62,137 bases of DNA. Source: an uncultured Planctomycetota bacterium. Its GTDB lineage: Bacteria > Planctomycetota > Brocadiia > CAIUPP01. The notes under the pieces are model-generated. The model was not told the origin of the DNA and searched no databases. It worked only from the letters and a program-made list of their open reading frames with translations. The position numbers and the translations under genes are program-made. The DNA lies in NCBI GenBank assembly GCA_903901045.1, contig CAIUPP010000071.1, positions 1 to 62,137 on the forward strand, in the 5' to 3' direction. This document shows, one piece after another, positions 1 to 62,137 of this stretch (position 1 is its first letter; the number at the start of each line of letters is the position of its first letter).

Positions 1-55
1 CAGAACGTATTGTATCCGGAGAACTGAAGGCCATGGCCGGGTCTTCCTGTGTTAA

Positions 56-133
56 GCCCCCTCCGGGGGCAACATCTTCCGCTGGCCCCCTTGGGGGGCC
101 TTCCTGAGGCCACGCCCTATGGGCGTGGTCCTC
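56..133. repeat. three consecutive hairpins upstream of nadA
   Basis: Three perfect or near-perfect stem-loops follow one another. The first pairs GCCCCC with GGGGGC (56-70, 3-nt loop). The second pairs GGCCCCC with GGGGGCC (84-100, loop TTG). The third pairs CCACGCCC with GGGCGTGG (110-128, loop TAT) and extends with GAGG/CCTC around a one-base bulge to 133. The last stem ends 19 nt before the nadA start. They could be a terminator of an upstream gene, an attenuator, or inserted repeat elements; there is no U-tract. Confidence 0.6.
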
Positions 134-152
134 ACTTCCAAACGAGCGAGCC

Positions 153-1061
153 ATGACTGAAACGCTGCTGGAAAAGCTGAATCGCCTCAAGAGCGCGCGC
201 AACGCGGTGATCCTCGCGCACAATTATCAGCGCGCCGAGGTGCAGGATGCGGCGGACTACGTGGGCGATTCGCTCGGCCTGTCGCGCCAGGCGGCAAAGA
301 CGACCGCCGACGTGATCCTCTTCTGCGGCGTGGACTTCATGGCGGAGACCGCGGCGATCCTCTGCCCGGAGAAGCGCGTGCTCGTCCCGGACCTGCACGC
401 CGGTTGCCCGATGGCGAACATGGTCACGGCGCGGGAACTGCGCCAGCTCAAGGCGCAGCACCCGCAGGCGCTGGTCGTTTGCTACGTGAACAGCAGTGCC
501 GAGGTGAAGGCGGAGAGCGACGTCTGCTGCACCAGCGCGAACGCCGTGCAGGTGCTGGAGCGCCTGCCGGCGGACAAGGATATCCTCTTCGTCCCGGACA
601 GCAGTCTGGGGCAGTACGCGGCGGAGAAGTCGGGGCGGAAAGTGATCCTCTGGCCCGGCTACTGCCCGACGCACCATCGCATTATGGCGGATGATATTCG
701 CAAAGCGCGGGCGGCGCATCCCGGCGCGGAGGTGGTCGTCCATCCGGAATGCACGAGCGACGTGGTGGCGCTGGCGGATAGCGTGGCCAGCACCACCGGC
801 ATTCTGCGCGTCTGCCGTGAGAGCGCAAAGGAGGAGTTCATCATCGGCACGGAGGTGGGCCTGCTCCACCGCCTGCGCCAGGAGAACCCCGCCAAGCGCT
901 TCCACCCGGCCTCACCGCAGGCGGATTGCCCGAATATGAAGATCAACACCCTCGAAAAAATGGTCTGGGCGCTTGAGGAAATGATCTACCCCATCACCGT
1001 CCCGCAGCCCATCGCAGTCAAAGCGCGGCTGGCGATCCAGCGGATGCTGGAAGTGGCTTGA
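153..1061 (+). CDS. nadA: quinolinate synthase NadA
   Basis: 302 residues, the length of the short bacterial NadA form. NadA condenses iminoaspartate (from NadB or an aspartate dehydrogenase) with dihydroxyacetone phosphate to quinolinate in de novo NAD synthesis, using an oxygen-sensitive 4Fe-4S cluster. Family motifs are visible: AHNYQRAEVQ near the start, GVDFMAETA, HAGCPMANM, YVNSSAEVKAESD, HPECTSD and the C-terminal ADCPNMKIN. Cysteines 85, 171, 200 and 259 are candidate cluster ligands. ATG at 153 follows a weak GAGCGAG ribosome site. No nadB or nadC lies in the window, so the pathway is split. The assignment is firm. Confidence 0.96.
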   Translation: MTETLLEKLNRLKSARNAVILAHNYQRAEVQDAADYVGDSLGLSRQAAKTTADVILFCGVDFMAETAAILCPEKRVLVPDLHAGCPMANMVTARELRQLKAQHPQALVVCYVNSSAEVKAESDVCCTSANAVQVLERLPADKDILFVPDSSLGQYAAEKSGRKVILWPGYCPTHHRIMADDIRKARAAHPGAEVVVHPECTSDVVALADSVASTTGILRVCRESAKEEFIIGTEVGLLHRLRQENPAKRFHPASPQADCPNMKINTLEKMVWALEEMIYPITVPQPIAVKARLAIQRMLEVA

Positions 1062-1062
1062 T

Positions 1063-1283
1063 GGCGACGGCGTTCACCGCGGAGACGCGGAGAACGGCGG
1101 AAGCGGGGCAACGACGACAACGGAAGTAACTACGAAACACGCGAAAGGCGCGAAAAGAATCCAAATTCAAGTTGCCTGCTTCCTTTCGCGTCTTTCGCGT
1201 GTTTCGTAGTTAAGGCCGTTGCCGTCGTTGCCGTTACCCTCTTCGCTCCGTTCTCTGCGTCCTCTGCGTCTCCGCGGTGAAGG
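1063..1283. repeat. nested inverted intergenic repeat
   Basis: The 454-bp gap between nadA and the pseudouridine synthase holds a nested inverted structure. The outer arms (1069-1097 and 1249-1283) contain TTCACCGCGGAGACGC and its complement. The inner arms (1128-1157 and 1182-1211) contain ACGAAACACGCGAAA and its complement, matching at 28 of 30 positions. The outer arm recurs elsewhere in the window (5221-5253, 22931-22973). It resembles non-coding miniature repeats scattered in many bacterial genomes. No gene is seen in this gap. Confidence 0.75.
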
Positions 1284-1303
1284 CCGTCGTTGCAGCACCA
1301 GCC

Positions 1304-1332
1304 TTGCCGCCGCCCATCGCATCTGCTAAAGT
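1304..1332 (+). promoter_or_regulatory. possible promoter for rluB-thiC-pyk
   Basis: TTGCCG (1304-1309), a 17-bp spacer and TAAAGT (1327-1332). A second candidate, TTGGGG at 1431 with TATGAA at 1454 (17-bp spacer), is closer to the gene. Either could drive the run starting at 1516. Both are only fair matches to a sigma-70 consensus. Confidence 0.3.
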
Positions 1333-1515
1333 CATGCAGGGTGCGCCCCAGGAGCCCAGCGCGTTTTTCCCGGATCCCTGATATGAACCTCGGACCGCTC
1401 CTGGTCGGCTGAGTCTTCCGCCCCGCTCCATTGGGGGTGAGCGCGCGAGAGCGTATGAATTGCGGTCGGATCGGCCCGCACGCCTGGTCCGTCTCGCTGA
1501 AGGAGAGAGTGACTG

Positions 1516-2301
1516 ATGGCGCTGGAAAGACTTCAGAAGATCCTGGCCGCCGCCGGTCTCGGCTCGCGCCGGTCCTGCGAGGAGTTGATCCTCCAGGGGC
1601 GCGTGACCGTGGATGGCAAGGTGGTCGCCGAGTTGGGGAGCAAAGCCGACCCGGCCCGGCAGAAGATCTGTTGCGACGGCGAACTGGTCCGCAAGGCGAG
1701 CCAGCTCTATTTCCTCATCAACAAGCCGCAGGGGTACGTTTCCACCAATGAGGATGAACGCGGGCGGCCGCGCGTGGTCGACCTGCTGCCGATGCACGGC
1801 GAGCGGCTGTTCACCGTCGGACGGCTCGATGCCGACACGGAGGGGCTGCTGATCGTCACCAACGACGGAGATTTCGCGCAGCGCGTGGCGCACCCGCGCT
1901 ACGGCGTCACCAAGACCTATCGCGCCAACGTGCACGGCGTGCTGAACAATTTCGCCAAGCAGGAGCTGATGGCGGGAGTCTGGATCGCCGGCCACCGCTG
2001 CAACGCCGACTGGGTGAAGGTGGTGAAGAAGGGGCACAGCGATTCGCAGGTGGAAATCACGATGCACGAAGGGCGCAACCGCGAGGTGCGCCGCATGCTG
2101 GCCAAGGTGGGGCATCCGGTCGCTCACTTGCGCCGGGTGCGCATCGGACCGCTGGAGGATCATAATCTCAAGCTGGGCCAGGCGCGCCGGCTCGAACCGA
2201 TGGAGGTGCGGGCGCTGCTGGAAGCGTCCACCGCGTCGCCGCGCCGTCCCGCGTCCGCCGCCCGGAAAACGCGACCTGCTCACAGGAAGGAACTCTCATG
2301 A
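1516..2301 (+). CDS. RsuA/RluB-family rRNA pseudouridine synthase
   Basis: 261 residues. An N-terminal S4 RNA-binding domain (about residues 2-50, with SRRSCEELILQGRVTVDG) precedes the catalytic domain, which carries the signature GRLDADTEGLLIVTNDGD with its nucleophilic Asp, then EGRNREVRRML. Enzymes of this family isomerise specific uridines in 23S or 16S rRNA. The length and the basic C-terminal tail suit RluB (23S U2605) best, but RsuA and RluE are alternatives. ATG at 1516 follows AGGAGAGAG. The stop overlaps the thiC start (ATGA), so the two are probably translationally coupled, although their functions are unrelated. Confidence 0.9.
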   Translation: MALERLQKILAAAGLGSRRSCEELILQGRVTVDGKVVAELGSKADPARQKICCDGELVRKASQLYFLINKPQGYVSTNEDERGRPRVVDLLPMHGERLFTVGRLDADTEGLLIVTNDGDFAQRVAHPRYGVTKTYRANVHGVLNNFAKQELMAGVWIAGHRCNADWVKVVKKGHSDSQVEITMHEGRNREVRRMLAKVGHPVAHLRRVRIGPLEDHNLKLGQARRLEPMEVRALLEASTASPRRPASAARKTRPAHRKELS

Positions 2302-3614
2302 CGCAGATGGAAGAGGCTCGCGGCGGCCGAATCACCGCACAGATGCGGGAGGTGGCCGCGCAGGAACATATGCCGGAAGATATCGTGCGCGAACGCATCG
2401 CGGCGGGGGTGATGTCCATTCCTTTCAACCGCCGGCGCATCGCGCTGGGGCTGCCGCAGCCGAAGGGGTGCGGCATCGGCCTGGGGTTGCGCACGAAGGT
2501 CAACGCCAACATCGGCACCTCCCAGGACTTTCCCTCTCCGGAGGCGGAGTTCGCCAAACTGACGGCGGCCTGCGAGTCCGGGGCGGACGCGATCATGGAC
2601 CTTTCCACCGGCGGCGATATCCAGTCCATCCGCCGGAGCCTCCTGGAGCGCTGCCCCGTGCCGGTCGGCACGGTCCCCATTTACGACGCCGCCGTTCAAG
2701 CGTTCGCCAAGGGGGGCGGGATCAAGACGATGACCGCGATCGGGATGATGCAGGCGGTGCAGGCCCACGCGGAGCAGGGGGTGGACTTCCTGACGATCCA
2801 CTGCGGCGTGACGCGCGAGGTGATCCGCACGCTGGAGCGCAGCCCGCGCGTGTGCGGCATTGTCAGCCGCGGCGGCACGTTCCTCTCGGCCTGGATGAGC
2901 TGCCACAACAAGGAGAATCCGTTCTACGAGCAGTTCGACGACATTCTCGCGCTCTGCCGCGAGCATGACGTGACGATCAGCCTGGGGGATGGCCTGCGTC
3001 CCGGCGCGCTGGCCGACGCGATGGACCGCGCGCAATTGCACGAACTGAACATTCTGGCCGAACTGGTGCAGCGCTGCCGCGAGGCGGGGGTGCAGACCAT
3101 CGTGGAAGGCCCCGGCCACGTCCCGTTGCAGCAGGTGGAGACGCAGGTGCGCCTGCAGAAAGAACTGTGCAAAGGCGCGCCGTTCTACGTGCTGGGGCCG
3201 CTGGTGACCGACGTGGCGCCGGGGTACGATCACATCACCGCGGCCATCGGCGGGGCGGTCGCCGCCGCCGCAGGAGTGGACTTCATCTGCTACGTCACGC
3301 CGGCGGAGCATCTCGGCCTGCCGGACATCGAGCACGTGCGCGAAGGGGTCATTGCCGCTCGGATCGCCGGACACGCCGGGGACATCGCCAAGGGAATTCC
3401 CGGCGCGGCGGAGTGGGACCGCGATTTCTCCACCGCCCGGCGCGCGCGCGACTGGGACCGCCAGTTGAACACCTGCATGGACCCGATCCGCGCGCACAAG
3501 CTGCGCGCCGAGCGCCGCCCCGGCAAGGAAGAAGTTTGCAGCATGTGCGGGGAGTTCTGCACCTATCGCATTACCGAGGAAGCGCAGCGACAGAAGAATC
3601 AGGGAACCGCCTGA
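2298..3614 (+). CDS. thiC: phosphomethylpyrimidine synthase ThiC
   Basis: 438 residues, the short ThiC form found in anaerobes, archaea and several uncultured phyla. This radical-SAM enzyme rearranges aminoimidazole ribotide to hydroxymethylpyrimidine phosphate for thiamine. Motifs seen: MDLSTGGDI, GDGLRPGALAD, EGPGHVPLQQ, TDVAPGYDHI and the C-terminal cluster motif CSMCGEFC, spaced C-x2-C-x3-C. The paralogue BzaF (benzimidazole synthesis for cobamides) cannot be ruled out by eye, but ThiC is the default. The start overlaps the preceding stop by 4 nt, which leaves no space for a TPP riboswitch directly upstream. Confidence 0.92.
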   Translation: MTQMEEARGGRITAQMREVAAQEHMPEDIVRERIAAGVMSIPFNRRRIALGLPQPKGCGIGLGLRTKVNANIGTSQDFPSPEAEFAKLTAACESGADAIMDLSTGGDIQSIRRSLLERCPVPVGTVPIYDAAVQAFAKGGGIKTMTAIGMMQAVQAHAEQGVDFLTIHCGVTREVIRTLERSPRVCGIVSRGGTFLSAWMSCHNKENPFYEQFDDILALCREHDVTISLGDGLRPGALADAMDRAQLHELNILAELVQRCREAGVQTIVEGPGHVPLQQVETQVRLQKELCKGAPFYVLGPLVTDVAPGYDHITAAIGGAVAAAAGVDFICYVTPAEHLGLPDIEHVREGVIAARIAGHAGDIAKGIPGAAEWDRDFSTARRARDWDRQLNTCMDPIRAHKLRAERRPGKEEVCSMCGEFCTYRITEEAQRQKNQGTA

Positions 3615-3649
3615 GTCCTGTTGGCGGTCTCCCATGGGAGGGGTCGCCT

Positions 3650-5083
3650 GTGGAGATGACGAAGCGCCGAACGAAGATCGTGGCGACGCTCGGGCCGGTC
3701 TCCGAATCGCCGGAGATGGTCGGGCGGCTGATCGCGGCCGGAGTCAACGTCTTCCGCCTGAACTTTTCCCACGGCACTCATGAGAGCCACGGCGCGGCGA
3801 TGCGCGCCATCCGCGCGGCGGCGGCGGAACGCCGCTCGAATGTCGCGATCCTCCAGGACCTTCAGGGGCCCAAAATGCGCATCGGCGCGCTGGCGGGGCA
3901 TGAGCCGGTGACGCTGGAGGCGGGGGCGCGGGTGAGGATCGTCACCGACCCGATTCTCGGCACCGCCGAATGCCTCTCCACCACCTACCAAGCGCTCCCC
4001 GAGGATGTTCGCCCCGACGACCTGATTCTCCTGGATGACGGGCGCCTTCAGCTCAAAGTCGTCAGCAAGCAGGGGCGCGAGGTTGTCACCGAGGTGCTCG
4101 TCGGGGGGTTGTTGAGCGAACACAAGGGGATGAATCTTCCGAAGACGCCGTTGAGCGCTCCCTGCCTGACGGAGAAGGACCTGGACGATCTTCGGTTCGG
4201 GCTGGAGCAGGGGGTGGACTTCGTCGGGCTTTCCTTCGTGCGGCATGGGGCCGATATCGAGAGGCTGCGGCGGGAGTGCGGGGTGGGGCGTAAGGTGATG
4301 GTGATCGCCAAAATCGAGCGCGTGGAGGCGATTGAGAACCTGGCCGAGATCGTCAAGGCGGCGGACGGGATCATGGTCGCGCGCGGCGACCTGGCGGTGG
4401 AGACCTCCACCGCCGAGGTGCCGGTCCTCCAGAAGCAGATACTGGCCACCGCGGCGCGCTACGGCAAGCCGGACATCACCGCCACGCAGATGCTGGAAAC
4501 GATGGTCGCCAATCCCCAGCCGAGCCGCGCCGAGGCGACCGACGTGGCGAACGCCGTCTTCGACGGCACCGATGCCGTGATGCTTTCGGCGGAGACCGCC
4601 GCGGGGAAATATCCCGTGGAGGCGGTGCGAATGATGTCGGCTATCGCCATGCATGCCGAGGAACATCTGGAAGAATTCCGCGGCCCCGCGTCGCGCAAGG
4701 CGCCGCTGGAATGCTCGGTCGCCGCCGCCACGGTCCATTCCGCCGTCGTGGCCGCGCACGAATTGCACGCCAAGGCGATTGCCGTCTTCACGCTCTCCGG
4801 CCAGACCGCCTTCCTCGTCTCCGCGCGGCGGCCGATGCAGCCGATCCTGGCCTTCTCCCCCCACGACGAAACGCGGCGGAAGCTCTCGCTGAGTTGGGGC
4901 GTGCAGGCGCACCCGATGGAACTGGTCCCGCCGGGCGGCAGCCTCGACCTCATCGCCGATACCACCCTGCGCGCCAGCGGTATGCTGCGCGACGGGGACC
5001 TCGTGGTGATGGTCGCCGGCTCCTCCGTCGTCGCGGGGGCGACGAACCTGATGAAGATACACCGGGTCGGGGCGAGCGGGTGA
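3650..5083 (+). CDS. pyk: pyruvate kinase
   Basis: About 477 residues; transfers phosphate from phosphoenolpyruvate to ADP. Visible: RRTKIVATLGP at the start, FRLNFSHG, LQDLQGPKMRIG, KIERVEAIENL with the catalytic Lys, ADGIMVARGDLAVE for metal binding, TATQMLETM and DGTDAVMLSAETAAG. The C-terminal regulatory domain is present. GTG at 3650 lies 8 nt after GGAGG (3637-3641) and is preferred; ATG at 3656 gives the protein 2 residues shorter. The open frame continues upstream into thiC in another frame, but that part is only a shadow. It follows thiC by 35 bp and may share its transcript. Confidence 0.95.
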   Translation: MEMTKRRTKIVATLGPVSESPEMVGRLIAAGVNVFRLNFSHGTHESHGAAMRAIRAAAAERRSNVAILQDLQGPKMRIGALAGHEPVTLEAGARVRIVTDPILGTAECLSTTYQALPEDVRPDDLILLDDGRLQLKVVSKQGREVVTEVLVGGLLSEHKGMNLPKTPLSAPCLTEKDLDDLRFGLEQGVDFVGLSFVRHGADIERLRRECGVGRKVMVIAKIERVEAIENLAEIVKAADGIMVARGDLAVETSTAEVPVLQKQILATAARYGKPDITATQMLETMVANPQPSRAEATDVANAVFDGTDAVMLSAETAAGKYPVEAVRMMSAIAMHAEEHLEEFRGPASRKAPLECSVAAATVHSAVVAAHELHAKAIAVFTLSGQTAFLVSARRPMQPILAFSPHDETRRKLSLSWGVQAHPMELVPPGGSLDLIADTTLRASGMLRDGDLVVMVAGSSVVAGATNLMKIHRVGASG

Positions 5084-5116
5084 AGTGTAGTTCGTCGCGA
5101 AGACAGGGAGAACGGC

Positions 5117-5311
5117 GAGAACTGAGAACTGAAGACTGAGAACTGAAAGGGCGTCGCGCGGACTTCGTTCCTTATCCTCGTTCATCGGCAGTTTCCAGTC
5201 CCGTTGTTGCTCTGGTTCGTCGTTCTCTGCGTCCTCTGCGTCTCCGCGGTGAACATAGTTGTCGTAACCTTGACTCGTCGTCCTCCGTGCCTCCGTGTCT
5301 CCGTGGTGAAG
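5117..5311. repeat. intergenic repeats between pyk and dprA
   Basis: Three repeat blocks fill the gap. A tandem GAGAACTGA-type block (5117-5147) recurs almost exactly at 6248-6278. Two related blocks rich in CTCTGCGTCTCCGCGGTGAA or CTCCGTGTCTCCGTGGTGAA lie at 5221-5253 and 5279-5311. The last ends in GTGAAGGA, which is the best ribosome site available to the dprA start at 5327. Confidence 0.75.
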
Positions 5312-5326
5312 GAATGCTGACGACCG

Positions 5327-6220
5327 ATGAGTGAGAATTTGGAACTGGCGTACTGGGCTCTTCTGCACGGCATCCCCGGCATGGGGCCGGTGACGTTCCG
5401 CCGGCTACTCAGCCGGTTCGGCACGGCGCGCGCCGCCGTGGCGGAGTCCGATGCGGCATCGCTGGGGGAAGTGCGCGGGGTGCCCGGCATCATGGCGGAG
5501 GCGATTCTGGCGGCTCGCGCGCGCATCGGCGCGGTCGAGCGCGAGGTGGATGACCTGCGTCAGCGCGGCGTGGCGCTCCTGCGAATGAGCGACCCGGCTT
5601 ACCCGAAGTCCCTCCATGACCTGACCAACCCGCCCCCGCTGCTCTACATCATTGGCGCGGTGGGGGGCGTGGGGGATCGGTTCGTGGCGATGGTGGGGAC
5701 CACCCGCCCCTCGGACAAGGGGCGCGCGATTGCGCAGCAGTCCGCGGGCCGTCTGGCGGCCGCCGGGGTGACGGTGGTCAGCGGCTACGCGCATGGAGTG
5801 GATGCCGCCTCGCATCGGGGCGCGTTCAATGCGGGCGGGAGGTCCATCCTGGTCCTTCCCTACGGCATCCGGGAATTTCAGGCGAGGCCGGACTTTCCGC
5901 CGGTGCGCGAGATCGCGCAGCGCGGCGCGATCCTGAGCGAGTGCCCGCCGGACATGGAATGGAACGCCGCCGCGGCGGTGGCGCGCGACCGGCTGATCGC
6001 GGCGCTGGGGCAGGCGCTCTTCGTGGTCGAGACGCGCCCGAAAGGGGGGACCATGCACACCGTGCGCGCCGCCGAGCAGTTGGGCCGGCCGATCTTTGCG
6101 CTCCAGTACCTCCAGCCTCCCGAGGCGGCGCGGGGCAACAGTATTCTCATCGCGCGCGGGGCGACGCCGATTACGCGGCTGGGCGAGGTGGAGAATATTC
6201 TGGAGGCGTTGGGGAAGTAG
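5327..6220 (+). CDS. dprA: DprA/Smf-like DNA-processing protein
   Basis: 297 residues. An N-terminal helix-hairpin-helix-like segment (HGIPGMGPVTFRRLL and VRGVPGIMAEAIL) is followed by a Rossmann domain with VAMVGTTRPSDKG, SGYAHGVDAASHRGAF (variant of the DprA signature G-x-ARGID-x-x-AH), ILVLPYGI, GAILSECPP and VVETRPKGGTMHT. DprA loads RecA on incoming single-stranded DNA in transformation. The usual G-ARGID is GYAHGVD here, and the C-terminal winged-helix (DML1-like) domain seems absent, so this may be a DprA paralogue of the SLOG superfamily rather than the true competence protein. It stands alone, flanked by repeats. Confidence 0.82.
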   Translation: MSENLELAYWALLHGIPGMGPVTFRRLLSRFGTARAAVAESDAASLGEVRGVPGIMAEAILAARARIGAVEREVDDLRQRGVALLRMSDPAYPKSLHDLTNPPPLLYIIGAVGGVGDRFVAMVGTTRPSDKGRAIAQQSAGRLAAAGVTVVSGYAHGVDAASHRGAFNAGGRSILVLPYGIREFQARPDFPPVREIAQRGAILSECPPDMEWNAAAAVARDRLIAALGQALFVVETRPKGGTMHTVRAAEQLGRPIFALQYLQPPEAARGNSILIARGATPITRLGEVENILEALGK

Positions 6221-6247
6221 GGGACGGAAGAGTGCGGAGTGAACGAC

Positions 6248-6278
6248 GAGAACTGAGAACTGAAAACTGAGAACTGAG
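6248..6278. repeat. GAGAACTGA tandem block, second copy
   Basis: About 30 bp of tandem GAGAACTGA/GAAAACTGA, nearly identical to 5117-5147. It sits just after the dprA stop, in the 147-bp convergent gap to lgt. Shorter relatives are seen at 19503-19532 and near the left end of the window. No terminator hairpin is visible here. Confidence 0.6.
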
Positions 6279-6367
6279 AGCGCGTGTGAAATGTGCCGTG
6301 CGCGCCACGCGGCGCGCTTATCGTTGTTGCCGTCCTTGCAGTCCTTCCTGTCCTTGCCCGCGAGCCC

Positions 6368-7183
6368 TCATGCGCGATTTGTGCGGTTGTCGGCTTGCGT
6401 TGCCGGGAGGCGTGGCGTCACGAAGATCGCCAGGGCTGCGAAGAACATGAAGATAGCGACCCACTGTGCCGGGCTCAGCTGACCCCGCGTGTGATCGCCG
6501 CGGAAGAACTCGACCGCGAAGCGCTGGACGGATTCCAGGAGCAGGTACAGGGCCAGGACGTCTCCCATCCGCTTGCGATGACGCCAGAAGAATGAGAGCG
6601 CGACGAAAAGGATCAGCAGGTTTAGCGAACTGACCAGTTGGGCCGGGAACAGCGGAGTCCCGGGGGGGATGCCGGTGGCGGGGGAATAGACATCGCAGTC
6701 CGGCGGCAGCGGGAACCGAACCCCGTACCACGCGTCGGGCGAGACGGGGACGCCGTAACAGCAGCCCCGGAGGAAGCAGCCGATCCTGCCGAACGCCTGC
6801 CCGAGCGCGACGGAGGGGACCAGAATATCCAGCGCGTTCAGCGCCTGGAGCTGGCGGCGTTTGATGACGATCAACCCCGCAAGCACCGCCCCGATGAAGC
6901 CGCCGTAGAAAACCAGCCCGCCCTTCCATATCTTGAACACTTCCCCGATGTTGCTGAACTCCTCGGGATATTCGATGACGTAAAGGGCGCGCGCTCCGAC
7001 GATGCCGCCGAGCAGCGCCCAGATCGCCACGTCGGTGATATGGTCCGGGTCCACCAGAACCTTCCGCGCGCGCCAACGCGCGACGGCGAGGCCCAGGAGG
7101 AAGCCGACCATGATCATCACGCCGTAGGAGTGGATCGGGATGTCCGCGCTGCCGAAACGGATGTGGAAAAGGATGTCGTGCAT
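6368..7183 (-). CDS. lgt: prolipoprotein diacylglyceryl transferase Lgt
   Basis: 271 residues, multi-pass inner-membrane enzyme that moves diacylglycerol from phosphatidylglycerol to the lipobox cysteine of prolipoproteins. Family signs: IHSYGVMIMVGF near the N-terminus, KGGLVFYGGF, the signature GRIGCFLRGCCYG in place of the enterobacterial GRIGNF-type motif, and a late FRGDHTRGQLSPAQW. About seven hydrophobic segments are seen. ATG at 7183 follows CGGAG. It begins 3 bp after the panC stop and is the last gene of the minus-strand run starting at 9438. Confidence 0.95.
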   Translation of the reverse strand: MHDILFHIRFGSADIPIHSYGVMIMVGFLLGLAVARWRARKVLVDPDHITDVAIWALLGGIVGARALYVIEYPEEFSNIGEVFKIWKGGLVFYGGFIGAVLAGLIVIKRRQLQALNALDILVPSVALGQAFGRIGCFLRGCCYGVPVSPDAWYGVRFPLPPDCDVYSPATGIPPGTPLFPAQLVSSLNLLILFVALSFFWRHRKRMGDVLALYLLLESVQRFAVEFFRGDHTRGQLSPAQWVAIFMFFAALAIFVTPRLPATQADNRTNRA

Positions 7184-7186
7184 CGA

Positions 7187-8035
7187 TTACTCCGGAGACA
7201 GTAGGGTGTTGTCGATCAGCCGGGTTTTTCCGAAGCGCGCGGCAAGAAGCACCACGGCGCCGGTCTCGATCCGCCGAAGCTCCTGCAAATTGTTCGGGTC
7301 GACGACGGCGGCGTAGTCCAATTGCGCCAGCGGCGCTTCACGGAGGATCTTTCGGACCTCGTTCAGCAGCGGCGCTGCGCTGCGTTCGCCGGAGGCAAAG
7401 GCCCGCTCCGCTCCGGCCAGCGCGCGCTGCAGCGTCGCCGCCTGGAGCCGCTCCTCGGGGGAAAGGTAGATGTTGCGCGAGCTCATGGCCAGTCCATCCG
7501 CCTCGCGGACGATGGGGCAGACTCGAATGTCCAGCTCCATGTTCAGGTCCTTGACCATGCGCCGGATCACCACGGTCTGCTGGTAATCCTTCTGCCCGAA
7601 GTAGGCGACGGCGGGCCGGAGCAGGTTGAACAGCTTGGCGCAAACGGTGCAGACGCCGTGGAAATGCCCGGTGCGGACGGCCCCCTCGAACGCCTCCGTG
7701 TAGCGTTCCTGGAGGACGTACGTGCCGTACCCGGCGGGGTACATCTCGGCCGGGGAAGGGGAGAACAGCAGGTCGACACCGGCCTTCTCGCAAAGCGCGC
7801 GGTCGCGCTCGACCGGGCGCGGGTACTTGTTGAAGTCCTCGGAAGGGCCGAACTGGGTGGGGTTGACGAAGAGGCTGACCACGGTGGCGTCCATCTCCTT
7901 CCGCGAGCGGCTGACGAGGCTCAGGTGCCCCTCGTGCAGCGCACCCATGGTGGGGACGAAGCCAATCTTCCCGCTCTTCCGGCGCAGGAGATTCAGCGCT
8001 TCTTTCAGCGCGTCGACCGAGTTGATGAATTGCAT
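7187..8035 (-). CDS. panC: pantothenate synthetase PanC
   Basis: 282 residues, full length. Joins pantoate and beta-alanine with ATP to give pantothenate, the precursor of CoA. Motifs: VPTMGALHEGHLSLV with the HIGH-like HEGH, FVNPTQFGPSEDFNKYPR, GVCTVCAKLFNLLRP, YFGQKDYQQ, and the KMSKS-like loop region MSSRNIYLSPEER. ATG at 8035 follows AAAGGA. PanB and PanD are not in the window. It lies 72 bp downstream of holB and 3 bp upstream of lgt, all on the minus strand. Confidence 0.96.
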   Translation of the reverse strand: MQFINSVDALKEALNLLRRKSGKIGFVPTMGALHEGHLSLVSRSRKEMDATVVSLFVNPTQFGPSEDFNKYPRPVERDRALCEKAGVDLLFSPSPAEMYPAGYGTYVLQERYTEAFEGAVRTGHFHGVCTVCAKLFNLLRPAVAYFGQKDYQQTVVIRRMVKDLNMELDIRVCPIVREADGLAMSSRNIYLSPEERLQAATLQRALAGAERAFASGERSAAPLLNEVRKILREAPLAQLDYAAVVDPNNLQELRRIETGAVVLLAARFGKTRLIDNTLLSPE

Positions 8036-8107
8036 GCTGGTTCCTTTACGTCACGTGTCAAACGAGCGTCGCCGCTGATAATCCGCAGTCCGTCCCCCGC
8101 AACCGGC

Positions 8108-9136
8108 TCATGCCGCCTTCTGTATGCGCGCGATGCGCTCGAAAAGCTCCTGGAGCGCGAGGTTCATGGCGACGTTGGAGTCGATCATCCGGCGGGCGTT
8201 CCAGATCGCCTCCTCAATGCGCAGAATGCCGCTGACTCCCGGCGCGCCGGGGCGCGCGGCCCACTGCGAGGATTGCTCGGGCATGAAGGGCAGCTCGGCC
8301 GCTCCCACCCGTTCGGCCAGCAGATCGCGCCAGGCGCAGGAGAGCAGCCGCAGGAACTCGCGCACCCGCTCGCGCTGCGGCTCCAGCTTGGACGAAGTGG
8401 TGCGCGCCCAGTCGGCCACGCTGTCGGAAAGCTCGAAGGCTTCTCCGCGGCCGGCCGCGAGCAGCGGGGCGATCACCTCGCTGAATATCTCCCGCCCGCC
8501 GGAATCGAGGATGCCGAAGGCGCGGCCCGCCGAGCCGTTGGCGAAGCGCGCCGCGAATCGAACTTCCGCCTCCTCCAATTCAGGGCGCGTGCGGAGTATC
8601 TGGCGTATTTGCTCCGGCGTGAGGGGGCTGAAACGCACCTCCTGCGCGCGGGAGCGGATGGTCGGCAGAAGCGACTGGATGCGGCTGCTGGTCAGGATGA
8701 GCAGCGCGAAGGAGGCGGGCTCTTCAAGCGTTTTGAGCAGCGAATTTCCCGCCTCCTCGGTCAGGTTCTCCGCCTCGCGGATGATAGCGATGCGCCGTTC
8801 GGCCTGGACCGGCATGATGGTGAGGAAGTGGCCCAACTCGCGCGCCTGGTCGATGCCGATCAGCCGCTTCTCCTCCTGCGCCTGCATCACCAGCACGTCA
8901 GGGTGGGTTTCATGCTCCATCATCCGGCAGTCGCGGCAGACGCCGCAGGGGCGTTCGCCGGTGGCGCGGCAGAAGAGCGCCTTGGCCAGGTCGAGCGCCA
9001 GGAGGGTTTTGCCGACGCCGTCGGGGCCGCTGAAGAGGTAGGAGTGGCCGAGGCGGTTCTGCTCCACCGTGCGCTGCAAGAGTTGCTTGGTGCGGTCCTG
9101 CCCGATCACGCTGTCGAAACGCATGGCGGCGTTCAT
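8108..9136 (-). CDS. holB: DNA polymerase III delta-prime subunit-like protein
   Basis: 342 residues. AAA+ clamp-loader fold: Walker A GPDGVGKT at about residues 38-45, a zinc module C-x8-C-x2-C-x2-C (CRATGERPCGVCRDC), and sensor-1-type region LLILTSSRIQSLLPTIRSR. The arginine-finger SRC motif reads SRA, as often in delta-prime relatives. As delta-prime it would be the clamp-loader stator. Gamma/tau (DnaX) is less likely because of the length and the degenerate motifs. ATG at 9136 overlaps the stop of the lipoyl-like gene (ATGA); ATG at 9124 is an alternative. Confidence 0.88.
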   Translation of the reverse strand: MNAAMRFDSVIGQDRTKQLLQRTVEQNRLGHSYLFSGPDGVGKTLLALDLAKALFCRATGERPCGVCRDCRMMEHETHPDVLVMQAQEEKRLIGIDQARELGHFLTIMPVQAERRIAIIREAENLTEEAGNSLLKTLEEPASFALLILTSSRIQSLLPTIRSRAQEVRFSPLTPEQIRQILRTRPELEEAEVRFAARFANGSAGRAFGILDSGGREIFSEVIAPLLAAGRGEAFELSDSVADWARTTSSKLEPQRERVREFLRLLSCAWRDLLAERVGAAELPFMPEQSSQWAARPGAPGVSGILRIEEAIWNARRMIDSNVAMNLALQELFERIARIQKAA

Positions 9137-9438
9137 TCCTCAGGGGTGCTCAGGTCCAGGTCATCCACCTCCGGCTCCTCCTCCTCGGCCTCCTCTTCCT
9201 CGGGGCAGTCGAGCAGCGCGACGGGTTCGCCGCCGCGGACCGTCTCGTCTTCGTCCGCGATGCGCTCCAGCAGGACGCCGGCTTGCGGCGCGGTCACTTC
9301 GACGGTCCCCGATTCCGTGGAGATTTCCAGCAGGATCTCTCCCAGCTCGACGAACTCCCCTTCGTCGAAATGCCACTCAACGACCGTCCCCTGTTCGTTG
9401 TCCGTCCCGAGATCAGGCACTTCCACTTCCACGTTCAT
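9133..9438 (-). CDS. small lipoyl/biotinyl-like domain protein lacking the attachment lysine
   Basis: 101 residues from ATG 9438, which follows GGAGGGA by 5 nt; a longer frame to 9474 lacks such a site. Residues 1-80 fit a lipoyl domain (VEVPDLGTDNEQGTVVEW, FDEGEFVELGEILLEIST, ITAP-like turn). The beta-hairpin that normally reads TDKA carries TESG, so no lysine is available for lipoylation. The last ~25 residues are nearly all acidic. The gene leads the run to holB, panC and lgt and lies 1 kb from lipA-lipB. Function unknown; it may be a structural or binding module rather than a swinging arm. Confidence 0.75.
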   Translation of the reverse strand: MNVEVEVPDLGTDNEQGTVVEWHFDEGEFVELGEILLEISTESGTVEVTAPQAGVLLERIADEDETVRGGEPVALLDCPEEEEAEEEEPEVDDLDLSTPEE

Positions 9439-9476
9439 CGAAGTCCCTCCGCAGGTCAGGACCACAGGCTTCAATT

Positions 9477-9504
9477 ATTGTATTCGGACCAGACAGCAAA
9501 GCAA
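9477..9504 (-). promoter_or_regulatory. candidate promoter of the lipoyl-like/holB/panC/lgt run
   Basis: On the minus strand TTGCTT (9504-9499), a 16-bp spacer and TACAAT (9482-9477), ending 39 bp before the ATG at 9438. This is a fair sigma-70 match in a locally AT-richer patch. Confidence 0.4.
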
Positions 9505-9600
9505 TTTGCCACTCGGTTGTCAACTGCCATTGTGCTGATTTTGCAATCCCTCAGTTGCGGTGGGAGGGAGGCGCGAGCAGCGGGCGCACCGCTCGAACGC

Positions 9601-9641
9601 TGGGGACACAAAACTTTGCTCCGCAAAGTATTGTGTCCCCA
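9601..9641. repeat. hairpin repeat core, third copy
   Basis: An inverted pair with 17 of 18 matching positions: TGGGGACACAAAACTTTG (9601-9618) against 9624-9641, with a 5-nt loop. It is the same core as in the larger elements at 28596-28700 and 35218-35318. It lies in the gap between the two minus-strand runs, after lipA, and could also act as a factor-independent stop, although no T-run follows. Confidence 0.7.
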
Positions 9642-9662
9642 GTTCGCGCAGTTCGCGCCATC

Positions 9663-10541
9663 TCAGCGCTCCGCGCAGGAGGCGTCATACAGCGCGCCGG
9701 CGTGGTATGAGCTTCGCACGAACGGGCCGCAGGCGGCTCCGGAGAACCCCATCTCGCGCGCGCAAGTCTCGTAGTCGGCGAAGCGTTCGGGCGTCACGAA
9801 CTCCTGCACCGGCAAGTGGTCGCGGCTGGGGGAGAGATACTGGCCGATAGTCAGCAGGTCGCAGCGCGCCGCGCGCAGGTCCGCCAGCGCGGCCATCATT
9901 TCCTCGCGCGTCTCGCCGAGTCCCGCCATCAGCCCGCTCTTGGTGCTGACTTCCGGATGCCGCTCCTTCACGAAAGCCAGCAGCGCGAGCGACCGGCGAT
10001 AATCCGCCTCCGGGCGCACGACCGGGTAGAGCCGGGGCACGGTTTCAATATTATGGTTATACACGTCGGGGCGGGCCGATGCCACGAGTTCGATGGCCTC
10101 CCGGTTGCCCTGAAAGTCGGGGGTAAGCACCTCGATGCGGCAGGCCATCCTGCGGCGCAGCGCCTCGATCGTGAGACGAAACTGCCCGGCGCCGCCATCG
10201 GGTAAGTCGTCGCGGGTGACGGAGGTGACGACCACGTGCGCCAGCTTCAACTTCGCGGCGGCCTCGGCGAGGCGTTCCGGCTCCTGCGGGTCCGGCGGCT
10301 CGACGGGGCCGTGCCCCACGGCGCAGAAGCGGCAGTTGCGCGTGCAGCCGTTGCCCAGGATCATGAAGGTGGCCGTCCCGCGCGCGAAACATTCGCACTG
10401 GTTGGGACAGTGCGCGCTCTGGCAGACCGTGGATAGCCGCAGCCCGCGCAGCAGGTCGCGCACTTCGTCGGCCACGCCGCCTGAGGGGAGGCGCTTCTTG
10501 AGCCAGGGAGGGAATCTCGACGGGCGGGGTGACTCCGTCAC
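9663..10541 (-). CDS. lipA: lipoyl synthase LipA
   Basis: About 292 residues from GTG 10541, whose GTGA overlaps the lipB stop; GGGAGGAGAGG lies just upstream. Radical-SAM enzyme that inserts two sulfurs into octanoyl chains on carrier domains. Both cluster motifs are seen: the auxiliary one [12 protein letters not shown] and the SAM one [45 protein letters not shown] and the C-terminal RSSYHAG complete the family pattern. With LipB this supplies lipoyl cofactor, consistent with the lipoyl carrier at 44.3-44.6 kb and the dihydrolipoamide dehydrogenase next to it. Confidence 0.96.
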
Positions 10542-11224
10542 GGCCTCTCCTCCCGGCGCATCGCCGTCATCGTTTGCCCGGCGTCGAACCCGAATTCGAC
10601 CATGAAGTGGCGGATGATCCGTCCCTCCACCTCCGCGCGCTCGGGCGCGCGGCCCAGGATGCTTTCCATCGAGGCCATCTTCACGCCGACCAGCCCGCAC
10701 GGGTTAATGAGCCGGAAATGCTCCATGTTCGGGGAGACGTTGAGGGCGAAGCCGTGGTAGCTGACCCAATGGCTGATTGCGATGCCGATGGAGGCGATCT
10801 TCCCCTGCGGCGTCCAGACGCCGGTGAAGCCTTCCTTGCGATCGGCCTTGATGTTGTACTCCCAGAGGGCGGCCATGAGGACCGACTCGATCCGCCGCAG
10901 GTACTTGTGAACATCCTTGCCGTGGTGCTCCAGCGGCAGGATGGGGTAGCCGACGATCTGGCCGGGGCCGTGGTAGGTGACATCGCCGCCGCGGTTGGTC
11001 TCGCGCACCTCGACGCCGACGGCGGAGAGATGCGCGCGCGGGACGAGGATGTTCTGCTCGGTTCCGCCGCGGCCGATGGTGAGGATGGGGGGATGCTCCA
11101 GCAGGATCAGCGCGCCGGCGTCGCGCGGCGTTCTGGTGAAGTCTTCCACCAGCTCGCGCTGAAAGCCGAGCGCCTCGTCATAGCCGACGGTTCCGAGACG
11201 ATAGATTGTGAGTGTGCGCGGCAT
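10538..11224 (-). CDS. lipB: octanoyltransferase LipB
   Basis: 228 residues. Transfers octanoyl groups from acyl carrier protein to lipoyl domains, the first step of lipoate synthesis. Motifs: [33 protein letters not shown] (the conserved RGG-x-x-T-x-HGPGQ block), [16 protein letters not shown], the catalytic-lysine region and [19 protein letters not shown] with the catalytic Cys. ATG at 11224 follows GGGAG. It is coupled to lipA by a 4-nt overlap. Confidence 0.96.
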
Positions 11225-11271
11225 GGGAAGCGGCTCCCGCAGGGGACACGCGATGTTGCGCTGCTTACTGG

Positions 11272-11300
11272 ATATTAGGTGCGGGGGCAGGGGATGTCAA
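11272..11300 (-). promoter_or_regulatory. promoter of lipB-lipA
   Basis: On the minus strand a perfect TTGACA (11300-11295), a 17-bp spacer and TAATAT (11277-11272), predicting transcription from about 11265, some 40 bp before lipB. The -35 box lies at the edge of an intergenic repeat with the words GGTCAA and CAATTG (11299-11341). Confidence 0.6.
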
Positions 11301-11341
11301 GTGAATGGTCAACGGTCAATGGTCAATTGCCAATTGACAGA
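11299..11341. repeat. GGTCAA-rich intergenic repeat
   Basis: A short block of near-tandem words, GAATGGTCAACGGTCAATGG and then TCAATTGCCAATTGACAG. It resembles dispersed low-complexity repeats known from many GC-rich genomes. It separates the lipB promoter from the end of the recombinase gene. Confidence 0.5.
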
Positions 11342-11366
11342 TGCCCATCGACCATTTCACCGTTCA

Positions 11367-12281
11367 TCAATGCGCCCGCGGATGCGCTTTCTCGTAGATC
11401 TGCTTCAGCCGTTCGGCGGAGAGGTGGGTGTATATCTGCGTCGAGCTCAGGCTGGCGTGCCCGAGCAGTTCCTGCACCGAGCGCAGGTCGGCGCCGCGGT
11501 CGAGCAGGTGCGTGGCGAAGGAATGGCGCAGCGTGTGCGGGTGAGTCTGGGCGTTCAGCCCGGCCTGCGCCAGGCGCGCCGAGAGCATCCGGCCCACACT
11601 GCGGGAGGTCAGCCGCGTCCTGCGCAGACTGGTGAACAGCGGCTCGCGGCAGCGGGGGGCCTGGATCGGCGCAATGCCGCGCGCCTCCAGATACGCGAGC
11701 AGCGCAGTCAGCGCGTAGCTCCCCAGCGGGCAGAAGCGCTCTTTGCGCCGCTTCCCCATCACCTTGACTATCTCCGCGGGGAAATCAACGCTGCCGACGT
11801 TGCACGACGTCAACTCTCCCACGCGCATTCCCGTGCTGTAAAGCACCTCCAGAATCGCCTTGTCGCGCAGATCGGCCATTGCGCCCTCGGAGCCGGCGAA
11901 GGGGGTTTCGAGGAGCCGCGACACCTCCTCGCTGCCGAGCACGTGCGGCAGGCGGTGCTCCAGGCGCGGAGTGCGCACGGCCTTGACGGGATTGCTCTCC
12001 AAAATTCCCTCTTTGCACAGGAAGCGGAAGAAGGAGCGGAGGGAGGCGAGCTTGCGAGCGGTGGAGCTCTTGCCCAGCCCGCGCGCGCGCAGTTGCGCCA
12101 GGTAGTTGCGCAACAGGAGATGGGTGACGGCCCCCGGCGAGCCGACGCCGGATTCCTGGGCGAAGCCGATGAACTCCCCCAGGTCGCCGGTGTAGGCGCG
12201 CAGCGTATGGGGGGAGAAGTTGCGCTCCTGCTCCAGACGCTTCAGGAATGTTTCAGCCAGTTGGCTCAGTTCGGTCGGCAT
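11367..12281 (-). CDS. xerC: XerC/XerD-type tyrosine recombinase
   Basis: About 304 residues. An N-terminal SAM-like core-binding domain (residues ~5-90: FSPHTLRAYTGDLGEFIGF) precedes a catalytic domain with the full active-site set: Arg in YSTGMRVGELTS, Lys in VMGKRRKERF, H-x-x-R in HTLRHSFATHLL, and LGHASLSSTQIYTHL with the second His and the nucleophilic Tyr. Length and motifs fit the housekeeping XerC/XerD pair that resolves chromosome dimers at dif; I cannot tell which of the two. ATG 12281 lies 9 nt after AAGGA; a TTG at 12290 is less likely. No phage or integron genes adjoin it. Confidence 0.92.
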   Translation of the reverse strand: MPTELSQLAETFLKRLEQERNFSPHTLRAYTGDLGEFIGFAQESGVGSPGAVTHLLLRNYLAQLRARGLGKSSTARKLASLRSFFRFLCKEGILESNPVKAVRTPRLEHRLPHVLGSEEVSRLLETPFAGSEGAMADLRDKAILEVLYSTGMRVGELTSCNVGSVDFPAEIVKVMGKRRKERFCPLGSYALTALLAYLEARGIAPIQAPRCREPLFTSLRRTRLTSRSVGRMLSARLAQAGLNAQTHPHTLRHSFATHLLDRGADLRSVQELLGHASLSSTQIYTHLSAERLKQIYEKAHPRAH

Positions 12282-12326
12282 GGAGCACAATCCTTGTAAA
12301 TGCCGTACGGGATGCGGAAGCCGTTA

Positions 12327-12354
12327 TTGGGCAAGGCATGCCTTGCCCCTACAA
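12327..12354. repeat. GGCAAGGCATGCCTTGCC palindrome, copy 1
   Basis: Perfect 20-bp palindrome at 12329-12348 followed by CCTACAA. Other copies are at 44669-44694 and 50614-50645, and relatives with a GCGCAGCATGCTGCGC core lie at 18170-18189 and 55341-55360. It sits in the divergent region between the recombinase and the NfeD/FloA operon. Confidence 0.8.
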
Positions 12355-12393
12355 GACTGCACGACGCCAGAGGCTCATCCTGAAAGAACCGCG

Positions 12394-12422
12394 TTGACTG
12401 AAATCATGCGCATGGGTACAGT
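12394..12422 (+). promoter_or_regulatory. promoter of the zinc-ribbon/NfeD/FloA operon
   Basis: TTGACT (12394-12399), a 17-bp spacer and TACAGT (12417-12422), predicting a start near 12429, 33 bp before the first gene of the operon. It is a good sigma-70-type match. Confidence 0.6.
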
Positions 12423-12461
12423 ACTTGTCAAGTTCCACTGAGCCAATCGAAAGGAACAGGG

Positions 12462-12755
12462 ATGTTTCGCGTCAAATGTCCGGTGTGCGGCGGGATGCTG
12501 ACGATTGACGAGCGCACGCGCAAAGTGACCGACCACGTCACGCAGGAGGATGCCGGGCGCAGCGCCGGGGAGCGCTTCGGAGCGGTTGTGGACAAAGTCC
12601 AGAAGGCCAAGTCCGAGCAGGAAGCGCGTCTGAAAGAGGCGCAGGAGCGCGAGTTGCACCGCAAGACGCACATCGAGGAGCTTTTCAAGAAGGCACAGCA
12701 GAAGGCGAAGGATGAGCCGGATGTGGATAAGCCACACGGGCCGGTGTGGGATTGA
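12462..12755 (+). CDS. small zinc-ribbon/helical protein of the NfeD-FloA operon
   Basis: 97 residues. Begins with a half zinc ribbon, CPVCGGMLTID at residues 6-16, with no second C-x-x-C pair, so metal binding would need dimerisation. Residues ~40-90 are a charged, mostly helical stretch (KVQKAKSEQEARLKEAQE) likely to form a coiled coil. ATG 12462 follows AAAGGAACAGGG. It opens the operon that continues with two NfeD proteins and FloA. Function unknown; no enzyme motif is seen. Confidence 0.75.
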   Translation: MFRVKCPVCGGMLTIDERTRKVTDHVTQEDAGRSAGERFGAVVDKVQKAKSEQEARLKEAQERELHRKTHIEELFKKAQQKAKDEPDVDKPHGPVWD

Positions 12756-12810
12756 CGGAATTGATGATTGATAAGTGATGATTGATGATTGGATATTTGA
12801 AGGGAAGAGC

Positions 12811-14301
12811 ATGAAGGCGGCGCGCTTCGCGGTGGCACTGTGCGTTCTCTGCTTATGCGGCGTTGCAGCAATGGCGCAGGAAGCTGCGACGGTGGCGAAG
12901 GTTGCGCCGCCTGCCGCGCGCGTGGCCGTCATCACGATCAATGGGGATGTGGACTACGGCCTGTTCAAGTCCATCGAGCGGCGCGTGCATGAGGCAGTCG
13001 ACGGCGGGGCCGACGTCCTGCTGTTCGAGATAGACACGTATGGCGGGGAGGTGACCGCCGCCGTCCAGATCGGCGACCTGATCGACGGCGTCAAGCTGAG
13101 CGCCCACGGGCGCGTGACGACCGTCGCCTACGTTCACGTCAAGGCGATCTCCGCCGGGGCGCTCATCTCCCTCTCCTGCCAGAAGATCGTGATGAAGCGC
13201 GGGACGACCATCGGCGACGCCGAGGCGATCATCCCCGGCCTGCACGGCATCGAGGTCGCCCCTGAGAAGTACCAGACGATGGTGCGCGCCCTCGCGCGCA
13301 AGTACGCGCAGTCCAACGGCCACCCCGTGACGCTCTGCGAGGCGATGGTGGACCCCGACCTGGAGGTCTGGCAGGTGAAGTTCCCGGATGGCCGCGTGGA
13401 GTACCTCTCCACGCAGGCGTGGAACGACCTGAAGCCGGAAGAGCGGCAGGGGGCCGATCGCAAGCAGGTGGTCGCCAAGGGAAAATTGCTCACGCTGAGC
13501 GATACCGAGGCGCTGGAGTACGGCCTCTCCATCGGCAGCGTGGGTTCGCGCGAGGAGGCGCTCGCCCTCTTCACTTCCACTCCAGGCACGGCGATCCGCG
13601 AGGAGACGGACTGGTCCGAGGGCCTGGTGCGGCTGCTCAGCAGCGGACCGGCCTCGGTGATCCTGATCATCGTGGGGATGGTGGCGCTGTACATGGCGTT
13701 CAAAATTCCCGGCCTGGGCGCGCCGGAGGTGGTGGCGATCCTCTGCTTCGGCCTGCTCTTCTTCAGCAAGTTCATGATCGGCATGGCGGGAATGACGGAG
13801 GTGCTGCTCTTTGCCGGGGGCGTGATGCTGGTGGCTATCGAGATATTCCTCATACCCGGATTCGGCGTGGTGGGGGTGCTGGGACTTCTGTGCATTGTGA
13901 TCTCCCTGATCCTGGCGTTCCAGAATTTCACCATTCCGCAGTACCCGTTCCAGGTGATGATCCTGGTCAAGAACATGGGGCTGGTCTTCGGCAGCCTGCT
14001 GGCGGCGACGGTGCTCTTCATGATGCTCGTGCGCTTCATGCCGAAGACGCCGTTCCTCAAGGGGCTGGTGCTCAACGCGCAACAGACGCGCGCGGCGGGG
14101 AATGTCGCCAAGAGCGCCGAGCAGCGCGGCCTGATCGGCAAAGGCGGTCGCGCCCTCTCCACGCTGCGTCCCTCGGGGCGCGCGGAGATCGCAGGCGAGC
14201 CGTTGAACGTGATGTCCGACGGAGAGTATATTGAGGCCGGCGAAGAGGTCGTCGTCATCGACGTGAAGGGGAACAGCATCTTCGTCGCGCGCAAAGGCTA
14301 G
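12811..14301 (+). CDS. NfeD-type membrane serine protease (ClpP-class, long form)
   Basis: 496 residues from ATG 12811 after GAAGGGA. A signal peptide (MKAARFAVALCVLCLCGVA) leads a ClpP/crotonase-like domain to about residue 260, with FEIDTYGGEVTAAVQIGDLI, AISAGALISLSC containing the candidate Ser nucleophile, and GTTIGDAEAI. Four to five hydrophobic helices (about 285-420) precede a C-terminal OB-fold NfeD domain (GKGGRALSTLRPSGRAEIAG, VDVKGNSIFV). Archaeal homologues (1510-N type) cut stomatin-like partners; the stomatin/flotillin partner here is the FloA gene downstream. Alternative GTG 12775 would place the signal peptide internally. Confidence 0.88.
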   Translation: MKAARFAVALCVLCLCGVAAMAQEAATVAKVAPPAARVAVITINGDVDYGLFKSIERRVHEAVDGGADVLLFEIDTYGGEVTAAVQIGDLIDGVKLSAHGRVTTVAYVHVKAISAGALISLSCQKIVMKRGTTIGDAEAIIPGLHGIEVAPEKYQTMVRALARKYAQSNGHPVTLCEAMVDPDLEVWQVKFPDGRVEYLSTQAWNDLKPEERQGADRKQVVAKGKLLTLSDTEALEYGLSIGSVGSREEALALFTSTPGTAIREETDWSEGLVRLLSSGPASVILIIVGMVALYMAFKIPGLGAPEVVAILCFGLLFFSKFMIGMAGMTEVLLFAGGVMLVAIEIFLIPGFGVVGVLGLLCIVISLILAFQNFTIPQYPFQVMILVKNMGLVFGSLLAATVLFMMLVRFMPKTPFLKGLVLNAQQTRAAGNVAKSAEQRGLIGKGGRALSTLRPSGRAEIAGEPLNVMSDGEYIEAGEEVVVIDVKGNSIFVARKG

Positions 14302-14370
14302 AGGCGCGCAGACCGGCGCTGTGTGAATGGAACGGTCGAGGGCTGAAATAACTACACTGGGAGGATCGCT

Positions 14371-14829
14371 GTGGGCCAACTGGGGATCATTCTTCTCTAC
14401 GTTGCCGGCTTGGCGCTGATGATCGCGGAGATCATCCTGCCGGGCGTCATTATCGGCCTGGTGGGGATGGGCTGCATGGGCGCGGCAATCTGGCTGGCGT
14501 TCAAGCTGAACTCCTCGTTCGGCTGGACGCTGGTAGTCATTGCGCTGGCGTGCATCCCCGTCATTGTGTTCCTGTACGTGAAATTCATCAATCGGTTCCT
14601 CATCATGTCGGGGACGCAGAAGGGGACCAATGCGGCGAAGTTGCAGCCGAAGGACCTGGTCGGGCAGGAAGGGGTGGCGCTGACGCCGCTTCGCCCGGCG
14701 GGGACGGCCCGCATCGGCGAACGCAGGGTGGATGTGGTGTCGGACGGCGAGGTGATTGACCCGAACACGCGCATCCGCGTCGTGGAGGTCAAAGGGAACC
14801 GTGTTGTGGTGCGCGCGGTCGGCGGCTAG
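14371..14829 (+). CDS. short NfeD protein
   Basis: 152 residues from GTG 14371, 9 nt after GGGAG. Two or three transmembrane helices in the first 75 residues ([20 protein letters not shown] and [13 protein letters not shown]) and a C-terminal NfeD OB-fold ([34 protein letters not shown]). It lacks the protease domain, so it is the partner-type NfeD that scaffolds flotillins, as with YqfB/YqeZ-type genes in Bacillus. It lies between the long NfeD and FloA. Confidence 0.88.
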
Positions 14830-14869
14830 AATAGCAACGTCCGTATTTCCAATTGGAAGGAGAATCCGA

Positions 14870-15916
14870 ATGAGTCCTATGGCAGTGCTTGCGCAGGAGC
14901 CCGGCGTATCGCAGGGGGCGATTATCCTGCTGGTGGTCGTGCTGGGTCTGGCTGTGCTGGTGTTCGGCATCCTCTTGCTGTCGTACGGCTGGCTGTACAT
15001 CCGTGCGGCGGTCTCCGGTGCGAAGGTGAACTTCCGGACGCTCATCGCCATGCGGCTGCGCCGCGTGGACCCCGGCGCCATCGTCGCCGCCCGCATCTCC
15101 GCGGTGAAGGCGGGCCTGGAGATCAGCACCGAGCAGCTCGAAACCCACTTCCTGGCCGGCGGGCACGTCGAGCGCGTGGTCATTGCGCTCATCGCCGCCA
15201 GCAAGGCGGATATCGACCTGACCTTCGACCGCGCCTGCGCCATCGACCTGGCCGGCCGCGACGTGCTGGAAGCCGTGCAGGCCAGCGTGGTGCCCAAGGT
15301 GATCGACTGCCCAAACCCGCAGCAGGGGCGCATGACCGTTGACGGCGTCGCCCTGGACGGCATTCAGGTGAAGGTCAAGGCGCGCGTGACGGTGCGGACG
15401 AACCTGGACCGGCTCATCGGCGGCGCGGGCGAAGCCACGATCATCGCGCGCGTCGGCGAGGGTATCGTCAGCACCATCGGTTCCTCCCCCACGCACAAGC
15501 GCGTCATGGAGAACCCCGATACGATCTCCAAGACCGTGCTGGCCAAGGGACTCGACGCCGGGACGGCGTACGAAATCCTCTCCATCGACATCGCGGACGT
15601 GGACATCGGCGAGAACATCGGCGCCAAGCTGCAGGCCGACCAGGCCGAGGCGGACAAGCGCGTCGCCCAGGCCATGGCGGAGAAACGCCGCGCGATGGCG
15701 GTCGCCATGGAGCAGGAGATGAAGGCGAAAGTGCGCGAGAATGAGGCGGTGGTCATGCTGGCCCAGGCCGAGGTGCCCAAGGCGATCGCTTTCGCTTTCC
15801 GCGAAGGGAAGCTCGGCGTGATGGATTACTACAACCTGCGGAACGTCCAGGCCGATACCGATATGCGGCGCTCCATCTCCGGCAAGAGCGGCGGGGACAG
15901 CGACGTCAACGCGTGA
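14870..15916 (+). CDS. floA: flotillin-like protein FloA
   Basis: 348 residues from ATG 14870, 7 nt after GGAAGGAG; the open frame starts earlier but inside the previous gene. An N-terminal membrane hairpin ([20 protein letters not shown]) precedes a SPFH-like domain ([60 protein letters not shown]) and a helical C-terminal part with Ala/Glu repeats. FloA marks functional membrane microdomains and works with NfeD proteins, both of which are encoded directly upstream. The match to the Bacillus YqfA/FloA family is close along the whole length. Confidence 0.95.
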
Positions 15917-15999
15917 TTTGAGCTTGCGAGCCTTGCGAAGGGCCGGACGGGCCTTCGCAAGGTCCGGCAGGAGGCTGACGCACAAGGACCGAGGAACCC

Positions 16000-16743
16000 A
16001 TGCACCCAGGCACATTCCTGGCGCTGAGCGGCGACCAACTGTTCGGGCTGATCATCTTCGGGGTGATCGTCGTCAACGTCATCCGCGCCATCTTCAAGGC
16101 GCAGAAGGAAAATACGGAGCAGCAGAAGGAGCGGTTGCGCCAGCCGCCACCGCCGCGCACGCAGCCGGGCGAGAAGCGCGCCGACAAGGAGATTGAGGAT
16201 TTTCTGGATGAGATTTCGCGCGGGAAGGGCGGGCCTGCCGCTCCGCGCCCGGCCGAGCAACCCCATCGCCAACCGCAGCCGACGATGTCGCAGCCGCCGC
16301 AGCGGCCCGTGCCCCCCATAGCGCATCCGGTGCCGCCGACGGTTCCCGGTCCGATCAGGCGACCCCAGCAGCAACCGGCGCCTCAACCGGCTACGATGCG
16401 CCAGCCCACCCCTCCGCCGCATCGCCCTGCGGAAGTTCCGGCGGAGAAGCCTCGGACCGTCGGTGCGGCTCCCGCCCCAACCTCGCACCCCGTCGGGCAC
16501 AAAGTCACCACCGCCCCCGCCGCCGCGACGCCCGCTCAGCCGCCGCGCAAGAAGCGGGAATACGCCCTCGAAGTCGCCGAATCGCTTGAAGTGACGCATG
16601 CCGAGCAGGCCGAGTCCACCGCGCGCTTCGATGAACTCCTGCCGGAAGATCCGCTGAAGAAGGCCATCGTGCTGACGGAGCTCTTCGGGCCGTGCCGGGC
16701 GAAGAAACGATTGCGGAGTGGGGGTTGCGGATTGCGGATTTGA
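16000..16743 (+). CDS. membrane-anchored proline-rich protein downstream of floA
   Basis: 247 residues; ATG after GAGGAACCC. One N-terminal transmembrane helix (LFGLIIFGVIVVNVIRAIF) with a short basic/coiled segment (about 30-75), then about 110 residues of Pro/Gln/Ala-rich low complexity, and a C-terminal segment EDPLKKAIVLTELFGPCRAK. Proteins with this plan (helix, disordered linker, and a terminal I-x-x-x-E-I/L-x-GP motif) occur in planctomycete-like genomes. Function unknown; as the last gene of the FloA operon it could be a microdomain-associated tether. The final ~10 codons run into a GCGGATTGCGGATT repeat, so the natural C-terminus may have been altered. Confidence 0.72.
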   Translation: MHPGTFLALSGDQLFGLIIFGVIVVNVIRAIFKAQKENTEQQKERLRQPPPPRTQPGEKRADKEIEDFLDEISRGKGGPAAPRPAEQPHRQPQPTMSQPPQRPVPPIAHPVPPTVPGPIRRPQQQPAPQPATMRQPTPPPHRPAEVPAEKPRTVGAAPAPTSHPVGHKVTTAPAAATPAQPPRKKREYALEVAESLEVTHAEQAESTARFDELLPEDPLKKAIVLTELFGPCRAKKRLRSGGCGLRI

Positions 16744-17027
16744 ACGGCAGCGGGATTCAACCCATGCGCTTTATCCTGCACGGGCGGCACCCGTCGGCAC
16801 ACGCTCCTGCTCTTCTTGCCATGGCTCCCTTTGTCAGGGAGCAAGTCAGCATTATCGGATGTTGTCCTCGTCATCGCTTGGAGCTTGGGGATGGGAGTTG
16901 CCGGGCTTCTGTGCTGGAGAAGGGGGAGGCGTTCGATAAAGCAGTATGCGCAATGGACGGTGACAATGGGAAAGCAGCGTTCGGCAGACCATCTGGAGCA
17001 TCGAGCATCGCGCGATCTGTAGTTTGT

Positions 17028-17255
17028 CTACAACGCCTCGGTGAATTCGTCAACATCGATTCTGGCTTGGCGCAGGAGGCCCCGGAGCGTTCCGATCTTG
17101 AGTTCGCGGTGCATGGGTACCGCGCAACCTGTCTTGCCTTCCGGCGTTTGGCGGACCATCACCACATGACTTCCGCGTTGTCGCGCCTGCCGAAATCCAA
17201 GCATCTCCAGCGCCTTGACCGCCTCGCGTCCGGAGACCTTCCGCAATTCAGGCAT
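17028..17255 (-). CDS. hicA: HicA-family toxin
   Basis: 75 residues from ATG 17255. Matches the HicA dsRBD-like mRNA-interferase family: ELRKVSGREAVKALEMLGF, QRGSHVVMVR with the catalytic His in GSH, and the ending KIGTLRGLLRQARIDVDEF. The upstream-extended TTG start at 17270 is unlikely. It overlaps the hicB stop by 8 nt. In this locus the antitoxin comes first, an order known for part of the HicAB family. Expected to cleave mRNA when not bound by HicB. Confidence 0.9.
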   Translation of the reverse strand: MPELRKVSGREAVKALEMLGFRQARQRGSHVVMVRQTPEGKTGCAVPMHRELKIGTLRGLLRQARIDVDEFTEAL

Positions 17256-17460
17256 GGACCGGAACCTCAAAAACCGTCAGGAAGGGCTTCTCAGTTTCGG
17301 GAAGAGGGAACTCTTCAAGATAGAGTTCCGTTGCTTCCTTGAGGTTCTCGATGGCCTCTTCGACCGTATCACCCTGGCTTACGGTGCCGACCTCCGGACA
17401 GTCAGCCACGTACATATCTTCTTCCCGGTGAATGACCGCCGTCAGTGTGCGCGTGTCCAT
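17248..17460 (-). CDS. hicB: HicB-family antitoxin
   Basis: 70 residues; ATG at 17460 follows GGAGG and AAGG. It carries the partial RNase-H-like HicB fold: TAVIHREEDMYVADCPEVG, TVSQGDTVEEAIENLKEATE and LYLEEFP. It lacks the C-terminal ribbon-helix-helix or HTH domain that longer HicB proteins use to bind DNA, so autoregulation might need HicA or another factor. Pairs with the overlapping hicA. Confidence 0.88.
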   Translation of the reverse strand: MDTRTLTAVIHREEDMYVADCPEVGTVSQGDTVEEAIENLKEATELYLEEFPLPETEKPFLTVFEVPVHA

Positions 17461-17490
17461 CCTTCCAACCTCCCTGAAACTGCCCTCTAC

Positions 17491-17520
17491 AACGTAACAG
17501 AACGTTCATTTCCACGTCAA
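17491..17520 (-). promoter_or_regulatory. hicBA promoter with possible operator
   Basis: On the minus strand TTGACG (17520-17515), a 17-bp spacer and TTACGT (17497-17492). An inverted repeat AACGT-N6-ACGTT (17491-17506) covers the -10 region and is placed as an autoregulatory operator would be. This short region is markedly AT-richer than its surroundings. Confidence 0.45.
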
Positions 17521-17530
17521 TGCAGAACTT

Positions 17531-18094
17531 TCATTCTTCCCTTGCACTGACGCCGAAGTCCGGTGTGACCTCAGGCACGATGACGGTTCCTTCCGGAAAT
17601 GATTCCCTGAGTTCCGCAAATGCGCTTTCGCTCTGAACGGCCACAATGACAACCTCGACGGGCGACAGCCGCTCCTCCAGCACAGGGCGCAGACCTTCGG
17701 CAAAATGGCCGATGCTGAGATGGCCGAAACCGGTCGCCAGAGCCGTCAAAGCGACGCTGCGCGCACCCTCGTGGGCAGCGAGGCGAAGAGCTCTCCGGAC
17801 AGTCTCTGTGATCAACTCGACGTTGGAGTCGTAGAAGGCGTCGATGGCAACGGCGTGCAGCACAGCCTTGTAGGGTGTGTTGGTGGGGTGCGTCACAACG
17901 ACATCACCTGGCTTGGCAAAGCGAGGACCCTGCTCAGGCAGGTGCCGGTGCAACTCCGCTTGCAGCGCCGGCCCGAACCGCAGGAGAAGTTCGCCGCCCA
18001 CCCCGCCCGACAAGTTGAGGGAGACATTGGCGGAACAGATGAGAACGTTGACCGGCAGGTCGAGTATGTCGCCGTGGTACAACTCCAATTTCAT
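17531..18094 (-). CDS. macro-domain protein
   Basis: 187 residues. Macro domain throughout: ICSANVSLNLSGGVGGELL corresponds to the ADP-ribose-binding N-A-N-x-x-L-x-x-GGGV loop, and LTALATGFGHLSIGHFAEGL to the late S-x-GTG-like loop. Family members bind or hydrolyse ADP-ribose, O-acetyl-ADP-ribose or ADP-ribosylated targets. ATG 18094 is preceded by GGAAG. No DarT-like ADP-ribosyltransferase is seen next to it, so a DarG role is not supported. It shares orientation with hicBA and lies 70 bp upstream of it, probably part of the same small accessory patch. Confidence 0.85.
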   Translation of the reverse strand: MKLELYHGDILDLPVNVLICSANVSLNLSGGVGGELLLRFGPALQAELHRHLPEQGPRFAKPGDVVVTHPTNTPYKAVLHAVAIDAFYDSNVELITETVRRALRLAAHEGARSVALTALATGFGHLSIGHFAEGLRPVLEERLSPVEVVIVAVQSESAFAELRESFPEGTVIVPEVTPDFGVSAREE

Positions 18095-18169
18095 CTCATT
18101 ATCTTCCGTCGAGCCTGTCGTTCTACAACGATTGCCGCTCCCCCGAATCGTGTGAGCAAAGGCGTCGCA

Positions 18170-18189
18170 GGGCGCAGCAGGCTGCGCCC
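18170..18189. repeat. GCGCAGC palindrome relative
   Basis: GGGCGCAGC and GCTGCGCCC arms around a two-base centre, in the 183-bp gap between the macro-domain gene and the site-2 protease. The same core occurs as a perfect palindrome at 55341-55360. Nothing else is seen in this gap. Confidence 0.5.
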
Positions 18190-18277
18190 CGGCCTTGCCC
18201 CGCGCATGTCTGCGTGCACTCCGTTCATTCGCAAATCGCTATTCGCAATTCCCCATTCGCCAATCATCCATCCGGCG

Positions 18278-19396
18278 TTACACCCCCAGCTCCGCCCTCA
18301 TCCGCAGGTACCCCATCAGCGCGTCGCGTCCGACCATACCGAGCAGCCTGCCATTCTGGATAACGGGAAGTTGGTTCACCCCTTCCTCGGTCATTTCCTC
18401 CATGGCCGTCCAGAGATCGTTGTCCGGGCCGATGGCCTTCACCGCGCTGGCGGGGACCATGACGTCGCGGACCTGGACGCTGTTCCATTGCTCCTGCGGC
18501 ACCGCGCGCGCGTTGTGAACGGTGATCAGGCCGAGCAATTGGTCCCCCTGGGCGACCGGCACGCAGCGAATGCCGCGCGCCAGGATCAGGTCCTGAATCA
18601 CCGTGCCGATGCTGGTCTCAGGCGCGACGATCGCACAGCCGGCGTTCATCACCTGATGCACCGGCACTCCCTGAAGCATGCGCTTGAGGCGCGTGCGGTC
18701 GAATGTGCTCTGCGCGGCATTCTTGAGGAACCAGCCGATGAGCGCAAACCAGAGTCCGTTGATCTGCCCGAACAGCAGCATCACGATGCCCAGCCCTATC
18801 AGGCCCCAGGCGATGGCGATTCCCAGGCCGACCGCCCAGCGCGTCGCCTTGTCCAGGTCCCCCGTGATTCCCCAGAGGATGGAGCGGAATATCCGCCCGC
18901 CGTCCAGGGGAAAGCCGGGGATCATGTTGAAGATGGCCAGCATCACGTTGATGAGCGCGAGGTAATAGAAGATCGCCCCGATTGGCTCGTTGACATGCTG
19001 CGTCAGAAGCCAGAGGCCCGCGGCGAGCAGGGAGAGCAGAAAGCTGGTCGCCGGTCCCACGACCGCCATGAGGAACTCCGTCGCCGCGCTGCCGGGCTCT
19101 TCGCCGAGTTCCGAGACTCCGCCGAAGACGAACAGGATGATGTCGCGCACTTTCATTCCGCGCGAGACCGCGACCACTGAGTGCGCTATCTCGTGAATCA
19201 GCACGGAGGCGAAGAAGCAGAAGCTGGTGATCAGTCCGACCACCCAATAAAGCAGGGGAGCCCAGTGCGGATATTGGCTCGGGAAGTATCCGGCGGCCAG
19301 CGTCCAGGTGACCAGAACGAAGATAATCAGCCAACTGACGTGGATGCGGATGGGGATGCCGAATAGTTTGATCAGATGAATTGAGCCGCCGTTCAT
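18278..19396 (-). CDS. site-2-type membrane metalloprotease with CBS domains
   Basis: 372 residues from ATG 19396 (AGGGA upstream). Six or so hydrophobic segments contain the zinc motif HEIAH (residues 68-72) and NMIPGFPLDGGR with the third ligand Asp. Two CBS repeats follow (about 245-370: VMNAGCAIVAPETSIGTVIQ and DVMVPASAVKAIGPDNDLW). This is the SpoIVFB/CBS class of site-2 proteases, in which the CBS pair can gate activity by binding adenine nucleotides. The substrate is unknown. It stands alone and is divergent from trpC. Confidence 0.9.
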   Translation of the reverse strand: MNGGSIHLIKLFGIPIRIHVSWLIIFVLVTWTLAAGYFPSQYPHWAPLLYWVVGLITSFCFFASVLIHEIAHSVVAVSRGMKVRDIILFVFGGVSELGEEPGSAATEFLMAVVGPATSFLLSLLAAGLWLLTQHVNEPIGAIFYYLALINVMLAIFNMIPGFPLDGGRIFRSILWGITGDLDKATRWAVGLGIAIAWGLIGLGIVMLLFGQINGLWFALIGWFLKNAAQSTFDRTRLKRMLQGVPVHQVMNAGCAIVAPETSIGTVIQDLILARGIRCVPVAQGDQLLGLITVHNARAVPQEQWNSVQVRDVMVPASAVKAIGPDNDLWTAMEEMTEEGVNQLPVIQNGRLLGMVGRDALMGYLRMRAELGV

Positions 19397-19545
19397 GGGC
19401 AGTATCCCTATAATCGCTGGCGCGCGGTGGAGAGTCCTCGACACAAGGATAATGGAGCGGCGGGGCCGCGTCAATGATAACCTGAAACGGCGGAGGGGCG
19501 ACGAGAACTGGAAACGAGGGACTGAGAACTGAGCGGGCGACCGCG

Positions 19546-19574
19546 TTGACGCGGCATTTGCGTTCGGGTAAGGT
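19546..19574 (+). promoter_or_regulatory. promoter of trpC
   Basis: TTGACG (19546-19551), a 17-bp spacer and TAAGGT (19569-19574), placing the start near 19581. The transcript would then carry AGGAGG at 19589-19594 and a short reading frame before trpC. Confidence 0.5.
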
Positions 19575-19599
19575 GAAGCGCATCGTTTCAGGAGGAGCA

Positions 19600-19668
19600 G
19601 TGGTGGAGCGCGGTGTCCACGGCGCGCTTGGTTTGGTGAAGGCGCAGATTCGCGATGATTCTCGATGA
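19600..19668 (+). other. short upstream reading frame overlapping the trpC start
   Basis: GTG at 19600 sits 5 nt after a strong AGGAGG and opens a 22-codon frame that ends with TGA at 19666-19668, 13 nt inside trpC and in another frame. It holds no Trp codon run, so it is not a classical attenuator leader. Much of it consists of a TGGAGCGCG repeat also present at 25880-25928 and 42580-42665. It may be an accident of repeat insertion between Shine-Dalgarno and start, or a coupling leader. Confidence 0.35.
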
Positions 19669-20437
19669 TATTCTAAGGAACAAGCGCGCGGAGGTTGCCG
19701 CCCGCAAGCGCGCCGCGCCGGCAAAGGCGCTGGAGTCCCTGGCGCGCTCGGCTTCGGCGCCGCGCGATTTCCGGACGGCGCTGGCAGGGGGGCGGAAGCG
19801 GGGCATCCGGCTGATCGCCGAATACAAACGCGCTTCCCCAAGCAAGGGAATCATCCGCGCCGATCTCGATCCGGCGCAGGTGGGGCGGCTGTACGAGGCC
19901 GCGGGCGCGGCGGCGATCTCGGTTCTCACGGATGAGAAATTCTTCTCCGGAAAGCTGGAAGAGCTGCGGGCGGTGCGGGGGGCGGTGAAGATTCCGGTGC
20001 TGCGAAAGGACTTCATCATCGACCCCTGGCAATTGCTGGAGGCGCGCGCCGCCGGGGCGGATGCCGTTCTCCTGATCGCCGCGGCGCTGGAGGAAGCTGA
20101 GTTGCGGGAGTTCCGAATTCAGGCGCTCGACCTCGGGATGCATTGCCTTGTCGAGGTTCACGACGAAACGGAACTGGCGCGCGCGCTGGCCTCGGGGGCT
20201 GAAATCGTGGGAATCAACAACCGCAACCTGCAAAGCTTCCGCGTGGAGCTTGAGACCACCTTCCGGCTGCGCGCGGGGATCCCGCAGGAGAAACTCGTCG
20301 TCAGCGAAAGCGGCATTGCCACCCGCGCGGATGCGGTGCGGCTGCAGCAAGCTGGAGTGGATGCCATGCTGGTGGGGGAGACGCTCATGCGCAGGCCGGA
20401 CCCCGGCGAGGCGGCGAAGGAATTGCTGGGCGGCTAG
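19655..20437 (+). CDS. trpC: indole-3-glycerol phosphate synthase TrpC
   Basis: 260 residues, full length. Closes the indole ring in tryptophan synthesis by decarboxylating CdRP. TIM-barrel motifs: IAEYKRASPSKG with the catalytic Lys, SVLTDEKFFSG, VPVLRKDFIID-like ILRKDF, EVHDETELARAL, GINNRNLQSF and VSESGIATRADAV. An in-frame stop lies just upstream, so ATG 19655 is the first possible ATG; its own ribosome site is weak and 12 nt away. It is separate from the other trp genes. The stop overlaps the convergent cysE stop through the palindrome CTAG. Confidence 0.95.
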   Translation: MILDDILRNKRAEVAARKRAAPAKALESLARSASAPRDFRTALAGGRKRGIRLIAEYKRASPSKGIIRADLDPAQVGRLYEAAGAAAISVLTDEKFFSGKLEELRAVRGAVKIPVLRKDFIIDPWQLLEARAAGADAVLLIAAALEEAELREFRIQALDLGMHCLVEVHDETELARALASGAEIVGINNRNLQSFRVELETTFRLRAGIPQEKLVVSESGIATRADAVRLQQAGVDAMLVGETLMRRPDPGEAAKELLGG

Positions 20438-21405
20438 ATCTGGAAATCCGCCGCGCCCTCTTCCTTGATCGTGACGCTGGAGTTCTTGAAGCGCAGGCGG
20501 GGCTGCTCGATGAGCACCTTCGTGCCGGGGGGCACGCTGTGAGTCAGCCAGACGCTCCCGCCGATTGTCGAACCCGCGCCGACCACCGTGTCCCCGCCCA
20601 GGATTACCGCGCCGGCGTAAATCGTGACGTGGTCCTCGATGGTGGGGTGCCGCTTCGTATCGCGAATCAGCGCCCCACAGGCGTCGCGCGGGAAGCTCAG
20701 CGCGCCCAGCGTGGCGCCCTGGTACATCTTCACGTGGTCGCCGATGACGGTCGTCTGGCCGATCACCACGCCGGTGCCATGGTCGATGAAGAAGAAGCGG
20801 CCGATCTGCGCGCCGGGGTGGATGTCGATGCCGGTGGCGGAGTGGGCCGTCTCCGACAACAGGCGTGGGAGCAGCGGCACCTTCTGCTGGTAGAGCTCGT
20901 GCGCGATGCGGTGCACCGTGATCGCGTAGAAACCCGGGTAGCCGAAGATGATCTCATCGTAGCCGGTGGCGGCGGGGTCGCCATCGAAGGCGGCGCGCAC
21001 GTCCTCCTCCAGCCAGGCGCGTATCTGGGGCAGCTTGCGGATCAGCGCCAGCGCCTCCGCCTCGCCGCGCGAGCGGCACTGATCGCACGCTCCGTGCTCC
21101 TTCTTGCAGCCGTGACGGAAGGAACGCGCGATCTGCTCGGAAAGCAGCGTCAGGAAGTCTTCGGCTAGCTTCAGGACGTGGGCGTCCAGGTTCTTCGCGT
21201 CCAGGTCCTGACGGCCCACGTAACCGTGGAAAAGAATCTGCCGCGCCAAGTCGATGATGCGTCCGGCCGCCTCGGGCTGCGGGAGAATGTAAGCGCCGAC
21301 GGGCAGCAGCGTCTCCCCCTTGCGAGAACGCTCCAGCATCTCCTTCAGCAGGTCGCGGAGCGCGGGAGCGCCCTTCTTTGGATTGTTCTGCGCCTTCTCG
21401 GGCAT
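20434..21405 (-). CDS. cysE: serine O-acetyltransferase
   Basis: 323 residues from ATG 21405 (AAAGAGGA upstream). An N-terminal helical domain (to about residue 170) precedes left-handed beta-helix hexapeptide repeats: GIDIHPGAQIGRFFFIDHG with the active-site HPGA/DHG residues, GVVIGQTTVIGDHV, RHPTIEDHVTIYAGAVILGG. It acetylates serine for cysteine synthesis. It is the EpsC-like class with a longer N-terminal part; CKKEHGACDQCRSRGE adds a cysteine cluster of unknown role near residue 110. The C-terminus lacks the enteric cysteine-inhibition tail. Convergent with trpC, stops overlapping. Confidence 0.93.
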   Translation of the reverse strand: MPEKAQNNPKKGAPALRDLLKEMLERSRKGETLLPVGAYILPQPEAAGRIIDLARQILFHGYVGRQDLDAKNLDAHVLKLAEDFLTLLSEQIARSFRHGCKKEHGACDQCRSRGEAEALALIRKLPQIRAWLEEDVRAAFDGDPAATGYDEIIFGYPGFYAITVHRIAHELYQQKVPLLPRLLSETAHSATGIDIHPGAQIGRFFFIDHGTGVVIGQTTVIGDHVKMYQGATLGALSFPRDACGALIRDTKRHPTIEDHVTIYAGAVILGGDTVVGAGSTIGGSVWLTHSVPPGTKVLIEQPRLRFKNSSVTIKEEGAADFQI

Positions 21406-21438
21406 GGTTGTCCTCTTTCTCAGGGCTGATCGACTTTC

Positions 21439-21468
21439 ATCATACTGCAAACGCCGTCGGCGCGGCAA
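21439..21468 (-). promoter_or_regulatory. promoter of cysE
   Basis: On the minus strand TTGCCG (21468-21463), an 18-bp spacer and TATGAT (21444-21439), about 34 bp before the cysE ATG. A good -10 with a fair -35. Confidence 0.45.
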
Positions 21469-21541
21469 ATTGTAGCGGGGGTCCGTGCCGTCCTTCGCTG
21501 CGCACGCTGCGGAGGCTCGTTTTACCCGCGAAGGCGCAACC

Positions 21542-21570
21542 TTGTAAACCCCTCCGCATGCCGGTATAAT
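21542..21570 (+). promoter_or_regulatory. promoter of the PilZ gene
   Basis: TTGTAA (21542-21547), a 17-bp spacer and a perfect TATAAT (21565-21570), so transcription would begin near 21577, 34 bp before the ATG. Confidence 0.6.
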
Positions 21571-21610
21571 CCTGTGTCATTCCCGGCGCTCAATTTTGCG
21601 TGAAACAACC

Positions 21611-21982
21611 ATGTCCCGAGACCGCGTCGACAGGAAGAATCCGCGTAAAGGCACCCGTCGGGCGTATGTGGAATACGCCAAGATAGGCACGCGGCTGTCG
21701 CGTTTATTCAAGCCGGACGTGCAGCGCGGGCCGATGGTGGACATCAGCCGCAACGGCGTGCAGTTCCGCGCCACGGCGCCTTTGGAAGTGGGCGAAAGCC
21801 TGTACATGACGCTGCAATTCGTGGATATTCCCGAGCCGGTGAAACTGAAGGCGGAGGTGCGTTGGGCGCGCGAGGAGAAGAAGGTCGGCATTGAGAACTA
21901 CACGCACCTCATCGGCGCGGAGTTTGTCGAGTTCTCCCCTCATGCCTGGGACCTGATCGCCGCCGCGATGCGGGATGGATAG
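21611..21982 (+). CDS. PilZ-domain protein
   Basis: 123 residues from ATG 21611; a TTG at 21596 is the alternative. A basic N-terminus (KNPRKGTRRAYVEY) precedes a PilZ core with VDISRNGVQFRA (the D/N-x-S-x-x-G motif) and LKAEVRWAREEKK. The R-x-x-x-R motif needed for cyclic-di-GMP is only loosely matched (around RKGTRR), so binding is uncertain. It lies 43 bp upstream of a Ser/Thr kinase gene and may be co-expressed with it. Confidence 0.82.
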   Translation: MSRDRVDRKNPRKGTRRAYVEYAKIGTRLSRLFKPDVQRGPMVDISRNGVQFRATAPLEVGESLYMTLQFVDIPEPVKLKAEVRWAREEKKVGIENYTHLIGAEFVEFSPHAWDLIAAAMRDG

Positions 21983-22025
21983 GTGGCCTTTTCCCCCGCC
22001 GCATAACGAGTTGAGGTGAATTGCG

Positions 22026-22928
22026 TTGGCTAAGGATTGGTCACTGGGCCTGTTCGGAAGCGGCAGCAGCCACGAAGGCTACTCCGCGCCGGACAACTAC
22101 AAAATCCTGCGCACGGTGGCGCAGGGGGGCATGTCGGTCGTCTTCGAAGGACGCCGAAAGTCCGACGACGCCCCCGTCGCCATCAAAATCATCAAGCCGG
22201 AATTCACCCAGATCGCCGAGCAGCTCGAGAAGCTGTTCGAGAAAGGGTCCGAGGGGGAGATCGCCCTGTCGCTGCGCCACCCCAATGTCGTGCGCACCTT
22301 CGAGTTCGGCCACAAGGGACGCGAGTACTTCATCATCATGGAGTTCATCGACGGGCCGAACCTGAAACAATTGATCGACCAGCGCCACGCGCGCTGGTCC
22401 GAGAACCGGCTGCAGATCGCGCTGCAGATCGGGCGCGGGCTGGCGTACATCCACCGGAACAACTTGGTGCATCGCGACTTCTGCCCCAAGAACGTCCTGC
22501 TGACCGAGGAGGGGGTCGCCAAGATCATCGACTTCGGCCTGGCGATTCCGGAGCAACTGCGCCAGAAGTGGCGTTTCGACCGTTCCGGGACGGCGGCCTA
22601 CATGGCCCCGGAGCAGGTGCGCGGGCAGAAGGTGGACATCCGCACCGACGTGTACGCGCTGGGGGTGAGCATCTACGAGGTCCTGACGGGCAACCGCCCC
22701 TTCCCGGACGATTCCGACCGCTTCCGCAAAATGGCCGTGCACCTCAACGTGCAGCCCACCAGCCCGCGCCAGTACAACAAGAACATCCCCGTCGCGCTGG
22801 AGCATATCCTCATGCGTGCGATGTCCAAGGATGCGGATGAACGCTACTCCAACGTGGACATCATGCTGAAGGAGCTCCAGGCCGTCGCGGCGACGTTCTT
22901 CGGCGATGCCAAACTGCCGAAGGAATAA
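22026..22928 (+). CDS. Hanks-type Ser/Thr protein kinase
   Basis: 300 residues from TTG 22026, 7 nt after GAGGTG. A single kinase domain without transmembrane segment or sensory extension: VAQGGMSVVFEG glycine loop, Lys54 in VAIKII, HRDFCPKN (residues 149-156), IIDFGLA with Asp169, and YMAPEQVRGQ. The catalytic-loop Lys of HRDLKPEN is Cys153 here, though Asp151 and Asn156 are kept, so activity is plausible but not certain. It follows the PilZ gene and may phosphorylate it or act in the same signalling path; this is inference. Confidence 0.9.
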   Translation: MAKDWSLGLFGSGSSHEGYSAPDNYKILRTVAQGGMSVVFEGRRKSDDAPVAIKIIKPEFTQIAEQLEKLFEKGSEGEIALSLRHPNVVRTFEFGHKGREYFIIMEFIDGPNLKQLIDQRHARWSENRLQIALQIGRGLAYIHRNNLVHRDFCPKNVLLTEEGVAKIIDFGLAIPEQLRQKWRFDRSGTAAYMAPEQVRGQKVDIRTDVYALGVSIYEVLTGNRPFPDDSDRFRKMAVHLNVQPTSPRQYNKNIPVALEHILMRAMSKDADERYSNVDIMLKELQAVAATFFGDAKLPKE

Positions 22929-22930
22929 CG

Positions 22931-22973
22931 GCGACGGCGTTCACCGCAGAGGCGCGGAGTACGCGGAGAACGG
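22931..22973. repeat. GGCGACGGCGTTCACCGC repeat
   Basis: Shares 18 identical bases with 1063-1080 and then a similar CGCGGAGAACGG tail. It begins 2 bp after the kinase stop and would extend the downstream hydrolase frame artificially at its N-terminus. Confidence 0.7.
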
Positions 22974-23004
22974 ATTCGGGGGATACGTCAGAAAAGGGGG
23001 GAGT

Positions 23005-24099
23005 TTGGCCCGAGGGAACAGGGCGACAGCGATTCTCCGGCGCATGCTCCTTGGCATAGCGGATGTGGCCATTGCGCTGGGGTCGTTGGCGTTGCTCCTC
23101 TGCCCGTGGTTCGCCATCACGTCATTCCCCTGGGCTGCAGCGATTGGCATGATAGCCCTTGGCGCGGCGCTCCGCCTGCGGTTGAAGTCGATGGCAAATG
23201 CGCGCCTGGGCAGTCGGCTCTTCATCGCAGCCATCGGGCTGTTCATCCTCTGCCTCCTGGCAATCGGAAGCGTTTGCGCCCGGCACTGGACGCGGCATCA
23301 AGGCCGCCTCGAAAGTTCCTGTGGGCGCGGCGCGTGGAAGATCGTCAACGTCGTGCCTGAGGCGGACATCGCCTCGCTGGGCGTCCGTCTTTGCGGCGTC
23401 ATGGGCTTTCTCCCCTCCAACCAGGCGAGCGAGGTGCATGCGCTCCTGAAGGTTGAATACCGCCGGATGGAGCGGGACGAGGGCGCAGCCGACGCCGGCA
23501 ATGTTGCGCTGATGTCGGTCATGGACAAGCGCGCGAGGCATGCCTTCATCCTCTACCCCCGGAACGACGGCGGCAAGCCGCTCGGAGCGCTGCTTTTCCT
23601 TCATGGCGCGGGCGCGCCGATGGCGCTCTATCCATGGCTGCTCTCCGATCTCGCCGACCGGGAGAACCTGATAGTTCTCTGCCCGTCATGGGATAGCGGG
23701 GAGTGGTCGCAGGCGGGAGCGGCGGAGTATGCCGTCGAGCGTCTGCGCGCGGTCATGGCGGCGCAGCCGGTGGACGCGAAACGAATTTACCTCGGTGGCA
23801 TCTCCATGGGGGGCGCGGGGGGATGGAGCGTGCTCGACGTGGAGCCGCGCTTATTCCGAGGGTTCATTTGCATCAGCGGCTATGGCGCCGCGCACAGACC
23901 CGCGGGCACTCCCGTCCTCATGGTGGAAGGGGGAAGGGATGCTGTGGCATCCACCGACCAGGAATTGCGGCGCGCTAACCCTCGTTCGCGACTGATCGTT
24001 CTTCCGGACGATGACCACTTCGCCTTTCTGCGCTCGACGGCAAAGGTGACAGAGACTATTTGCGAGTGGATGGACTCCATGGAAGCGGAGACTCCGTAA
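23005..24099 (+). CDS. membrane-anchored alpha/beta hydrolase
   Basis: 364 residues from TTG 23005, preceded by AAGGGGGGAG; ATG 23044 is an alternative, and the frame upstream is repeat sequence. Two to three N-terminal hydrophobic helices (LLGIADVAIALGSLALLL, FIAAIGLFILCLLAIG) precede a serine-hydrolase domain: LLFLHGAGAP oxyanion region, GGISMGGAGGW nucleophile elbow (G-x-S-x-G), VLMVEGGRDAV with the likely Asp and DDDHFAFL with the likely His. The layout resembles esterase/phospholipase-like peptidase_S9 relatives. The substrate is unknown. Confidence 0.75.
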   Translation: MARGNRATAILRRMLLGIADVAIALGSLALLLCPWFAITSFPWAAAIGMIALGAALRLRLKSMANARLGSRLFIAAIGLFILCLLAIGSVCARHWTRHQGRLESSCGRGAWKIVNVVPEADIASLGVRLCGVMGFLPSNQASEVHALLKVEYRRMERDEGAADAGNVALMSVMDKRARHAFILYPRNDGGKPLGALLFLHGAGAPMALYPWLLSDLADRENLIVLCPSWDSGEWSQAGAAEYAVERLRAVMAAQPVDAKRIYLGGISMGGAGGWSVLDVEPRLFRGFICISGYGAAHRPAGTPVLMVEGGRDAVASTDQELRRANPRSRLIVLPDDDHFAFLRSTAKVTETICEWMDSMEAETP

Positions 24100-24148
24100 C
24101 CCCATTATCTCCTTTCCTTCATGCTCTCTGCGGTGAACCCCGCCGTCC

Positions 24149-24979
24149 TCAAGCCGTCAGCCGTTTCCCCGTCGGGCAGAGGCTCAGGAGAACGCATTGG
24201 GGGCAGCTCGGGCGCTGGGCGTGGCAGGTGTCGCGCCCGTGGCGGATGAGGAGAATGTGCAGGGGGTAGGTGAGGTCGGGGGGGACGAGCTTCTGTAATG
24301 CTTCGTGCGCCTCTTCGGCGCTCATCTTTTCCGGGATGATCCCCAGCCGGCGCGTGACGCGGTGGATGTGCGTGTCCACCGGGAAGACCGGCATCCCGAA
24401 GCTGAACAGCAGCACGCAGGCGGCGGTTTTCGGGCCGACGCCGGGGATGGCCAGCAGGTAGTCGCGCGCGGCGGCGGTTTCCATCTTGCGAAGGAACTCC
24501 AGCGTATGCTCGCCGCGCGTCTCGCGAAGGCGGCGCAGAATCGACTGAATGCGCCGCGATTTGATGTTCGCCAGCCCCGCCACGCGCAGCGCCGCCGCGA
24601 CCTCCTGCCAGGGGGCCTTCTCCACCGCCGCCCAATCGGGGAAGGCGGCTTTCAGCCGGCGGAACCCCTCGCTGGAATTGCGGTCGTTGGTGTTTTGGGA
24701 GAGGATCGTCAGGATCAGTTCGTCCAGCGCCGTGCCATCGCGACGGCGGAGCGGAATGCCGTAGAGCTTGACGAGGCGGCGATATGCCTTGAGCAACTGG
24801 ACGCGGTTCTCGTTCTTGGATGAGGTAGAAACGAGCGATTTCGCGGGTTTGATAACCCGCGCTACACGCTTTGAAGCGGTGGAAACGAGCGATGTCGCGG
24901 GTTTGATAACCCGCGCTACACGTTTTGATGCGGGCTTGATGGCCCGCGCCGCAGGCTTTGCCTTATGGGCGTCAGCCAC
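24149..24979 (-). CDS. nth: endonuclease III-family DNA glycosylase with repeat-derived N-terminus
   Basis: 276 residues from GTG 24979 after AAGGAG. The glycosylase domain begins near residue 58: helix-hairpin-helix LLAIPGVGPKTAACVLLF with the catalytic Lys, FPVDTHIHRVTRRLG with the catalytic Asp, and the 4Fe-4S motif C-x6-C-x2-C-x5-C (CHAQRPSCPQC). It removes damaged pyrimidines and nicks the strand. The first ~55 residues are two 17-residue copies of SKRVARVIKPA plus a partial third, encoded by palindromic repeat DNA, and look like a recent basic extension. It overlaps larE by 8 nt. Confidence 0.9.
   Translation of the reverse strand: MADAHKAKPAARAIKPASKRVARVIKPATSLVSTASKRVARVIKPAKSLVSTSSKNENRVQLLKAYRRLVKLYGIPLRRRDGTALDELILTILSQNTNDRNSSEGFRRLKAAFPDWAAVEKAPWQEVAAALRVAGLANIKSRRIQSILRRLRETRGEHTLEFLRKMETAAARDYLLAIPGVGPKTAACVLLFSFGMPVFPVDTHIHRVTRRLGIIPEKMSAEEAHEALQKLVPPDLTYPLHILLIRHGRDTCHAQRPSCPQCVLLSLCPTGKRLTA
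24826..24960. repeat. 51-bp tandem palindromic repeats inside nth
   Basis: Two units (24826-24876 and 24878-24929) contain GCGGGTTTGATAACCCGC, a perfect stem with a short loop, followed by GCTACACG. A diverged third unit (24930-24960) keeps GCGGGCTTGATGGCCCGC. A related single copy lies between genes at 35319-35340. The unit length keeps the nth frame open. Confidence 0.8.
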
Positions 24980-25817
24980 CTTTGCGCTCCTTCGGAGTGA
25001 GCGTCTCGTTCATGCTTCCGGTGCGGTAGCCTTCGAGGTCGAGCGTGACGTAGGTGTAGCCGAGTTCCTTCAGCCGCCGGACGATCTGCTCGCGGAGGGC
25101 CGGATCCAGCGCGCGCGCGATGTCCCCCGGCGCCAGTTCGATGCGCGCCGTGTTGCCGTGATGGCGCACGCGCAGTTGCTTCAGCCCGAGCGTGCGCAGG
25201 AACGCCTCCGCCTCCCCCACGCGCGCCACTGCCTCGGGCGTGATCGTCTCGCCATAGGGGAAGCGCGAGGAGAGGCAGGCGTAGGATGGCTTGTCCCAGG
25301 TCGGCAGGCCGAGGTGGCGGGAGATGGCGCGTATCTCTTCCTTCGTCAGCCCCGCCTCCTTCAAGGGGCTGAGGACGCTGAGTTCCGCGGCGGCGCGCAT
25401 GCCGGGGCGGAAATCGCCCGTGTCATCGGCGTTCGCGCCGTCGAGCAGATGCTTCAACCCCATTTCGTCCGCCACATGCCTCAATTTGCCGAAGAGCTCC
25501 TTTTTGCAGTGGTAGCAGCGGTCGGGGGGATTGTGCCGGAATGCGGGGAGGGTGAGCTCCCGGGTCTGGACCGTCACGTGCCGAATGCCGATCCGAGCGG
25601 CGAGCGCGACCGCCTCTTCGTATTCGAATTGCGGATAGGTTTCTGACCGCGCCGTGACCGCCGCGACGCGCTCTCCCAATTCCTCCTGCGCCAGGCGGGC
25701 CAGGAGGGTGCTGTCCACGCCGCCGCTGAACGCCACGAGCGCGGAGCCGAGCGCACGCAGGCGCTCGCGCAGTTGGGCCAGCTTGCGGGTCTGCTCCAAG
25801 GTCAGGGAATTGCTCAA
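24972..25817 (-). CDS. larE: LarE-type ATP-dependent sulfur transferase
   Basis: 281 residues from TTG 25817, 5 nt after GAGGTG; ATG 25859 would add 14 residues. Adenylating PP-loop SGGVDSTLLARLA, then TARSETYPQFEYEEA, DRCYHCKKELF, LDGANADDTGDFRPGMRAA, and PSYACLSSRFPYG with the cysteine that LarE sacrifices as sulfur donor. LarE thiolates the pyridinium dicarboxylate made by LarB, giving the nickel-pincer cofactor of lactate racemase-type enzymes. LarB, LarC and LarA are not in the window. C-x-x-C residues (CYHC) may indicate the cluster-dependent LarE class. Confidence 0.9.
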   Translation of the reverse strand: MSNSLTLEQTRKLAQLRERLRALGSALVAFSGGVDSTLLARLAQEELGERVAAVTARSETYPQFEYEEAVALAARIGIRHVTVQTRELTLPAFRHNPPDRCYHCKKELFGKLRHVADEMGLKHLLDGANADDTGDFRPGMRAAAELSVLSPLKEAGLTKEEIRAISRHLGLPTWDKPSYACLSSRFPYGETITPEAVARVGEAEAFLRTLGLKQLRVRHHGNTARIELAPGDIARALDPALREQIVRRLKELGYTYVTLDLEGYRTGSMNETLTPKERKGG

Positions 25818-25879
25818 AGTCGCACCTCGATCGTGAATGGTGACGCCCGATTCTATCATCTCGGTTCGCGCGCGTCATC

Positions 25880-25928
25880 CTGGTGGAGCGCGCTGTCCCC
25901 AGCGCGCTGAGGATAGCGCGCTGCACCC
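25880..25928. repeat. TGGAGCGCGCTGTCC repeat upstream of rfbB
   Basis: GGTGGAGCGCGCTGTCCCCA and a following AGCGCGCTGAGGATAGCGCGCT form overlapping inverted words. Related blocks lie at 19601-19630 (before trpC) and 42580-42665 (before tsaE, with both arms). Here it fills the divergent gap between larE and rfbB, just upstream of the rfbB promoter. Confidence 0.65.
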
Positions 25929-25932
25929 CGCC

Positions 25933-25961
25933 TTGTTGCGTGCGCGCTGCGCCTGTATAAT
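25933..25961 (+). promoter_or_regulatory. promoter of rfbB-rfbD
   Basis: TTGTTG (25933-25938), a 17-bp spacer and a perfect TATAAT (25956-25961); expected start near 25968, 31 bp before the ATG. Confidence 0.65.
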
Positions 25962-25998
25962 CGTGCCAACTATGGTGGTCAACCAGGGAGAGCGCCGG

Positions 25999-27024
25999 AT
26001 GAGAACGGTACTTGTCGCAGGTGGTTGCGGGTTCATCGGAACGAACTTCGTCCTGCATTTGCTCCGCACTCGGCCCGAGCTGCGCGTGGTGAACCTCGAC
26101 AAACTCACCTACGCCGGCAACCTGGAGAACCTTGCGGAGGTGGAGGGGCATCCGAATTACCGTTTCGTCAAAGGGGACATCTGCGACGAAGCGCTGGTGG
26201 ACAAGCTGCTCGGCGAGGGGGTGGATGTTCTGGTGAATTTCGCCGCCGAGACGCACGTCGACCGAAGCATCAAGGACCCGGCGGAATTCATCCGAAGCAA
26301 TGTCGTGGGCGTCCAGACGCTGCTGGTCTGCGCCAGGAAGCGCAACGTCAGGCGCTTCATCCAGATCGGCACCGACGAGGTGTACGGCTCCCTGGGCCCT
26401 TCCGGGCGCTTCACCGAGGATTCCCCGCTCCAGCCGAACAACCCGTACTCCGCCAGCAAGGCCGCCGGCGACCTGCTGGTGCGCGCGTTCCACAAAACGC
26501 ACGGGATGGACGCGGTCATCACGCGCTGCACGAACAATTATGGCCCGTTCCAGTTCCCGGAGAAGGCGATCCCGGTCTTCGTCAGCAACGCGATGCAGGA
26601 CCGTCCGATCCCCGTCTACGGCGACGGCCTGCACGTGCGCGACTGGCTGTACGTCGAGGACCATTGCCGCGCCATCGAGTCGGCCATGGAACGCGGGCGC
26701 GCGGGCGAGGTGTACAACATCGGCGGCGGCAACGAGTTGCCGAACATCGAATTGGCCCGCCTGATCCTGCGCGAGTTGAAGAAGCCGGAGTCGCTGATTC
26801 AGTTCGTCACGGACCGTCCGGGCCACGACCGGCGCTACGCGCTGGATTCGGCGAAGATTCAGAAGGAATTGAACTGGCGTCCGCGGGTGACGCTGGCGGA
26901 GGGGATACCGCGCACCGTGCGCTGGTACCTCGAACATCAGGAGTGGCTGGGCAAGCTGCGCAGCGGCGACTACCTCGAATACTACCGCCGCCACTATCAT
27001 CAGACCCATGGACTGAAGGAATAG
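25999..27024 (+). CDS. rfbB: dTDP-glucose 4,6-dehydratase RfbB
   Basis: 341 residues from ATG 25999, 8 nt after GGGAG; the open frame upstream is non-coding repeat. Extended SDR enzyme: GGCGFIGTNFVLHLL NAD loop, NLDKLTYAGNLENL, FAAETHVDRSI, IGTDEVYGSLG, NPYSASKAAGDLLVRAF with the catalytic Tyr and Lys, TNNYGPFQFPEKAIP. It converts dTDP-glucose to dTDP-4-keto-6-deoxyglucose for dTDP-rhamnose. Followed after 3 bp by rfbD; rfbA and rfbC are not in the window. Confidence 0.95.
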   Translation: MRTVLVAGGCGFIGTNFVLHLLRTRPELRVVNLDKLTYAGNLENLAEVEGHPNYRFVKGDICDEALVDKLLGEGVDVLVNFAAETHVDRSIKDPAEFIRSNVVGVQTLLVCARKRNVRRFIQIGTDEVYGSLGPSGRFTEDSPLQPNNPYSASKAAGDLLVRAFHKTHGMDAVITRCTNNYGPFQFPEKAIPVFVSNAMQDRPIPVYGDGLHVRDWLYVEDHCRAIESAMERGRAGEVYNIGGGNELPNIELARLILRELKKPESLIQFVTDRPGHDRRYALDSAKIQKELNWRPRVTLAEGIPRTVRWYLEHQEWLGKLRSGDYLEYYRRHYHQTHGLKE

Positions 27025-27027
27025 GGG

Positions 27028-27903
27028 ATGCCTTCTTCGACCGCTTGCGCGCTGGTCCTGGGGTGCCGCGGGATGCTCGGGCGCGATTTGATGGAGGCGC
27101 TGGAGGCGCGCAGACTGTACGGCCAGATCATCGGCGGGGAACCGCCGGCGGTGGATATCACCGACCCCCGGAGCATCGAATCCTTCCTGGATGGGCGCAG
27201 GCCCGACGTTATCTTCAACTGCGCCGCCATCACCGACGTGGACGGCTGCGAGACGCAGCGCGAACGCGCCTTTGCCGTCAACGCGGAGGGTGCGGGGAAC
27301 GTGGCGGCCTGTGCGGCGGCGCTGGGGGCGAAGTGCATCCACGTCAGCACCGACTACGTCTTTGACGGGCGCAAGCGCGCGCCGTATGTCGAGGAGGACG
27401 CGCCCGCGCCTCTTTCCGTTTACGGGGAATCGAAACTGGCGGGGGAACGGTTGGTGGCTGCCCGCGGGAAGGGGTGGTGCATCGCGCGCACGAGCTGGCT
27501 TTACGGGCGGGGGCGCAAGAACTTTGTGGACGATATGGTGCTGCGGGCGAGGCAGAACGGGGAGCTATCGGTCGTCACGGACCTGGTCGGCTCGCCCACC
27601 TGGTCGCGCGACCTGGCGACGGCGCTCATCGCGCTGGCGCAGAGCCCCGCCCAGGGAATTTTCCATGCCGCCAATGCCGGCGGCTGCTCGCGGTTCGAGC
27701 AGGCGCAGTTCATGCTCAAGGTGGCCGGCGTGGAGGCGCGGCTGCGGCGGGCCCGTGCGCGCGCCTTCCCGCGCCCGGCGCGCGTGCCGGCGTATTGCGC
27801 GCTCGATTCGGGCAAGCTGGCGCGCGAGACCGGCTTCGTGATGCGTCCCTGGCAGGAGGCGCTGGAAATGTACCTTCACACGGAATCGCCCTCGCGAACT
27901 TGA
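27028..27903 (+). CDS. rfbD: dTDP-4-dehydrorhamnose reductase RfbD
   Basis: 291 residues. Last enzyme of dTDP-L-rhamnose synthesis. Motifs: LGCRGMLGRDLMEAL nucleotide loop, DITDPRSIESFL, VIFNCAAITDVDGCE, HVSTDYVFDGRK, PLSVYGESKLAGE with the catalytic Tyr/Lys and RTSWLYGRGRKNFVDDM. ATG at 27028 lies 3 bp after the rfbB stop. Rhamnose made here could decorate the envelope glycans whose transferases lie at 57-60 kb. Confidence 0.93.
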   Translation: MPSSTACALVLGCRGMLGRDLMEALEARRLYGQIIGGEPPAVDITDPRSIESFLDGRRPDVIFNCAAITDVDGCETQRERAFAVNAEGAGNVAACAAALGAKCIHVSTDYVFDGRKRAPYVEEDAPAPLSVYGESKLAGERLVAARGKGWCIARTSWLYGRGRKNFVDDMVLRARQNGELSVVTDLVGSPTWSRDLATALIALAQSPAQGIFHAANAGGCSRFEQAQFMLKVAGVEARLRRARARAFPRPARVPAYCALDSGKLARETGFVMRPWQEALEMYLHTESPSRT

Positions 27904-27940
27904 CCCGCGTTTCCAATGCGCTCATTCAACGGAGAAACTC

Positions 27941-28564
27941 ATGGATGCCGAGGAAAGTCCGTACTCGCGCAACGAGACGCTTGCAGCCATGCGCAACCGG
28001 CGCAGCATCCGCAATTTCACCGATCAGCCCGTGAGCGACGCGGATGTGGCGGCGATTCTTGAGGCGGCAAACCAGGCCCCCTCGGCGCACAACCAGCAGT
28101 CCTGGCGGTTCGTCGTCCTGCGCGGCCAGAAAAAACTGGAGTTGGCCAATCTGGTGACGGCGCGCGCGGCGGATTTTCCGCGCCCGTCGGCGGCGCTGTT
28201 GCGCATGGCGGCCCGCAGCATTGCCGGGGCCCCGCTGGTCATCGCGGTGGCGAATACGGGAGAATTGATCCGGCACGGCACGGAGCTTTTCGAAGCGGGC
28301 AAGGAGACGGCGCGCGATTTCTTCCGCACGATGGAAATCCAAAGCTCCGCCGCGGCGGTCGAGAACCTGCTGCTGGCCGCCACGTCGCTGAACCTGGCGA
28401 CCGTCTGGCTGGGGGTGCTCTATCTCGTGAAGGATGACGTGCTGAAGTTCCTCGGCGAGCCGCAAGGGGAGTTCATGGCGGTCGTGCCCGTGGGCTGCGC
28501 GGCCAAGACCCCGCAAGGGCCGCGCAAACGGCCCATCGGAACGGTGGTGCGGTATCTCGAATAG
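27941..28564 (+). CDS. nitroreductase-family flavoprotein
   Basis: 207 residues from ATG 27941 after GGAG. FMN-dependent fold: AMRNRRSIRNFTDQPVSD (the R-R-S-x-R-x-F FMN-phosphate motif), EAANQAPSAHNQQSWRFVV, and AVENLLLAATSLNLATVWLG. It could reduce nitro compounds, quinones or a specific metabolite using NAD(P)H. The substrate is unknown and the neighbours give no clue. It follows rfbD by 37 bp and may be co-transcribed. Confidence 0.88.
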   Translation: MDAEESPYSRNETLAAMRNRRSIRNFTDQPVSDADVAAILEAANQAPSAHNQQSWRFVVLRGQKKLELANLVTARAADFPRPSAALLRMAARSIAGAPLVIAVANTGELIRHGTELFEAGKETARDFFRTMEIQSSAAAVENLLLAATSLNLATVWLGVLYLVKDDVLKFLGEPQGEFMAVVPVGCAAKTPQGPRKRPIGTVVRYLE

Positions 28565-28595
28565 CGGAGAGGAAACGGCGGGCCAAAACCCGGTA

Positions 28596-28700
28596 GTGCA
28601 TTACTTACGCGCGGGTCGAGGTGGGGCCACAAAACTTTCCTTTGGAAAGTATTGTGGCCCCACCGGCCCGGCCTGCCAAGCGGGATGGTTTCAATAGAGC
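28596..28700 (-). repeat. ~105-bp hairpin element, copy A
   Basis: A central near-perfect hairpin with 20-bp arms (28621-28640 and 28644-28663, 19 of 20 pairs; GTGGGGCCACAAAACTTTCC) is flanked by unique-looking arms that recur in inverse orientation at 35218-35318, including GGCAGGCCGGGCCGGTG and TTGAAACCAT. Two full copies in opposite orientation around the secreted-protein block suggest a miniature mobile element. Confidence 0.75.
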
Positions 28701-28726
28701 AATATAGTACCCAAAGTCCGCCAGCC

Positions 28727-28756
28727 TTGACTCCCGGCTTGCGCGCGACCTAGAAT
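28727..28756 (+). promoter_or_regulatory. promoter of the zinc-ribbon/CBM9 genes
   Basis: TTGACT (28727-28732), an 18-bp spacer and TAGAAT (28751-28756); expected start near 28763, 36 bp before the next ATG. Confidence 0.55.
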
Positions 28757-28798
28757 TGAAGTGGAGATTGTTTCGCGACTTCAGATGAATGCGGCGAC

Positions 28799-29728
28799 AT
28801 GACCGAATCCGCGCAGAGATGTCCCAAGTGCCGAGTTGCGGCCCCTCCGGGGGCTTCCTTCTGCTCCTCCTGTGGCGCAGCGCTGGTTGCCGCGGCCCCG
28901 CCGGCGCCTCAGCCGGTGCGCGCCGTGCCCCCGGCTGAACGCGCGATACTGCGCGGCCCCTGCACCCTCCTCTTTGCGGGGGAAGAGGAACTGGATATCA
29001 GGCGCGTGGGCCATACGCTGGCCGAAAAGGCCGGGCGGCCGCTGTCGGATGTGACGCGCGATCTCCGCGCGTCCAAGGGGTTTCTGGCGCGCAGCCTGGA
29101 CGCGGCGGAGGCGGTGCGGCTGGCGGAGCAGCTTGAGGGGGAGTTGCTGGCCCCGGTGCTGGTCATACCCGACGCCGAAATCGTGCCGCTGCCGCCGGCA
29201 TTGCGGATGCGGCGCATCGCAATCAACTCCTCGGGCATTCGTTGCGACGCCTATTCCTGGGACAGCACCGAACCGCTGAAGCTCACCTGGGCGGAGCTCT
29301 TCCTCATCTCCTGCGCCAGGCTGGAGGTGCAGGAGGTGGTGGAGTCCCACGAGGAGGGGGGGGCGACCGATATGATCGGGCGGCGGCTGCCGAACCTGAT
29401 CACCACGACGCGGACCGAGTATGTGCTGGACATCGTCCTTCGCGACCCGTGGCGACGGCTGCGGCTGGACCAGAACACGGCGGCGTTCTCCCTGACGGAG
29501 TTGCGCCGGGACCGGGACCAGGCGCTGGGGACGCTGCACCGTTCGCTGATGCAACTGGAGCGCTATGCGGAAGGAGTGCCCAGCAACCGCGGGTTGATGC
29601 TGCTCGCCTCGGGCGCGCCGGAAGCGGTCTGCCAGTCCGTCACGTTTCAGAACAAGCGGGACTTCGATTCCTACACCCACTGGCTGATCCAACTGGTCCG
29701 CTTTGGCCGTTCCATCGCCGAGCAGTGA
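28799..29728 (+). CDS. zinc-ribbon protein of unknown function
   Basis: 309 residues. An N-terminal double C-x-x-C ribbon (Cys8/Cys11 and Cys22/Cys25, of the zinc-ribbon-2 type) and a Pro/Ala linker lead into residues 55-130, a region (LDIRRVGHTLAEKAGRPLSD, FLARSLDAAEAVRLAEQL) that by pattern may share the ClpS/L7-L12-like fold. Residues 130-309 look like a folded alpha/beta domain with no motif I recognise. No signal peptide or membrane helix, so cytosolic. It is 14 bp upstream of a secreted CBM9-like protein. Function unknown. Confidence 0.75.
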   Translation: MTESAQRCPKCRVAAPPGASFCSSCGAALVAAAPPAPQPVRAVPPAERAILRGPCTLLFAGEEELDIRRVGHTLAEKAGRPLSDVTRDLRASKGFLARSLDAAEAVRLAEQLEGELLAPVLVIPDAEIVPLPPALRMRRIAINSSGIRCDAYSWDSTEPLKLTWAELFLISCARLEVQEVVESHEEGGATDMIGRRLPNLITTTRTEYVLDIVLRDPWRRLRLDQNTAAFSLTELRRDRDQALGTLHRSLMQLERYAEGVPSNRGLMLLASGAPEAVCQSVTFQNKRDFDSYTHWLIQLVRFGRSIAEQ

Positions 29729-29742
29729 AAGGAAGCGCCGGC

Positions 29743-31077
29743 ATGCTGCAACCCTCGCGCGCGCTGTCGGCATTGGGGGCGGTGCTGCTGGGAGGATCGC
29801 TCGGCCTGGCCGCCGCGCCGTCGCTCTCCATCGAGTTTGCCCAGGAGCCGCCCCCCTCCGCGCTGCTGGTGAACCGGATGGCGCTGGCCGCGCGTCTGCC
29901 CAAGGCGCCGGCGATCGACGGACGCATCGAGGCGGACGCCTGGGCTCAGGCCACGACGCTTGCGCCGCTTTCCTGCATCGAGACGGAGGATCCCGCGCCG
30001 GTCGCCACGGTCGTGCGCGTGGGATGCACGGAGGATTACCTCTTCATCGCGCTCGACTGCGAGGAGCCGGATGCGGAGCGGATGGCCGGCCCTACCGAAA
30101 CGCCGCGCGACCAGCGCGTGTGGGCGGGGGACAGCGTGGAGTTTCTCTTCGATTCGGCGAACGACCGTCGCCGCCCGAAGGGGGTGGTGATCGGCCCGGC
30201 GGGGGGCCTGGCCGACTTCGAGGTCGTGCGGGATCAAAGGAACATGGATTGGGACAGCGGCGTCGTCGCCGCGGTCGCGCGCACCGAGCGGGGCTGGAGC
30301 GCGGAACTTGCGCTGCCGCGCAAACGCATTGACGACTCCGGGAATGGCGTCGTGGGGTTCAACGTCATTCGCCGGCGATTGGGGGCGCTCGGCGCGCCGT
30401 ACACCTGGAATCCCGCCGCGCCGCAGAATGTCGAGTCGGGGGAATGGATGGGGAGCCTGGCATTCGATACGCCCCCCATTGGCGTTCAGCAGGTGCGGAT
30501 CGGCTGGCCGCATGCGGGACGGAACCGGCTGCAACTGCGGTTGCGCAACGACACGGCTCGGGAACAGCACGTGAGGATCGGCTTGGCCACCCGGCCCGCC
30601 GGGGGCGCGGCGGACTTCAGCCGCTACAGGGTCGTGCTGCCGGCGTCGCAGACGGTGGAACTGGAGTTGAGCCACACCATCCGAGCCGGGGGGCCGCACG
30701 ATTTCGAGTTTCTGCTGATCGATGACGGGACGGGGCGGCGGATCACCTGGTTCGCGCGCCGGGAGGTGCCGGTGAATGAGAGCGCGGTGCGCCTGGAGGG
30801 GCCCTCTCCCGTGGCGGAGGGGCAGTTGGGGGTGGTGTTCCGGGTGATGCTTCCGTCCGACGATCTGCGCGGCGCGGTGGTGCGCGCCGCGGTGCGCGAA
30901 GCGGGGGGGCTTGTGGCGCTGGGGGAGGCCGTCAAGCCGCTGGACGGGCGGGTCGGACGCGTCCTCGTGACCGGCGATGTGACGGGGAAGGAACTAACCG
31001 TCACGATTGCGCGGAGGGATGAAATGCTCGGGCGCGGCGTGCTTCAGTTGAGTGCGCCCGCGGCGCCGGGGCCATAA
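29743..31077 (+). CDS. secreted CBM9-like carbohydrate-binding protein
   Basis: 444 residues from ATG 29743 after AAAGGAAG. A signal peptide (LSALGAVLLGGSLGLAAAPS) leads a CBM9-like domain, about residues 45-240: PAIDGRIEADAWAQATTLAP, EDYLFIALDCEEPD, VWAGDSVEFLFD, WSAELALPRKRI, GFNVIRRR. The rest (about 245-444) is beta-rich with no recognised motif. CBM9-like domains bind reducing ends of glycans or act as surface modules on sugar-degrading systems. The downstream PA14 protein and glycoside hydrolase fit a glycan-handling role. Ends in a shared terminator with the convergent porin. Confidence 0.83.
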   Translation: MLQPSRALSALGAVLLGGSLGLAAAPSLSIEFAQEPPPSALLVNRMALAARLPKAPAIDGRIEADAWAQATTLAPLSCIETEDPAPVATVVRVGCTEDYLFIALDCEEPDAERMAGPTETPRDQRVWAGDSVEFLFDSANDRRRPKGVVIGPAGGLADFEVVRDQRNMDWDSGVVAAVARTERGWSAELALPRKRIDDSGNGVVGFNVIRRRLGALGAPYTWNPAAPQNVESGEWMGSLAFDTPPIGVQQVRIGWPHAGRNRLQLRLRNDTAREQHVRIGLATRPAGGAADFSRYRVVLPASQTVELELSHTIRAGGPHDFEFLLIDDGTGRRITWFARREVPVNESAVRLEGPSPVAEGQLGVVFRVMLPSDDLRGAVVRAAVREAGGLVALGEAVKPLDGRVGRVLVTGDVTGKELTVTIARRDEMLGRGVLQLSAPAAPGP

Positions 31078-31081
31078 ACGA

Positions 31082-31114
31082 GAGAGGACGGCGAGCAGCG
31101 CTCGCCGTCCTCTC
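31082..31114. terminator. bidirectional hairpin terminator
   Basis: A perfect 14-bp stem (GAGAGGACGGCGAG against CTCGCCGTCCTCTC) with a 5-nt loop, placed 4 bp after the CBM9 gene and 29 bp after the convergent porin stop. No strong T-run follows on either strand, so it may act as an RNA-end protector as much as a classical terminator. Confidence 0.75.
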
Positions 31115-31143
31115 GAACTTCCTGCCCGCCGGGGCTCTCAGCG

Positions 31144-32622
31144 TTAGCGGCGGACGATCGGCTTGAACTCGTACGTAATTTCCCACCGCAGGAAGCAGGC
31201 ATCCTGCGCCTTGCTGCTGTAGTAGTTGCCGGGCTTCAGGAATTCCGCCCAGAGGTGACCGCTCAAACGGTCGGTGAACTTGTAGAACAGCTTGCCCGTG
31301 AAGAGATTTCCGCGGTTCAACCCATCGCCGAAGTTTCCGGTCGTGCCGAACTGGTGATGGTTGGCCAGCAGGTAGCTGTAGTCGAACATCAGGGTCATGC
31401 GCTTGGTCGGGAGGAACTTGATCCCGGTGCCCATGCGCCGGAGGTTGCTGTAGTTCGCCGCGAGCCCGCCTTCAGACTTGTAGCGGTTGGCGAAGATCTC
31501 GCTCCACTGCGGCCAGCGGCCCAATATGGGGTCCCATCCTTCGTACTGCTTGGTGGCGGGGTTGTCGCCGGAGAGGAATTCGTAGAATGCGCGCAGGCGC
31601 GGCTGCCAGGCGGCGTCGAAGGTGTAGCCCAAATCGCTGTTCAGACCCCAAGCGGCGCTATCCGATCCCTGCTCGCGGCCCCACTGACCGGCGGCTTCCA
31701 AGTAGTAGTCGAAGCGAGAGTCATTGGTGAACTTGCCCTGGCTCAAGGCGCCGACGGTGTGAACCGTGCGATCGCCCGGAATCTTGGACGAGTTCAGAGC
31801 CTTTTCCTCATTCTTGTAGATGTAGTAGAGGTTCACTTCGCGCGGCTTGAAGTAGTTGCTGATCAAGTACGCGCCGAAGAGTTGGGCGTTGTACTCGCTG
31901 GTGAGGCGGTGCTCGTCGTTGATCGGATCGACGCGCGGGTTGGCCTTGTTGTCGATGACGAACAGGTCGACCTTGGTGGCGGCGTCGAAGTAGAGGGTGG
32001 CTTTCACGGCGTCGTCGTAGATCGTGCGGCCACCGTCAGCGGGCGTGCCATCGCACATGACCCAGCCGCGGCCGTAGACGATGTCCTGGCGACCGACCCG
32101 GATGGCGAAGGGGAGGCCAGCCATGCGCTCCCAGTTGACATACAAGTTGTCCAGGACGACCTCGTTCCACTGCCGGGTATTGGCGACGCCATGCGTCCCT
32201 TCCTGGTAATAGCGGGGCTCATAGAGGCCGCGAATGTAGGTCGTCAGCCCGTTGGGCACTCCAAGGGAATCGTCCTTGAAGAAGGGGCCGAACTCACCCC
32301 AGAGGCGCGTGCGCCAGCGGATCACGTTCTTCGTGTCGTTGGAGGATCGGCTGAGGTCGTTGTTGTTCTTCTGATACTCCTCGCGGAGACGCGTATCGAA
32401 TCCCCAGTTGAACCACCAGACCGGCTGTGTGATCTGGTCGATCAAGTCCATCTCCGGCGCAGCGGGCGCCGAAACTGCCGCAGGCTGCTGGGCGGCAGGA
32501 GCCGCCGCAGTCGCCGCCGGGGCGGCGGGCGCTGCCGGAGTGGCCGCCACATCCGCGTGAGCGATTCCCCACGTCACCACAAGACCCAGAATCAAAGCCC
32601 AAACGCGCGATGGCTGCTTCAC
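31144..32622 (-). CDS. alginate-export-type outer-membrane beta-barrel (porin)
   Basis: 492 residues from GTG 32622, 8 nt after GGAGG; the ORF upstream of it is non-coding. A signal peptide (VKQPSRVWALILGLVVTWG) and an Ala/Pro-rich linker (to about residue 65) precede a barrel with alternating aromatic strands: WFNWGFDTRLREEYQKNN, VIRWRTRLWGEFGPFF, RVGRQDIVYGRGWVMCDG and RMTLMFDYSYLLANHHQFG. The pattern fits the AlgE-like alginate-export family, widespread as general porins in planctomycete-like bacteria. It ends in EFKPIVRR rather than a terminal Phe. Likely imports or exports anionic or sugar solutes. Confidence 0.85.
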   Translation of the reverse strand: MKQPSRVWALILGLVVTWGIAHADVAATPAAPAAPAATAAAPAAQQPAAVSAPAAPEMDLIDQITQPVWWFNWGFDTRLREEYQKNNNDLSRSSNDTKNVIRWRTRLWGEFGPFFKDDSLGVPNGLTTYIRGLYEPRYYQEGTHGVANTRQWNEVVLDNLYVNWERMAGLPFAIRVGRQDIVYGRGWVMCDGTPADGGRTIYDDAVKATLYFDAATKVDLFVIDNKANPRVDPINDEHRLTSEYNAQLFGAYLISNYFKPREVNLYYIYKNEEKALNSSKIPGDRTVHTVGALSQGKFTNDSRFDYYLEAAGQWGREQGSDSAAWGLNSDLGYTFDAAWQPRLRAFYEFLSGDNPATKQYEGWDPILGRWPQWSEIFANRYKSEGGLAANYSNLRRMGTGIKFLPTKRMTLMFDYSYLLANHHQFGTTGNFGDGLNRGNLFTGKLFYKFTDRLSGHLWAEFLKPGNYYSSKAQDACFLRWEITYEFKPIVRR

Positions 32623-32746
32623 TTCCTCTTCCTCCAACAGATTGCCCATGTGGAAAGAATGGTGCGGACCAACGCCGCCGCCAACTTCATAACCAACGTG
32701 TTTACGCATGGCAGGGAAAGGCGTCCCCGCCAAACGAATGGAACGA

Positions 32747-32779
32747 ATTGTATCAACCTTGGCGGTAAATGCAAGTCAA
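32747..32779 (-). promoter_or_regulatory. promoter of the porin gene
   Basis: On the minus strand TTGCAT (32774-32769), a 16-bp spacer and TACAAT (32752-32747); an overlapping TTGACT (32779-32774) is 21 bp from the -10. A 125-nt untranslated leader would result. Confidence 0.5.
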
Positions 32780-32827
32780 CTCGCGTGTTAGTTTTGTGTT
32801 CGGGGAAATGGCGGGGCTGGGGGTTGG

Positions 32828-32857
32828 TTGATGCCCGGTGAAACACTCTGCTATACT
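32828..32857 (+). promoter_or_regulatory. promoter of the PA14-PKD gene
   Basis: TTGATG (32828-32833), an 18-bp spacer and TATACT (32852-32857), giving a start near 32864, 37 bp before the ATG. It is divergent from the porin promoter, with about 50 bp between the two. Confidence 0.55.
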
Positions 32858-32900
32858 TGCGTTGACAGGGCTCTGGAATGTTTGTGCGAGGTGTTCACAG

Positions 32901-35207
32901 ATGCGCATGGATTGGCTGCAAGGGAATCTGTGGGGCAGGTGCGCACGGTGCGCCGCTCTGGCGGGGCTCTTCCTCTTTGCGCTGGCTGTTCGGAGCGGGG
33001 CGGCGCCGCAGCCGGATATTCCCTGGCAGCTTCCGGATTGGAAGTACCGGCAGGTTGTGGAACTGGTGCAACTGGACCCTGCGGGGAAAGTGGATACGGG
33101 GCGGATTGAGTTGGCGGAAGCGCCCCCGCGCATCGCGGCCGACGGCGCGGACGTCCGCGTCCTGACGGAGCAGGGGGAGCCGGTGACGTTCCAACTGGTG
33201 ACGCGCGCCGGCGAGCCGCTTCAGGGGAACCCGCCGGCGGGGGAGCCGTTCCACATTCAATTCAGGGTGGTCAACACCTCCGACCGTTTCTACGTCGTTT
33301 ACTTCGGCAATCCCAAAGCCGCAGCGGCGTCCGGGACGTGGCCGAAGAAGCTGGGCGGGTTGATGCTCGAAACGCGCGCGAACACGGCGCGCACCGCCCC
33401 GAGCTCCCTGCGCGACATGCTCTCCCATCTGGCTCAGAGCAAGATGAAGTACGGCGAGGGGTACCGCCGGCAGATCAACGACCCGGAGAATCCGTTCGGG
33501 CCGAACGAGCAGTTCATCAGCGTCTACCGCGGACCGATCTATTGCCCCGAAGATGGCTCATACACCTTCGCCACCGATAGCGACGATTCCTCCTTCCTGC
33601 TGATCGACGGGCAGTTGATCGTGCAGCGGCCGGGGAGCTCGGCGCCGAGCGGGAAATTCGACACGACCGGCAAGGTGGAGCTGAAGGCCGGGTTGCACCG
33701 GATCGAGTATTACCATGTCCAAATCACCGGCGGCTCCCTGGCGCGCGCGGGCTGGCAGCCCCCCGGCGCCAACGAGGTCTCCATCATCCCCGAAGAAGCG
33801 TTCGTGCGGGAATTGCTCACCGAGCCGGTCATCGCGGAGAGCCGCGAGACTCCCGTTAACGCCTTCTTCACCTGCAAGACGGTCAGCCTGCTGCAGTTCA
33901 ACAACGGCGGGCCGATATTCGCGACGGTCGCCTTCACGGACAGGAGCCGCTCGGCGCACGGAGAGATCGCGCTGCGGGAGTGGGAGTTCGGGGATGGCGA
34001 CGTCAGCCGCGAAGAAGCGCCCCGCCACGTCTTCGAGGGGGGGCGGACGTACCCTGTGACGCTGCGCTGCACCGACAAACTGGGCTTCGAGAACCTCTTC
34101 ACGCGGGAGTTCACCGCGCCACGGATCGGGGCCGACCGCGTCGATGCGGAATTGGAAGTGACTCCGACGCAGCCGATTCTGCTGGCGGACGAGGCGCCCG
34201 TCGTGCGGCTGTCCGGAAGATTCTCGATGCTCCCGTCGCTCCCGGTGACGCTCGTGACGGAACTCCAGTCCGCCGGGGGGAGCGCGGAACGATTCGGCGA
34301 GGACGTGACGGTGGTCCCGGGCAAGTGGATGCCGCTCACCCCCGCGCTCTCCGGACTGAGCGCGGAGGCGTTGCAGCAACTCAGGCGAATGACCTTCTCG
34401 CTCAACCTGTGGAATACCTCCATCGCCTCCAGCGCGCTGGAAATACTCTCGGCCTCGGACAATCCCGGGAAACTGAGCGTGGAGGGGGACAGCGTGCTGA
34501 CCGAGAAGGGGCAGGCGGTCATCCTCCGCCTCGGCGCGGGCACACTGCCCCCACCGCAGCACGGGATGTTCGCAAAGCTGGCGGCGGTCAAGGGCGGGAC
34601 GGTGACGGTGTCCGTCGTAGATGATTCGCTGGCCGGCAAAGGGGACGAAGGCTACCCGGCCTACCCGGCCGTCATGGCGGCATTGGTCAAGGCGCGCTAT
34701 CCCGGCCTCCAATTGAAGCTGCACCGGATCGGCGGCTCGAAAGCGGACTCTCCGCCGGGGCCGCGCAATGCGCTGGCGGCCGCCGTGCAGCAGCCGGAGG
34801 AAGTGGCGGCGCTGAAGCCGGATGTGGTGATCCTCGCCGCCTCGCTGCGCGACGTGCTTCGGCTTGCGCCGGTGGAGCGATTCGAGCGGAACCTCCAGGC
34901 GCTGGTCGAGCGCATGTACGCGGCCACCGGCGCGCAGATCGTGCTTGTCTCGCCGCCCCCGGTGATCACCAACCCCGCGCTCAGCCAGGCGTACGCTCTC
35001 GCCGTCAAGCGCGTGGGGATGCGCAAGAATATCCAGGTCGCGGACGCTTACAGTGTCTTCATTCGCGCGGGCGAAGCCGGCGGAAACGGCTGGCATGCGC
35101 TCTACAGAGATTCGAGCAGTGAAACGCCGCAGTATTTCGCTGCGCCGACGGCTGAGGGGCAGAAACTGATCGGCGAAACGGTGTTCAAGGCGATGGAGAA
35201 GGAATAG
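32901..35207 (+). CDS. secreted PA14-PKD protein with degenerate SGNH-like domain
   Basis: 768 residues from ATG 32901, 7 nt after GAGGTG. A signal peptide (ALAGLFLFALAVRSGAA), then a DUF2341-like region to about 130, a PA14 domain at about 175-300 (ISVYRGPIYCPEDGSYTFAT, SFLLIDGQLI), and a PKD domain at about 330-420 (REWEFGDGDVS, TYPVTLRCTD). The C-terminal ~210 residues follow a GDSL/SGNH pattern (VTVSVVDDSLAG, DVVILAASLRDVL, AAPTAEGQKLIGE), but the Asn of block III and the catalytic His are not found, so esterase activity is doubtful. Likely a large surface glycan-binding protein. Confidence 0.82.
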   Translation: MRMDWLQGNLWGRCARCAALAGLFLFALAVRSGAAPQPDIPWQLPDWKYRQVVELVQLDPAGKVDTGRIELAEAPPRIAADGADVRVLTEQGEPVTFQLVTRAGEPLQGNPPAGEPFHIQFRVVNTSDRFYVVYFGNPKAAAASGTWPKKLGGLMLETRANTARTAPSSLRDMLSHLAQSKMKYGEGYRRQINDPENPFGPNEQFISVYRGPIYCPEDGSYTFATDSDDSSFLLIDGQLIVQRPGSSAPSGKFDTTGKVELKAGLHRIEYYHVQITGGSLARAGWQPPGANEVSIIPEEAFVRELLTEPVIAESRETPVNAFFTCKTVSLLQFNNGGPIFATVAFTDRSRSAHGEIALREWEFGDGDVSREEAPRHVFEGGRTYPVTLRCTDKLGFENLFTREFTAPRIGADRVDAELEVTPTQPILLADEAPVVRLSGRFSMLPSLPVTLVTELQSAGGSAERFGEDVTVVPGKWMPLTPALSGLSAEALQQLRRMTFSLNLWNTSIASSALEILSASDNPGKLSVEGDSVLTEKGQAVILRLGAGTLPPPQHGMFAKLAAVKGGTVTVSVVDDSLAGKGDEGYPAYPAVMAALVKARYPGLQLKLHRIGGSKADSPPGPRNALAAAVQQPEEVAALKPDVVILAASLRDVLRLAPVERFERNLQALVERMYAATGAQIVLVSPPPVITNPALSQAYALAVKRVGMRKNIQVADAYSVFIRAGEAGGNGWHALYRDSSSETPQYFAAPTAEGQKLIGETVFKAMEKE

Positions 35208-35217
35208 AGCCGGTTTC

Positions 35218-35318
35218 GCTCTGTTGAAACCATTCCGGTTGGCAGGCCGGGCCGGTGGGGACATAATACTTTCCAAGGGAAAGTTTTGTGTCCCCACCTC
35301 GACCAGCGCTAATGCATG
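35218..35318 (+). repeat. ~100-bp hairpin element, copy B
   Basis: Same element as 28596-28700 in the other orientation: TTGAAACCATTCC, GGCAGGCCGGGCCGGTG, then a hairpin with 20-bp arms (35255-35274 and 35278-35297, 18 of 20 pairs) and CTCGACCAGCGC. The arms carry different compensating changes from copy A, so the structure seems to be conserved. Confidence 0.75.
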
Positions 35319-35380
35319 CGCGGGTTTGATAACCTACGCAGCAGTTGCGAAACCAGTTCCAGTGATAAGCGGAGGTGGTT

Positions 35381-36034
35381 GTGGAACAGAACAAAGGACG
35401 CACGGCGCTGGCGATGGGCGTCATCATGATGATTCTTGGCGCGGCGGCGCTGGTCATTTCCTTCATGCACCCGCGCGCGCTGCCGGAGCCGGCGCGCATC
35501 ACGACCACCACGCTTGCCGCGGTTTCGAGCGCGCAGCCGCTGGATCAGCGGGCCGAGGAACTGGCGCGCCAGCTCAAAGCGGCACAGGAAAAGCTGGCGG
35601 CTGACGAGGCGCGGTTGGGAATCGAACGTGGCGCGAACGAGGGCATCCGCAAGGAGATCAACGACATGCGCCTCGCGAAGCAGGATATTGAGGCGCGGCT
35701 TCAGGGCGTCACGGCGGAACGCGACCTCGAAAAGAAGAACGCGGCGGCTGCCCGCTCCGAGATGGACAAGGCCAAGGCGGACCTCGCCAAGTTGCAGGCC
35801 GAGAGCAAAGCCGCCGCCACGAAGGCGGGTGAGGAACTTGCCAGCGCCAAGACGGAGGCCCAGGCCGAGATTGCGAAGGTTACCGCAGCGAGTAAGACGG
35901 AGTTGGACAAGGCCAAGGCGGACGCCGCCGCGCAGTTGGCTCAGTTGAAGGCGGACCTGGATAAGATGGCGGCGGAGAATGCGCAGTTGAAGGGGCCGGC
36001 GAAGCCGACCGCGCCGGCAGGCGCCAAGCCATGA
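35381..36034 (+). CDS. membrane-anchored coiled-coil protein
   Basis: 217 residues from GTG 35381, 5 nt after GGAGG; another GTG at 35375 overlaps that site. One transmembrane helix near the N-terminus (ALAMGVIMMILGAAALVISF), then about 150 residues of Ala/Lys/Glu-rich heptads (EKLAADEARLGIERGANEG, KAKADLAKLQAESKAAATKA), a long coiled coil, and a PAKPTAPAGAKP tail. The coil would lie outside the cytoplasmic membrane. It is 14 bp upstream of the glycoside-hydrolase gene and probably co-expressed. Function unknown; a periplasmic spacer or tether is possible. Confidence 0.75.
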   Translation: MEQNKGRTALAMGVIMMILGAAALVISFMHPRALPEPARITTTTLAAVSSAQPLDQRAEELARQLKAAQEKLAADEARLGIERGANEGIRKEINDMRLAKQDIEARLQGVTAERDLEKKNAAAARSEMDKAKADLAKLQAESKAAATKAGEELASAKTEAQAEIAKVTAASKTELDKAKADAAAQLAQLKADLDKMAAENAQLKGPAKPTAPAGAKP

Positions 36035-36047
36035 GGTTAGAACGTGC

Positions 36048-38366
36048 ATGAAGGCGAGGCGGCTTGCGGTCCTATGGCTGGCGATGGCGCTGACGGCGCT
36101 GGTGGCGCGCGCGGAGAACCTGGCACCCGTGCCCGCTCCTGTCGCGCCGCTGGTCTTCGATTTTGAGAAGGGCAGCGCCGACTGGGCCAGCGGGACCGAC
36201 GGGGTCGCGGCGCGCATTATCCCGGCGGCAAGGGGCAGAACGGGGCAGGCGATCGAGGTGGAGTTCAACGGGAAGGAATCCGGACTCTGCCTGAAGAAGC
36301 CCCTGGACCTCTCCAAGTACTCCGCCGTGCAATTCGATATCTTCCTGCCGAGCAAGCGCGCGGACATGCGCGTGCTCCTGTATTTCGTCGATCAGGATGA
36401 TTTCTGGTACCAGTCCTGGGTGCACATCGCCCCCGACCAGGGAAAATGGGCGCGCGTGGATGTGGACATCCGCCCCAAGTCCGGGCAGTTCCTCCCCCTG
36501 GGGCATTCGCGTCCCTGGAGCTTGTACGCGGCGCGCGAGGTCAAAGAGGTCGGCATTCGCGTCTTCGCCGACCGGCCGGTGATCGGGGGCGTTTCGTTCG
36601 ACGACATCACGTTCGTTCCCAGCGCGGAGGAGACCCCGCCGCAGGCGGTGCTGAATTTCGAGACCTCCGGCACGGAAGTGCCGCGCTACCAGTTGTTCGA
36701 GGTGACGTTCGAGCTTGCGCGGACGTACGAAAACCCGTTTGATCCCAACCAGATTCAGATCAGCGCGCTCTTCCAGTCCGCCGGCGGAAAGCGCGTCACC
36801 GTGGACGGGTTCTTCTACCAGGACTTCGAGCGGCGGCGCGACAAGCGGGTGGAGTCGCTGATTCCGTTCGGCGCGCCGAAGTGGAAGATCCGTTTCTCGC
36901 CCACGGAGCCCGGGGAGTGGAGTTACCAGATCACCATCAAGGACACGGAGGAACTGCGGTTGCCGCCGCGCGCGTTCACCTGCGTCCCCTCCGACTTGCA
37001 CGGCCGGGTTCAGGTCTCCTCCGACAAACGCTACTTCGAATTCGAGGACGGGAGCTTCTTCTACCCGATCGGGCACAACATCCCGGCGGCGTTCAACGAG
37101 AAAGCGGCGCTGGCGCTGGGGCTGACGATCGAACGGCGCGAGGGGACGCTGGCGTTCGACCGCTACCTGGCGGGGATGCAGAAGGCGGGGGAGAACTTCG
37201 CGCGCGTCTGGCTGGCGGTCTGGTCCTTCGGCCTGGAATGGAGCAGCAAGTACCACCCGAATTACCGCGGCGTGGGGCGGTACAATCTCCAGAATGCGTG
37301 GCGGCTGGACTACGTCATGCGCCAGGCGGAGGAGCGGGGGATTTTCGTTCAACTCGCGCTGAGCGCGTTCGGGGAATGGCGGCTGGACAAGCATGAAGGG
37401 GACTGGCCGTTCAGCCCCTACAACGTCGCCAACGGCGGCTGGCTCAAGCAGCCGCAGCAATTCTGGTCGGACGAACGCGCGCAGGAGACTTACCAGCGCA
37501 TGGTGCGTTACGTCATGGCGCGCTGGGGCTATTCCAGCCACATCGTGGCGTGGGAAGTGTGCAATGAGGTGGACCTGGTCACCGGCTACAACGAGCACGT
37601 GGCGGAGATCGTCGCCTGGCACAACCGCTGCGCGGAGACCATCCGGCGGCACGATCAGTGGAGCCGCCTCGTAACGTGCACCTTCTGCTACGTGACCAAC
37701 TACCCGACGCTGCTCTCCCAGCCGGCCATCTCGTTCAGCAGCACCAACCCGTACGCGATCCAGGTCATCGACAAGATGCGGCAGGTCTTTCAGCAGCAGT
37801 CGGCGTTCGGCAAGCCGGTGATCATGACGGAGTGCGGCTACGACGTGAAGGGGGCCTTGCCCGAGACGACCGAGACCTACCTGCATGTCGGCCTGTGGGC
37901 CAGCTACATGATGCCGTTCGCCGGGGCGGGGATGTCCTGGTGGTGGGACTTCCTGGATGACCGGAACCTGTACTGGATGTTCACCCCGCTGGTGGAGTAT
38001 GCTCACGGCGAGGATTTGCGCAGCCGCAATCTGCAGATGGGCGGGGCGGAGTGCCTCTCCGGCGAGGGAGCCGCGGCCGGCCTCGCGGCGTTGACGCTGC
38101 AGAACGACACGAGCGGCTATTTCTGGATCTACGAAACGCAGATGCTTCGCGCGGAGTCGGAGACGGTCTTCACCCCCGCCCCGCGCAAGGAGACGCAGAT
38201 CGCCTTGCACGGCTTGAAGGCGGGGGCGTACCGGGTGGAGTTCTGGGATACGCTCAAGGGAGGCAAGGTCGCGGAGGTGACCGCTCAGGCCGGCGGCGAC
38301 GGGCGGCTGCGCTGCGCCGTGCCGGAGTTCAGCGGGGATATAGCGGGAAAAGTTAATCCTCTTTGA
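36048..38366 (+). CDS. secreted glycoside hydrolase-like protein (DUF5060 plus TIM barrel)
   Basis: 772 residues. A signal peptide (RLAVLWLAMALTALVARA) leads a carbohydrate-binding-like beta domain at about 35-190 (FDFEKGSADWASG, YSAVQFDIFLP), a DUF5060-type immunoglobulin-like domain at about 210-325 (FEVTFELARTYENPFDPNQI) and a (beta/alpha)8 barrel to about 690. In the barrel VAWEVCNEVDL holds the likely acid/base Glu507 and VIMTECGYD the likely nucleophile Glu595, a clan-A arrangement. The substrate is not predictable; a GH5-like beta-glycosidase is the nearest guess. A beta-sheet C-terminal domain closes it. Confidence 0.83.
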   Translation: MKARRLAVLWLAMALTALVARAENLAPVPAPVAPLVFDFEKGSADWASGTDGVAARIIPAARGRTGQAIEVEFNGKESGLCLKKPLDLSKYSAVQFDIFLPSKRADMRVLLYFVDQDDFWYQSWVHIAPDQGKWARVDVDIRPKSGQFLPLGHSRPWSLYAAREVKEVGIRVFADRPVIGGVSFDDITFVPSAEETPPQAVLNFETSGTEVPRYQLFEVTFELARTYENPFDPNQIQISALFQSAGGKRVTVDGFFYQDFERRRDKRVESLIPFGAPKWKIRFSPTEPGEWSYQITIKDTEELRLPPRAFTCVPSDLHGRVQVSSDKRYFEFEDGSFFYPIGHNIPAAFNEKAALALGLTIERREGTLAFDRYLAGMQKAGENFARVWLAVWSFGLEWSSKYHPNYRGVGRYNLQNAWRLDYVMRQAEERGIFVQLALSAFGEWRLDKHEGDWPFSPYNVANGGWLKQPQQFWSDERAQETYQRMVRYVMARWGYSSHIVAWEVCNEVDLVTGYNEHVAEIVAWHNRCAETIRRHDQWSRLVTCTFCYVTNYPTLLSQPAISFSSTNPYAIQVIDKMRQVFQQQSAFGKPVIMTECGYDVKGALPETTETYLHVGLWASYMMPFAGAGMSWWWDFLDDRNLYWMFTPLVEYAHGEDLRSRNLQMGGAECLSGEGAAAGLAALTLQNDTSGYFWIYETQMLRAESETVFTPAPRKETQIALHGLKAGAYRVEFWDTLKGGKVAEVTAQAGGDGRLRCAVPEFSGDIAGKVNPL

Positions 38367-38396
38367 TCGGTCAGATCAGTCCGATCCGGCCGATTG
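38365..38396. repeat. GATCGGTCAGATCAG-type intergenic repeat
   Basis: Short tandem-like words GATCGG, TCAGATCAG, TCCGATCCGG, CCGATTG between the glycoside hydrolase and gatB. This is another low-complexity intergenic repeat type; only one copy is seen in the window. Confidence 0.4.
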
Positions 38397-38406
38397 TGGG
38401 AGTCAC

Positions 38407-39849
38407 ATGAAATACGAAGCGGTGATCGGCGCGGAAGTGCATGCCGAACTGGCCACGGAGACGAAGCTCTTCTGCGGCTGCCCGACGACGTTCGGCGCGC
38501 CCCCCAACACCCAGACCTGCCCCGTCTGCCTGGGGATGCCCGGCGTCCTCCCGGTGATGAACCGCAAGGCGTTCGAGTGCGCTCTTAAGATCGCCCTGGC
38601 GCTGAACTGCCGGGTGGATGAGATCACCTCCTTCGACCGCAAGAACTACTATTACCCGGACCTGCCCAAGAACTACCAGATTTCGCAGAACCACCGGAAC
38701 CTCGGGCGGGAGGGGTACCTGGATATCGTCGTGGACGGCGCGCTCAAACGCGTCAACATCTGGAATGTCCATCTCGAAGAGGATGCCGGAAAACTGGTCC
38801 ACCCCGAATCGTCCTCGGATTCCGGCACGCTGGTGGACCTCAACCGCACCGGCACCCCGCTGCTGGAGATCGTCAGCGCGCCGGATATGCGCAACACCGC
38901 CGAGGTCGAGGCGTTCATGAAGACGCTGCGCAACATCCTGCTGTACACGGGCGTCTCGGACTGCAAGATGCAGGAGGGGCGGCTGCGCTTCGAGCCGAGC
39001 ATTTCGCTGCGCCCCGTGGGGGAGCAAACGCTGGGCGCGCGCGTCGAGGTGAAGAACGTCGGCAGCATCACCGCCGTCGTGAAGGCCGTGGAGTATGAAA
39101 TCGAGCGCCAGACGAAGGCGCTGGAGTCGGGGGAGAAATTGCCCCAGGAAACGCGGTTGTGGGATGACCGGCTCAGCCGCACCGCGTCGATGCGCCGCAA
39201 GGAAACCTCCGCCGATTACCGCTACTTCCCGGAGCCCGACCTCGTGGAGGTGCGGATATCGGAAGAGTGGCAGGCGAAGGTGCGCGGCACGCTGCCGGAA
39301 CTGCCGGTGGCGAAGCGGCTGCGCTTCCAGAAGAGTTTCGGGCTGGGGGACTACGAGGCGGCGGTGCTGACCGACGACAAGTCCTTCGCCGATTACTACG
39401 AGGCCTGCCTGGCGATCGGCGGGGCCTCCCCCAAAGCCATCGCCAATTGGATGATCAATGATGTGTTGCGGCACTTGAACGAGCAGCGCATCGAGATGGC
39501 GCAGTTCCCCTGCGCGCCTGCGCGCGTGGCCGCGCTGGCGGGGCTCGTCGAGAAGGGGACTATCGGGCTCGGCACGGCGCGCGAGGTGTTTGCCGAGATG
39601 GTCGCAGCCGACCGCGACCCGGCGGAGATCGTCAAGTCCAAGGGGCTCGCGCAGATCAGCGACGAATCCTTCATCCTGGAAGTGGTCAACCGCGTCCTCG
39701 CGGCCAATGCCAAGTCGGTGGCCGACTACAAGGCCGGCAAGTCGGCGGCGTTCAACGCGCTGATCGGCCCTGTGATGCGCGAGACGAAGGGCAAGGCGAA
39801 CCCCCAGGTGGTGCGCCAACTTCTTGAAAAGCGGCTCGCCGAATCATGA
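38407..39849 (+). CDS. gatB: aspartyl/glutamyl-tRNA amidotransferase subunit B
   Basis: 480 residues, full length. With GatA and GatC it converts Glu-tRNAGln (and Asp-tRNAAsn) to the amides. Motifs: VIGAEVHAEL, TKLFCGCPTTFGAPPNTQTC and CPVCLGMPGVLPV (zinc-type cysteines), DRKNYYYPDLPKNYQISQ, HLEEDAGKLVHP, DLNRTGTPLLEIVS and EVKNVGSITAV, then the helical and YqeY-like tail that contacts tRNA (NPQVVRQLLEKRL). gatA and gatC are not in the window. ATG follows GGGAG. It overlaps the next small gene by 4 nt. Confidence 0.97.
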   Translation: MKYEAVIGAEVHAELATETKLFCGCPTTFGAPPNTQTCPVCLGMPGVLPVMNRKAFECALKIALALNCRVDEITSFDRKNYYYPDLPKNYQISQNHRNLGREGYLDIVVDGALKRVNIWNVHLEEDAGKLVHPESSSDSGTLVDLNRTGTPLLEIVSAPDMRNTAEVEAFMKTLRNILLYTGVSDCKMQEGRLRFEPSISLRPVGEQTLGARVEVKNVGSITAVVKAVEYEIERQTKALESGEKLPQETRLWDDRLSRTASMRRKETSADYRYFPEPDLVEVRISEEWQAKVRGTLPELPVAKRLRFQKSFGLGDYEAAVLTDDKSFADYYEACLAIGGASPKAIANWMINDVLRHLNEQRIEMAQFPCAPARVAALAGLVEKGTIGLGTAREVFAEMVAADRDPAEIVKSKGLAQISDESFILEVVNRVLAANAKSVADYKAGKSAAFNALIGPVMRETKGKANPQVVRQLLEKRLAES

Positions 39850-40136
39850 TGAAACTTGCGTGCGACCTCTGCGGCAAGACGCTTCTGCTGGACGAGGATG
39901 TGCGCTATGTGGTAAATATTGAGGTCTTCGCGGCCGCCGATCCGATGGAATTGACCGCGGAGGACCTGAAGAAGGATCTGCGCCGGGAACTGCGGGAGTT
40001 GGTTGAGCGGATGAAGAAGATGGACCCGGAGAAGGCGCAGGACAGCGTTTACCGGAGCTTCCGGTTCGAGTTGTGCCCGGCCTGCCAGCGGGAGTACCTC
40101 AAGGACCCGTTGCGGCGGCAGCCGCCGGGGCTTTGA
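39846..40136 (+). CDS. small conserved zinc-binding protein after gatB
   Basis: 96 residues. An N-terminal C-x-x-C (CDLCGKTLLLDEDVRYVV) and a C-terminal C-x-x-C (LCPACQREYLKDPL) flank a charged helix (LKKDLRRELRELVERMKK) and MDPEKAQDSVYRSFRFEL, giving a split zinc site. I recall the same plan as conserved small proteins in planctomycete-like genomes, with no known function. The start overlaps the gatB stop (ATGATGA), so it is translationally coupled to gatB. Confidence 0.8.
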   Translation: MMKLACDLCGKTLLLDEDVRYVVNIEVFAAADPMELTAEDLKKDLRRELRELVERMKKMDPEKAQDSVYRSFRFELCPACQREYLKDPLRRQPPGL

Positions 40137-40210
40137 CAGCTTGCTCGATGCGGGCCGTTGGTTGTTATGGTGAGCGGACGTTCAATTTCGCGTGTTAGGA
40201 GCAGCCGAAC

Positions 40211-41473
40211 ATGGGTATGACGATTACGGAAAAGATCATCGCCGCCCACTGCGGGCGGGAGCGGGTGAAGCCCGGCGAGTTCGTTTACGCCAATGTGGAC
40301 ATCGCGCTCGGCAACGACATCACCGCCCCGCTGGCGATTCAGGAGTTCGAGGCGGCGGGGTTGAAGCGCGTGTTCGACCCGGAGCGCATTGCGCTGATTC
40401 CGGATCACTTCACGCCGAACAAGGACATCAAGTCCGCGCAGCAGTGCCAGGTGCTGCGGCGGTTTGCGCACGCGCACGGGCTGAAGCACTATTACGACGC
40501 GGGCCGCTGCGGCGTGGAGCATGCGTTCCTGCCGGAGCAGGGGATCGTCGTCCCCGGCGATCTCGTGATCGGCGCCGACTCGCACACCTGCACGTACGGC
40601 GCGCTGGGCGCGTTCGCAACCGGCGTCGGCAGCACCGACCTGGCGGCCGTCATGGCCACCGGCAAGGTCTGGCTGCGCGTGCCGTCGAGCCTCAAGTTCA
40701 ACTACAACGGGGCGATGCCGAAGTGGATCGGCGGGAAAGACCTCGTGCTGCTGGCCATCGGCAAGATTGGCGTGGACGGCGCCCGCTACCAGTCGATGGA
40801 GATCTGCGGCGAGGCGATCGAGTTCCTCAACATGGATGAGCGTCTGGCGCTGTGCAATATGGCGATCGAGGCGGGCGCGAAGAACGGGATCATCGCGCCG
40901 GACCAGACGACGGTGGACTACGAAGAGAACCGCGCGCAGCGGCCGTTCAAGAAGTACGCTTCCGACCCGAATGCGGCGTACACGAAGACGTACGACTTCG
41001 ACGTGTCGAACCTTGAGCCGCTGGTGGCGCTGCCGCACCTGCCGGAGAACGTCAAGCCGGTGCGCGAGTGCAAGGACATCCGCATCGATCAGGTGGTGAT
41101 CGGCTCCTGCACGAACGGGCGCATCACCGACCTGCGCACGGCGGCGCAGATACTCGACGGGCGCAAGGTCGCCCCGAGCGTGCGGCTGATCGTCATTCCG
41201 GCCACCCAGGAGATCTATCTGCAGGCGATGCGCGAAGGACTGCTGGAGATATTCGTGAACGCGGAGGCGGTCGTCTCCACGCCCACCTGCGGGCCGTGTC
41301 TGGGCGGACACATGGGCATTCTGGCCGAGGGAGAGCGCGCGCTGTCCACGACCAACCGCAACTTCGTCGGCCGCATGGGCCATCCGAAGAGCGAGGTGTA
41401 CCTGTGCAACCCGGCCGTGGCCGCGGCGAGCGCCATTACCGGGCATATCACGCATCCTGACGAAGTGCTTTGA
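40211..41473 (+). CDS. leuC: 3-isopropylmalate dehydratase large subunit
   Basis: 420 residues, the shorter archaeal/bacterial LeuC class that includes homoaconitase-like enzymes. Aconitase-fold signs: the 4Fe-4S ligands in IGSCTNGRITDL and TPTCGPCLGGHMG, plus IGADSHTCTYGALGAFATGVG and NRNFVGRMGHP. With LeuD it isomerises isopropylmalate in leucine synthesis; methylthioalkyl- or homocitrate substrates are possible for this class. ATG 40211 lies after TTAGGAG. leuD follows by 18 bp. Confidence 0.95.
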   Translation: MGMTITEKIIAAHCGRERVKPGEFVYANVDIALGNDITAPLAIQEFEAAGLKRVFDPERIALIPDHFTPNKDIKSAQQCQVLRRFAHAHGLKHYYDAGRCGVEHAFLPEQGIVVPGDLVIGADSHTCTYGALGAFATGVGSTDLAAVMATGKVWLRVPSSLKFNYNGAMPKWIGGKDLVLLAIGKIGVDGARYQSMEICGEAIEFLNMDERLALCNMAIEAGAKNGIIAPDQTTVDYEENRAQRPFKKYASDPNAAYTKTYDFDVSNLEPLVALPHLPENVKPVRECKDIRIDQVVIGSCTNGRITDLRTAAQILDGRKVAPSVRLIVIPATQEIYLQAMREGLLEIFVNAEAVVSTPTCGPCLGGHMGILAEGERALSTTNRNFVGRMGHPKSEVYLCNPAVAAASAITGHITHPDEVL

Positions 41474-41491
41474 AAGAAACGGGAGGATCCC

Positions 41492-41980
41492 ATGAAAGGC
41501 AAGTGCTGGAAATTCGGCGACCACGTGGATACGGACCAGATCATCCCGGCCCGCTACCTGAACACGATCAACGCGGCGGAGCTGGCGGCGCATTGCATGG
41601 AGGACGCCGACGCGGGGTTCGCGAAGAAGGTCAAGCAGGGGGACATCATCGTCGGGGGGGATAACTTCGGCTGCGGCTCCTCGCGCGAGCATGCCCCGCT
41701 GTGCATCAAGGCGGCGGGGGTCTCCTGCGTGCTGGCCAATTCCTTCGCCCGCATCTTCTTCCGCAACGCGATCAATATCGGCCTGCCGATTCTCGAATGC
41801 CCCGAGGCCGTGGCCGCGATCAAGGAAGGGGATGAGGTGGAGGTGGACCTGGAGAAGGGGAGCGTCAAGCACCTCGGCACAGGCAAGGTGTACAACACCA
41901 CCCCCTTCCCGAAGGAACTGCGGGAGATCATCGCCGCCGGCGGGTTGATGAATTACGTCAAGACGGTCGCGGCGAAGTAA
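41492..41980 (+). CDS. leuD: 3-isopropylmalate dehydratase small subunit
   Basis: 162 residues, ATG just after GGAGG. Swivel-domain protein: FGDHVDTDQIIPARYLNT, VGGDNFGCGSSREHAP (the substrate-anchor GCGSSREHA loop), NSFARIFFRNAINIGLPILE. The residue set after VDTDQIIPARYL determines specificity among isopropylmalate, homoaconitate and citraconate-type substrates, and I cannot decide it by eye. It pairs with leuC; leuA and leuB are elsewhere. Confidence 0.94.
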   Translation: MKGKCWKFGDHVDTDQIIPARYLNTINAAELAAHCMEDADAGFAKKVKQGDIIVGGDNFGCGSSREHAPLCIKAAGVSCVLANSFARIFFRNAINIGLPILECPEAVAAIKEGDEVEVDLEKGSVKHLGTGKVYNTTPFPKELREIIAAGGLMNYVKTVAAK

Positions 41981-42002
41981 CGGCGAAACAGCGAAGGCGT
42001 TC

Positions 42003-42090
42003 TATCCACAGATTACACAGATTAGCGCAGATTACGGCAACGGCTCTATGTTTCTTCTCAATCTGTGAGAATCTGCGTAATCTGCGGATG
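42003..42090. repeat. ACAGATTACACAGATTA inverted repeat
   Basis: Two inverted arms (42003-42034 and 42062-42090) built from the word CAGATTA/TAATCTG, in the convergent gap between leuD and tsaE. A lone relative occurs at 55229-55266. It is a widespread class of intergenic repeat and may serve as a two-way transcript end. Confidence 0.65.
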
Positions 42091-42107
42091 TCGTTTGTCG
42101 TTGTCTC

Positions 42108-42572
42108 TCAGAACCCGGCTCGTTCCATGAGGGCATGGGCGGAGGGGCCGCGGGGGGTGAGGGTGACCTTGCGCTCGTTCTCGGATCCCACTTCGATGGA
42201 GACCTCCAACCGTTCGGCGGGGAGGGACTCTGCGACGCGGTCGGCCCATTCGATCACGCTGACGCCCGCGCCGTAGTAGGCCTCCTCGGCGCCGATGTCG
42301 AGCATGTCGCTCTGGCGCGCGAGGCGGTAGGCGTCGAAGTGGAAGAGCGGCAGGCGCGCTTCGTGGCGCATCATGAGGACGAAGGTGGGGCTGGTGACGT
42401 GCCGCGGGTCCCCGCCGAGTCCGGCGAGTATCCCCTTGGCAAAGACGGTTTTCCCCGCCCCGAGTTGCCCTCTCAGCGCGAACACGTCCCCTGCCTGCGC
42501 CGCGCGGCCAAGCCGCTCGGCCAGGGCCATCGTCGCTTCGGGGGAGGCGGTTGTGATCTCGATTAAACCCAT
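42108..42572 (-). CDS. tsaE: tRNA threonylcarbamoyladenosine synthesis ATPase TsaE
   Basis: 154 residues from ATG 42572; the longer frame upstream is repeat sequence. Motifs: GQLGAGKTVFAKGIL Walker A, HVTSPTFVLMM, FHFDAYRL and VIEWADRV, as in YjeE/TsaE. It recycles the TsaB-TsaD complex that makes t6A in tRNAs. No good ribosome site is seen; a repeat block (42580-42665) abuts the start and may have displaced it. tsaB, tsaC and tsaD are not in the window. Confidence 0.92.
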   Translation of the reverse strand: MGLIEITTASPEATMALAERLGRAAQAGDVFALRGQLGAGKTVFAKGILAGLGGDPRHVTSPTFVLMMRHEARLPLFHFDAYRLARQSDMLDIGAEEAYYGAGVSVIEWADRVAESLPAERLEVSIEVGSENERKVTLTPRGPSAHALMERAGF

Positions 42573-42579
42573 GATTGTC

Positions 42580-42665
42580 TCGGTGGAGCGCGCTGTCCTC
42601 AGCGCGCTTTGTTTAGTTTTTCCCGTCGCTACGAAACGAGCGCGCTGAGGACATCGCGCTCCACC
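42580..42665. repeat. TGGAGCGCG inverted repeat upstream of tsaE
   Basis: Outer arms GGTGGAGCGCGCTGTCCTCA and its complement at the right end enclose AGCGCGCT words and a central AT-rich loop. Related to the blocks before rfbB (25880-25928) and trpC (19601-19630). It begins 8 bp upstream of the tsaE ATG. Confidence 0.65.
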
Positions 42666-42686
42666 AAGCCGGCGCTGCAGCAGATG

Positions 42687-42724
42687 AAAAAGGCCCGGGC
42701 CGCTCATGCGCGACCCGGGCCTTT
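42687..42724 (-). terminator. intrinsic terminator of the lpd-metF run
   Basis: On the minus strand AAAGGCCCGGG and CCCGGGCCTTT form an 11-bp GC-rich stem with a 14-nt loop, followed by a run of five T. It starts 15 bp after the metF stop, the clearest factor-independent terminator in the window. Confidence 0.85.
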
Positions 42725-42738
42725 CCATTCCAACCTGC

Positions 42739-43638
42739 TTAGGCCGACGCGGCGTCCACGATCTGGCCGACGGTGTCGTCCCAGCCCAGGGGCATGATGT
42801 GCGCGCCCTGGCACATGGGCTTCATCTGCTTGATGAGCCGCGCGGAGACTTCCACCGCCTTCTTCTTGGTCTGGTCCTTCGGCGTCTCGGAGAGTTCCTT
42901 CATCAGCGGCTCGGGAACCACCACGCCGGGGACGTTCTCGTTCATGTACTTGGCCATGCCAAGACCCTTGAGCACGACGATGCCGACCATGATGGGGATC
43001 TGGATGTTCCGGCGGCGCACCTCGTTCATGAACTTCTCGAACGCGGCCGCGTCATACACCGCCTGCGTCTGGCAGAACTGCGCGCCGGCGGCGACTTTCT
43101 TCTCGAGCTTGAGGATCTGCGCCTCGACCATGTCGGAGCAGGGGGTGACGACGCACCCCTTGAAGAACTTCGGCGCGCCTTCCAGCTTGTTCGGGCGGCC
43201 CTTGAAGTCCTTGCCCATGTCCGATCCGCTTTCGAGGATCGTTGCGGCCTTGAGCAGCTGCACGCTATCGAGGTCATAGACCGGCTTGGCGTCGCGGTGA
43301 TCTCCCTTGACGACGTGGTCGCCGGTGATGGCCAGGACGTTGCGAATGCCCAGCACGTAGGCGTTGAGCAGGTCGCTCTGGAGGGCCAGGCGGTTGCGGT
43401 CGCGGCAGACCATCTGGAAGACGGGCTCGACGCCGGCCTCGACCAGCTTGGCGGAGACGGCCAGCGAACCCAGGCGCATGACGGCGGTCTGGATGTCGGT
43501 GACGTTGATGGCGACCACCTTGTCCTTCATGACGGCGGCGCCTTCCATCACGTGGTGGAGATCCACCCCTTTGGGCGGGCCCACTTCACCGGTGAACGTG
43601 AAATGTCCGGCGGCAAGAGATTGTTCGAGCTTGCTCAT
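42739..43638 (-). CDS. metF: methylenetetrahydrofolate reductase MetF
   Basis: 299 residues. TIM-barrel flavoprotein reducing 5,10-methylene- to 5-methyl-tetrahydrofolate. Signs: FTFTGEVGPPKGVDL with the catalytic Glu, INVTDIQTAVMRLGSLAVS, VFQMVCRDRNRLALQSDLL, LAITGDHVVKGDH, GAQFCQTQAVYDAAAFEKF. The compact form without extensions is that found with MetV in acetogens and other anaerobes; its electron source is then not NADH directly. It starts with ATGA overlapping the metV stop, so the two are coupled. Confidence 0.94.
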   Translation of the reverse strand: MSKLEQSLAAGHFTFTGEVGPPKGVDLHHVMEGAAVMKDKVVAINVTDIQTAVMRLGSLAVSAKLVEAGVEPVFQMVCRDRNRLALQSDLLNAYVLGIRNVLAITGDHVVKGDHRDAKPVYDLDSVQLLKAATILESGSDMGKDFKGRPNKLEGAPKFFKGCVVTPCSDMVEAQILKLEKKVAAGAQFCQTQAVYDAAAFEKFMNEVRRRNIQIPIMVGIVVLKGLGMAKYMNENVPGVVVPEPLMKELSETPKDQTKKKAVEVSARLIKQMKPMCQGAHIMPLGWDDTVGQIVDAASA

Positions 43639-44306
43639 TTCTTGATCCCCTCAGGTGTCTTTTTGGGCCAGGTGAATTGACGAGGCGTGTGGCGGCTGCC
43701 TTGGTCCTTGGCGGGCTGATACGCGCGCATCTTGTCCAGCTTGCCGAGGGCCTCCATCTTCTTGTAGATCAGCACCCAGCCGCAATCCTTCTCCGGGTCG
43801 ATTTCGCATTTGCCGCCCTTGGAGCCGCCGCAGGGGCCGTTGAGCAGTCCCTTCGCGCAGCGCGTGACCGGGCAGATGCCCTCGAACGCTTCCAGGACGC
43901 ACTGGCCGCAGGTGCTGCAGCGTTCAGTGTACTTGCCGAGGCGATTGACCTGGCCGACGAACAGCGAGTCGACCCCGATGTGCGCCTTCTTCTCCAGGGT
44001 CTCGCCGATGGTCTGCGCTCCGGTGCCGCAGGCCATGACGAGGATCGAATCGGCCTCCTTGATCGCCTGCTCGTACTCCCGCGCCTTCTGACGCACCGCG
44101 CCGAGTTGGCAGGCGGTGTCGAACACGGCCGTTCCTGTGATGCTCTTCCCGGCGGCCTCCAGGCGGGCCTTCATCTCGACCAACTCCTCCTCGCCTCCGG
44201 TCTTGCAGGCGGCGGCGCAATCGGCGCAGCCGGCGAGGAACACTTTTTGCTCGCCTTCGAGGGACTTCAGAATGTCCTCGAACGCTTTCTGTTTCTGAAT
44301 AATCAC
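43635..44306 (-). CDS. metV: MetV-like zinc/iron-sulfur partner of MetF
   Basis: 223 residues from GTG 44306, 5 nt after GGAGG. Matches the MTHFR C-terminal-type cysteine-rich protein family: VFLAGCADCAAACKTGGEEE, VMACGTGAQTIGE, CSTCGQCVLEAFEGICPVTRC and GLLNGPCGGSKGGKCEI. The many cysteines should bind zinc and/or iron-sulfur clusters. In acetogens MetV and MetF form the reductase together, and MetV is thought to pass electrons. Here it follows a lipoyl carrier by 16 bp and overlaps metF by 4 nt. Confidence 0.9.
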   Translation of the reverse strand: MIIQKQKAFEDILKSLEGEQKVFLAGCADCAAACKTGGEEELVEMKARLEAAGKSITGTAVFDTACQLGAVRQKAREYEQAIKEADSILVMACGTGAQTIGETLEKKAHIGVDSLFVGQVNRLGKYTERCSTCGQCVLEAFEGICPVTRCAKGLLNGPCGGSKGGKCEIDPEKDCGWVLIYKKMEALGKLDKMRAYQPAKDQGSRHTPRQFTWPKKTPEGIKK

Positions 44307-44322
44307 GGGCGCCTCCAGACAG

Positions 44323-44568
44323 TTACTTGGTTTCGACGATTGCCAACAGGCCGCCAACCGACACGAGGTCCTCTTCCTTAGCGACGATTTTCTTCACCTT
44401 GCCGGTGACGGGGGAGGGGACGTTGAACGTCGCCTTGTCGGTCACCATTTCACAGAAATCGTCCCCCTCTTTCACGTCAGAGCCTTCCTTCACAAAGAAG
44501 AAGGAGACCGTCGCTTCTTCGGGCGCGTCCTTGCCGAGTTCCGGCAACTTCACCTCAAAGTCGGCCAT
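44323..44568 (-). CDS. stand-alone lipoyl-domain carrier protein
   Basis: 81 residues from ATG 44568 (AAAGGAA upstream); the open frame extends further but the domain starts here. One E2-type lipoyl domain and nothing else: ADFEVKLPELGKDAPEEATV, DDFCEMVTDKATFNVPSP with the lipoylation Lys in TDKA, and VSVGGLLAIVE. No E2 catalytic or E1-binding domain is attached, and no 2-oxoacid dehydrogenase E1 is in the window. Its neighbours are a dihydrolipoamide dehydrogenase and MetV-MetF, so it may shuttle electrons between them; this is inference. Confidence 0.88.
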   Translation of the reverse strand: MADFEVKLPELGKDAPEEATVSFFFVKEGSDVKEGDDFCEMVTDKATFNVPSPVTGKVKKIVAKEEDLVSVGGLLAIVETK

Positions 44569-44668
44569 CGTCGTTCCTTTCGGTCGAAAAAAAGATCGCG
44601 TTACAGAACAGTAGTATAGCAAAATCCGCGGCAACCGAAAACTTGCGTCTTGCCCGACAGTACCCGCT

Positions 44669-44694
44669 GGGCAAGGCATGCCTTGCCCCTACAC
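44669..44694. repeat. GGCAAGGCATGCCTTGCC palindrome, copy 2
   Basis: Same 20-bp perfect palindrome plus CCTACA as at 12329 and 50617. It separates the lpd gene from the lipoyl-carrier gene within a same-strand run, so it may influence transcript processing there. Confidence 0.8.
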
Positions 44695-44707
44695 AACGGG
44701 GGAAAAG

Positions 44708-46081
44708 TCACACGTGAATCGCCTTGCCCAGCCAGGCCTCGGCGCACTCGGAGATCACTTCCGGCATCGTGGGGTGGGCGTGGATCGTGTTGGCGATGGA
44801 TTCGACCGTCGCTTCCATCGACATCGCCAGCGCCGCCTCGGCAATGAGGGCGGAGGAGTGCGCGCCGATGATATGCACGCCGATCACCTCGCCGCTCTTC
44901 GCGTCGGCGATGATCTTGGCCCAGCCGTAGGTCTCCCCCGTGGCCTGTGCCTTGCCCAGCGCCATGAAGGGGAACTTGGCTTCCTTGACGTCCAGCCCGG
45001 CCGCCTTGCACTCGACGTTGCTCTTGCCGACGGAAGAGATTTCGAACTCGGTGAAGACGCAGGCGGGGATGACGCGGTAGTCCATCTTGACGTGATGCCC
45101 CATGATGCTCTCGACGGCCACGATCCCCTGGCGCGTGGCGACGTGCGCCAGCATCATCTTCGCCGTTACGTCGCCGATGGCGTAAATGTTCGGCACGGAG
45201 GTGCGGCACTGCTCGTCGATCGTCACCGCGCCGCGCTCGGTCTTGACGCCCACCTCATCCAGCCCGATCCCCTTGGAGTTGATGGAGCGGCCGATCGAGA
45301 CCAGCACCTTCTCCACCTGAAGCTCCTGCCCGTTGGAGAGCTTGCACTTGGCGCCGGCGGCGTTGACCTCGACCGCTTCGACCTTCGTCCCCAGGAAGAT
45401 ATCCATCTTCTTTTTCTTGAACAGCCGGAAGAGTTCCTTGGCCAGGTCGGAGTCGCTACGCGGGAGAAGCTGGTCCATCAGCTCGACGATGGTCACCTGG
45501 CATCCGAACTGCTCGAAGATGCTCGCCCACTCGACGCCGATGTACCCGCCGCCGACGATGAGCATGCTGGCGGGAAGCTTGTCGAGCTTGAGCGCGTCGT
45601 CGCTGGTGAGGACGGTCTTGCCGTCGAAGGGGAAGCCGGGGAGACGCAGCGGCTCGGAGCCGGTGGCGAGGATGAGGTTCTCGCCCGTCACCTTGCGCGC
45701 GGCGCCGTCGGCGGTCACCTCGATGGTGTGCTTGTCCAGCAGTTTGCCGCGGCCGCGGATGACGTCGATCTTGTTCTTCTTCATCAGCGATTCGATCCCC
45801 TTGCGGAGGCGCTCGCTGACTTCCTCCTTGCGCTTCATTACGCGCGTGAAGTCGGGCTTCGACTCGCTGCAGGTGAAGCCGAACTCCGCGCCGCGCTTGG
45901 TGGTGGAGTAGGAGTGCGCGCTTTCGATGAGCGCCTTGGTGGGGATGCAGCCGCGGTTGAGGCAGACGCCGCCGAGCTCGCGCTCCTCGATGATGCCCAC
46001 CTTCGCGCCGAGTTGCGCCGCCCGAATGCCCGCCACATACCCCCCGGGACCTGCCCCCAGGATCAGAATATCGTAGTCCAT
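44708..46081 (-). CDS. lpdA: dihydrolipoamide dehydrogenase
   Basis: 457 residues from ATG 46081 after GGAGAG. FAD/NAD disulfide reductase: DILILGAGPGGYVAGIRAAQ, GGVCLNRGCIPTKAL with the redox pair C-x4-C, SMLIVGGGYIGVEWASIFEQ, YAIGDVTAKMMLAHVA, and HAHPTMPEVISECAEA with the His-Glu active-site pair. It re-oxidises dihydrolipoyl carriers with NAD+, or runs backward with NADH. It is not beside 2-oxoacid dehydrogenase or glycine-cleavage genes; instead a lone lipoyl carrier, MetV and MetF follow on the same strand. Confidence 0.95.
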   Translation of the reverse strand: MDYDILILGAGPGGYVAGIRAAQLGAKVGIIEERELGGVCLNRGCIPTKALIESAHSYSTTKRGAEFGFTCSESKPDFTRVMKRKEEVSERLRKGIESLMKKNKIDVIRGRGKLLDKHTIEVTADGAARKVTGENLILATGSEPLRLPGFPFDGKTVLTSDDALKLDKLPASMLIVGGGYIGVEWASIFEQFGCQVTIVELMDQLLPRSDSDLAKELFRLFKKKKMDIFLGTKVEAVEVNAAGAKCKLSNGQELQVEKVLVSIGRSINSKGIGLDEVGVKTERGAVTIDEQCRTSVPNIYAIGDVTAKMMLAHVATRQGIVAVESIMGHHVKMDYRVIPACVFTEFEISSVGKSNVECKAAGLDVKEAKFPFMALGKAQATGETYGWAKIIADAKSGEVIGVHIIGAHSSALIAEAALAMSMEATVESIANTIHAHPTMPEVISECAEAWLGKAIHV

Positions 46082-46177
46082 GACTCTCTCCAGAACAGTG
46101 TGACACGCGGTCAAAGAGTTCGTAATTATACGAAGGGCGGGGCTGTACGGTCAATTGCATGTGTGGGGGGGGGCGGT

Positions 46178-46222
46178 TTGTCATTGCGAGGAGCCCGCCG
46201 CAGGCAGGGGACGAAGCAATGA
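46178..46222. repeat. GTCATTGCGAGGAGCC-type repeat
   Basis: GTCATTGCGAGGAGCCCGCC through GACGAAGCAATGACATC, with inverted ends GTCATTGC and GCAATGAC. It belongs to a well-known class of intergenic repeats found in many phyla. It fills the divergent gap between lpdA and pfkA. Relatives: 50693-50870, 58024-58180 and 60522-60727. Confidence 0.7.
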
Positions 46223-46321
46223 CATCGGGCCGAGGCGCCCTTCCATCATTTTCCGCTCCAGTTCCGGGCGCTCCGGCCGATATATTCTATGGGACATTGC
46301 CCTCGCGCAGGGCGCCGCCGT

Positions 46322-46350
46322 TTGCCCGGACGCGTGCCGCTTCCTATAAT
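46322..46350 (+). promoter_or_regulatory. promoter of pfkA
   Basis: TTGCCC (46322-46327), a 17-bp spacer and a perfect TATAAT (46345-46350); start expected near 46357, then AAGGAG at 46374-46379 before the ATG. Confidence 0.6.
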
Positions 46351-46387
46351 CATGCGGCATTACTTTCCACTATAAGGAGATTGTCCG

Positions 46388-47482
46388 ATGCCTCTACGCA
46401 TTGCGATCCTTACCGGCGGCGGCGACTGCCCCGGGTTGAACGCGGTCATCCGGGCGGCGGCGAAGACGGCGATTCTCGAACACGGCGCGGAGATCATCGG
46501 CATCGAGGACGGATACGAGGGGCTTGTCGAGGACCGTGTGCGCGAACTGGATTACCTCTCCGTCTCCGGCATTCTCAACATGGGCGGGACCATCCTGGGC
46601 ACGAGCAACCGCGCCAACCCGTTCGCTTATCCCGTGAAGGACGCCAAAGGGAAGGTGACGTTCCAGGATCTCTCCGAGCAGGCTGTCCGCACCTTCAAAT
46701 CGCTCAACGCGGACGCGCTGATCGCCATCGGCGGGGATGGCAGCCTGACCATCGCGAACGAATTGAATAAGCGCGGCGTGCCGAGCGTCGGCGTCCCTAA
46801 GACCATTGACAACGATCTGTATGGCACCGACCAGACCTTCGGCTTCGACACGGCGGTGACGACCGCCACCGAGGCGGTGGACAAGCTGCATACGACCGCC
46901 CAGGCGCACCACCGCGTGATGGTGCTGGAGGTGATGGGACGCAACGCGGGCTGGCTGGCGCTGGGGGCGGGAGTGGCGGGGGGCGGAGATATCGTCCTGC
47001 TGCCGGAAATCCCGTACCGCTTGGAGGCGATCCGCGATTACATCCTCGGGCGCAAGGCGAAGGGGAAGAAGTTCAGCCTGGTGATCGTGGCCGAAGGGGC
47101 GCACCCGGAGGGGGGGGACGTGGTGGTCGGGCGCATGGTCGACGACGCCTCCGAGGCGCGGCGGCTGGGGGGAATCGGCAACAAGCTGCGCAACGATATC
47201 GAGCAGGCGACGGGCATCGAGACGCGCGCGACGATCCTGGGGCACCTCCAGCGCGGCGGCGAGCCGACGCCGTTCGACCGCATCCTCGCCAGCCGCTTCG
47301 GGCGCGAGGCGGCGAAACTGGCCGTCGCCGGGAAGTTCGGGCAGATGGTCGGCCTGCGCGGCGCGGAGATTGTCCCCGTCCCGCTCGCGGACATCGCGGG
47401 AAAACAGCGGCTGGTCAATCTCGATAACCACCTGCTGCTGACGGCCAGGTCGGTGGGGACGTGCTTTGGGGATGGGGTGTGA
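46388..47482 (+). CDS. pfkA: 6-phosphofructokinase
   Basis: 364 residues; ATG after AAGGAG. Motifs: ILTGGGDCPGLNAVIRA, GGTILGTSNRANPF, AIGGDGSLTIANEL, VGVPKTIDNDLYGTD and EVMGRNAGWLAL, then GHLQRGGEPTPFDRIL. The GGDG glycine (E. coli position 104) favours ATP as phosphoryl donor, while PKTIDND has the Lys of position 124 typical of the pyrophosphate and Streptomyces-type (group III) enzymes. I expect ATP use, without allosteric control of the E. coli type. Pyruvate kinase at 3.6 kb belongs to the same pathway. Confidence 0.93.
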   Translation: MPLRIAILTGGGDCPGLNAVIRAAAKTAILEHGAEIIGIEDGYEGLVEDRVRELDYLSVSGILNMGGTILGTSNRANPFAYPVKDAKGKVTFQDLSEQAVRTFKSLNADALIAIGGDGSLTIANELNKRGVPSVGVPKTIDNDLYGTDQTFGFDTAVTTATEAVDKLHTTAQAHHRVMVLEVMGRNAGWLALGAGVAGGGDIVLLPEIPYRLEAIRDYILGRKAKGKKFSLVIVAEGAHPEGGDVVVGRMVDDASEARRLGGIGNKLRNDIEQATGIETRATILGHLQRGGEPTPFDRILASRFGREAAKLAVAGKFGQMVGLRGAEIVPVPLADIAGKQRLVNLDNHLLLTARSVGTCFGDGV

Positions 47483-47503
47483 TGAACAACGGAGAAACGG
47501 CTT

Positions 47504-47578
47504 GGACAAGATAACAAGATCGACAGGATATTAACGGCGTCCGTTGAATCTATCTTGCGTTATCTTGTAATCTTGTCC
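47504..47578. repeat. inverted repeat between convergent pfkA and dtd
   Basis: GGACAAGATAACAAGAT (47504-47520) and its complement (47562-47578) pair at 16 of 17 positions, with further pairing of GAAACGG and CCGTTTC outside. It could fold in the transcript of either gene and mark their 3' ends. Confidence 0.65.
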
Positions 47579-47599
47579 AGACCGTTTCTGCCGTCGTTG

Positions 47600-48052
47600 T
47601 CAGAACAGCCGCTGGCTGTCGATCAGTATCGTCACCGGCCCCTTGTTGGTGAGCGAGACGTCCATCATCGCCTGGAATTCCCCCGTGGCAACCTGCTTGA
47701 CGCCGAGCGCACGGAATTGCGCGACGCAACGCTCGTAGAGGGACTTGGCCTGCTCGGGGCGGGCGGCGTCGATGAAGGAGGGGCGCTTGCCTTTGCGGAC
47801 GTCGCCGAAGAGGGTGAATTGAGAGACGATCAGTACCCCGCCGCCGATCTCCAGCACCGAGCGGTTCATCTTATCTTCGGCGTCCGGGAAGATTCGCAGG
47901 CCGGCGATCTTCTCGGCGATATAGTCGGCGTCCGACTCCCCGTCCTCATGCCCGACGCCCAGCAGCACCACCAGCCCTTCGGCGATGGCGCCGACGACTT
48001 GGCCCTCGACCGACACGCTGGCCTGACTCACTCGTTGAACCACCGTACGCAT
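47600..48052 (-). CDS. dtd: D-aminoacyl-tRNA deacylase Dtd
   Basis: 150 residues, full length. Removes D-amino acids from mischarged tRNAs. Motifs: [58 protein letters not shown] (the S-Q-x-T-L catalytic block) and the late [16 protein letters not shown] with the N-x-GP-VT motif. ATG 48052. Convergent with pfkA. Confidence 0.95.
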
Positions 48053-48190
48053 GGCCTATCTCCGGTAGTGAACCGCCAAGACGCCGAGGACGCCAAGAAC
48101 GATGATGGAAGAGTAACGGAAACGGCGGCTTGGATGCAACGGCGACGGGGTCAGCGGGAGATCGGGGGCATCGGTAAGCCGTGGTCGGTG

Positions 48191-48218
48191 TGGCACAGCC
48201 GAGGGCGGCTGTGCCACA
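48191..48218. repeat. TGGCACAGCC hairpin upstream of pcrA
   Basis: TGGCACAGCC and GGCTGTGCCA arms around GAGGGC, in the 258-bp divergent gap between dtd and pcrA. TAGAAT at 48251-48256 could be a -10 for pcrA, but no clear -35 is seen. Nothing else is recognised in the gap. Confidence 0.5.
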
Positions 48219-48310
48219 CAGGCCATTCGCCAATCGCAAATCGTTCGTGTTAGAATCCGCTCTGGACGTTCTCCCGATGTTTCCAATGAACTCCGCACCC
48301 GAGGACTGAA

Positions 48311-50572
48311 TTGTCTTTTGAAGAACTGAAAGAAGCCTGCCTGGCGGGCTGCACGCCGGCGCAGCGCGAGGCGATAACGCATATTGACGGGCCGTTGCTG
48401 GTGCTGGCGGGGCCGGGCAGCGGGAAGACGCGCGTCATCACCAGGCGCATCGCGCACCTCATCGCCAGTGGCGTGCGTCCCGGCGACATTCTCGCCATCA
48501 CCTTCACCAACAAGGCGGCGGGGGAGATGAAGGAGCGCATCGAGGCGATGGGGGTGCCCAAGGGCGCGCTGGTCAGCACCTTCCATTCCTTCTGCGCGCG
48601 GATGTTGCGCATCTACGGGCGCTGCATCGGCCTGACGGATGCCTTCACGATCTACGACACCTCCGACTCTCTCTCCGCGGTCAAGCGCGCGATGGCGGAA
48701 CTGGAGATCGACCTGGAACAGTTCCCGATGAAGCCCGCCGGCGTGGCGAAACTTATCAGCCATGCGAAGAACCGGCTGCTGACGCCGGAGAAGATCATGG
48801 GGGACCGCCCGCCCGAGGAGGCGCAGACGGTCGCGAGGATTTATGAGCGCTACCAGAAGTTGCTCACGCAGGCGAACGCGGCCGATTTCGACGACCTGCT
48901 GCTCCTGATGGTGAAGCTGCTGCAGGAGGTGCCGGAGACGCGCGAGAAGCTGCCGCATCGCTTCCGCTACGTGCTGGTGGATGAGTATCAGGACACAAAC
49001 CGCGCGCAGTACCTCATCGCGCGCGGGATGGCGGCCTCCGGGAACCTGTGCGTCACCGGCGATCCCGACCAGTCCATCTACGCCTGGCGCGGCGCGGATA
49101 TCAGCAACATCCTGGAGTTCGAGAAGGACTTCCCGACCGCGAAGGTGGTGCGGCTGGAGCAGAACTACCGCAGCACCAAGAAGATTCTCGCCGCGGCGGA
49201 CCGCGTGATCGCCAACAACAAGTCGCGCAAGGAGAAGGCGCTCTGGACGGAGAACCCCGATGGCGAGCCGCTGCGCCTGCTTCGCTGCGAGGATGAGATG
49301 GAGGAGGCGAATGCCGTCGCGGATGAAATCGCTGCCTGGATGCGGCGCGGCGAGTTCGCCCCGCGCGACGTGGCGATCTTCTACCGCGTCAACGCGCAGT
49401 CGCGCGTGATCGAGCGGTCGCTGCGCGCCGAGGCGATCCCGTACCGCATCGTCGCCGGCACGGAGTACTACCAGCGCAAGGAGGTCAAGGACCTGCTGGC
49501 CTACCTGCGGCTGGTCGAGAACCCGGCGGACAACGTCAGCGCGCAGCGCGTGGCGAACGTGCCGCCGCGCCGGCTGGGGGATGCCTCGGTCACGAAGTTG
49601 CTGGACTGGGGCAGCGCGCAGGGTGTGAGCCTGCTTGTGGCGATGACGCGCGCGGGGGAGGCGGGGGTGCGCGGCGGGGCGGTGCAGGGGATAGAGAGTT
49701 TTCTGAACGTGATCCGCACGCTGCGCGCCATGCCGCGAACGCCGGTGGCGCCTGTGGTCGAGAAGCTGCTGGAATTGACGCAGTTCGAGCGCCACCTCGC
49801 GGACTCCGGCGACGGGGCGGAGGACCGCATGTCCAACGCGCGCGAATTGGTCAACGCCGCCGCCGAGTATCAGCAGGCGGAGCCGGAGGGGACGCTTCAG
49901 GGGTTCCTCGAACAGACCGCGCTGATTTCGGACGTGGATGGCTGGGATGCGAAGCAGGGGGGCGTGACGCTGATGACGCTCCACGCCGCCAAGGGGCTGG
50001 AATTCCCCGCGGTGGTCATCCTGGGTTTGGAGGAGGGGCTTCTGCCGCTCCAGCGGAGCGAGGATGACGGCCACGAATTGGAGGAGGAGCGGCGGTTGCT
50101 TTTCGTGGGCATCACGCGCGCCAAGCGGCGCGTGATCCTCACGTGCGCCGACTCCCGCGCGCGCTACGGCAAGCGGGAGTACACCCAGCCCTCACGCTTC
50201 CTTGAGGAATTGCCGCCGGATGTGGTGACGGACGTCCCGGCCGGCTCCAATCGGCGCAAGGAAACGCGCGAGACGCCGCTGTTCCGCCCCTCGCCGTTCA
50301 AAGCGCGCCCGAGCGCGCCGAGCGCCCCGCGCGTCGTGAAGCGCAGCGAGAACGAGGAGATCGTCTACGACGCCGAGTACGACGAGGACGCGATGCAGGC
50401 CGCGCTCCACGCGCCGTTCCGCGCGGGGGACCGCGTGTCGCACCCGATGTACGGGGCGGGGAAGGTGATGGATGTCAGCGGCTACGGGGAGGAGATGCGC
50501 GCCAGCGTGCATTTCAACTCCGTCGGGCTCAAGCGGCTCGTGCTGAAATTCGCGCATTTGAAGAAGTTGTGA
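48311..50572 (+). CDS. pcrA: UvrD/PcrA-type DNA helicase
   Basis: 753 residues from TTG 48311, 6 nt after GAGG. Superfamily-1 helicase with all motifs: TPAQREAI (Q motif), GPGSGKTRVITRRIAHLI, ITFTNKAAGEMKERI, STFHSFCARMLR, VLVDEYQDTNRAQY, GDPDQSIYAWRGADISN, LEQNYRSTKKILAAA, VTLMTLHAAKGLEFPAV, and LLFVGITRAKRR. The C-terminus has the tudor-like GDRVSHPMYGAGKVMDVSG that binds RNA polymerase in PcrA. Unwinds DNA in repair and removes RecA or stalled polymerase. Confidence 0.96.
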   Translation: MSFEELKEACLAGCTPAQREAITHIDGPLLVLAGPGSGKTRVITRRIAHLIASGVRPGDILAITFTNKAAGEMKERIEAMGVPKGALVSTFHSFCARMLRIYGRCIGLTDAFTIYDTSDSLSAVKRAMAELEIDLEQFPMKPAGVAKLISHAKNRLLTPEKIMGDRPPEEAQTVARIYERYQKLLTQANAADFDDLLLLMVKLLQEVPETREKLPHRFRYVLVDEYQDTNRAQYLIARGMAASGNLCVTGDPDQSIYAWRGADISNILEFEKDFPTAKVVRLEQNYRSTKKILAAADRVIANNKSRKEKALWTENPDGEPLRLLRCEDEMEEANAVADEIAAWMRRGEFAPRDVAIFYRVNAQSRVIERSLRAEAIPYRIVAGTEYYQRKEVKDLLAYLRLVENPADNVSAQRVANVPPRRLGDASVTKLLDWGSAQGVSLLVAMTRAGEAGVRGGAVQGIESFLNVIRTLRAMPRTPVAPVVEKLLELTQFERHLADSGDGAEDRMSNARELVNAAAEYQQAEPEGTLQGFLEQTALISDVDGWDAKQGGVTLMTLHAAKGLEFPAVVILGLEEGLLPLQRSEDDGHELEEERRLLFVGITRAKRRVILTCADSRARYGKREYTQPSRFLEELPPDVVTDVPAGSNRRKETRETPLFRPSPFKARPSAPSAPRVVKRSENEEIVYDAEYDEDAMQAALHAPFRAGDRVSHPMYGAGKVMDVSGYGEEMRASVHFNSVGLKRLVLKFAHLKKL

Positions 50573-50613
50573 GGCACGAGGGGGGCGCGTTGCCCGTCGA
50601 AGGGTGCTATTCG

Positions 50614-50645
50614 TTGTAGGGGCAAGGCATGCCTTGCCCCTACAA
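50614..50645. repeat. 32-bp perfect palindrome, GGCAAGGCATGCC type
   Basis: The most complete copy: TTGTAGGGGCAAGGCA and its exact complement back to back. It is 41 bp after pcrA and could act as a hairpin end of that transcript. Confidence 0.85.
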
Positions 50646-50692
50646 TAGGGTACACGCGCACGGCGACACTGCGCAGTGGAATCCATGAATGG

Positions 50693-50870
50693 TCATCGCG
50701 AAGGACCCCGCCAACGGCGGGGGACTGTGGCGATCTTCATGTTCTCTCACCCCTGGCGCGCAGAAGAAGCGGGGGAAACAGCGAAAGCAGAAGATTGCCA
50801 CAGCCGACCGGAGAGCGCCCCCTTCGTGAAATCCCGCCCGCGCCGGTCGGCTTCGCAATGACAATGACCG
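50693..50870. repeat. GTCATCGCGAAGGACC / CTTCGCAATGAC inverted element
   Basis: Left end TCATCGCGAAGGACCCCGCC and right end GGCTTCGCAATGACAATGAC, both of the repeat class seen at 46178, with GGCGATC and GATTGCC words inside. It fills most of the 468-bp gap between pcrA and rseP, in which no gene is seen. Confidence 0.6.
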
Positions 50871-50936
50871 CTGCCGCGCACGGTGAAGCCCCGCCGAGTT
50901 CAGACAAAAGACGCGCGAGGGGGGCGTTCCCTCCGA

Positions 50937-50966
50937 TTGACTTGCCCCGCCGCGCGCACCTATACT
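50937..50966 (+). promoter_or_regulatory. promoter of rseP
   Basis: TTGACT (50937-50942), an 18-bp spacer and TATACT (50961-50966), giving a leader of about 68 nt before the GTG at 51041. Confidence 0.6.
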
Positions 50967-51040
50967 AACGAGTGAGTTTGCAGGGCGTTACGTCCTGGTT
51001 CTTCCTTTGCTGCCCAAAGGCAATCGGATCGGAGTGTGGC

Positions 51041-52915
51041 GTGAGCATTGTCGGAATTCTCGAAGCGGCCGTCGGCTTTGGCCTGCTGATTCTTGTGCAT
51101 GAACTCGGGCACTTCCTCGCAGCCAAATGGATGGGGGTGCGCGTCGACGTCTTCTCCCTCGGCTTCGGAAAAGCGCTGCTGAAGGTGAAGAAGGGGCAGA
51201 CGGTCTATCAGCTCAGCGCGGTGCCCTTCGGCGGCTACGTCAAGATGGCCGGCGAAGAGGATGATCCGAGCAAGCCGGCCCCGCCGGACAGCTTCAGCTC
51301 CAAGAGCGTCGGCAAGCGGTCGATCATCTTCGCCGCCGGGGTGATCATGAACGTCATCTTCGGCTTCCTGGTATTCATGCTGGCGTATCGCGTCGGGGTG
51401 CCGGTGGTGCCTGCGCGGGCGGGTGAGTTGGTGCCGGGCTCGCCGGCGTGGATGGCGGGCATCGAGCGCGGGGATGAATTCACGGCGATCAATAGCATCA
51501 GCCCGCCCATCGACTTTGAAGACCTCAAGGTCGCCGTCACTCTTTCCGGGCCGAAGGAGGCGATGCACCTGACGATCCGCCGCAACGGGGAGACGCTGCA
51601 GAAAGAGTTCATCCCGGAGTACCAGGCGGAACTGGGGCTCAAGACGGCGGGCATCGGGGTGCCCTTCACGATGGCCCTTGCGGACCCGAAGAAGCTGCCG
51701 CCGCCGGAGGAAGGGGTGGATTACGCCGCCGCCTATTCGCGCGGCGGGGCCGCCGGCGATTTGATCGTGGCGGCGCGCATCGAGGGGGGGAAGCTGACGC
51801 CTATCGTAACCCCCAGCGATTTGGATAGCCTCGTTGATATGGCGGCGGGGCATCCGGTGGATCTGGTGCTTCAGCGTCCCGGCTCGACCGAGACGCACAC
51901 CGCCAAGGTGGACCTGGTGGCCGCGGGCAAGCCGGCCTGGCTGGGGATTCAGTTCGGCTCCACGCGGATCAAGGCGGTCCGCCCCGGTTCCTGGGCGGAA
52001 GCGGCGGGTCTGAAAGCGGATGACCGCATTACGGCGGTTCAAGGCCAACGGGTCCGCTCTCCCTCCGAAATCGAGGCGGCGTTCAGGGGCGTCGTCAAAG
52101 AGGATAGCTCCAACGTCGAGATGCTGTTGCAGGGGCGCTATGAAAATCAGAAGGGCGAAACGCTGACAGTTCTGCGCGACGACAAGCCGCTGACGCTGAG
52201 CCTTCCGCCTTCGCGTCCGGGTCGCCTGAGCGACGCGCTGGCGTTCCAGCCTGATCTGACCGTGGATAAGCCGTGGATGGGCTATCCAGCGCAGACGGCG
52301 GGGATGGAGCCGGGGGACGTCATTGTGGCGCTCAACGGCACGCCGGTCGTGGACCATCCGACCTTCTCCGAGATGCTTTCCAAGACGGAAGGGAAGCCGC
52401 AGGAACTGACCTGGCGGCGCGACGGCAAAGAAATGACCGCCACGGTGCTCCAGCAGAAGCGCTGGGTGCTGCCGGTGGCGCTGGTCTCGGTGCAGCAGCC
52501 GATGCGCGTGGGGTTCCTGCGCTCGATCACCCTGGGCGGGCGCAAGGCGATGCAGTGGGTGGTGCGCATTTACGGAACGCTCAGCAGTCTGGCGGAACGT
52601 CAGATTTCCGCCCGCCACCTGAACGGGCCGCTCTCCATCGGCTACTTCACCTACGCGGCGGCCAAGGAGGGGGCGGGCACGCTGCTCTACCTGCTGGGGG
52701 TGCTCAGCGTGAACCTGGGAGTGTTCAACCTGCTGCCGATACCGGTCCTTGACGGCGGCCACCTGCTCTTTGCGCTCATCGAGAAGGTGCGCGGCAAGCC
52801 GGTGAGCGAGAAGATTCGCGCCGGCGCCACCTACGTGGGACTGACCCTGATCCTCGGCATCGCCGTGGTTGCGATGTGGAATGATATCCAGAGCCTGATC
52901 CTGTCCAGGTTTTAA
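51041..52915 (+). CDS. rseP: site-2 protease RseP with extra PDZ domains
   Basis: 624 residues from GTG 51041, 6 nt after GGAG; a longer frame to 50972 lacks a ribosome site. Zinc motif HELGH at residues 20-24 in the first helix, SVPFGGYVKMAGEE-like sheet, several PDZ-like modules (GSPAWMAGIERGDEFTAINS, GSWAEAAGLKADDRITAVQG, QTAGMEPGDVIVALNG) and NLLPIPVLDGGHLLF with the third ligand. Enterobacterial RseP has two PDZ domains and about 450 residues; this larger layout resembles planctomycete RseP. It cuts membrane-bound anti-sigma factors or remnant signal peptides. The next gene overlaps or abuts its stop. Confidence 0.93.
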   Translation: MSIVGILEAAVGFGLLILVHELGHFLAAKWMGVRVDVFSLGFGKALLKVKKGQTVYQLSAVPFGGYVKMAGEEDDPSKPAPPDSFSSKSVGKRSIIFAAGVIMNVIFGFLVFMLAYRVGVPVVPARAGELVPGSPAWMAGIERGDEFTAINSISPPIDFEDLKVAVTLSGPKEAMHLTIRRNGETLQKEFIPEYQAELGLKTAGIGVPFTMALADPKKLPPPEEGVDYAAAYSRGGAAGDLIVAARIEGGKLTPIVTPSDLDSLVDMAAGHPVDLVLQRPGSTETHTAKVDLVAAGKPAWLGIQFGSTRIKAVRPGSWAEAAGLKADDRITAVQGQRVRSPSEIEAAFRGVVKEDSSNVEMLLQGRYENQKGETLTVLRDDKPLTLSLPPSRPGRLSDALAFQPDLTVDKPWMGYPAQTAGMEPGDVIVALNGTPVVDHPTFSEMLSKTEGKPQELTWRRDGKEMTATVLQQKRWVLPVALVSVQQPMRVGFLRSITLGGRKAMQWVVRIYGTLSSLAERQISARHLNGPLSIGYFTYAAAKEGAGTLLYLLGVLSVNLGVFNLLPIPVLDGGHLLFALIEKVRGKPVSEKIRAGATYVGLTLILGIAVVAMWNDIQSLILSRF

Positions 52916-52929
52916 TGCGAGGGACTGCC

Positions 52930-53469
52930 ATGCCCGGCGACAAGATCGAACTGCCTTATGATGCGCTGCTGCGCGAGACGACGACCGCGCTGACCGATTC
53001 CGGCATTCTGCTGGTGACGCAAGGGAAGCACTCCAAGCCCAACGCCATGACCATCGGCTGGGGGCTGATCGGGTCGGTCTGGAGCCAGCCGATCTTCGCG
53101 GTGCTGGTGAGGCCGTCGCGCTACACGCACGGGTTGCTGCGCGAGAATGGGGATTTCACGGTCAACGTCATGCCGACGAGCCTCGAGCAGGCGGTGAATC
53201 ATTGCGGCGCGGCCTCCGGGCGCGATACGGACAAGTTCCGCGATACCGGGCTGACGCCGATCCCCTCGCTGCAGGTGAAAACCCCGATCATCGCCGAGAG
53301 CCTCATCGCTTATGAGTGCCGCACCGTGATGTCCAACGACGTGCTCCCCGGTACGCTGAACACGCTCATTCGCGAAACCGCATACGGCAGCGGGGATTTC
53401 CATACGATCTTCTACGGCAGAATTCTGACCGTCCGCGCGGACCCCAGCGTCGCACCGCGCGGGAAATAG
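52930..53469 (+). CDS. flavin reductase-like FMN-binding protein
   Basis: 179 residues from ATG 52930 (GAGGGA upstream); ATG 52915 would overlap the rseP stop. Split-barrel flavin-reductase fold: GILLVTQGKHSKPNAMTIGWG, IFAVLVRPSRYTHGLLREN, DFTVNVMPTS and FHTIFYGRILTVRAD. Members bind FMN and reduce flavin or small substrates with NAD(P)H. The substrate is unknown. It is followed after 28 bp by an epimerase on the same strand. Confidence 0.85.
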   Translation: MPGDKIELPYDALLRETTTALTDSGILLVTQGKHSKPNAMTIGWGLIGSVWSQPIFAVLVRPSRYTHGLLRENGDFTVNVMPTSLEQAVNHCGAASGRDTDKFRDTGLTPIPSLQVKTPIIAESLIAYECRTVMSNDVLPGTLNTLIRETAYGSGDFHTIFYGRILTVRADPSVAPRGK

Positions 53470-53497
53470 GGCAATCACACCAAGGGACGGGTCGATC

Positions 53498-54499
53498 ATG
53501 ATGGATCTTTCGCACTTCGAGCGCAAGCGCATCCTGATTACCGGCGGACTGGGGTTCATCGGCAGCAACCTGGCGCATGCGCTGGCCGGGCATTGCGCCG
53601 AACTGACGCTGGTGGACTCCCTCATCCCGCAGTACGGCGGCAACCTGTTCAACATCTCCGGGATTGAGGATCAGGTGCGCGTCAACATCGCCGACGTGCG
53701 CGACGAAAGCTCCATGCGCTACCTCGTGCGCAACAAGGACATCATCTTCAACCTCGCCGGGCAGGTGAGCCACCTGGATTCCATGCAGGACCCCTTCACC
53801 GACCTGGAGATCAACTGCCGCAGCCAGCTCGCCATCCTGGAAGCGTGCCGGAAGAACGTCGGCGACGTGAAAGTTCTCTTCGCCGGCACGCGCGGGCAGT
53901 ACGGGCGTGTGGAGAAACTGCCGGCGGACGAGGAGACTCCCCTGCGCCCGATGGACGTGAACGGCATCAACAAGATCGCCGGGGAGAGCTATCACCTCCT
54001 GTACAACCGTGTGTACGGCATCCGCGCCTGCTCGCTGCGGCTGACGAACACCTTCGGCCCGCGCCACCACATGCGCACCAGCCGGCAGGGGGTGCTGAGC
54101 TGGTTCATCCGGCTGGCGATCGACGGCAAGACGATCCAGCTGTTCGGCGGCGGCGAGCAGCAGCGCGACTTTAATTACGTGGACGACGTCGTGGGGGCTT
54201 TCCTTCTGGCCGCGGCGAACGACGCAGCGGATGGCGAGGCGTTCAACGTCGGCAGCGGACGCGCGGTCTCCCTCCGCGAGGCGGCGGAACTGGTCGTGCG
54301 CGTCGCCGGGCGCGGGAAAGTGGAAGTGATCGAATTCCCGCCGGAGAAGAAGCAGATTGAAATCGGCAACTACTGCGCCGACTGCCGGAAGATCAAGCGC
54401 GCCGTGGGTTGGGAGGCGCGAACGCCGCTGGAGGAGGGGGTGGCCAGGACGGTCGAGTTCTTCCGGCGCAACCGCAACCATTATTGGGACGAGGAGTGA
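53498..54499 (+). CDS. NAD-dependent nucleotide-sugar epimerase/dehydratase
   Basis: 333 residues from ATG 53498 (AAGGGA upstream). Extended SDR fold: ILITGGLGFIGSNLAHALAG, DIIFNLAGQVSHLDSMQDP, LFAGTRGQYGR, RLTNTFGPRHHMR, GGEQQRDFNYVDDVVGA. The usual active-site Y-x-x-x-K reads N-G-I-N-K (Asn155...Lys159), so the catalytic Tyr is Asn. Lys159 and the preceding Thr/Ser site remain. A subset of sugar epimerases with V-N-G-I-N-K seems to share this, so it may be functional with a different acid/base. Probable UDP- or dTDP-sugar role in envelope glycan supply. Confidence 0.87.
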   Translation: MMDLSHFERKRILITGGLGFIGSNLAHALAGHCAELTLVDSLIPQYGGNLFNISGIEDQVRVNIADVRDESSMRYLVRNKDIIFNLAGQVSHLDSMQDPFTDLEINCRSQLAILEACRKNVGDVKVLFAGTRGQYGRVEKLPADEETPLRPMDVNGINKIAGESYHLLYNRVYGIRACSLRLTNTFGPRHHMRTSRQGVLSWFIRLAIDGKTIQLFGGGEQQRDFNYVDDVVGAFLLAAANDAADGEAFNVGSGRAVSLREAAELVVRVAGRGKVEVIEFPPEKKQIEIGNYCADCRKIKRAVGWEARTPLEEGVARTVEFFRRNRNHYWDEE

Positions 54500-54506
54500 C
54501 ACGCCG

Positions 54507-55196
54507 ATGAGCGAGCCGGTTGTGATCGAATGCGTCCCGTTCCGCGTGGACATGGAGCAACTCTTCCGCAAGGCCCGCATGGAGCCTGATGATGCGGATG
54601 CCGGACTTCTGCGCGAGATGGCCCAGCGCGCGCAAGTGATCGGCCGCCCCAAGGCGCTCTTCCGCGAGGTGTTCATCGAATCGCGCACGGAGGATGGCGT
54701 CGTCCTCGACGGCGTCCACTTCACCAGCCGCATCCTGCGCGTGAACTTCGACAAGATCTACCGCGTCTTCCCCTACCTGGCCACCTGCGGCACCGAACTG
54801 GAGGAGTGGTCGGCCTCCTTCGACGACGACCTGCTTCACGAATACTGGGACGACCAGATCATGCACCTGGCGTTGAACGCGGCGGTGGAAGGGCTGCGCG
54901 AGGCGATCCGCAAGCGCAACCCCAGCCAGACCTCCTCCATGAACCCCGGCTCGCTGGAGGATTGGCCCATCCAACAGCAGCGTCCGCTCTTCGAATTGCT
55001 GGGGGACCCGGAGCTATCGGTGGGGGTGAGGCTGACCGACAGCTTCCTCATGCTGCCGACGAAGTCCGTCTCCGGCATCCAGTTCCCCACGGAAGTCCAT
55101 TTCGAGAACTGCCAACTCTGCAGCCGCTCGGACTGCCCGAACCGCCGCGCGCCGTACGATGCGCACCTGTACGAAGCGCGGTATGGCGCGTCGTAG
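54507..55196 (+). CDS. methionine synthase activation-domain-like protein
   Basis: 229 residues from ATG 54507, 8 bp after the epimerase stop. Residues ~30-210 recall the C-terminal reactivation domain of cobalamin-dependent methionine synthase (AdoMet-binding): YLATCGTELEEW, MNPGSLEDWPIQQQRPLFEL, VGVRLTDSFLMLPTKSVSGI. It ends in FENCQLCSRSDCPNRRAP, a C-x2-C-x4-C that may bind a metal cluster and is not in MetH itself. Stand-alone activation proteins go with MetH lacking that domain (as in Thermotoga) or with other corrinoid methyl proteins. No corrinoid protein is in the window, but MetF/MetV is. Confidence 0.82.
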   Translation: MSEPVVIECVPFRVDMEQLFRKARMEPDDADAGLLREMAQRAQVIGRPKALFREVFIESRTEDGVVLDGVHFTSRILRVNFDKIYRVFPYLATCGTELEEWSASFDDDLLHEYWDDQIMHLALNAAVEGLREAIRKRNPSQTSSMNPGSLEDWPIQQQRPLFELLGDPELSVGVRLTDSFLMLPTKSVSGIQFPTEVHFENCQLCSRSDCPNRRAPYDAHLYEARYGAS

Positions 55197-55228
55197 AACG
55201 GCGGGGCGGGGCAACGGCTGACGGCAGA

Positions 55229-55360
55229 GGCGATCCACAGATTGCGCAGATTGGCGCAGATTACGGCAGGAAAGAAGGAAGAGGGGGGGGCTGGCTGCTT
55301 CTCCGAATTTCATTTCACCCCTCGGCCTCTTGCCTTGTAGGGGCGCAGCATGCTGCGCCC
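55229..55360. repeat. repeats in the gap before the HEAT-like gene
   Basis: The 434-bp gap 55197-55630 holds a CACAGATTGCGCAGATT-type repeat (55229-55266), a perfect GCGCAGCATGCTGCGC palindrome (55341-55360), and further CTCCGCGCCTCCGCATCTCC words (about 55390-55425). No gene is seen in it. Confidence 0.6.
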
Positions 55361-55454
55361 TCCGGCATTCTCCAATCTGCGCTCTCCTCCTCCTACCTCC
55401 GCGCCTCCGCATCTCCGCGTGATCCGCCGTTCGTTCTGCATTCTCTTCCTGCGC

Positions 55455-55482
55455 TTGACTTTCCCCCGCCGCGCCGCATAAT
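55455..55482 (+). promoter_or_regulatory. promoter of the HEAT-like gene
   Basis: TTGACT (55455-55460), a 16-bp spacer and CATAAT (55477-55482); start expected near 55489, some 140 nt before the ATG. Confidence 0.5.
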
Positions 55483-55630
55483 GGAGCCATCGCTGCTTCG
55501 TCCGAAGCTCCGACGGAAGTCCGTTGGGAAGAAGGGGAAATAGGTCGTGTGTCACCAGATATCAGATATCCATATTCCGATCTGGGTCTTGGACGACTCA
55601 GACGATGTGACGAAGCAGGAGGAGCGAGAG

Positions 55631-56773
55631 ATGCGGACTCAATTGACGCTGTTGCGCCAGGCAGGGCGGCGAGTTCCGGTCATATTGGTCACGGTCATTC
55701 TGGTCGGAACCATCTGGGGTACGGGTCCGCGAATGGAGGCGGCCGGGGCGGAGCCGGAGAAGACGCCGAAGGCGCGCGTGGAGGAGCTTCTCAAGAGCCA
55801 GAAGAGCGAAGACATCTTAGCGGGTCTCGCTGTGATCGTCTGCGAGGAGCAGTTCGAGATGCGCAAGCAGGTCGCACAGCTTGCGGGGGAAAGCGCGGAC
55901 AAGGAAGTTCGGCGTCAGGCGGCGCTGGCGCTGGTTCGCTTTGACGACATGGACCTTTCGGGGGACAAGAAGAAGGAGTTGGACGAGGCGCGGAAGACAC
56001 TTCCCACGCGGCTTGGATCGGAAGATATTCGGGACCACTGGAGCGCGATTGACGATATCAAGCGCTATCGATTAAGAGAGTACAGTGACAAGCTGGCCGA
56101 CATGGCCGAAAATGACAAGGACGCTGAAACGCGGCTACAGGCGCAGATGACCTTGAAGACGTTATCTGAAGAGGTTATCGCACCGTGGAAGTACACATTG
56201 GTCTCAAATATGGAAAATCGCGCGGCGCAGGTCGAAATGCAGAGACTCTACGAAGAAATTGCTGCCCACGCGCGGGCGAACGAGAAGGAAATCATGAAGA
56301 AACTCGCAACGGGCACGGTGGAGGAGAAGAAGGCCGCGCTGTTCGAGGTGGAAACAGGGCATCTGGCGGGTTGCCTCCCTTTGGTGAGGGAGATGCTTCT
56401 ACAGGCCAAGCAAAAAGACAATTTGACGTTCGAAACATACAGGCTGCTTAATGACTGGAAGGGCAGCAAGAACGACATTGACGCCAACTACGCTTGCATG
56501 AAACAAGCAATGATGACTGAAGACTGCGCGGCGCGGTTGTGGTGTGCAGTCAAAGTCGCAAAGAAGGAGAAGGACCCTGCCGCAGTAGATATCCTTGTTG
56601 AGGCGCTTCGCAGTGAGAGAGGAACCACACGCGATGTGGCTAGGGATGCGTTAGAGGGGATCAGCGGTAATAGGTTCGGTTCTGAAGGCTTCGATACGTC
56701 GCAGGTCGTGACTGACGCAATAGCCGCCAAATGGGAAGCTTGGTGGAAAGAGAACAGGGGTAAGCTCAGATAG
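55631..56773 (+). CDS. secreted HEAT-like repeat protein, lower GC
   Basis: 380 residues from ATG 55631 behind GGAGGAGCGAGAG. A long signal peptide or anchor (RRVPVILVTVILVGTIWGT) leads an all-helical protein with irregular HEAT-like pairs (ADKEVRRQAALALVRFDDMD, DAETRLQAQMTLKTLSEE, GTTRDVARDALEGISG) and the ending AIAAKWEAWWKENRGK, a tail often seen after HEAT repeats in planctomycete-like proteins. No catalytic motif. From about 56050 on, third positions are visibly less GC-rich than in the neighbours, suggesting a different origin. Function unknown; protein-protein scaffolding is likely. Confidence 0.78.
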   Translation: MRTQLTLLRQAGRRVPVILVTVILVGTIWGTGPRMEAAGAEPEKTPKARVEELLKSQKSEDILAGLAVIVCEEQFEMRKQVAQLAGESADKEVRRQAALALVRFDDMDLSGDKKKELDEARKTLPTRLGSEDIRDHWSAIDDIKRYRLREYSDKLADMAENDKDAETRLQAQMTLKTLSEEVIAPWKYTLVSNMENRAAQVEMQRLYEEIAAHARANEKEIMKKLATGTVEEKKAALFEVETGHLAGCLPLVREMLLQAKQKDNLTFETYRLLNDWKGSKNDIDANYACMKQAMMTEDCAARLWCAVKVAKKEKDPAAVDILVEALRSERGTTRDVARDALEGISGNRFGSEGFDTSQVVTDAIAAKWEAWWKENRGKLR

Positions 56774-56777
56774 GAGG

Positions 56778-56850
56778 AGATATCCGGGAGTAGTGGATAT
56801 CCGGTGCCACACGACCTATTTCCTGCGGGATAAGAGAGATATCCTGTTTC
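56778..56850. repeat. GATATCC words downstream of the HEAT-like gene
   Basis: GATATCC occurs three times (AGATATCCGG, GGATATCCGG, AGATATCCTG) within about 75 bp after the stop. It is also found in the leader of the gene (AGATATCAGATATCC, 55558-55572), so the words bracket it. The rest of the 227-bp gap holds nothing recognised. Confidence 0.4.
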
Positions 56851-57000
56851 GGCGTTTAATGCCGGTTACGGCAACGACCCTTCCTTTACCCTACCGGATC
56901 GGCATCCATCGGCGTAATTTGTGGAAGACCTCATCTTCGTGGCATTGAACTGCCACAGGGGATGGATAAACGCGGGGCGAGCGGTTAGAATCATGGCGTA

Positions 57001-58008
57001 ATGTCCGGCAGGCGCAGGCACTCTGTGGGAGACCCGGCAAAGGCCATGAACGTCAGCATCGTGATCCCGATCCATAACGAGGCGCCGAACGTCGAGCCGC
57101 TGGTGCGCGAACTGCGCGATTTCGCCGACACGGAGCCGCGCGTGCGGCAGATCATCTTTGTGGATGACGGTTCGACCGACGGCAGCTACGCGCGGCTGGT
57201 CGCCGCCTCCGGGCTGGATGAGCGCATCCTGGTCATCCGGCTGCGGCGCAATTTCGGCCAGACGGCCGCGCTGAGCGCCGGGTTCGCCGAGGCCACCGGC
57301 GACGTGATCTGCCCGATGGATGGCGACCTGCAGAATGACCCCAGGGATATACCGCTGCTCCTCAAGAAGATCGAGGAGGGATTTGACGTCGTCAGCGGCT
57401 GGCGCAAGGACCGCAAGGACCCCTGGCTCACGCGCCGCCTCCCCTCCGCCGTCGCCAACCGCCTGATCAGCAAAATCACCAGCGTCCGGCTGCACGATTA
57501 CGGCTGCTCGCTGAAGGCGTACAAGCGGGAGGTGATCGAGAATATCCGGCTGTACGGGGAGATGCATCGCTTCATCCCGTCGCTGGCGAGTTGGATGGGG
57601 ACGGACGTTGCGGAGGTCGCCGTCAACCACCGGGCGCGCGTCGCGGGGAAGAGCAAGTACGGCATCTCGCGGGTGTTCCGGGTCATCCTCGACCTGATCA
57701 ACGTCAAATTCCTCATCAGCTACTCCACGCGGCCGATTCAGGTCTTCGGGAAGATCGGCATCTACGCCTTCATCCTGGGGGTGCTTTGCCTCTTCGCGAC
57801 GATTCCCATGAAGATTTACATGGGCTACCCGATCACCGGCAACCCGCTGTTCATGCTCTCGGCGGTGCTGGTGCTGGTGGCGGTGCAGTTTGTCTGCATC
57901 GGCCTCATCGGCGAACTGACGATCCGCACCTATTACGAATTGCAGAACAAGCCGACCTATGTCGTGCGCGAGACGCACCGCGGCGGTGAGGGGAACCCTC
58001 CGCGCTGA
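57001..58008 (+). CDS. family 2 glycosyltransferase, polyprenyl-phosphate type
   Basis: 335 residues from ATG 57001 (no ribosome site; ATG 57046 starting MNVSIVIPIHNEAP is a credible alternative). GT-A fold: VDDGSTDGSYARL, RNFGQTAALSAGF, ICPMDGDLQNDPRDIP with the D-x-D-type motif, KSKYGISRVFRVI, and two C-terminal transmembrane helices (IGIYAFILGVLCLFATIPM and MLSAVLVLVAVQFVCIGLIG). This is the ArnC/GtrB/DPM layout, loading a sugar onto undecaprenyl phosphate. It begins the polysaccharide group at the right end. Confidence 0.92.
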   Translation: MSGRRRHSVGDPAKAMNVSIVIPIHNEAPNVEPLVRELRDFADTEPRVRQIIFVDDGSTDGSYARLVAASGLDERILVIRLRRNFGQTAALSAGFAEATGDVICPMDGDLQNDPRDIPLLLKKIEEGFDVVSGWRKDRKDPWLTRRLPSAVANRLISKITSVRLHDYGCSLKAYKREVIENIRLYGEMHRFIPSLASWMGTDVAEVAVNHRARVAGKSKYGISRVFRVILDLINVKFLISYSTRPIQVFGKIGIYAFILGVLCLFATIPMKIYMGYPITGNPLFMLSAVLVLVAVQFVCIGLIGELTIRTYYELQNKPTYVVRETHRGGEGNPPR

Positions 58009-58023
58009 AAATGGCGGGTTTGT

Positions 58024-58222
58024 CAGTGCGACCCTGAGCGCATTCGCTTCGCTCAGTGCAAACTGCGCGAAGGGGAAGCAATCTTTTCACGGCGCAAGGT
58101 TCTGAATCAGTCAAGGCGTTCGCGCGCAAAAAGATTGCTTCGTCCCCCGCCTCTGGCGGGGTCCTCGCAATGACCGCCACATGACTGCTGTATCCGTGTG
58201 CATCAGTGTTCATCTGTGGACT
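58024..58222. repeat. inverted GCAATCTTTT / AAAAGATTGC element and downstream repeat
   Basis: GTCAGTGCGACCCTGAGCGC to GGGGAAGCAATC pairs loosely with GATTGCTTCGTCCCCC to CTCGCAATGACC: an inverted pair of the repeat class at 46178. A second repeat type follows (ATCCGTGTGCATCAGTGTTC, to 58222) and abuts the start of the next gene at 58230. Confidence 0.65.
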
Positions 58223-58229
58223 CATTGTT

Positions 58230-59405
58230 ATGAGAATCCTGTTCATCTGCTATGAACTGCCGCCGCTGGGCGGAGGAGGAGGGCGCGCGGCGATTCAGAT
58301 CGCCCGCCGCCTCGTCGCGCGCGGCCACGACGTATCCATCCTGAGTTCCCTCTTCGACGGGCTGGCCGAGTCCGAAGAGGACGGCGGCGTACGGATTCGG
58401 CGCATCCGCGTCCGGCGCAAGCGGCAGGATGAATGCACTCCCATCGAATTGCTCTCCTTCATGTGGCGCAGTCTCGGCGCGGCGCGACGCTTGGCGGAGG
58501 AGCTCAAGCCGGAGGTGACCTGCGCGTTTTTCGGCATCCCCGGGGGGCCGGCGGCGCTGCACTTGCGCAATCGCAGGGGGATTCCGTATGTGGTGGCGCT
58601 GCGCGGCTCGGACGTTCCGCGCCCGGAGATGGCGAAGCACCAGCGGCTGCACCTGTTCACCGGCCCCTTCCTGCAGCGGATCTATCGCAAGGCGGCGGGA
58701 ATTGTTTCGGTGAGCGAGCCGCTGAAGCAGGCGGCGCTGAAGGTGGCGCCGGAGGTCGCAATCGAGGTGATCCCGAACGGCGTGGATACGGATTGGTTCT
58801 CCGGCGCGGCGCGGCAGCGCTTGCCGGGCGAGCCGCTGGAACTGCTCTACGTCGGGCGGCTCAAGGAATTCAAAGGGGTGCAACACCTCATCCGGGCGCT
58901 TCCGATGGCCGAAGCGAAGCTGGGGCGCGCGATCCGCCTGACCGTCGCGGGAGACGGGCCGCACCGCGCGGAACTGGAGAAGCTCGCGGCGGAAATGACG
59001 CCGGGGCGGTCGCGCGTCGAGTTCGCCGGTTGGCTCGAGCGCGAAGCGCTTCGCGAGGCCTATGGGCGCGCCGCGCTTCTGCTGCTGCCTTCGCTGGTGG
59101 AGGGGCATCCGAACGTGGTTCTTGAGGCGATGGCGATGGGAACGCCCTGCGTGGGGACGGACGCGCCGGGAATCCGCGAGGTGATTTCCAACGGCGAGGA
59201 CGGCCTGCTGACGCCGCCGTCCGATCCGGCTGCGATTGCGGATGCCGTCGCGCGCGCGCTGTCCGATGGGGAACGCTGGTGCGCGATGAGCCGCGCGGCG
59301 CGCGCCAAGGCGGAGCGCCTTTCCTGGGACTCGATTGCGGCGCAATATGAACAGGCGCTGCTTCGCGCCGCGCGGAGCGGGAAGGAGGGGGCGTGCGCCA
59401 CCTGA
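58230..59405 (+). CDS. family 4 glycosyltransferase
   Basis: 391 residues from ATG 58230; GTG 58206 lies in a repeat. GT-B fold: FICYELPPLGGGGGRAAIQI, SVSEPLKQAALKV, VIPNGVDTDWFSG, LLYVGRLKEFKGVQHLI, VAGDGPHRAELEKL, and LLPSLVEGHPNVVLEAMAMG with the E-x7-E nucleotide-sugar motif. It adds a sugar (retaining mechanism) in an envelope or exopolysaccharide pathway. The next gene overlaps its end by 13 nt. Confidence 0.93.
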   Translation: MRILFICYELPPLGGGGGRAAIQIARRLVARGHDVSILSSLFDGLAESEEDGGVRIRRIRVRRKRQDECTPIELLSFMWRSLGAARRLAEELKPEVTCAFFGIPGGPAALHLRNRRGIPYVVALRGSDVPRPEMAKHQRLHLFTGPFLQRIYRKAAGIVSVSEPLKQAALKVAPEVAIEVIPNGVDTDWFSGAARQRLPGEPLELLYVGRLKEFKGVQHLIRALPMAEAKLGRAIRLTVAGDGPHRAELEKLAAEMTPGRSRVEFAGWLEREALREAYGRAALLLLPSLVEGHPNVVLEAMAMGTPCVGTDAPGIREVISNGEDGLLTPPSDPAAIADAVARALSDGERWCAMSRAARAKAERLSWDSIAAQYEQALLRAARSGKEGACAT

Positions 59406-60397
59406 TCTTCCTCTTCTCGGACCATTTCGAGCCGCGCTCCCCGGAAGCGTTGGAGGCGTGGCTCCGCCAGTACCCGCAGTCGCTGGGGCGCTATGGCGAC
59501 GCCTCGGGGCGGCCTCCCCGCCACACCTGGTTCTACGACGAGGATGATCCGGCGGCGCTGGAAACCCTGGGCCGCCTCTGCCGGCAGGGGTTCGGAGAGA
59601 TTGAACTCCACCTGCACCACTCCTTCGATACGGCGGAGGGGTTGCGCAAGCGGCTTGAGGAGCGCAAGCGGGGATGGGGCGAGCAGGGGGCGCTGATCAC
59701 CGTCGACGGGTGCCGGACGTTTGGCCTCGTGCATGGGAAGTGGTCGCTGGACAACTCCCGCGGGGATGCGCATTGCGGGGTGAACAATGAATTGACGATC
59801 CTCCGCGAGGCGGGCTGCTATGCCGATTTCACTTTTCCGGCGTGGGGGCGGATGCAGCCGAGGCGGAAGCGGAGCATCTACTACGCGACGGATGATCCGG
59901 CGAGGGCGAAATCGTACGACGACGGCGTGCCGGTGGAGGCGGGGCGCGCGGCTTCCGGCGATTTGATGATCTTTCAGGGACCGGGGCGGGTCAGCGGCGT
60001 GCCGCGCTCCTTCGCGCGGTTCGGGAACTGGCTCCCGTGGCTGATGGACCGGCTCTGGCTGACCTGCGCGGTGGATGCGCATCTTCCCCCGACGCCCTCG
60101 CGTGTGGACCGCTGGGTGAACGCCGGGGTGTGCGTCAAGGGGCGGGAGGATTGGGTGTTTGTGAAGGTCCACTCGCACGGCGCGCGCGCGGAGAACACGG
60201 AGAGCTATTTCGGCCGCTTTGCCTCCTTGCTGCACGCGCACCTAACCAGCCGGTACAATGACGGCGCATCCTGGCGGCTGCATTACGCCACGGCGCGCGA
60301 GGCATACAACATTGTCAAGGCAGCCGAGGCCGGGCATTCCGGCGACCCGGAAGCGTACCGGGACTTCATGATCAAGCCGTATCAGAATACAAGGTAG
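59393..60397 (+). CDS. polysaccharide deacetylase-like protein of a glycan locus
   Basis: 334 residues from GTG 59393, about 4 nt after GGAGGGGG and overlapping the glycosyltransferase stop. FLFSDHFEPRSPEAL, EIELHLHHSFDT and FGLVHGKWSLDNS, with YADFTFPAWGRM, recall the metal-binding and barrel strands of NodB/polysaccharide-deacetylase folds, but the usual T-F-D-D and H-S/T-x-x-H order is not exact. No signal peptide, so cytoplasmic. I know this pattern only as a conserved hypothetical next to glycosyltransferases. A sugar deacetylase or hydrolase acting on lipid-linked intermediates is a guess. Confidence 0.68.
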   Translation: MRHLIFLFSDHFEPRSPEALEAWLRQYPQSLGRYGDASGRPPRHTWFYDEDDPAALETLGRLCRQGFGEIELHLHHSFDTAEGLRKRLEERKRGWGEQGALITVDGCRTFGLVHGKWSLDNSRGDAHCGVNNELTILREAGCYADFTFPAWGRMQPRRKRSIYYATDDPARAKSYDDGVPVEAGRAASGDLMIFQGPGRVSGVPRSFARFGNWLPWLMDRLWLTCAVDAHLPPTPSRVDRWVNAGVCVKGREDWVFVKVHSHGARAENTESYFGRFASLLHAHLTSRYNDGASWRLHYATAREAYNIVKAAEAGHSGDPEAYRDFMIKPYQNTR

Positions 60398-60521
60398 CCT
60401 GCTCTATGGGCGGGGTTCTTGTCGCAAAGCACGGCGAGAACCGGGAACTGAAAATGCTGTATATAAGAGAGGCGAACGCTCTTTTGCAGCCGACACGGCA
60501 GGGCCGCGACACGGAATTGGT

Positions 60522-60845
60522 AGTCATCGCGAGTGAGCGCCGCGAAGGAGCATCTTGGCGCACAGGAGGTCGTCGGCGCGAACGTGGCGATCTTCCTGTT
60601 GATCAACCCGCACGAAGGCCAGGTTGTGCCGCCGCGCTGAGGGATTCGGGAACCGGAAGATTGCCGCAGTCGGCGCGGTTGCCGGACGGACCTCCCGACC
60701 CCCTGTGGCGCGCCTCCTTCGCAATGACCGATTATTGGTCGCTGCTGCATGGCTCGTTGCCCGGGTCTGTTCTCTGCAGAGCGAACTGAAGACTGAAGGA
60801 ATGCCGTGCTCTGGCCGGCTGTTCTCCGTGTCTCTGTGACTCCGT
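60522..60845. repeat. repeat-filled gap before asnB
   Basis: The 475-bp gap 60398-60872 holds a GTCATCGCGAGTGAGCGCC / CTCCTTCGCAATGACC inverted element (60522-60727), a GAACTGAAGACTGAA word (about 60783) and CTCCGTGTCTCTGTGACTCC (about 60823-60850). No coding region or promoter is convincing. Confidence 0.55.
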
Positions 60846-60872
60846 GGTGAAAATTGCCTGAAAGGCGCTGCG

Positions 60873-62137
60873 ATGTGCGGAATCAGCGGATGGGTGGGAC
60901 GTCCCGACGCCGAGGCGGCGGCGCGCATGCGCTCCCTGCTGCGCCACCGCGGGCCGGATGAGCAGGGGGAGTACGCCGACGAATTCGTGACGCTCCTCCA
61001 TGAGCGCCTGAGCATCATCGACGTGAAGGGGGGCCGCCAGCCGATTGCGAACGAGGATGGCCGCTACCGCATCATCTTCAACGGCGAGATATACAACCAC
61101 GTCGAGTTGCGGAATGAACTGACCGCCCTGGGGCATCGCTTCGCCACTCACTGCGATACGGAAGTGATTCTCCATCTCTACGAGGAGGTGGGGGAGCGCT
61201 GCCCGGAGCGCCTGCTGGGAATGTTCGCCTTCGCGATTTGGGATTCGCGCGACCGCACGTTCTTCATGGCGCGCGACCGGCTGGGAATCAAGCCGCTCTT
61301 CTATGCGCAGAAGGGGGAGCAACTGCTGTTCGCCTCGGAGCTCAAGGCTGTTCTGGCGAACGGCGCGGTGCCGCGCGAACTCGACCCGGAAGGGCTGGAT
61401 CAGTACCTGACGTTCATGTACGTCCCCGCGCCGCGCACCATCGTCCGGAGCGTGTTGAAGCTGCTGCCGGGGCACTCGCTGACCTTCCGCGACGGGAAAG
61501 CGCATCTGCGCCGTTATTGGGAACTGCCCGCCGCCGGGGATGTGATTGCCGGCGGCAGGATGTCCGAAGGGGTGGAATCGCTTGCGGCGTTGCTGGAGGA
61601 TGCCGTGCGGCGGCGGCTGATGAGCGAGGTGCCGCTGGGGGCGTATCTCTCCGGCGGGTTGGATAGCAGCCTGGTGGTTGCGTTGATGGCGCGCACGGCG
61701 ACGACGCCGGTCAACACCTTCTCCGTGGGGTTCGAGGAGCAGGGGTTCGACGAGCGGCGCTGGTCGCGCATCGTGGCGGAGGCGTTCAAAACGCAGCACC
61801 GGGAACTGGTGGTGGGACACCACAGCGCGTCGGAATTGCCGGCGATCATCCGCGCGCTGGATGAGCCGGTGGCGGACTCGGCGGCGATCCCCACCTATTT
61901 CATGGCGCAACTCACCAAGCCGTACGTGACGGTGGTGCTGACGGGGGAGGGTGCGGACGAGCTTTTCGCCGGTTACTCGCACTACAAGATACTGGCGGGG
62001 GCCGACCGGTTGGCGTCGCTCAGCCCGGGCGGCGCGGCGCGCTGGCTGGCGGGCGCGCTGGGGCCCGGCGCGGCGGGCCGCGCGGCGGAGTTTGCGGGGC
62101 GGTTGCGCGACCGGGCGGAGGCGTACCTGGCGCTCAA
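60873..62137 (+). CDS. asnB: asparagine synthetase (glutamine-hydrolysing), partial
   Basis: 421 residues are present and the frame is open at the window edge, so the C-terminus is missing (family length about 600-650). ATG 60873 lies 8 nt after AAAGG. N-terminal Ntn glutaminase: MCGISGWVG with Cys1 of the mature enzyme, LRHRGPDEQGEY, RLSIIDVKGGRQPI, IIFNGEIYNHVELR. Then the synthetase part: GAYLSGGLDSSLVVALMA PP-loop and VVLTGEGADELFAGYSHY. In this context (GT2, GT4, deacetylase-like) it is the type that amidates sugars or sits in exopolysaccharide loci as often as it makes free asparagine. Confidence 0.93.
   Translation, partial: MCGISGWVGRPDAEAAARMRSLLRHRGPDEQGEYADEFVTLLHERLSIIDVKGGRQPIANEDGRYRIIFNGEIYNHVELRNELTALGHRFATHCDTEVILHLYEEVGERCPERLLGMFAFAIWDSRDRTFFMARDRLGIKPLFYAQKGEQLLFASELKAVLANGAVPRELDPEGLDQYLTFMYVPAPRTIVRSVLKLLPGHSLTFRDGKAHLRRYWELPAAGDVIAGGRMSEGVESLAALLEDAVRRRLMSEVPLGAYLSGGLDSSLVVALMARTATTPVNTFSVGFEEQGFDERRWSRIVAEAFKTQHRELVVGHHSASELPAIIRALDEPVADSAAIPTYFMAQLTKPYVTVVLTGEGADELFAGYSHYKILAGADRLASLSPGGAARWLAGALGPGAAGRAAEFAGRLRDRAEAYLAL

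Follow-up and report, generated by a model that had tools for sequence, protein, structure and literature searches.

A free-standing lipoyl-domain protein as a candidate electron donor for MetVF-type methylene-THF reductase

The lpd-lip-metV-metF run

The window analysed here comprises positions 1 to 62,137 of contig CAIUPP010000071.1 of an uncultured Planctomycetota bacterium. Between positions 42739 and 46081 it contains four consecutive minus-strand genes (Table 1), encoding dihydrolipoamide dehydrogenase (Lpd), a lone lipoyl domain that has the TDK lysine, MetV and MetF. This confirms the same-strand run reported in a preliminary description of the sequence, as well as the strong terminator said to close it after metF. 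The starts had also been described as coupled: metV and metF overlap by 4 bp, lip and metV are 16 bp apart, with GGAGG preceding the GTG of metV, and lpd lies 139 bp from lip. The length of this last gap and a palindrome in it, of which the window has three copies, suggest that lpd is perhaps joined only loosely to the lip-metV-metF transcription unit. The folding of the lpd-lip gap is not unusual (z -0.6). The genes found around metVF in the window are lpd, lip, tsaE and pfk.

Table 1. Features of the gene run and lipoate-related genes in the window
Feature	Coordinates	Strand	Details
lipoyl-like gene without Lys	9133-9474
lipA, lipoyl synthase (makes the cofactor)	9663..10700	minus	PF04055, PF16881; 33 kb from the cluster
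lipB-type octanoyl transferase	10538..11224	minus	PF21948 LplA-B_cat, E 5e-43
rho-independent terminator hairpin 3′ of metF	42680..42738	minus	MFE -39.9 kcal/mol, z -6.5, T run
metF, methylene-THF reductase catalytic subunit	42739..43638	minus	299 aa, ATG; PF02219, E 1.5e-37
metV, Cys-rich electron-transfer subunit	43635..44306	minus	223 aa, GTG; PF12225, E 5e-33
lip, lone lipoyl-domain carrier	44323..44568	minus	81 aa, ATG; motif EMVTDKATFNV; PF00364, E 4e-17
lpd, dihydrolipoamide dehydrogenase	44708..46081	minus	457 aa, ATG; TIGR01350, 571.8 bits (cut-off 408.8)
promoter-like site upstream of lpd (sigma-70-like)	46125..46154	minus	TTGACC-18-TATAAT; consensus scan, 11/12 matches

At the threshold used, the lip product (hereafter the carrier) matches PF00364 only, with no GCV_H (PF01597) match at its locus, and it has no PF00198 catalytic domain and is thus not an E2. 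In a phylogenetic tree it groups with lone planctomycetal lipoyl proteins, apart from the lipoyl domains of E2 subunits (support 93/97). The lipoylatable lysine of the beta-turn (DKA, within EMVTDKATF in the window) is kept in all six carriers encoded next to metV, and we infer that the carrier is lipoylated.

MetV and MetF are encoded together and ten cysteines are invariant across all 49 aligned MetVs, as expected of a MetVF-type methylene-THF reductase. The metF product is the sole methylenetetrahydrofolate reductase found in its genome (a single match). A sequence search of the PDB returned no relative of MetV. The AlphaFold model of MetV (pLDDT 82.6) has only generic alpha/beta matches there (best Z 11, Dph2), which are uninformative on the electron donor and bear little on the Cys-rich C-terminal part.

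Lipoate use in the genome containing the window

We searched the genome containing the window (G000) family by family. The window Lpd has a redox disulfide (CLNRGCIPTK) and a His-Glu pair (HAHPTMPE). This search found no second true Lpd, its one other match being a MerA-like protein (32% identical). Three E1/E2 sets lie on other contigs, each without an Lpd of its own. The window Lpd very probably also serves these three 2-oxoacid dehydrogenase complexes and would therefore be shared rather than dedicated. Furthermore, it groups in a tree with planctomycetal Lpds generally, not just those linked to metV, and so gives no special signal of co-inheritance. The E2 subunits carry their own lipoyl domains and thus do not explain the lone carrier.

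Two statements of the preliminary description have to be revised accordingly. That oxoacid dehydrogenase and glycine cleavage genes are not nearby is correct for the window, but the three E1/E2 sets are present elsewhere in the genome. Likewise, E1/E2 genes elsewhere without their own carrier and Lpd had been named as evidence against a link between lipoate and MetVF: the Lpd is indeed missing from the sets, but their E2 subunits do have lipoyl domains. The description of the run as standing free of the Wood-Ljungdahl pathway is borne out, the acetyl-CoA synthase beta subunit (PF03598) not being found in this genome.

Recurrence of lip-metV

In six genomes (that of the window, G055, G114, G246, G247 and G248), metV is immediately preceded by a lone lipoyl gene in the same orientation. 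These represent three families of Planctomycetota together with three possibly incomplete metagenome-assembled genomes (MAGs) that form one clade (G246-G248) and are labelled Clostridia or "bacterium". The neighbourhood search proposed in the preliminary description thus finds the arrangement in two distant groups, although the tree of lone lipoyl proteins neither supports nor rejects a common metV-linked origin of the carriers in these groups. By family, MetV is found in 11 of the 12 families with a lone lipoyl protein compared to 24 of 87 overall, counts that ignore phylogeny.

In G246 and G248 the gene order is fhs-lip-metV-lpd-lipB-lipA, continuing with metF-fchA in G248. Searches of G246, G247 and G248 gave no match for E2, GcvP (PF02347) or GcvH, and their other PF00364 matches are biotin carriers (EAMKI or EAMKL) or a membrane-fusion protein, so that the carrier is the only lipoyl-type domain found in these three genomes. 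In contrast, G055 and G114, like the genome of the window, contain E2s and hence other clients of Lpd and lipoate. GcvP, found in 228 of the 246 genomes sampled from the phylum, is nevertheless missing from these three planctomycetal genomes (p 3e-4, a value that ignores MAG incompleteness).

Within the phylum, the neighbours of metVF are either of the Hdr/MvhD/FlpD type or of the Lpd/lipoyl type, never both together, and the MetV tree separates Hdr/FlpD-neighboured from Lpd/lipoyl-neighboured metVF. The Hdr/FlpD type is seen only in families other than that of the window. In the broad clade that holds these MetVs, many others (Omnitrophota, Bipolaricaulota) lack both types of neighbour.

A candidate electron path, its alternatives and known systems

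With the same genes found beside lipoate-making genes in distant microbes that have no other apparent need of lipoate, the carrier probably serves MetVF as an electron shuttle. We hypothesize, with somewhat better than even confidence, that the locus encodes a MetVF-type methylene-THF reductase into which electrons enter by way of a lipoyl carrier, itself recharged by Lpd. Under this hypothesis, Lpd would draw electrons from NADH (about -320 mV) and reduce the lipoyl group of the carrier (about -290 mV), and the resulting dithiol carrier would dock onto MetV. The [4Fe-4S] clusters of MetV would then relay the electrons singly to the FMN in MetF, which would reduce methylene-THF (about -200 mV) to methyl-THF. 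In the genome of the window, where acetyl-CoA synthase is not detectable, the methyl-THF would presumably be used for methionine synthesis. The path of the electrons, its direction and the protein contacts are what we infer from gene content and arrangement. The cited potentials run downhill from NADH through the lipoyl group to methylene-THF.

The preliminary description had proposed this same route from Lpd through the carrier to MetV and MetF. Its partnership of carrier and MetVF gains from the finding of lip beside metV in unrelated genomes, some without other visible use of lipoate. The Lpd would be a shared one. The broader claim, that MetVF receives its electrons from a free-standing lipoyl protein dedicated to it and recharged by Lpd, and that lipoic acid has no other job in some Wood-Ljungdahl organisms (G246-G248), is one on which we are evenly divided.

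Published biochemistry bears on this proposal in both directions. The MetVF of C. ljungdahlii prefers ferredoxin and was inactive when supplied with NADH, its own Lpd and lipoamide, the latter in its free rather than protein-bound form (PMC8515935). Reduced thioredoxin did feed the same enzyme, at 7.4 U/mg (PMC8515935), and a dithiol protein can therefore feed MetVF. A lipoyl donor for acetogen MetVF has already been proposed and judged unlikely (PMC8760232). Our search of the open-licence literature returned no report of a lone lipoyl domain adjacent to metV, and the dedicated carrier, together with genomes that have lipoate for MetVF only, appear to be new here.

Among the alternatives, Lpd and the carrier may constitute a general dithiol redox pair, serving for example a lipoate-dependent peroxidase or flavin-linked enzymes, that is co-transcribed with metVF for regulation. 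The family of lone lipoyl proteins is indeed put to another use besides MetVF, judging from its presence without MetV in seven sampled genomes of one family (f35) and from its usual setting: in most planctomycetes the gene lies in a lipA-tmk-holB neighbourhood, away from metV, and at one locus (L097) it is next to an ApbE-like gene. A general pair, however, does not predict that the carrier gene would adjoin metV in two groups distant from each other, or lie within a one-carbon cluster (fhs to fchA) in G248, and we regard it as unlikely.

Alternatively, the carrier may be a way-station for octanoyl or lipoyl groups on their way to E2 subunits, as GcvH is for LipL in Bacillus subtilis. Its family commonly adjoins lipA, in some cases with lipB alongside, and E2s are available as recipients in G000, G055 and G114. 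Yet G246-G248 have the carrier, lipB and lipA with no E2 or GcvH to receive the group, and such a relay, to which we give little credence, leaves the adjacency of metV and lpd unexplained.

Equally doubtful is electron bifurcation, in which MetVF would oxidise the reduced carrier and reduce ferredoxin and methylene-THF together, following a GcvH-LpdA scheme published as energetically feasible (PMC8760232) with the carrier substituted for GcvH. The acetyl-CoA synthase beta subunit is present in G055, G114 and G246-G248, where the energy saved would therefore pay; the genome of the window has no detectable acetyl-CoA synthase and so would have little need of it. The authors of the scheme themselves thought it unlikely, since MetVF needs no second acceptor to oxidise ferredoxin (PMC8760232), and the cluster has no extra flavin subunit.

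Finally, a shared folate chemistry, in which Lpd and the carrier belong to glycine cleavage or the carrier is an H protein and both lie beside metVF as users of methylene-THF, is the published reading for lpdA of C. ljungdahlii (PMC8515935) and would suit Desulfuromonadales and other deltaproteobacterial MAGs, where gcvH follows metVF (gcvT-gcvH-gcvPA-gcvPB at locus L181, by Pfam), but it is very improbable here given that GcvP is absent from all six lip-metV genomes, that the carrier matches PF00364 rather than GCV_H and that the sole GcvH-like gene in the genome of the window apparently lacks the usual lysine.

The electron donor of MetVF is an issue in acetogen bioenergetics, since NADH does not work by itself and ferredoxin, although active in vitro, wastes energy. 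If correct, the proposed shuttle would let NADH drive the MetVF step through a lipoyl protein recharged by Lpd and would account for lpd next to metVF in many acetogens. Lipoate would then have a second role apart from acyl and aminomethyl transfer, besides that in sHdr sulfur oxidation, and would be a pure electron carrier in the one-carbon metabolism of G246-G248. The idea is open to direct test through the genomes that have no visible client of lipoate other than the carrier.

Among the closest known systems is the type II MetVF of acetogenic clostridia (C. ljungdahlii, Eubacterium), which shares the MetV and MetF subunits and the position of metVF beside lpd, and whose MetV is 42-46% identical to that of the window (tblastn). 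The C. ljungdahlii enzyme differs in taking ferredoxin and in being inert with Lpd and free lipoamide, and acetogen clusters contain GcvH if anything, whereas the type described here has a lone lipoyl domain of 77-81 aa directly before metV. MetVF-RnfC2 of Acetobacterium woodii and MetVF-HdrABC-MvhD of Moorella likewise combine a MetVF core with an exchangeable NADH-oxidising module; in the window, rnfC2, hdrA and mvhD do not adjoin metVF, and the candidate module is Lpd with the lipoyl carrier. GcvH of glycine cleavage is also a small lipoyl carrier between Lpd and folate chemistry, but belongs to another Pfam family, and the lip-metV genomes are without its partner GcvP. Similar in kind is LbpA of sHdr sulfur oxidation, a single lipoyl-domain protein with its own maturation genes and a role outside acyl or aminomethyl transfer, for which electron transfer to NAD through dihydrolipoamide dehydrogenase has been proposed (PMC6067878). 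LbpA is GcvH-like and is encoded with hdr-like genes and LplA-type ligases, neither of which lies beside the carrier gene in the window, while the carrier is short and E2-like, is encoded beside metVF and goes with LipB and LipA.

The lpd-lip-metVF set and its host genome

The preliminary description placed dihydrolipoamide dehydrogenase (lpd), a lone lipoyl domain (lip) and the methylene-THF reductase subunits metV and metF at 42739-46081 with a single terminator. We found these coordinates and gene calls to be correct, and the set closes after metF with a hairpin and T run (MFE -39.9 kcal/mol, z -6.5). Its claim that the four genes form one run holds well for lip, metV and metF, which are tightly spaced (16 bp between lip and metV, a 4-bp overlap between metV and metF), and less well for lpd, the loosest member, because a 139-bp gap containing a palindrome present three times in the window separates it from lip. 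By chance, no copy of this palindrome is expected.

Features of the window and of related loci
Feature	Location	Strand	Remark
lpd	46081-44708	minus	
lip, lone lipoyl domain, 81 aa	44568-44323	minus	
metV	44306-43635	minus	GTG start
metF	43638-42739	minus	
lipB + lipA	window 9.7-11.2 kb		followed by Lys-less lipoyl-like gene, then holB
Lipoyl-like protein	window 9133-9474	minus	acidic tail, lysine lost (ISTESGTVEV); row lipB-lipA-X-holB
Perfect 18-bp palindrome	window 12330, 44670, 50621		GGCAAGGCATGCCTTGCC
GcvH-like protein	L001:1318-1872 (own genome)		usual lysine position apparently replaced (EGTEGIKDLASP); near speD-like gene
Stand-alone ~160-aa protein	L015:3145-3645 (own contig C26)		no adjoining E1
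Stand-alone ~160-aa protein	L254:1492-1968 (G114, Planctomycetota)		
Pyr_redox + Fer4_20 + FlpD (MvhD) fusion	L196:4265-6331 (anammox family)		precedes metV

No MTHFR other than the window's metF was found in its own genome (4.77 Mb, 94% complete), and the window's Lpd is the only true one there, the sole further match being 32% identical and resembling a MerA-type protein. Three E2 genes, each adjoined by E1 alpha and beta genes, make up two sets on contig C148 and one on C80. As none of the three sets has an Lpd gene beside it, all three very probably draw on the window's Lpd as well. E1/E2 genes elsewhere lacking their own carrier and Lpd had been named as evidence against a lipoyl-driven reductase; an adjoining Lpd is indeed lacking, but the three E2s bear lipoyl domains of their own. 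The ~160-aa proteins appear to combine a lipoyl domain with an E3-binding region but have no E2 catalytic domain. The lysine lost from the window's lipoyl-like protein is also lost in its f3-family relatives (L100, L101, L104) and retained in anammox relatives.

A search of this genome for the acetyl-CoA synthase beta subunit gave no match, so the set stands outside the Wood-Ljungdahl pathway, as first proposed. GcvP is likewise absent there, and the single GcvH-like gene apparently lacks the usual lysine. Glycine cleavage as the reason for lip beside metVF is all but ruled out, since GcvP is missing from just 18 of the 246 sampled phylum genomes (228 have it), and these 18 include all three with this arrangement, the window's, G055 and G114 (chance 3e-4, with two of the three just 81-84% complete). 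In Aerophobetes (L130, L160), metV and metF are fused into a single reading frame; 0.1-0.9 kb downstream of it lies a GcvH gene, and GcvP is encoded elsewhere in the genome.

Lone lipoyl genes within and beyond the phylum

Lone lipoyl relatives occur in about 36 of the 246 sampled phylum genomes, in most families next to lipA, (tmk) and holB, in some also lpd and lipB (names read from translated sequences, except at loci where Pfam was run); only in the window, G055 and G114 does lip stand beside metVF. MetV (PF12225), present in 50/246 genomes, is found in 11 of 12 lone-lipoyl families versus 24 of 87 families overall (Fisher p 9e-7, in a test that ignores phylogeny). One of the twelve, f3, cannot count toward carrier function because its lipoyl protein is Lys-less. 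The one family without MetV is f35, where the carrier possibly has another redox role (L091, L096, L097). The carrier family has at least one other use. In f35 the lone lipoyl protein retains its lysine and adjoins a conserved gene, ApbE-like (FMN transferase) in L097.

A gene-neighbourhood search across phyla, suggested in the preliminary description, shows that lip before metV recurs outside the planctomycetes. GTDB representatives scanned with the window-type MetV clade yielded 80 named loci (L116, L117, L118 and L119 are the contigs of G114, G055, G080 and G098, counted once), and a 77-78 aa lone lipoyl gene precedes metV in three further MAGs, L120 and L122 (genomes G246 and G248, labelled Clostridia) and L121 (G247, labelled bacterium). 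The order in L120 and L122 is fhs-lip-metV-lpd-lipB-lipA, extended in L122 by metF-fchA. All three genomes contain the acetyl-CoA synthase beta subunit. Searches of all three found no E2, GcvP or GcvH, and the carrier is their sole lipoyl-type domain, the remaining PF00364 matches being biotin carriers (motif EAMKI or EAMKL) plus a single membrane-fusion protein. LipB, LipA and Lpd therefore have no visible client except the protein beside MetV, and this is the strongest evidence of the case.

A putative electron path and its counterparts

We moderately favour a lipoyl protein, recharged by Lpd, as electron donor to MetVF, with direction, contact and lipoylation as we infer them. Recurrence beside metV and the sole-client genomes argue for it; the sharing of Lpd with E1/E2 sets and the other use of the carrier family argue against. 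NADH would reduce Lpd, Lpd the lipoyl carrier, and the carrier the iron-sulfur clusters of MetV, from which electrons would reach the FMN of MetF and methylene-THF. The potentials of this path run downhill (-320, -290, -200 mV; PMC8515935, PMC6067878), and Clostridium ljungdahlii MetVF is driven by reduced thioredoxin, another dithiol protein (7.4 U/mg; PMC8515935). The main argument against the carrier is that the same enzyme showed no activity with NADH, Lpd and lipoamide, the latter free rather than protein-bound (PMC8515935). A lipoyl donor to MetVF, 'a lipoic acid binding cofactor', is already in print, as is a GcvH/LpdA bifurcation scheme, and was rated unlikely there (PMC8760232). New here are a dedicated carrier distinct from GcvH, its recurrence across two distant groups, and genomes that show no other client for lipoate.

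Among phylum loci, metVF neighbours either a Pyr_redox/Fer4/FlpD protein (anammox family and its kin) or HdrA + MvhD, or else Lpd (f13), lip (f47, f66) or Lpd and lip together (window); no locus combines the Hdr/FlpD kind of module with the Lpd/lipoyl kind. The Pyr_redox + Fer4_20 + FlpD fusion occupies the equivalent place in other anammox-family loci and is likely an NAD(P)H-oxidising donor to anammox MetVF. In the MetV tree, Hdr-type MetVs stand apart from the Lpd/lipoyl type, and a single clade (SH-aLRT 99) unites the window, G055, G114, G080 and G098; it falls within a larger group including G246-G248 and some Omnitrophota, near acetogen MetVs whose genes precede lpd. Acetobacterium and Moorella use RnfC2 or Hdr/MvhD as the exchangeable module (PMC8515935, PMC8760232); in the window this would be Lpd plus the lone lipoyl protein.
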